38,510 bases of DNA from Alphaproteobacteria bacterium GWC2_42_16 (GTDB lineage Bacteria > Pseudomonadota > Alphaproteobacteria > UBA9655): positions 1 through 38,510 of the forward strand of contig MEMA01000002.1 in the NCBI GenBank assembly GCA_001767835.1. Direction: 5' to 3'. Each line of letters opens with the position of its first letter. The stretch's first letter is position 1. The notes below the pieces were generated by a model. That model was not told the DNA's origin. It saw nothing but the letters and a program-made list of their open reading frames with translations, and did not search any database. This document shows positions 1 to 38,510 of this stretch, piece after piece. The position numbers and the translations under genes are program-made.

Positions 1-91
1 TCAGTTTTTGGGAATTCCTCAAAATCTTCCCGCAAAAACTTCTAGCTGAAACCTAGAGTATCATTGAAATTTTTGGGTTTCCTTTCAGACA

Positions 92-328
92 CTAATTATC
101 TTTTGTCAAAATTTCTTCGCATTCTTTTTTAGTTGCAGAAGTCGCATACATATTGTTAGAAAGCTTAAGCCATTCTTTTTTCGTTATATCATATACTTCC
201 CAACGAGGCCATAGATCAACTAGCATCAATTTACATACACAACTGTCGCAGTAGCCTTCTTTATTGGAAACTCCACCAACAGTAAGAATTGCCGTGAGAG
301 CTAATATTTGGACAAGCTTTTTATTCAT
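92..328 (-). CDS. small exported protein of unknown function
   Basis: I do not recognise the family. The start chosen at 328 gives a 78-residue protein beginning MNKKLVQILALTAILTVGG, a typical Sec signal peptide (two lysines, then a hydrophobic core). An in-frame upstream start at 364 would only add a charged stretch before the signal peptide, and a purine-rich GGGAAAG tract lies 5' of 328. The predicted mature part is short, has three cysteines (the CDSCVC cluster and one near the C-terminus) and two tryptophans near its centre. The cysteines suggest a disulfide or metal site in the envelope, which is inference. No operon partner is seen; the next gene downstream on this strand lies outside the window. 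Confidence 0.55.
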   Translation of the reverse strand: MNKKLVQILALTAILTVGGVSNKEGYCDSCVCKLMLVDLWPRWEVYDITKKEWLKLSNNMYATSATKKECEEILTKDN

Positions 329-544
329 GATTGTTTTTTCTTTCCCAGTGTTGTCAAAAGGCACTTTCTGTCTTGTTTTATTAAATGCTTTTTTTCATAT
401 CTACCTGTTGCGCAATACCTGGTCAATCTAAAAGTGTATAAGTGTTTGAACCTGCCAACAATAGTAATGATGAGTGAAAACCGCTTGAATTCAAAACAGA
501 TTACAAAATGTATTTTAGAGAAATTTACTCTTAAAAACCTTGCC

Positions 545-704
545 AAGCTTTCAAGCAAATTTGACGCCCCAAAAGCAAAAGGCCCATCTCATGAGCCTTG
601 AGAAAAAAATGTTTGCGGCAGCGGGGAACCTCGAATTTGAAGAGGCCGCCCGCCTGCGAGATGAGCTGAAGCGACTGGAAACGCTTGCATTAGACACTCG
701 GTAA
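545..704 (+). pseudogene. uvrB: 3' remnant of uvrB (UVR motif), frameshifted
   Basis: The frame starting at 591 reads MSLEKKMFAAAGNLEFEEAA followed by RLRDELKRLE and ends at 704. This is the UVR domain at the C-terminus of UvrB, which binds UvrC in nucleotide excision repair. The neighbouring frame just upstream reads SKFDAPKAKGPSHEP, which resembles the linker before this domain, and stops at 601. The two pieces are out of frame, so a small indel near 598-602 broke the reading frame. Upstream of about 545 the sequence is AT-rich and shows no helicase motifs, so most of the gene is absent. It is a decayed fragment and not a functional UvrB; an intact copy may lie elsewhere in the genome. Confidence 0.75.
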
Positions 705-752
705 TCAGCCATCAATAATTAATTTTTCGAGCGATCACTGATAGCTGATTAC
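701..752. repeat. imperfect inverted repeat, 14-bp arms
   Basis: Arms GTAATCAGCCATCA (701-714) and TGATAGCTGATTAC (739-752) are complementary with one mismatch and have a 24-bp AT-rich loop. It overlaps the uvrB remnant stop and lies just downstream of the minus-strand gene ending at 775. It could act as a terminator structure, although there is no clear T-tract, or be a copy of a dispersed palindromic repeat. Confidence 0.6.
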
Positions 753-774
753 CGCTCTGAAGCGAATGCTACCT

Positions 775-972
775 TCACTTTCCTTTTACTATCCCTTCGG
801 GATGCATGGCGTCGATATGCCCTGTATAAACAGGGGCGCTAAAAAAGCCAGGCGCACAAGCGAAAGGATTAATGGCACCTACGGTTGCAGTGCTTCCATG
901 TGCCATCACCCCAGATTCAAGCGTCAATAAAGCCACAAAGGCAAGGGCTCCGAGTTTCATTTTCTTTGTCAT
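775..972 (-). CDS. small exported protein of unknown function
   Basis: The gene encodes 65 residues beginning MTKKMKLGALAFVALLTLES, a clear Sec signal peptide; the likely cleavage is after GVMA, leaving about 40 residues. A good ribosome-binding site, AGGAGA, precedes the start. The mature part is rich in glycine, alanine and proline and has a single cysteine. I do not recognise a domain. It stands alone and is bracketed by two imperfect inverted repeats (701-752 and 998-1036). The signal peptide and ribosome-binding site make it likely to be real despite its size. Confidence 0.6.
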   Translation of the reverse strand: MTKKMKLGALAFVALLTLESGVMAHGSTATVGAINPFACAPGFFSAPVYTGHIDAMHPEGIVKGK

Positions 973-997
973 AATCAGTCTCCTTTTTAGAGGTTAG

Positions 998-1036
998 CGA
1001 TTAGTAATTAGGAATAGAAACACCAATTACTAATCG
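998..1036. repeat. imperfect inverted repeat, 14-15-bp arms
   Basis: Arms CGATTAGTAATTAGG (998-1012) and CCAATTACTAATCG (1023-1036) pair with a mismatch/bulge around a 10-bp loop. It sits just upstream of the small exported-protein gene at 775-972 and resembles in style the repeat at 701-752. It may be a dispersed short palindrome or an operator-like site; which one cannot be decided from this window. Confidence 0.55.
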
Positions 1037-1369
1037 TCTTTTATTAATGTATCATAAAAATAATAACAAAGTATTAAGAGCCCAAGAACAATGCATCGTA
1101 GGAATAATTTGCGGCCATTCTCACGTGGTTAACTAAACAGCCAAAAATATGGGGCGACAGAGAAAACCCAACTCATAGAAGGTATTTCACAGCAAAAATT
1201 TGAGTGTGGCGAGCTTCTATACTACTCACATAAGGCCTATACAGCTCTCTTGATTCCTGATAATTTTGCATGAGATCAAACTATTTTTTTATTTTGATTT
1301 AAAGAATTCATTTTTAACTTTTATGGTATACTCACAGAAATTAAGTATTCATAAGGATATGATAGCGCG
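1037..1369. other. intergenic stretch without recognised gene
   Basis: I see no open frame with a plausible start or family match on either strand. The 3' end carries the AAGGAT ribosome-binding site of the AmpG-like gene at about 1353-1358. Confidence 0.6.
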
Positions 1370-2680
1370 TTGATACGATCTTGGAAAGACAGTGTATTGA
1401 CCTTTTGGGACAGGCGCATTTTTTCGATTTTCCTCTTTGGATTTTCAAGCGGCCTGCCCTTTTTGTTGACCCTTTCCACCTTAACCATTTGGCTGAAGGA
1501 GTCTGGCGTCAACAATACAACTATTGGTCTTTTCGTAGCCATTACCCTGCCATATACCTTTAAATTTATTTGGGGTCCTATGGTGGACAGAGTTAAACTT
1601 CCCTTTCTTTTCAAACGATTGGGACAACGGCGAAGTTGGGCTCTTTTGTCTCAAGTTACCCTTATCTTTATGCTGATTGGCCTTGGATCTTCCCATCCAA
1701 AAACATATATTTTTGAAACGGCCCTTTGGGGTTTTGGCGTTGCTTTTTGTTCTGCTATTCAGGACATTGTGATTGAAGCCTATCGTATTGAAATCATTGA
1801 TGAGGATCAAAGTGGCTCGGCCGCTTCCTCAACCTACCTTGGATACCGCTTTGGGATGATGATGTCAGGAGCTGGGGCTCTTTTTTTGGCAGCCACCTTT
1901 TCATGGCAAATCGCCTATGAAATTATGGCTGCCTTTATCTGCATAGGTCTTTTGACCACACTTTCTTGCCCTTCTCCCAAAACCCTCGTTTTCAGCCCTG
2001 CCCCCCATCTTTCCTTAAGCCATATTTCGCCCCATAGTCGCTTTTGGAGTTGGCTCAAATCAACCTACGGCCCGCCCTTAAAGGAATTGTGGCAGTCTTA
2101 TGATTGGCGTGTGGTTTTGGCTTTTATTTTCTTTTATAAGGTGGGTGATACGGCTCTCAGCGTTATGAACACCCCCTTTCTAGTTGAATTGGGTTATAGC
2201 AAGCTTGAAATAGCCCACGTGGCTAAGCTCTTAGGAATTTCAGCTATGATTATGGGAGGATTTATCGGTGGCCTTTTCCTTAGCCGTTTTGGCATACTTT
2301 CAAGCCTGATGCTTTATGTCGTTCTTCAGGTTCTTTCAAGCCTTATGTTTGTGATACAGGCGCTTGTTGGCTATAATCTTGAGGTCCTTATGATTACCAT
2401 CAGTGTTGAAAATTTAACCTGTGGGCTCGGAGCTGCCGCTTATATTGCTTATCTCTCAAGCCTTTGCAGCGCGCCCCATACAGCCACCCACTTTGCCCTC
2501 TTGTCCTCCTTTGGATCCCTTGCTCGCATCCTTTTATCCATGATCTCTGGCTTTCTCGCAGACGTCCTCTCCTGGCCAGGATTTTTTACTTTCACTGCCT
2601 TTGCCTGTTTCCCCTGCCTTATCCTCTTGATACAGGCCTCTCACCACTTTTCTTATCGACATACTTTCGAGATAGATTAA
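1370..2680 (+). CDS. ampG: AmpG-like muropeptide permease (MFS)
   Basis: The gene encodes 436 residues with about 12 predicted membrane segments. The N-terminal FSSGLPFLLTLSTLTIWL and the following GLFVAITLPYTFKFIWGPMVD are characteristic of AmpG, the inner-membrane permease that takes up GlcNAc-anhydroMurNAc peptides released during wall turnover. The length fits the short AmpG form. The start is TTG: an AAGGAT ribosome-binding site lies about 12 nt upstream, while the ATG at 1359 runs into a stop after four codons. With PBP1A, the D,D-carboxypeptidase and the M23 peptidase elsewhere in the window it completes a synthesis-trimming-recycling set. The family is clear; substrate specificity is inferred from similarity. 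Confidence 0.88.
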   Translation: MIRSWKDSVLTFWDRRIFSIFLFGFSSGLPFLLTLSTLTIWLKESGVNNTTIGLFVAITLPYTFKFIWGPMVDRVKLPFLFKRLGQRRSWALLSQVTLIFMLIGLGSSHPKTYIFETALWGFGVAFCSAIQDIVIEAYRIEIIDEDQSGSAASSTYLGYRFGMMMSGAGALFLAATFSWQIAYEIMAAFICIGLLTTLSCPSPKTLVFSPAPHLSLSHISPHSRFWSWLKSTYGPPLKELWQSYDWRVVLAFIFFYKVGDTALSVMNTPFLVELGYSKLEIAHVAKLLGISAMIMGGFIGGLFLSRFGILSSLMLYVVLQVLSSLMFVIQALVGYNLEVLMITISVENLTCGLGAAAYIAYLSSLCSAPHTATHFALLSSFGSLARILLSMISGFLADVLSWPGFFTFTAFACFPCLILLIQASHHFSYRHTFEID

Positions 2681-2685
2681 ATTTC

Positions 2686-2713
2686 TTGCTTTTCCTAGAA
2701 GATGCCTTATAGT
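2686..2713 (+). promoter_or_regulatory. putative sigma-70 promoter for the cold-shock gene
   Basis: TTGCTT (2686-2691) and TATAGT (2708-2713) are separated by 16 bp. Transcription from here would give an approximately 195-nt untranslated leader before the cold-shock gene, as is known for cspA-type genes, whose long leaders respond to temperature. This is inferred from sequence only. Confidence 0.45.
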
Positions 2714-2915
2714 AATAGAGAGTTTGAAACCCTTAAAGGATAGAAATCGTAGAGATAGTGTGCTCTGCGTAAGAAACTAAGATAGACAATATGCCTTCTT
2801 CTTCTTACCTTCGGCTCCCCTTCACATTGCAGATCTATGTATCTCACAGGAATGGAATTTTTACGTGTTTCGCCAAAACTCAATTTTGTAAACGCCTAAC
2901 CATAAGGATGTAATG

Positions 2916-3119
2916 ATGGAAAACGGCACAGTAAAATGGTTTAACCCAACCAAAGGCTACGGCTTTATTCAAATGGCAGACGGTACGCGCGATGTATTTG
3001 TGCATATTACTGAACTTGAGCGTTCAGGAATTGCAAATTTATCCGAAGGCCAAAAAGTCACCTTTGAACTTACAACAAACAAAGGAAAGACCTCTGCGGT
3101 CAATTTGAAGTTAGCGTAA
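2916..3119 (+). CDS. cold-shock domain protein (CspA family)
   Basis: This is a 67-residue single cold-shock domain, an RNA/ssDNA-binding OB fold. RNP1 is visible as KGYGFI and RNP2 as VFVHI; the opening NGTVKWFNPTKGYGF is diagnostic of the family, whose members melt mRNA structure at low temperature or act as general RNA chaperones. Two ATGs are adjacent (2913 and 2916); the second lies at better spacing (about 6-7 nt) from the AAGGAT ribosome-binding site and matches the family N-terminus. The gene is monocistronic: a promoter-like site lies 200 bp upstream and a terminator hairpin directly follows. I cannot tell which paralogue of the family it is. Confidence 0.95.
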   Translation: MENGTVKWFNPTKGYGFIQMADGTRDVFVHITELERSGIANLSEGQKVTFELTTNKGKTSAVNLKLA

Positions 3120-3137
3120 GCTTAAAACCTTTAAATT

Positions 3138-3182
3138 CCATCTCCTCTCCAAGAATTTTCTTAGAGCGGGGATGGTTTTTTT
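3138..3182 (+). terminator. Rho-independent terminator of the cold-shock gene
   Basis: CCATCTCC (3138-3145) pairs, with one G-T pair, with GGGGATGG (3168-3175), followed by a run of seven T residues (3176-3182). It lies 19 bp after the cold-shock stop codon. Confidence 0.8.
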
Positions 3183-3221
3183 ATGGCCTAACACTTTACG
3201 AGAGTTTTTCCTTTTTTTTGT

Positions 3222-3398
3222 TTAATGATGTTGTCTCAAACATGCTTTTTTAACAAAATAACGGCTACAATAGGGGCAAACAATTTCATCCTGCGGCTCG
3301 AGGTTGAGAAAGACTGCTGGATGACCTAAAGGCCCACTCCCGCCGTCACACTTGACAACGGTGTCGTTGGTTACAATTTCCTCTCTAGGCTGTCTCAT
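3222..3398 (-). CDS. CHCC zinc-finger protein (NDUFS6-like, PF10276 type)
   Basis: This 58-residue open frame encodes a small zinc-binding protein. Cys17, His26, Cys41 and Cys44 form the C-H-C-C set; the core reads VKCDGGSGPLGHPAVFLNL then IVCPYCSRYFV, as in the zf-CHCC family related to the NDUFS6 accessory subunit of respiratory complex I and common in Alphaproteobacteria. In bacteria the protein is usually tiny and stand-alone. The ATG at 3398 has a G-rich tract (TGGGGGC) about 8 nt upstream; a slightly longer N-terminus cannot be excluded. A role in complex I assembly or function is known only for the mitochondrial relatives and is inference here. Confidence 0.88.
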   Translation of the reverse strand: MRQPREEIVTNDTVVKCDGGSGPLGHPAVFLNLEPQDEIVCPYCSRYFVKKACLRQHH

Positions 3399-3467
3399 GA
3401 ATGTGCCCCCATTGCATCTGAAGTGGTGAGAGTATATAACCGCTAAAAGTGTTTTACCATTAATTTT

Positions 3468-3544
3468 GCGCCCGTAGCTCAGCTGGATAGAGCGTTGCCC
3501 TCCGGAGGCAAAGGTCGGGGGTTCGAATCCCTTCGGGCGCGCCA
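3468..3544 (+). tRNA. tRNA-Arg (anticodon CCG)
   Basis: The cloverleaf is complete: acceptor GCGCCCG (3468-3474) pairs with CGGGCGC (3534-3540), the D-arm contains AGCTCAGCTGGATAGAGC, the anticodon stem TTGCC/GGCAA encloses loop CTCCGGA with CCG at 3502-3504, and the T-loop contains GGTTCGAATCC. The CCA end is encoded (3542-3544). It reads CGG arginine codons. Confidence 0.97.
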
Positions 3545-3560
3545 GTTTCCATTTTTTGCC

Positions 3561-4856
3561 CTAAGAGGCCTTAGCGTAAGCGTACCCTTCTTCTTGTGGC
3601 TCAGTCTTAGCCGTAAACTTACCAAATTCACTTCGCCCAAACTTAAGGCTTATTAATCCTAAAAGGCTAGCAAACATAAGATAATAAGCCGGGGTATAGG
3701 GAGAATCATGCCATGCATTGAGGGTCGCGATGATCACAGGAGTAGTGCCCCCCAAAAGCGCGCCCCCTAGGGCATATCCAAACCCTATGCCGCTATACCT
3801 CTCATGCACAGGGAAATAAGTTGTCAGAAGGGGCATTATAGGAGGAACAAAGGCAACATTGAGGGCTGCTATGACAAATTGGACAAATATAACGTTACCT
3901 AAACAAAAATTATTTTTTAGGAAGTAAAATAGGGGCAAGGCAAGCAAAAAAGTAAGCAAGGCTGCTTTCTTCATTTGGTTTTCTTTTCCTATTTTATCCG
4001 CAAGCTGTCCCATGAATGGCATAAAGAGAACTATGAAAGCCGCAAGAGCTGTATTAATTATCATAATTTCGGGGGTTGTGATGTGAAGTTTAGACCCCAT
4101 TAAAAACCCCATATAGATTGTTGCCAGATAAAGAGGAATTAAAGAAGTTGCCCCAATGCCTATTGTACAAAGAAGATTAATTTTTCTGTTCTCCAATACA
4201 CCCCACAAAGGAACTTTTTCGCTCTTTTCATCTTTCGCTCTTTCAAACTCAGGACTTTCATTAACTCGCGTCCGAATATAATAGCCCAAAACTCCCATAA
4301 AACTTCCAATAATAAAAGGAATGCGCCACCCCCACACTGGCATAAAAGAAAGGGTGCAAAGAAATCCGCAGAAGGTTCCCAAAACGCCACCAAAGCTTCC
4401 TGAAGCCGTCAGGATGCTTCCTGCAAAACATTCCTTTCCTTTTTTTGAGTACTCAATCACAAAGATGGAGGCTCCACTATACTCTCCCCCAACGCAAAGG
4501 CCTTGGAGCAAACGACAACTTAGCAAAATAATAGGAGCTGCAATCCCTATTTCTGCATAAGTGGGGAGCAACCCAATCGTTAACGTAGGGATAGTAACAA
4601 AGAAAATGGATAAAACTAAGGCATAGCGGCGTCCGAACTTATCACCCAAATGCCCAAAAACTAATCCGCCTACAGGACGCATCACAAACCCAGCAGCAAA
4701 TGTTCCTAAGCTTGAAATATAGGAGACCGTTTGATTATCAGATGGGAAAAAAAGGGGCGCTAACATTGTTGCAAAAAAACCGTAGAGCATAACATCGTAA
4801 TACTCTAAGGTATTCCCAGTCATTGCAGCTAGAATAGCTTTATAGTTTTTTTTCAT
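3561..4856 (-). CDS. MHS-family MFS transporter (metabolite:H+ symporter)
   Basis: This 431-residue protein has about 12 membrane segments. The N-terminal GNTLEYYDVMLYGFFA and the loop motif GHLGDKFGRRYAL (MFS motif A) are typical of the metabolite:H+ symporter family, which includes ProP, KgtP and ShiA. Members import zwitterions, dicarboxylates or similar small solutes with protons; the substrate here is not deducible. The start at 4856 is preceded by a GGGGGATG ribosome-binding site. It is divergent from the LysR regulator at 5221, with a structured minus-strand RNA candidate in between that ends about 130 bp before this gene. A homologous transporter lies at 7832-9136. Confidence 0.88.
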   Translation of the reverse strand: MKKNYKAILAAMTGNTLEYYDVMLYGFFATMLAPLFFPSDNQTVSYISSLGTFAAGFVMRPVGGLVFGHLGDKFGRRYALVLSIFFVTIPTLTIGLLPTYAEIGIAAPIILLSCRLLQGLCVGGEYSGASIFVIEYSKKGKECFAGSILTASGSFGGVLGTFCGFLCTLSFMPVWGWRIPFIIGSFMGVLGYYIRTRVNESPEFERAKDEKSEKVPLWGVLENRKINLLCTIGIGATSLIPLYLATIYMGFLMGSKLHITTPEIMIINTALAAFIVLFMPFMGQLADKIGKENQMKKAALLTFLLALPLFYFLKNNFCLGNVIFVQFVIAALNVAFVPPIMPLLTTYFPVHERYSGIGFGYALGGALLGGTTPVIIATLNAWHDSPYTPAYYLMFASLLGLISLKFGRSEFGKFTAKTEPQEEGYAYAKAS

Positions 4857-4984
4857 AAGATAACATCCCCCGCTGTAAATTGTTATCGTGTTATTTTAAT
4901 GATATATTACAATTAAGAATCTATTATTCAACAGAAAAATGTTTTCTCCTCCGATTTAGTCATCGTAAAGCAAGTAGCCTACAT

Positions 4985-5113
4985 AAAAAATGCCTGCGAC
5001 CCTCTTTTTAATGGATCACAGGCAATAGAAAAACAACTAAACTAATATTTTAATGTTTACAGAGAGGAGTGGGAGGCAATCCTCTCTGCGGTTCCTATCC
5101 AAAGATAGAAACC
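4985..5113 (-). ncRNA. candidate small RNA or structured leader with anti-Shine-Dalgarno loop
   Basis: Read on the minus strand this segment folds into three successive hairpins. The first pairs GGTTTCTATC with GATAGGAACC (5104-5113 and 5090-5099, one mismatch). The second has a perfect 8-bp stem AGAGAGGA/TCCTCTCT (5061-5087) whose 11-nt loop contains GCCTCCCAC. After an AT-rich linker the third pairs TGCCTGTGA with TCGCAGGCA (4991-5024), followed by a six-T tract (4985-4990), so it looks like an intrinsic terminator. The layout, the CCUCCC loop that could pair with ribosome-binding sites, and the adjacent divergent LysR gene recall the AbcR (alpha-r15) RNAs controlled by LysR proteins VtlR/LsrB. 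That comparison is from memory and only architectural. The alternative is an attenuator in the leader of the transporter at 3561-4856. Confidence 0.45.
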
Positions 5114-5124
5114 CTTACAAAAGA

Positions 5125-5140
5125 GGTCTTAATGTTGACC
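5125..5140. promoter_or_regulatory. dyad, possible LysR-type operator
   Basis: GGTC (5125-5128) and GACC (5137-5140) form an inverted repeat with an 8-bp AT-rich spacer. It lies directly upstream of the predicted small-RNA 5' end and about 80 bp before the LysR start, where a shared regulator site would be expected. A TTGACC hexamer overlapping it (5135-5140) with TTAAAA at 5157-5162 could be the LysR promoter. Confidence 0.35.
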
Positions 5141-5220
5141 AATATGAGATGATAGGTTAAAAAAAACAATGGGTCAACCAACAATTTAAAAATTCAATAT
5201 CGAAAATATGGATATTAGCT

Positions 5221-6156
5221 ATGAGAATGAAGTCTATCTACGTCTATGTCAAGCTTACAGAGGCTAATTGTGATTTTAACGTGCACAAAGTCCTAGGAAT
5301 TCCCCGCTCTTCCATGTGGTCCTATATTTCTGATTTAGAAAAAAGTTTAGGGAAAAAGCTCATTAACAGAAAAAAACAAGGCTTATCTTTTACGGCTGCA
5401 GGGGAAGAATTTATCCCTTTTGCTTATAAAATTTACCAGACCTATGAGGAAAGCTTAATGAGCACAAACGAGGTTACTGACGCTCCTATTGGTGGAGATA
5501 TCCTCGTTTCTGCAACAACCGCTTTGGCATTCCAGTGGACATCCCTAAAAGTTCTTCAAAACTTATACAATGAACATCCTAATTTACGACTTCATATCAC
5601 ATCTTCCGATACAATCACCCGTGATGAAGAAAATGCCGCTGATGTTTTAATTCGCCCCTTTGGTGATTCAGAAAACTTTATTAAGATTTGGTCCATCAAA
5701 TACCACCACGGGTTGTTTGCAAGTAAGGAATATCTTAAAAAATGGGGAACGCCTCAGTCCCCTGCAGATCTCTTAAATCACCAAATAATTGGTTTTGGCG
5801 AACATGTTTTTAGTTATTTTAATGATATTAACTGGCATCTGAAGGGTCAAGGATATGGCATTCCAAAGCTTAAGCCAAGTTTTACAATAAACTCTACAAA
5901 GGCGATCTATGCTGCTGCGGAAATTAATTTGGGAATCTGTTCCGCAGCCCTTGAAGCCAATCGTGCCTATAAAGGCACTCTTATCAGGGTTCTTCCCGAA
6001 ATTACTGGGCCAGTCATCCAAACCCATTTTTGTATCAAAACGAATGCAACAGGACGTAAGCTAAGAAACATACTTATCTTTAGCTCCTATTTTGAAAAAT
6101 ATTTAAAACAGGTGGGCATCGATGTCTCACATATTGAAAATAGGGAGAAAGATTAA
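5221..6156 (+). CDS. LysR-type transcriptional regulator
   Basis: The gene encodes 311 residues. An N-terminal winged helix-turn-helix (about residues 5-65, with VLGIPRSSMWSYISDLEKSL in the recognition region and LSFTAAGEEF at its end) is followed by a periplasmic-binding-like effector domain. The first helix is diverged from the usual form but the overall pattern is retained. It is transcribed away from the MHS transporter at 3561-4856 and from the candidate small RNA, the classical arrangement for a LysR protein and its target. The second LysR protein in the window (10041-10994) shares the local motif NWHL after a (I/L)IxFGxH segment, so the two are likely related. The inducer is unknown. 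Confidence 0.88.
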   Translation: MRMKSIYVYVKLTEANCDFNVHKVLGIPRSSMWSYISDLEKSLGKKLINRKKQGLSFTAAGEEFIPFAYKIYQTYEESLMSTNEVTDAPIGGDILVSATTALAFQWTSLKVLQNLYNEHPNLRLHITSSDTITRDEENAADVLIRPFGDSENFIKIWSIKYHHGLFASKEYLKKWGTPQSPADLLNHQIIGFGEHVFSYFNDINWHLKGQGYGIPKLKPSFTINSTKAIYAAAEINLGICSAALEANRAYKGTLIRVLPEITGPVIQTHFCIKTNATGRKLRNILIFSSYFEKYLKQVGIDVSHIENREKD

Positions 6157-6365
6157 GTTTTCCAAAAGTTCGGTATCGCACAACCCCCACTTGTTAACTA
6201 ACTCGGTCATATCACCTGTTCGTGACACAGGAGTAAATAACTAGTTGCCAAAAATCATCTCTGGTGTCACATTTAACGATGGTTGTGAGTTCATCTGCCA
6301 TGATGAACTGATAATTACTTGATATACCCTGGCATCAACTTTCGTAATTAACTCATGAGCGCTGC

Positions 6366-7817
6366 ATGGTTCCGTATCGGTTCATCGCTTTTATCTTAGG
6401 TATCTTTTTAAGTATTTTGGCTATTGCCATGGTGATCCCAGCTTTAACGGACCTTTTCTATCGAGATCCAGATTGGGTTTATTTTGGTCAAGCGGCTGCC
6501 ATAACCGGTTTTGTAGGAATTTTGCTCATACTTGCTTTTCGGCCCGAAGGTGAGCCTCTCTTTGAGGTACGGGAAGCCTTCATTTTAACGGTTTCGAGTT
6601 GGTTGACAGTTGCTGTTTTTGCGTCTTTACCCTTTATGCTTTCTAGGGCTGCTCCATCCTTCACCGATGCATTTTTCGAAGTGATTTCTGGACTTACAAC
6701 GACAGGAGCGACTGTTTTTAGAAACCTTGATTATACCCCTCCAGGAATTTTACTGTGGCGGGGCCTTTTGCAGTGGCTAGGAGGGATTGGAATTGTGGTC
6801 ATGGGCATAACAATTTTACCCGTTCTTAAAATTGGAGGAATGCAGCTCTTTAAAAGCGAATTTTCCGATCGATCGGAAAAATATTTTCCGCGTGTCTCTC
6901 AAATTGCTTCTGCCATTCTCTTTACATACCTTCTTATTTCAGTTCTTTGCGCTGTGTCCTATTGGTTAGCTGGCATGACACCCTTTGAGGCCATTTGTAT
7001 AGCAATGGCTACAGTTTCAACGTCTGGACAGATAACCTCCGATCTCTCTTTTGGTCAGTTTAATAGTTCATTAATAGAGTCTGTTGCTATTGTATTCATG
7101 ACGATGGGAAGTATTACCTTACTTCTCTTTACGCGCTTTTTGAGAGGAGACCCTAAGTCTCTTTGGCAGGATTCCCAAACGAGGGTTTTCCTCTCTCTAA
7201 TAGCCATTGCGTCTGGGTTTGTGGCCCTCTGGTTGTGGGGAACAAGTCAATATAGTCTTTTGGAGGCCATACGTCATGGAACTTTTGCTGTAGTGTCGAT
7301 AATTTCCACAACGGGGTTTACATCAGTTGACTTTAGTATTTGGGGAAGCTTTCCTCTCATTTTTCTTCTCTTTCTTATGTTTGTTGGAGGCTGTACGGGG
7401 TCAACAGCAGGAGGAATTAAAATTTTTCGCTTTCAAATTCTTTTTAAAGCTGCAAAGGCGCAGATCTTTCAGTTGCGCCGCCCCCATGGCGTATTTGTTC
7501 CCCTTTATAACAACCAAAGGCTGAGAGAAGCGGATTTTATGTCCGTTTTAGCTTTTTTCGCTCTTTATATGTTTTGCTATGCCGCTTTAGTTTTGGGTCT
7601 CGCCCTCTGTGGGCTTGATGTCATCTCGTGCCTTTCAGGAAGCGCTACCGCTATGGGAAATGTGGGACCTGGACTCGGAACCCAAATCAGCGCTACGGGG
7701 GATTATAAGGACCTTTCCGATATCGCCAAATGGCTATTGATATTTGGAATGCTTGTTGGGCGTCTTGAACTTTTAACATTATTAATTCTTTTCACGCCCA
7801 ACTTTTGGCGTAAGTAA
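6366..7817 (+). CDS. trkH: TrkH-family potassium uptake subunit
   Basis: This 483-residue inner-membrane protein has the four-fold membrane-pore-membrane organisation of TrkH/KtrB. Selectivity-filter segments are visible as TTTGAT (111-116), STSGQ (218-222), STTGFTS (314-320) and MGNVGPG (430-436); the intramembrane loop region GGCTGSTAGGIK (341-352) is also conserved. It imports K+, normally with the cytoplasmic regulator TrkA, which is not encoded in this window. The ATG at 6366 matches the family N-terminus, but the ribosome-binding site before it is weak. It converges with the transporter ending at 7832, with only 14 bp between the stop codons. Confidence 0.93.
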   Translation: MVPYRFIAFILGIFLSILAIAMVIPALTDLFYRDPDWVYFGQAAAITGFVGILLILAFRPEGEPLFEVREAFILTVSSWLTVAVFASLPFMLSRAAPSFTDAFFEVISGLTTTGATVFRNLDYTPPGILLWRGLLQWLGGIGIVVMGITILPVLKIGGMQLFKSEFSDRSEKYFPRVSQIASAILFTYLLISVLCAVSYWLAGMTPFEAICIAMATVSTSGQITSDLSFGQFNSSLIESVAIVFMTMGSITLLLFTRFLRGDPKSLWQDSQTRVFLSLIAIASGFVALWLWGTSQYSLLEAIRHGTFAVVSIISTTGFTSVDFSIWGSFPLIFLLFLMFVGGCTGSTAGGIKIFRFQILFKAAKAQIFQLRRPHGVFVPLYNNQRLREADFMSVLAFFALYMFCYAALVLGLALCGLDVISCLSGSATAMGNVGPGLGTQISATGDYKDLSDIAKWLLIFGMLVGRLELLTLLILFTPNFWRK

Positions 7818-7831
7818 ATCTAGTACTTTTT

Positions 7832-9136
7832 TTACGCCGCTAGGAATGAAGGCACAATACTTACCTCACCAGAAGGAAGATCTTCTGCAATGTAGGGTTT
7901 TCTTTTTGACACGATGACACCAACAATGCCGACGATCGCTCCAAAGATGACGTAAAAAGCAGGAGCCAATGCGGAATTGAACCAGTGAACAAGAGTTATT
8001 GAAATCATAGCCGTTGTTCCCCCAAAAATAGCCATCCCTAAGCAATAGCTAAAAGCAAGGCCACTATATCGGGTTTCTGGAGAATAAAGACTGGCCATAT
8101 AAAGATTCATTGGACCTTGAAACCAGGCGGCTAACATCGCCAAAAGAAGTTGCGCAGATATCACAGGAATAATACTTGTTTCTGACGTCAGAAGAGCTAG
8201 GAAGGGATAAATGCAAAGAAATGTCGCCAAGGCCCCTGAACCCATAACTTTTGCTCCTCCAATTTTATCAGAGAGCCATCCGAAGAAAGGAGCAAGAAGG
8301 ATATAGCAAAGGATACCCAAAGACATCACAAAGAGGGCGGACGAGGGCGCCCATTTTTGAAACACTGTGAGATAAACACTCACATACGACATGGACATGT
8401 AATACATAATTCCCGAAAAGGCAGCAAGCCCTACAGTGCAGAGCATACCAAGGAGGTTAGTTTTGATGACCTCCATGAGCGGAAAAGTCAATTGCTGCTT
8501 TTTCTTCTCTAAGATTTCTACCAAGTATGCGTCTGTTAAACGCCGACGAATATAAAATCCAATTAACCCTACGACAATGCCAAAGAGGAAGGCTCCTCGC
8601 CATGCCCAGGGTGGCATCATTTCTAAGGTGCAAAGACCCGCAACAAGAGAACCAAGCAAAGATCCAATGGCGCTTGATGCTGTGATCATACCTCCTGCAA
8701 ATCCTGCCTTATGGGGTTCGACGTTTTCCACCACAAAAATTCCTGCACCATTATATTCTCCTCCCGTACAGAATCCTTGTAAAAATCTCAACAAAATGAG
8801 AGCCATAGGGGCAATAAACCCTATAGTGTCATAGGTAGGAAGAAGACCAATGAGAAAAGTTGGAAGGGCCATGAGGATAATGGACAAAGTTAAGGCTCGC
8901 TTACGCCCATATTTATCTCCTATATACCCAAAAAAAATCGCTCCAAGTGGCCGTATAAAATATCCAACAGCAAACGTTCCAAGTGTCGCAATGAGGGAAG
9001 CAATTTTATCATCTGAAGGAAAAAAAAGAGAACTCAAAATGGGCGACAAAAAGGCAAAAAGTGTAAAATCATAAAACTCAAGCGAGTTGCCAACCATGGC
9101 AGCTGGAATGATCTGACGTAATTTGTTTTTTTTCAT
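7832..9136 (-). CDS. MHS-family MFS transporter (second copy type)
   Basis: This 434-residue protein has about 12 membrane segments. It shows GNSLEFYDFTLFAFL near the N-terminus and motif A as FGYIGDKYGRKRAL, both as in the metabolite:H+ symporter family and colinear with the transporter at 3561-4856. The substrate is unknown. Its ATG overlaps the stop of the upstream methyltransferase gene (ATGA), with a strong GAGGAGG ribosome-binding site inside the end of that gene, so the two are translationally coupled. A LysR gene lies just upstream on the same strand and may control the pair. Confidence 0.87.
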   Translation of the reverse strand: MKKNKLRQIIPAAMVGNSLEFYDFTLFAFLSPILSSLFFPSDDKIASLIATLGTFAVGYFIRPLGAIFFGYIGDKYGRKRALTLSIILMALPTFLIGLLPTYDTIGFIAPMALILLRFLQGFCTGGEYNGAGIFVVENVEPHKAGFAGGMITASSAIGSLLGSLVAGLCTLEMMPPWAWRGAFLFGIVVGLIGFYIRRRLTDAYLVEILEKKKQQLTFPLMEVIKTNLLGMLCTVGLAAFSGIMYYMSMSYVSVYLTVFQKWAPSSALFVMSLGILCYILLAPFFGWLSDKIGGAKVMGSGALATFLCIYPFLALLTSETSIIPVISAQLLLAMLAAWFQGPMNLYMASLYSPETRYSGLAFSYCLGMAIFGGTTAMISITLVHWFNSALAPAFYVIFGAIVGIVGVIVSKRKPYIAEDLPSGEVSIVPSFLAA

Positions 9137-9948
9137 AAAACCTCCTCAGGTTTAAAAGCAATGAATCCAATTTGCTCGCGTCCATCAAATTTCATTTCTT
9201 GAGGATGTTCTTCGATGGCAGGACTATAACTCATTTCTTCAATGATTAATCCAACTTTTGTTGAAAGCTGTCTGAGATCATCTTCATCGAGAAGGTGAAT
9301 AAATTGAGGAAGATCACAGGCACGATTTGGAGCATAGAAGGGGATGTTTTCAAGAAGACCAGGCCATTTCTGACCTTCTTTTTTTCGTTTGAGATAGAGA
9401 GGAATGAATCTCTGAAAGTTTCCCATATAAGGCGTTGCGCCCAAGAAGAAAAACTTTCCTCCGGGACGTAACCAGCGAAAGATCTTTTCAAAAGAAGGGA
9501 GTAACTCTTCAGGAGCAATAAAATTAAGAACGCGAGAGGCAAGTACAGCACCTAAGCTGTTTTCTTCAAACTCTAAGCCATTGGGCATTCGTCCTGGTTT
9601 GAGCATGAGACGTTTTCTTAAGGATGGGGGAAGCTTGTTTTTTAAAATCTTTAAATGTCTTTCGTCCAAATCATTGGCAATTACAAAGGCCCCTTTTTCA
9701 AGGGCTGGAATGGTAGCAAGGCCATAAGCAGCCCCAATATCCAATACCGGACCTGGTGCAAAGGGAGCAAAGTCAATAAAAGCTTGGTTATATTTTTCAG
9801 GTTGAGATAGCATGTAACCCATCCTGTTCAATGTAACAACAAGGGCTTCTTTTTCTTCAGGTTGCCTAAAAGTCAGTGGAGACCTTTCCTTTCTTTTCGA
9901 AGTCCTGTTTCGAGGCCTTATTTTCATTGAAGACGCGAGAATGTTCAT
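9133..9948 (-). CDS. class I SAM-dependent methyltransferase
   Basis: The start chosen at 9948 (271 residues) has an AAAGAGG ribosome-binding site 5-6 nt upstream; an alternative GTG at 9987 would add 13 residues. The Rossmann-type fold is shown by motif I VLDIGAAYGLATIPAL, an acidic strand-2 end NDLDERHL, and LRPGGKFFFLG near strand 5. The substrate is not evident: there is no RNA- or DNA-binding domain, and the N-terminus is basic (KIRPRNRTSKRKER). It overlaps the MFS transporter gene by 4 bp (ATGA), implying linked function such as modification of a metabolite that is then transported. The LysR gene lies about 90 bp upstream of it on the same strand. Confidence 0.8.
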   Translation of the reverse strand: MNILASSMKIRPRNRTSKRKERSPLTFRQPEEKEALVVTLNRMGYMLSQPEKYNQAFIDFAPFAPGPVLDIGAAYGLATIPALEKGAFVIANDLDERHLKILKNKLPPSLRKRLMLKPGRMPNGLEFEENSLGAVLASRVLNFIAPEELLPSFEKIFRWLRPGGKFFFLGATPYMGNFQRFIPLYLKRKKEGQKWPGLLENIPFYAPNRACDLPQFIHLLDEDDLRQLSTKVGLIIEEMSYSPAIEEHPQEMKFDGREQIGFIAFKPEEVL

Positions 9949-10040
9949 ATGGACCTCTTTCTGTTCCTTGAATAAGATATAAGACACCCCCTTTGGGTTG
10001 AAAGTCGAGATAGTGAAAGTTCAAAAATAGATTTTAACAT

Positions 10041-10994
10041 TTATTTTACACCTTTCTTGAGTTCTGGAGTTGGAGAACCATAATCCCGAATAAACGCTTC
10101 TTCCAAATAGTTTTGAAAGACCATAACCTTTTTAGAATTTTCCAAGGCCTTCGGATAAAAGAAAAAAGATTTGACTGTAGGAGCAGGAATATCAGAAAGG
10201 ACTTGAACCAAACCTGAGTTGTCAAGGCCAGGATGTTCTTTCGAAAGAGCAATAATTCCAAGAGAAGCTTGAGCCATTTCAAGTCGTGCTTGAGGAGAGT
10301 TAATCTGAAGAAAGGGCTCTCGTATTACTCCCGGCTCCGTCCCCAGCGTGAGGTGCCAGTTCATTCCCTTAAAACCTTCTGCATCTGGATGATTTCCAAA
10401 GGCAATGAGATGATGATGATCGAGGTCCTCTGGGTGCTTTGGAGTACCAAACTCCTGAAGATACTGTGGACTTGCATAAAGTCCGACGGAATTCGTAAGT
10501 AAATGCTTTTGTATGAGATCTTCTGCCTCGCTAGAAGGAATTGGGGGACGGATGACGATATGGGCTTCTCCAAATTCAAGGGAGGGAATACCATCATTAG
10601 AGATAAGTGTTAGCCGTATATCAGGATAGCTCTTTAAAAACCCGGGAATATAAGGAAGGATATAGTGGGTAAGTAACCCTGCGGCAGCGATGACCCTTAA
10701 TGGTCCTTTGGGTTTTTTTTCTTCTTCATAAAGTTTTTCTGTCGCTGTTTCCATCTCGTTCAAAAAGCGTCCGATAATAGGAACAAGGACTTTCCCCTGG
10801 GCGGTTAAGGTAAGCCCACGTGGATGGCGATAAAACAATTTAAGACATAGACGATCTTCAAGAAGCTGAATACTGCGGCTAAGAGCAGACTGGCTCACAT
10901 TTAAAAGCTCAGCTGCAGTAGTAAACTTTTCTGCTTTGGCAACGTAATAGAAAACTTTCAACTTATCGAAATCGAGGTTCCATCTTTTTTTCAT
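10041..10994 (-). CDS. LysR-type transcriptional regulator
   Basis: The gene encodes 317 residues. The N-terminal helix-turn-helix is canonical: FYYVAKAEKFTTAAELLNVS then QSALSRSIQLLEDRL and a GLTLTAQG wing. The C-terminal part is the usual two-lobed effector-binding domain, ending in a lysine-rich tail. It lies upstream of, and on the same strand as, the methyltransferase-transporter pair with a short gap, so it may be part of that transcription unit or its regulator. It shares the motif MNWHL and the segment HLIAFGNH with the other LysR protein at 5221-6156, which also sits beside an MHS transporter. Confidence 0.92.
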   Translation of the reverse strand: MKKRWNLDFDKLKVFYYVAKAEKFTTAAELLNVSQSALSRSIQLLEDRLCLKLFYRHPRGLTLTAQGKVLVPIIGRFLNEMETATEKLYEEEKKPKGPLRVIAAAGLLTHYILPYIPGFLKSYPDIRLTLISNDGIPSLEFGEAHIVIRPPIPSSEAEDLIQKHLLTNSVGLYASPQYLQEFGTPKHPEDLDHHHLIAFGNHPDAEGFKGMNWHLTLGTEPGVIREPFLQINSPQARLEMAQASLGIIALSKEHPGLDNSGLVQVLSDIPAPTVKSFFFYPKALENSKKVMVFQNYLEEAFIRDYGSPTPELKKGVK

Positions 10995-11366
10995 CTTAGT
11001 CGAACCATTTTTTGTGCCTTCGTCTCATTTTGATCATAGAAGCACCTATTTTCAAAAAGATCCTTTTTATTGCAATTTATAATTTCACTTGCTTTTTTCA
11101 AACTCGCTCTTTTATTAACATGGGGAAAACAAAAATTCTCTTATATAGATAACTTTATTTTTATACCCAAAGCACCCTCAACTTCAATTCTTTTTTTATT
11201 GAACAATTCAAACCAAAGGGCATTCCTGGCTTTAAAAGAAAAATGAAAGTTCATTATACCTTTCCCCGATAAAAGCTATGCCACTATTCTATTGGAAAGT
11301 AGTCTAAAGATTTGGTGAAATAAAAGTACTTAGGCGTTTCAAGAGTAGCTATAAGGAGAAAGAGTG
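10995..11366. other. AT-rich divergent intergenic region
   Basis: No gene is recognised. The region separates the minus-strand LysR gene from the plus-strand gene at 11367 and should hold both promoters. It contains a perfect 13-bp palindrome, TTGAACAATTCAA (11199-11211), of the kind bound by LysR proteins, and the AAGGAGA ribosome-binding site of the next gene (11353-11359). Confidence 0.45.
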
Positions 11367-11891
11367 ATGTTCAACAATGTTCTATATCCTCACCTCGATT
11401 TAAACAACAAAAACCCAGGAATGCGTTTTATAAAGGTTCCTATCTTTCAAAAAGGCATAAAGAAACCTTCCTTCACCATAAAGAAAACAGCGAAAAAGCC
11501 ACCTCATTCAGAGTTTCCTCCAAGTGCAGGAAGATTGTTTACGAAAGGGAGTTATTCTAAGGAGGAGTTTTCTTATAAACCCTCTCAAAGAGATGATCGC
11601 CTCAACCACAAAGCACAACAATGCCTTGCTTGCATTGACGATCCCTTATGGAAGGAGGTATGCGCAGAAGTTTTAAGGATGATGCCTCCCCTATTCCTTT
11701 TAAAATTATGGGAGAGCCAATTAGGACATTTATCTTCTCAAAAACAGGTTGTTGATCTTTATTGTCCAACAAAAGACGTGGCTCAATTTACGAAAGCTTA
11801 TGATTTTGTCATATTAGGAAGTCTTCAAAAGTACTTTCCAGCTCTCAAACAAATTAGAGTTAAAGTCAAGTCTGCGCCTCAAAAAGTTTAA
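11367..11891 (+). CDS. uncharacterised protein with a DnaA-N-like C-terminal domain
   Basis: The gene encodes 174 residues. The ATG at 11367 lies 7 nt from AAGGAGA; a GTG directly before it is less well spaced. The first 80 residues are basic, proline-containing and probably unstructured. From about residue 85 the pattern [20 protein letters not shown] then [21 protein letters not shown] and [16 protein letters not shown] resembles the N-terminal protein-interaction domain of the initiator DnaA (DnaA_N), where a tryptophan, a helical pair and a beta-strand with PT/PN precede a helix. No AAA+ or DNA-binding domain is present. If the similarity holds, it could interact with DnaB or a DnaA regulator; this is a fold-level guess. 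Confidence 0.55.
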
Positions 11892-13051
11892 AAAGAACTT
11901 ATTCCGGTCTGCGCCCTGCCAAGAATCAAGGTATGGATGTCGTGAGTGCCTTCGTAAGTGTTTACGGATTCAAGATTCATCAGATGCCGGATGACGTGAT
12001 ACTCATCGGAAATGCCATTGGCACCCAGCATATCACGCGCTTGGCGGGCGATTTCGAGAGATTTTCCTGCATTATTCCGCTTGAGCAGAGAAATAAGTTC
12101 AGGGGCACACCGGTCTTCATCCATCAACCGACCCATCCTTAAAACCCCTTGCAATCCCAAAGCAATGTCTGTTTGCATCTTCACAAGCTTTGCTTGAATC
12201 AATTGGTTTGCCGCAAGGGGTCTCCCAAATTGAGAACGTTCTAAAACATAAGCACGCGCAAGGTGCCAACAAAACTCAGCAGCTCCCAGAGCTCCCCAGG
12301 CAATTCCGTACCGAGCTTTATTCAAGCACTGCATTACAGCCTTTAAGCCATGGGATTTTGGCAAGAAATTTTCCTTTGGGACAAAGACATCATTTAGAAC
12401 GATCTCTCCCGTAGGAGAAGCCCTTAGACTAAACTTTCCCTCAATCTTAGGGGCCGACAGGCCCTCCATCCCCTTCTCCAAAAGAAAGGCCTTGATGTCT
12501 GAGCCCTCCTTCGCCCACACAATAAAAATATCCGCAAGGGGACTGTTGGTAATCCAGGCCTTTGATCCATTAAGGATCCACCCATTTCCCTTGGCTTTGA
12601 CATAAGTTTCCATCCCTGCAGGATCAGAGCCGTGATTGGGCTCGGTTAATCCAAAGCACCCCACCAATTCTCCCTTAGCAAGAGGGGGGAGATACTTTTG
12701 TTTCTGTTTTTCATCGCCAAATTCAAAAATGGCATTCATCACAAGGGAGGATTGCACACTTAAAAGTGAGCGATAGCTGGAATCAACCCGCTCTAGCTCG
12801 CGCGCTACAAGACCATAGGCGGTGTAAGAGCTCCCTGCACATCCATAGCCTTCGATAGTCATGCCTAAATAACCAAGCGCCCCGAGCTCTTTAAAAACAG
12901 CACCATCATAGGTTTCATGGCGGTTGGCCTCTAAAATACGGGGCATAAGGCGTTCTTGGGCGTAGTTTTTGACCGTGTCCCGAATAAGCCTTTCTTCCTC
13001 GCTCAGCTGGGCCTCGAATAGAAAGGGATCATCCCATTGAAATTGGCTCAT
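11888..13051 (-). CDS. gcdH: glutaryl-CoA dehydrogenase
   Basis: This 387-residue FAD enzyme of the acyl-CoA dehydrogenase superfamily oxidises and decarboxylates glutaryl-CoA to crotonyl-CoA and passes electrons to ETF. The catalytic base Glu367 is in [20 protein letters not shown], a segment nearly diagnostic of GcdH, and [19 protein letters not shown] is the flavin/substrate region. The ATG at 13051 overlaps the upstream amaB stop by one base (TGATG), has GAGGG 6 nt upstream and is preferred over a TTG one codon earlier. Its 3' end overlaps the convergent gene at 11367-11891 by 4 bp. ETF subunits are encoded at 20177-21891 in the same window. Confidence 0.93.
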
Positions 13052-14553
13052 CAATCCCTCACATCAAATTGAATACCTTGGGCAAGGGGGAGGTCCTTCG
13101 CATAGTTAATCGTGTTTGTAGCTCGCCTCATATAATTTTTCCAGGCATCACTCCCGGACTCCCGACCACCCCCCGTTTCCTTTTCTCCCCCAAAAGCACC
13201 ACCAATTTCAGCCCCACTTGGCCCAATATTTACATTGGCAATGCCGCAATCACTACCGCCCGCTGAGAGAAAAAGCTCCGCTTCTCGGATATCATTTGTA
13301 AAGATACAGGAGGCAAGTCCTTGGGGAACGTCATTATGCATCTTTAAGGCTTCATCAAAGCGTTCATAAGGAATGACGTAGAGAATCGGCGCAAAGGTTT
13401 CTTTACGCACAATTTCCGTTTGTGTTTTCATAGACACAAGGGCAGGATGCACATAATAGGCTTTTGGATACTTTTCAGCCAAAAGCCTTTCTCCTCCTTG
13501 GATCTGTCCTCCTTGAAGGCGCGCTTCTTCCAGCGATTGTTGCATCTCCTCAAAGCTGTGTTGATCTATCAAGGGGCCCACAAGGGTTTTTGCATCAAGA
13601 GGATTCCCGACAACGACCTTCTTATATATATGAGAAAGGCGGTCAAGTATCTGATGGTAAAGAGATTGATGAACAAAAAGGCGCCTTAAGGTTGTACATC
13701 GTTGTCCCGCCGTCCCGAGGGCAGAAAAAGTAATAGCTCTCATGGCCAATTCAAGATCTGCTGAGGGAGTTAAAATCATGGCATTATTTCCACTCAATTC
13801 AAGGATGCTTCGTCCTAAACGAGCCGCAACACTTGTTCCTACAGCCTTTCCCATCGGAACACCGCCGGTTGCGGAAACAAGAGGAATTTTTTTGCTTTCG
13901 ACAAGGATTTTTCCTAAATCACCACCCCCCATAACCAGCTGAAGAAGGTCGAGAGAAGAGAAGCTGTTATTGAACTTAGTCAGAGCTCTTTTAAATAAAG
14001 TCAAGCTGGCCACTGCCGTTAAGGGGGTTTTTTCTGAAGGTTTCCAAATGACAGGATCCCCGCATACGATAGCCAGCGTAAAGTTCCAGCACCAAACGGC
14101 AACAGGAAAATTAAAAGGGGAAATCACAAGCACTGGTCCCAAGGGATGCCAAGTTTCCATCATGCGGTGAAAAGGTCTTTCTGAGGCAATGGTTAGACCA
14201 TAAAGTTGGCGTGAAAGGCCAAGAGCGAAATCACAGATGTCAATCATCTCCTGAACTTCTCCAAGGCCCTCTTGAAGAATTTTGCCGCACTCTAAGGTTA
14301 CCAACTCCCCCAAATCTTTCTTATGAGCCCTGAGCTCTTCTCCAAAGAGACGGATCAACTCACCCCGTTTAGGGGGAGGGACAAGGCGCCATTGCTGAAA
14401 GGAGGCCTTTGCACGATCAACAATCTTTTCAATGTCTTCAGGCGGGGTTTCTGGAACCTTGCCCAATACTTTCCCATCGATAGGCGAAAAAATTTTTAAG
14501 GTGCCTTTGTCGGGGTTTAAACCTAAACGTTGAAAAATTTTTTGTGGCTCCAC
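13051..14553 (-). CDS. amaB: ALDH7/antiquitin-type aminoadipate-semialdehyde dehydrogenase
   Basis: This 500-residue NAD(P)-dependent aldehyde dehydrogenase has catalytic Cys286 ([11 protein letters not shown]), the general base Glu252 (LELSGNN) and Asn148 (SPFNFP). The C-terminal [17 protein letters not shown] followed by TNTINY is the signature of ALDH7A1/AmaB, which oxidises alpha-aminoadipic semialdehyde (in equilibrium with piperideine-6-carboxylate) to 2-aminoadipate in lysine breakdown. The start is GTG, with a GGGGGAGGG tract about 10 nt upstream; the nearby ATG is out of frame. It directly precedes gcdH (TGATG overlap), so the pair spans two steps of one catabolic route from lysine to glutaryl-CoA and crotonyl-CoA. 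Confidence 0.92.
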
Positions 14554-14718
14554 AACATGCCCTCCCCCTTCATTATGCCAGAAGGATAGGAAAAATCAAA
14601 ACGCTGAATAAGTCACGCCGTGTTTTGAAAGCGTTCTTGATAAAAAATTAACTTCTCTGTCGTATGGTATGAAGTGTTTATGCAGGTGCCATAAAACGAG
14701 GAACAGGAGACTTCTATC

Positions 14719-15059
14719 ATGAACATCCATTTTTTTCAAAATTACTTGCTTGTGGGCTTTTTGGGTTGGTTTGTACACACTCACTTTTGGCTATTGAAGT
14801 GACAAATAAAACTAGCGAAACTATATTATGTATACTCTGGCAAGCCAATGAAACCTTTCCCTCCGAGATAAATGTAAACAAGTCCTATTCATGGAATCTA
14901 GAAAATGCTAAAGAATCATTTCACAATATAAAGTGTTGGTTAGGAGCTTACTGGGGGCCTATGGCAAAGTTAGAGATAACCGAAAAAAATAAGGATGCGA
15001 GTTATACGGTTGTCCCTGGTGAAACGAAAGATACCATTAAGTTCAACAAGATATCGTAA
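14719..15059 (+). pseudogene. small exported protein, signal peptide split by a frameshift in a T tract
   Basis: The ATG at 14719 has a good AGGAGA ribosome-binding site 8 nt upstream, but its frame ends early at about 14802. The adjacent frame continues as SKLLACGLFGLVCTHSLLA then IEVTNKTSETILCILWQANE to a stop at 15059, and reads as the hydrophobic core and mature part of a secreted protein. Joining them needs one extra T in the seven-T run at 14730-14736. The open part alone could only start at a TTG (14766) with no ribosome-binding site and a truncated signal. The mature part (about 90 residues) is not recognised. It may be a pseudogene, a sequencing error, or a gene controlled by slippage in the tract. 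Confidence 0.6.
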
Positions 15060-15079
15060 TTGGCCGTAAGGCATACATG

Positions 15080-15472
15080 TTAATGAAAGGCGGCCTTTTC
15101 ATAAGGACTATCGAGTGAAAAAGCAGGGATTAGAACATCAATGGGTTTCCCTGACTTTGTTTTCATATGATAAACCCCTTCCATCATGCCTGATGGGGTG
15201 CTCAAGGGTGTGCCACTTGTATAATGATATGTTGTCCCCGGCGTAATCCAGGGCTTTTCACCCACAACGCCCTCGCCTTTAACCTCACTTGTCACGCCAT
15301 TGCCATCCGTAATCCGCCAGGTGCGGGAGACCAACTGAACCGTTTCAGAGCTTTGGTTTTCAATCCAGACTTGATAAGCCCACACAAATTGATTATCAAA
15401 AGGCAAGGACTGATCATCCAAAAAAATAGGTTCAATTGTGATGCAAATATTATGCGTAAGTTTTGTGTACAT
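15080..15472 (-). CDS. apaG: ApaG (CorD) family protein
   Basis: The 130 residues cover the full DUF525/ApaG immunoglobulin-like beta fold. The core segments FVWAYQVWIENQSSETVQL, SRTWRITDGNG, GEGVVGEKPWITPG and YHYTSGTPLSTPSGMMEG are highly conserved in ApaG. ApaG is linked genetically to Co2+/Mg2+ handling and to diadenosine tetraphosphate metabolism; its biochemical activity is not firmly known. It starts 26 bp after the PBP1A stop on the same strand and is probably the last gene of that long transcription unit. The length matches the family. Confidence 0.96.
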   Translation of the reverse strand: MYTKLTHNICITIEPIFLDDQSLPFDNQFVWAYQVWIENQSSETVQLVSRTWRITDGNGVTSEVKGEGVVGEKPWITPGTTYHYTSGTPLSTPSGMMEGVYHMKTKSGKPIDVLIPAFSLDSPYEKAAFH

Positions 15473-15497
15473 AAGCTTTATTCCTCAAAGAGTTATA

Positions 15498-32423: not shown

Positions 32424-34261
32424 GTAACCGTTCACGTACCCCCTAGCATGCGTTGCAATAATGATACAATTGGGGAATTTTTACACAAATATGCAATGGA
32501 TAAGCAATAAAGCTTGACGGTATTTTTGGTAAAAATTTGAGATGCTGTGTGTTTTAATGTGTTTGTATTATATGAGCATAACAAGAGGCTCAGGGAAGTT
32601 TTGAGAGGGGTTAACGTAGTAGATATACCCGAGGCGAGGCAAAAATTCTAAAACGTCAGTGTGCGGCCTTTAAGAGGCAAAAATTTTGATTTAAAAAGCT
32701 GTGCTATAGTGTTTCAAAGTTAATAACACGGGCTTTTATTCAGTGACCCCTACAGACACCAAAAGCATCTTAGAAAAACTTGGGCCATCTCTAGAGGCTA
32801 TTGCTGATCCGAATGTTAGGCTGATCATCACGCAGATCATTGAGGCGCAAAGGCAAGAGATTGCACTCCTCAAACAGAAGATCGAAGAGTTAGAGGAAAA
32901 GCTGAAGACGAATTCAAAGAACTCCTCAAAACCTCCTTCCAGCGATGGGTTCAAAAAAGAGGAGCCAAAAAAGAAGAAGAAAAAGGGAAAAAACAAACGC
33001 AAACAAGGTGGACAACCAGGACACCGAGGCGTGAGTCAAGACTATTTGCCCCTTGAGTCAGTCGATAAAATTGAAAAAATCAGCCCTCCGAAAGAGTGTC
33101 CTTGCGGAGCCTTGGTGATTCCGACCTCGGATTACAAGAGGCATCAAGTTCATGACCTACCCCTAATTAAGCCATTTGTGACAGAGTGGCAATTGTATAT
33201 GGGAACGTGTTGCGGCTGTGGAAAAAAGCATATGGCTGAGCTTCCTCCTGGTGTTCCCCGAGGATTCTTAGGCCTCCGTCCACTCGCCATGATTGGGACG
33301 TTAACGGGCGATTACCGAATGAGCAAAAGAAATGTGACCTTTTTGCTCGAGGACTTTTTTGGACTCCGTGTCAGCTTAGGGACTGTATCTAATGCTGAAA
33401 AAATCGTAAGCAAAGCTCTGGAACTCCCTGTTCAAGAAGCCAAAGACTTTATCCCGCAACAAGATGTTGTCCATGGAGACGAAACGAGCCATGCTGAATG
33501 CGGTCAAAAAATGTGGACATGGGCTTTTATTGCGGCACGGGTTGCGGCTTTTGTGATACGCCCCTCCCGGGGGTCTCAAGTCGCAAAGGACTTTTTGGGG
33601 GAGACGTTTCAAGGAATATTGAATACGGACCGTTGGTCAGCTTACACTTGGCTTGCCGCCATTTTCCGTCAAATCTGCTGGGCTCACCTGTTGCGTGACT
33701 TTCGAAAAATCTCGGAACGGAGAGGACTCTCGAAGAGACTCGGAAAAGATTTGTTGGAGCTCACTCATGAGATGTTTAGTCACTGGAATAAGGTTCGAGA
33801 TGGCACTTTATCTCGAATGCAATTCCAAGAACTCATGAAACCCATCAGAATACACGTCGAAGATTTGCTGACCCAAGGGACACAGTGTAAACACAATAAA
33901 ACCAAAGGGATGTGCAAGCAAATCCTCAAACTTAAACAGGCCCTCTGGACCTTTGTGGATAAAGAGGGGGTTGAGCCAACCAATAACCTTGCGGAACAGA
34001 CGTTGAGGAGAATTGTCATCTGGCGAAAAACAAGCTTCGGGACACAATCCTCTCGAGGCACCCTCTACCTTGAACGCATCATGACGGTCGTTGCCACCTG
34101 CAAGCTACAAAAACGTAATGTCTTAGATTTTGTGACTCAGGCAATTCAAGCCCACTTCTCCAACACGGAACTTCCTTCCCTCCTGCCTTCTTATCCTAAA
34201 CCTATTTCCCTACCACTCGCTGCCTAACAAAAGCGGGCGCCTACCCTAGGTGAACGGTTAC
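32424..34261 (+). mobile_element. complete IS66-family insertion sequence, 1838 bp
   Basis: Both ends begin with the inverted repeat GTAACCGTTCAC (32424-32435, and the complement at 34250-34261), then diverge after a further TA; GTAA is the typical IS66 end. An identical 8-bp duplication flanks the element. It encodes only the large transposase (tnpC type), without the accessory tnpA/tnpB genes, as in the ISBst12 subgroup. About 320 bp of non-coding sequence precede the transposase. Perfect duplications and an intact transposase indicate a recent insertion. The element disrupts a histidine-phosphatase-like gene downstream of the D,D-carboxypeptidase gene. Confidence 0.92.
32743..34227 (+). 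CDS. tnpC: IS66-family transposase
   Basis: The gene encodes 494 residues, starting at GTG. An N-terminal coiled coil (about 30-57) leads into the IS66 motif NSKNSSKPPSSDG and a lysine-rich stretch. A zinc-binding segment follows (CPCG, and CCGCGKKH near 156-163). The DDE catalytic core is visible as Asp246 (VVHGDETSH), Asp296 (ILNTDRWSAY) and Glu418 (EPTNNLAEQTLRR), with ICWAHLLRDF between them. The frame is intact and spans most of the element, so it is probably active. No ribosome-binding site is obvious. Confidence 0.95.
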   Translation: MTPTDTKSILEKLGPSLEAIADPNVRLIITQIIEAQRQEIALLKQKIEELEEKLKTNSKNSSKPPSSDGFKKEEPKKKKKKGKNKRKQGGQPGHRGVSQDYLPLESVDKIEKISPPKECPCGALVIPTSDYKRHQVHDLPLIKPFVTEWQLYMGTCCGCGKKHMAELPPGVPRGFLGLRPLAMIGTLTGDYRMSKRNVTFLLEDFFGLRVSLGTVSNAEKIVSKALELPVQEAKDFIPQQDVVHGDETSHAECGQKMWTWAFIAARVAAFVIRPSRGSQVAKDFLGETFQGILNTDRWSAYTWLAAIFRQICWAHLLRDFRKISERRGLSKRLGKDLLELTHEMFSHWNKVRDGTLSRMQFQELMKPIRIHVEDLLTQGTQCKHNKTKGMCKQILKLKQALWTFVDKEGVEPTNNLAEQTLRRIVIWRKTSFGTQSSRGTLYLERIMTVVATCKLQKRNVLDFVTQAIQAHFSNTELPSLLPSYPKPISLPLAA

Positions 34262-34269
34262 CATTATTT
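34262..34269. repeat. right target-site duplication of the IS66 element
   Basis: CATTATTT immediately follows the right inverted repeat and is identical to 32416-32423. Confidence 0.9.
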
Positions 34270-34789
34270 TTCGGAATCAAGTTTTTATCAAGATCCTCCC
34301 ATTACGCATATTTTTGCAGCCTATAAAAGACTGCCCAAGCCTTACATAAGGTGTAAGCAAACTTGTAAACCCCTTGCGGATTATTTAAAAATTCCTATAG
34401 ACACATCTTATCAACCCACTCAAATTGATAAACTTGCTAAAGAAATTTTGGCAAATCCTAAATACAACGATCGTACCGTATTGATTTGTTGGGATCATTA
34501 TCATATTCCTTCTCTTATCAAGGCTTTTGGAGCTGAGGAGCCTGGGACTTGGGATAATGATATTTATGATCAAGTTTACGTGCTTACTTTTCAGAAAGAT
34601 GCTAAACCACAGGTTCAGAAAATTTTGCAGCAGTTGATGTATGGAGATCGCACAACCTTTTCCGCCTCACTAACTGCTCTTCCTGAAATTGCGGCTCCTT
34701 GCCCTAAGGAAGACTAGGAACCGCTTAATAATTTTTAGGCTCAATTTCCTTCATTGTAGAACGTGCGTAGCCCCCCCCTCTAGAATTCT

Positions 34790-35248
34790 TTATGATTTAG
34801 ATCTAGGCGCAACAACACTAATTATTGGAACGTTGAGTTGACAAGCATCGATAACTCTATGCTCATCAGAAACAGTTATAGATCCTCCCATACCGACATC
34901 TCCTAATTTTCCGTATATGTCACCTGAAGACATTGCCTTGTTAAAAACTTCAGTTAACGTCGTTGCTAACCTTCGACATGCACTAGGATCAGGAACATTA
35001 TATATATAAAGTGGTGGCATAGTGAATTGACACGTACCAGCTGGATTTTCATCATTAAACTTTATAGTGCCTCCTAAAGAAAGGACTAATGTAATGCCTT
35101 TGGATATATCTCCTGAGTATATTGAATCTCCAATGACGGTATCAACTTTATATTCAAAGTTTTGAGTACAGTTAGTAGTATAAGAAATTGCAGCGGTTGA
35201 AGCTATACAAGAAAAGATGGTCGTCAAAAAAATAAATTTCCTGTTCAT
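34790..35248 (-). CDS. exported protein of unknown function
   Basis: The start at 35248 has an AGAAGGAGA ribosome-binding site and gives 152 residues beginning MNRKFIFLTTIFSCIASTAA, a signal peptide; the frame extends upstream to 35293 but without export features. The mature part contains four cysteines (NCTQ, TCQF, ACRR, ACQL) that could form two disulfides, and looks beta-rich in its first half (ITLVLSLGGTIKF). I do not recognise a family. It lies alone between the IS-split gene and the toxin-antitoxin pair. Confidence 0.65.
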   Translation of the reverse strand: MNRKFIFLTTIFSCIASTAAISYTTNCTQNFEYKVDTVIGDSIYSGDISKGITLVLSLGGTIKFNDENPAGTCQFTMPPLYIYNVPDPSACRRLATTLTEVFNKAMSSGDIYGKLGDVGMGGSITVSDEHRVIDACQLNVPIISVVAPRSKS

Positions 35249-35470
35249 AATTTGTCTCCTTCTGTTCATTTGAATTTTATTTTCACATTTCATCTTAAAG
35301 AGGATGTGTTAAGAAATCATTAACACAACGGAGATTTTATCAATGACTCATCCGACTCTCATGGGCGAGAGAGGCTGGATCTGATCCCTCAAAATGTGTT
35401 GTTTATTGTGATATACTTGCTGGATGCTTGTGTAGGGAATTAACAACTGTTTAAGTCTTATATTTTTCTG

Positions 35471-35502
35471 TTGACATCATTTTAAACCAGTCTTATACTG
35501 GT
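35471..35502 (+). promoter_or_regulatory. sigma-70 promoter with overlapping operator for the toxin-antitoxin operon
   Basis: TTGACA (35471-35476) and TATACT (35494-35499) are separated by exactly 17 bp, close to consensus. A perfect inverted repeat, ACCAGT (35486-35491) and ACTGGT (35497-35502), overlaps the -10 box; it is well placed for autorepression by the antitoxin, alone or with toxin. The antitoxin starts about 20 bp downstream. Confidence 0.8.
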
Positions 35503-35523
35503 GTATATTGATGGAGATGCCTT

Positions 35524-35763
35524 ATGATTACTATCAGCGCTTATGAAGCCAAAACTCATTTATCCGAACTCCTAAACAAAGTAAAAAGCGGAGAAAGGGT
35601 CCTTATTACAAAACATCATGTCCCTATTGCCATGATGTCACCCGCCCCTCTTCAAAGGAAAAGATCCCTTAAGGAAACTGTTGAGGCCATGAAACAATTC
35701 AGAAAAGGAAATAAACTTCAGGGCCTTCATATAAAAAATATGATAGAAGAAGGTCGCCGGTGA
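35524..35763 (+). CDS. type II antitoxin, Phd/YefM family
   Basis: The 79 residues begin MITISAYEAKTHLSELLNKV then GERVLITKHHVPIAMM, the Phd/YefM DNA-binding dimerisation fold. The C-terminal third is basic and probably wraps the toxin (residues 50-79). It is expected to neutralise the PIN toxin encoded next and to repress the shared promoter through the palindrome at 35486-35502. A short GGAG lies before the ATG. Its stop overlaps the toxin GTG start (GTGA), so toxin translation is coupled. Confidence 0.92.
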   Translation: MITISAYEAKTHLSELLNKVKSGERVLITKHHVPIAMMSPAPLQRKRSLKETVEAMKQFRKGNKLQGLHIKNMIEEGRR

Positions 35764-36176
35764 ATCGATTTGTTCTCGACTGTTCCCTCACCATGAGCTG
35801 GTGTTTTGAAGATGAGAAAACACCTCTAGGTGATCATATTCTTGATCTTCTCATGAAACAAGAATATGAAGCTCTCGTCCCCTCTTTGTGGCGTCTCGAG
35901 GTCGTTAATGTCCTGAGTGTCGCCGAAAAACGAGGGCGGCTTTCAACAGCACGTTCTTTGCTTTTTCTTGATTTTCTCTTGGAACTTCCCATCTTCGTTG
36001 ATGAAGCCCCTCAAGATGTAAAAGATATCCTCATGCTCTCAAGGACTTATAACCTCAGTTCTTACGATGCAGCGTATCTTGATCTTGCCACAAAAGAACA
36101 ACTTCCTCTTGTGACTTTAGACAAAAAGCTTCAAACCGCAGCAAATTCTGCTAACATTCCAACATTAAAACTATAG
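35760..36176 (+). CDS. vapC: VapC-like PIN-domain ribonuclease toxin
   Basis: The 138 residues form a PIN domain. Acidic active-site residues are visible in FVLDCSLTMSW (Asp7), LWRLEVVNVL (Glu), SSYDAAYLDLA (Asp) and TLDKKL (Asp), so the Mg2+-dependent nuclease site is complete. VapC toxins cleave specific tRNAs or rRNA; the target is not predictable here. Translation starts at a GTG overlapping the antitoxin stop. The operon converges with rplT, 13 bp away. The antitoxin is of Phd/YefM type, a frequent VapBC pairing. Confidence 0.92.
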   Translation: MNRFVLDCSLTMSWCFEDEKTPLGDHILDLLMKQEYEALVPSLWRLEVVNVLSVAEKRGRLSTARSLLFLDFLLELPIFVDEAPQDVKDILMLSRTYNLSSYDAAYLDLATKEQLPLVTLDKKLQTAANSANIPTLKL

Positions 36177-36189
36177 ATTCTAAGTTTAA

Positions 36190-36549
36190 TTACACAACCA
36201 AAGCCTTTTGAGCTTGAGCAACGATCTCTTTAAAAGCTATAGGCTCATGAACTGCAAGGTCCGCTAGAACCTTCCGGTCAATCTCAATACCTGCTCTTGT
36301 AAGGCCATTCACAAACTTTGAGTAGGTCATACCGTGCTCACGCGCACCAGCGTTAATCCGTTGGATCCACAAAGCGCGGAAGTCACGCTTGCGGGTGCGG
36401 CGATCGCGATAAGCATATTGTAAAGCTTTCTCAACGCGCTGTAGGGCAATACGATAGCAACTCTTTGAGCGGCCACGATATCCTTTGGCGAGCTTTAAAA
36501 CTTTTTTATGACGGGCGTGTGCTGTTGTCCCACGTTTTATATGTGCCAT
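36190..36549 (-). CDS. rplT: 50S ribosomal protein L20
   Basis: The 119 residues are a full L20: the basic N-terminus with [20 protein letters not shown] then [20 protein letters not shown] and [20 protein letters not shown] is unmistakable. L20 is needed for early 50S assembly and in other bacteria represses its own operon. A strong AGGAGG ribosome-binding site lies before the ATG. It follows rpmI by 12 bp. The usual downstream neighbour pheS is absent; the toxin-antitoxin pair is there in its place. Confidence 0.98.
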
Positions 36550-36561
36550 ATCTCAATCCTC

Positions 36562-36762
36562 CTATAATCCATAGGGCATAAAACGACGGACGATCTTTGC
36601 ATCACACTCTCTCATGATTGTGGTGCCGCGAGCAGTGCGCCTCGTTTCAGGCGAACGCTTACGCATTCCATGTCGTTTGCCGGCTTGAGCTGTAATCACT
36701 TTACCTGTCGCTGTTAAGCGAAAGCGCTTTTTCACGCTACTCTTTGTCTTTAACTTGGGCAT
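36562..36762 (-). CDS. rpmI: 50S ribosomal protein L35
   Basis: The 66 residues match L35 throughout ([20 protein letters not shown], then [14 protein letters not shown]). It is first in the rpmI-rplT pair. infC, which usually precedes it, is not upstream: instead there is a leader of about 100 bp with hairpins and a promoter-like site, followed by decayed sequence. Confidence 0.98.
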
Positions 36763-36791
36763 TTTCTCACTCTCTCACGTTATATCTCAAC

Positions 36792-36807
36792 TCCCCTAAG
36801 GTGGGGA
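36792..36807 (-). promoter_or_regulatory. GC-rich hairpin in the rpmI leader
   Basis: TCCCC (36792-36796) pairs with GGGGA (36803-36807) around six bases, about 30 bp upstream of the rpmI start. A second stem, CGCTCT/AGAGCG, lies at 36842-36864. Leader structures of this kind can mediate L20 autoregulation in other bacteria; that role is inferred here. Confidence 0.4.
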
Positions 36808-36864
36808 AATTCTAGGTCGGCATGCCCGGGATATGATCCCTCGCTCTCGCTAGATGTAAGAGCG

Positions 36865-36893
36865 CTTATATCAGGTAGTTTTTCAGAGCACAA
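36865..36893 (-). promoter_or_regulatory. putative promoter for rpmI-rplT
   Basis: On the minus strand TTGTGC (36888-36893) and TATAAG (36865-36870) are 17 bp apart, about 100 bp upstream of rpmI. The match to consensus is moderate. A dedicated promoter would be expected because infC is missing from its usual place. Confidence 0.4.
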
Positions 36894-36947
36894 GATCAAT
36901 TTCAAAGAAGCCGAGACTTAGGGCTTGAGAAATAATAAGTTAAATGA

Positions 36948-37139
36948 TTATGGGGCTATCGTATAGTTCCATTCAGGATGGAAAGAGTCTCCCGTAAGCT
37001 TGATAGACTCGATTTCTTCTTGAGTGACAACAATACCTTTTTGATATGTATTGTTATCTAAAAATGCCTTTATATTTAATAATTGTTTCCATTGAAACCA
37101 AAGGATTACGCTTTCACCTGATTCACATTGCAGGGTGTG
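36948..37139 (-). pseudogene. 3' remnant of an ISAzo13-type transposase
   Basis: The open minus-strand frame ends with LNIKAFLDNNTYQKGIVVTQ, EEIESIKLTGDSF and HPEWNYTIAP. The sequence (D)xNxYxxGxxVTxEExxxxxLxxxxFHxEWNYTI-P is the C-terminus of ISAzo13-family (Rhodopirellula-type) transposases. Residues further upstream in this frame do not continue the match and the frame closes at 37140, so the rest of the gene is deleted or scrambled. No terminal repeat of the element is apparent. Confidence 0.72.
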
Positions 37140-37199
37140 TCATTCAACATGCACGGCGGCTTATCATTAAAGTGAGCTCACATCCTAAAATTATTGGTC

Positions 37200-37337
37200 T
37201 TATCCAGACCATCCGGCAAAAATAGAAGCCTTGGCCATTCCTCCACCAAGAGAGATACCCTTATGTTCATAACCAAGAAAGGAGACAAAACCATTTTGAA
37301 GGATTGCTGGGGTTGAAATGAACTCGTCCTCAGAAGA
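37200..37337 (-). pseudogene. unrecognised open fragment without start codon
   Basis: A 45-codon minus-strand frame between two stops reads with ordinary protein-like composition (ISTPAILQNGFVSFLGYEHK then GISLGGGMAKASIFAGWSG). It has no start codon with a ribosome-binding site near its beginning, and I do not recognise the family. Lying beside the transposase remnant in a gene-poor stretch, it is probably debris of a lost gene, but it could be chance. Confidence 0.25.
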
Positions 37338-37491
37338 TCAATTTATGGAACAAACAGAGCCATTTTAACTTTTTCTAAGAAGGTTTGGCAGCATCTCTAA
37401 AAAATGCAGCCGCAAAAACTAAAAAGGTCTTTTTTAACACCCTTCAACTCATCCTAAAATTTAGGTGAAGGATTTTGGTAGCAGATCGGTG

Positions 37492-37519
37492 TTGACTTTT
37501 AGCTGTCTTTTTATATGAT
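37492..37519 (+). promoter_or_regulatory. putative sigma-70 promoter of the TPR gene
   Basis: TTGACT (37492-37497) and TATGAT (37514-37519) are 16 bp apart, 32 bp before the start codon. Both boxes are near consensus. Confidence 0.6.
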
Positions 37520-37550
37520 GATATTAGAGTTTTATTATAAAGGATTTGTT

Positions 37551-38510
37551 ATGTTAAAATTTTCTCTTCTCTTTTCTTCTTCGTTTTTAGTTCTTTCATT
37601 ATTTGTTAATCATTCTCTCGATGCTATGATTCACAACCATTTTGCCCCAGAGGAAAGCGACTCCGTACGACATTCTCAAGGCTCTCCTCAAAGGATAGAA
37701 GAAGAAAAGTCAGATACTAAAAGCACGGTCAGGACTCCAGATAAGACTAACAACCCTCTGCCACAAGGGGAAGAACTCCTTCCTTCTTTTTCATCCAGTA
37801 AACACCAAGAGGAGGTCCGTGGCTTTCTTAGGAGAACAGCAATTGCAAGCGTAAATCAGCTCGAGAAGAGATTGAATGAAATGAATCCTACGGATTTAGA
37901 AGGGATGTATAAGGTTGCAACAGCATTGCGGCATGTTGAAAAAAAGTGGTGGGGATTGGCTTCAGAGATCTTCATAAGGCTAACTAATTATCCCCAAATT
38001 GATCCTTCTTTAAAAGGATTTTGCTATTTGGGGTTAGCAAAGATAGCCTCAAGAAATTATAATGGCGCTGAAAAGATTAAGTATGGAGAGAAGGCTATAG
38101 AGAGCGACCCGCGGTGCGCGAGGTTTCGCATATGGCTTGGAAATGTCTATAATGTACATAATCAGACATACAAGGGGGTTGCACAGCTCGAAACAGCTCT
38201 GCAATTAGCAGGAGATATAGGGGACAAGTCCTTGCAAGCCGAAGCTCACATCGGCCTTGGAAATGCGCGCGATGGAGATGATAAAGATCACTATCGTAAG
38301 GCTCTGCGATTAGCAGGAGATATAGGGGACAAGTCCTTGCAAGCCGAAGCTCACATCGGCCTTGGAAATGCGCGCGATGGAGATGATAAAGCTCACTATC
38401 GTGAGGCTCTGCGATTAGCAGGAGAGATAGGGGACAAGTCCTTGCAAGCCGAAGCTCACATCGGCCTTGGAAATGCGCGCGATGGAGATGATAAAGCTCA
38501 CTATCGTGAG
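37551..38510 (+). CDS. secreted TPR-repeat protein, 3' end beyond the window
   Basis: At least 320 residues are encoded without a stop. AAGGAT lies 6 nt before the ATG. The N-terminus MLKFSLLFSSSFLVLSLFVN is a signal peptide, followed by a low-complexity Ser/Lys/Glu/Pro linker (about 35-100). From about residue 105 helical TPR-like pairs begin. From 38196 the protein consists of 35-residue repeats of the form ALRLAGDIGDKSLQAEAHIG then LGNARDGDDKAHYRE, which resemble the LGN/kinesin-light-chain type of tetratricopeptide (IGDKS, LGNA) but shorter than the usual 40. TPR arrays bind proteins, so an extracytoplasmic or host-directed binding role is plausible but unproved. The full length cannot be seen. 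Confidence 0.8.
   Translation, partial: MLKFSLLFSSSFLVLSLFVNHSLDAMIHNHFAPEESDSVRHSQGSPQRIEEEKSDTKSTVRTPDKTNNPLPQGEELLPSFSSSKHQEEVRGFLRRTAIASVNQLEKRLNEMNPTDLEGMYKVATALRHVEKKWWGLASEIFIRLTNYPQIDPSLKGFCYLGLAKIASRNYNGAEKIKYGEKAIESDPRCARFRIWLGNVYNVHNQTYKGVAQLETALQLAGDIGDKSLQAEAHIGLGNARDGDDKDHYRKALRLAGDIGDKSLQAEAHIGLGNARDGDDKAHYREALRLAGEIGDKSLQAEAHIGLGNARDGDDKAHYRE
38196..38510 (+). repeat. tandem 105-bp repeats (three units, continuing past the window)
   Basis: Units start at 38196, 38301 and 38406, and the third ends exactly at 38510. Units 1 and 2 differ at about three positions and units 2 and 3 at one, so they are over 97% identical. Each encodes one 35-residue TPR-like repeat. Such identity means recent duplication or ongoing homogenisation. 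Confidence 0.95.

Follow-up and report, generated by a model that had tools for sequence, protein, structure and literature searches.

A candidate small RNA gene with an anti-Shine-Dalgarno loop beside a divergent LysR gene, and its putative multi-copy family in an alphaproteobacterial genus

The locus examined here raises the question of what is encoded between a gene for a LysR-type regulator of 311 aa (5221..6156, plus strand) and a gene for an MHS-type metabolite/H+ symporter (3561..4856, minus strand), both of which lie within the window--that is, within the whole stretch of 38,510 nucleotides that was analysed. LysR regulators driving anti-Shine-Dalgarno small RNAs are known from a few model bacteria; in enterobacteria, the GcvA-GcvB and OxyR-OxyS pairs each consist of a LysR-type gene with a divergent small RNA gene. 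The explanation favoured here, and considered quite probable as a whole, is that the intergenic region carries a gene for a trans-encoded regulatory RNA, which is paired with the divergent LysR gene and belongs to a genus-wide, multi-copy family.

The putative small RNA gene occupies 4985..5142 on the minus strand (predicted transcript, ~155 nt), where its start, near 5142, is placed ~7 nt past the -10 element from the position of a sigma70-type promoter at 5177-5149. This promoter is consensus-like (TTGACC at 5177-5172, N17, TATCAT at 5154-5149), and TTGACA is conserved in relatives. The predicted folding energy of a 201-nt stretch is -69.1 kcal/mol, whereas its shuffled versions average -41.5 (z -6.6), and 0 of 200 shuffles reach the native value. 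The original prediction had described three minus-strand hairpins in a row, the last with a T tract, and all of them are present both in the sequence and in the fold: SL1 (5113-5090; 10 bp, UUUG loop), SL2 (5089-5059; 10 bp, arms GCAGAGAGGA/UCCUCUCUGU, with support from the fold and from family covariation) and SL3 (5024-4991; 12 bp), which together with the T6 tract that follows (4990-4985) forms an intrinsic terminator (4985..5024). The 11-nt anti-Shine-Dalgarno loop is likewise found where it had been proposed: the loop of SL2 (5079-5069) reads UUGCCUCCCAC, a predicted seed whose GCCUCC core is conserved in relatives, and the divergent LysR gene is in place at 5221-6156. A GGTC-N8-GACC dyad, which had been placed just upstream, does occur (5125-5140), but it falls inside the predicted transcript; because it begins ~2 nt past the predicted start site, it is better read as the 5' hairpin of the RNA (SL0, GGUC-N8-GACC, minus strand), which is followed by the invariant UCUUUUGUA and which takes the form GGUCA/UGACC in relatives.

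Among 39 relatives searched, four that form a clade with the window genome (G003, G006, G010 and G011) carry the same element between orthologous MHS and LysR genes. In SL1 nearly all letters have changed between these relatives, and the stem still forms when each genome is folded alone; in the loop of SL2 all four have GCCUCCA, where the window has UUGCCUCCCAC. For the five clade sequences the covariation term of RNAalifold is not favourable and the arms of SL1 slip in register, so that the case for the stems within the clade rests on the individual folds. A hand alignment of ten genomes (in which the G009 row is out of register) reveals G-C/A-U and A-U/G-C exchanges in SL2. The alignment across related genomes that had been proposed as a check thus returned stems that are re-paired despite sequence change, with the loop core kept, and at the level of comparative sequence analysis the observation is confirmed: a discrete, structured RNA whose anti-Shine-Dalgarno loop is conserved and which goes together with a divergent LysR gene.

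Some coding features accompany the RNA in its relatives. A protein of ~197 aa (MLKLIEP...) is encoded beside LysR, on the divergent side, in five genomes (L026, L027, L030, L031 and L032), and neither of the two copies tested has a Pfam match. A short open frame that begins M..N.LIKYFDK.VYKN occurs upstream of LysR1 orthologues at L026 (G004), L027 (G002) and L028 (G013) and passes through the RNA hairpins in two genomes; it may encode a small protein or reflect a stretch of RNA that these loci have in common. Another short frame (GTG/ATG-TSFVG...), found in four relatives, was rejected, there being no start codon in the window.

How the RNA might be controlled is suggested by a predicted LysR-type box, ATATCC-N7-CGATATT (5196..5215, minus strand), which lies 37 nt upstream of the -35 element at a spacing that is near-fixed across orthologues. 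Upstream of 14 of the 15 LysR copies compared (a set that takes in paralogues), ATATCC or a close variant (ATATCG in G001) stands at a near-constant distance from the TTGAC of the divergent promoter--typically 37 nt, and 36 nt in G014, while in G009 TTGAC stands at 45 nt and an earlier TTGAA at 32 nt; only upstream of the LysR gene in G013 is the box absent. The distance from the box to the start codon of LysR is variable. When box and spacing are combined into a strict pattern, 9 of 17 genomes each contain exactly one match, always at the LysR-RNA locus, and the reversed control contains none. Because the spacing is fixed relative to the RNA promoter, this suggests that LysR activates that promoter through the predicted box. 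A looser, fixed-spacing pattern (ATAYC-N8-CKAWA), written after inspection of these same sequences, is present upstream of 11 of 36 family loci against an expected 0.08, including one locus (L188) that looks like chance; the window RNA has it too (5196-5215). This pattern performed better than a weight matrix derived from the LysR1 boxes, by which only 5 of 33 other loci score above the 95th percentile of shuffles.

The wider family became apparent through hairpins with the loop UUUAGCCUCCCUAA, which were found beside other LysR genes and at further places. Seven of these, none of them from the window clade (and one of them, G009d, adjoining a LysR1 orthologue), were used to build a covariance model, R2. 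In its seed alignment, which is unfitted, both partners have changed in 7 pairs (0 of 500 shuffles). At E <= 0.1 the model yields 38 matches, which fall at 37 distinct places; the 11 genomes that carry them, out of 17 in the order, all belong to one genus, and the largest number of RNA copies in a single genome is ten (in G009). All 16 pairs show changes on both sides among 45 distinct aligned rows (0 of 500 shuffles), an alignment that is fitted to R2 and in which a few rows are the same hairpin read from the opposite strand. With these opposite-strand rows left out, every member has a motif of the CCUCC/CUCCC type, either in the SL2 loop or, for four members, in the linker that follows directly, a count that is favoured by the sequence component of R2 and by selection by pattern. 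A search with R2 over 240 genomes of the class gave no match, although its filters were strict and could have passed over weak members.

The window RNA is the sole R2 match in the window, but a weak one (17.7 bits, rough E 0.26), which is uncounted at E <= 0.1. Its membership is therefore bridged by the syntenic copies in G014 and G002, which are detected by R2 and by a further model, R1, alike; on this basis the window copy is probably a divergent member of the family. An R1 match in another genome (G000:C52, E 0.77) was set aside, no comparable anti-Shine-Dalgarno hairpin being found there by eye. Of the 37 places, 13 have an LsrB-like LysR gene no more than 800 nt away (12 of them divergent), against an expected 0.39; since this statistic assumes an independence that the copies do not have, its P value is indicative only. 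Many other family copies lie near MHS genes, a tendency to which no background frequency is attached. In many members (L154-L171) a GU-rich stretch, UUGGUGGUGGUUUUUGUUGUU, stands 5' of SL1, and a similar stretch follows SL2 in the window clade; possibly it is a second pairing region.

With respect to known systems, the arrangement of a divergent LysR-type gene and a small RNA is like that of GcvA-GcvB and OxyR-OxyS, although the window RNA has no Rfam match to those RNAs and the window LysR falls under the NCBIfam cut-off for GcvA (47 versus 288 bits). The likeness to AbcR1 and AbcR2 (ar15) of the Rhizobiales, which with LsrB/VtlR had served as the model for the locus, extends to an LTTR activator, a LysR-linked RNA in an alphaproteobacterium, three hairpins and a CUCCCA-type anti-Shine-Dalgarno seed, which in the window RNA is present in the unpaired loop UUGCCUCCCAC. 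Kinship with AbcR, in contrast, finds no support: the Rfam covariance search that had been proposed gave no match of ar15 (RF02345) to the window RNA, even at E = 10, and nothing over the cut-off when 190 genomes of the class, among them the window genome, were searched; moreover, the LysR protein is not an LsrB/VtlR orthologue and its predicted binding box is another one. The VtlR box, GCAT-N3-TG-N3-T (PMC7486931), does not occur between 5140 and 5221. Similarly, ar14/NfeR1 of Sinorhizobium meliloti has variable stems with conserved, unpaired anti-Shine-Dalgarno motifs and is activated by LsrB (PMC10746234), but it carries CCUCCUCCC in each of three hairpins, whereas the window RNA has a single GCCUCC(C) loop (some relatives have the motif also in the linker) and no Rfam match. 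Because VtlR, the Agrobacterium counterpart of LsrB, activates AbcR1 (PMC7486931) and LsrB activates NfeR1 (PMC10746234), the resemblance in mode of action is nonetheless meaningful.

Against all of Rfam the window RNA gave no family at the gathering threshold or at E <= 10 beyond chance matches (AgvB, enod40 and others), and fifteen family loci gave no ar family. The sole match from these loci, a sub-threshold one to the SymR antitoxin RNA (L126:1033-1105; 40 bits against a cut-off of 61), lies elsewhere, near a LysR-linked copy in G007. As for the regulator, among solved structures it is closest to 9HH1, A. tumefaciens LsrB. In a search with an LsrB fragment, however, other LTTRs of the genome score up to 174 bits and the window LysR 74, and of the genes found only one paralogue scores lower. 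A. tumefaciens LsrB is nearer to at least six further LysR genes in this genome, and orthology with LsrB/VtlR was rejected because these score much higher. Judged by these scores, the window LysR is a diverged relative of LsrB and not its orthologue. By its anatomy, then, the RNA resembles AbcR, NfeR1 and GcvB and is a candidate LysR-switched, trans-acting anti-Shine-Dalgarno RNA; its family appears to be undescribed, matching none of the described Rfam families, whereas the type of arrangement is already known.

A discrete RNA gene has to be weighed against transcription attenuation by a 5' leader of the MHS gene downstream, with SL3 as the attenuator and SL2 as an alternative structure. Such a leader would fit the co-direction of RNA and MHS gene across a gap of 128 nt (from T tract to start codon), an order kept in the four clade relatives, and the different co-directed gene, for the ~197-aa protein, that follows the RNA in G002, G004 and G005. 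In G014, however, the RNA has the LysR gene on one side and a convergent MHS gene on the other, and more generally the downstream gene varies by lineage (MHS, the 197-aa protein, others) while LysR and the box stay. Within the window no leader peptide is kept and the MHS gene has a candidate promoter of its own (TTGAAT-N16-TAATAT, 4904..4931, minus strand), similar in clade relatives as compared by eye, so that it is probably transcribed separately from the RNA. The convergent gene in G014 and this candidate promoter make attenuation unlikely, and the module of LysR and discrete RNA that the original prediction had preferred is upheld by the G014 arrangement, the conserved loop and the constancy of LysR and box.

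It is improbable, too, that the RNA serves two purposes--as a LysR-regulated RNA regulator and, by read-through in some lineages, as the 5' end of the downstream gene--since the downstream gene in the window has its own promoter-like site and G014 is without a co-directed gene within reach. In G005, however, a few tens of nt separate the end of the terminator from the start of the 197-aa gene, so that a leader role is possible there, and in G006 a LysR paralogue with the same box and promoter stands directly before a gene, the RNA being absent. Many copies per genome (those of G009 above all) would also be expected of a mobile or repeat hairpin (REP-like) with no regulatory function. This is very improbable: the stems diverge among copies yet pairing is kept, the copies share a multi-hairpin anatomy and promoter boxes, and the CCUCC-type motif is kept in the loop or the adjacent linker.

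For the preferred reading--a trans-encoded RNA regulator paired with LysR--the following mechanism is proposed. LysR would bind the ATATCC-N7-CGATATT box, which lies ~65 nt upstream of where the RNA starts, and, when bound, would switch on the sigma70 promoter, as the position and conservation of these elements suggest for both steps. The ~155-nt transcript is predicted to fold into the 5' hairpin, SL1, SL2 and the terminator, with which covariation in relatives is consistent. SL2 would then offer GCCUCC(C) to the Shine-Dalgarno sequences of target mRNAs, and pairing, probably with Hfq (for which the window genome has a gene, as do 16 of the 17 genomes of the order), would block their translation. 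Metabolite transporters may be among the targets, which is the weakest step: a scan of the window genome for GGGAGGC-N-ATG found 20 sites, where the reversed pattern gave 8; most of the 20 do not mark a gene start and none belongs to a transporter, and the ribosome site of the adjacent MHS gene is not a convincing pairing partner for the loop.

The window contains a second LysR gene (10041-10994) with a divergent gene for a 175-aa protein (11364-11891), a homologue of which adjoins the LysR1-linked RNA copy in G009 (L036). A second LysR-RNA module was rejected here, the gap beside this LysR gene being without a structured RNA (fold z +1.4).

The arrangement of a LysR gene with an anti-Shine-Dalgarno RNA is thus now seen in an uncultivated alphaproteobacterial lineage, as what appears to be an undescribed RNA family. 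Copies pair with several LysR paralogues and provide a natural series for how regulator-RNA modules duplicate and divide their targets. It is proposed tentatively, at somewhat short of an even chance, that the genus has undergone a radiation whose LysR paralogues each drive an anti-Shine-Dalgarno RNA paralogue of their own, as parallel switches over an expanded set of MHS transporters; if so, these organisms would operate many parallel regulator-RNA switches, with up to ten RNA copies in a single genome.
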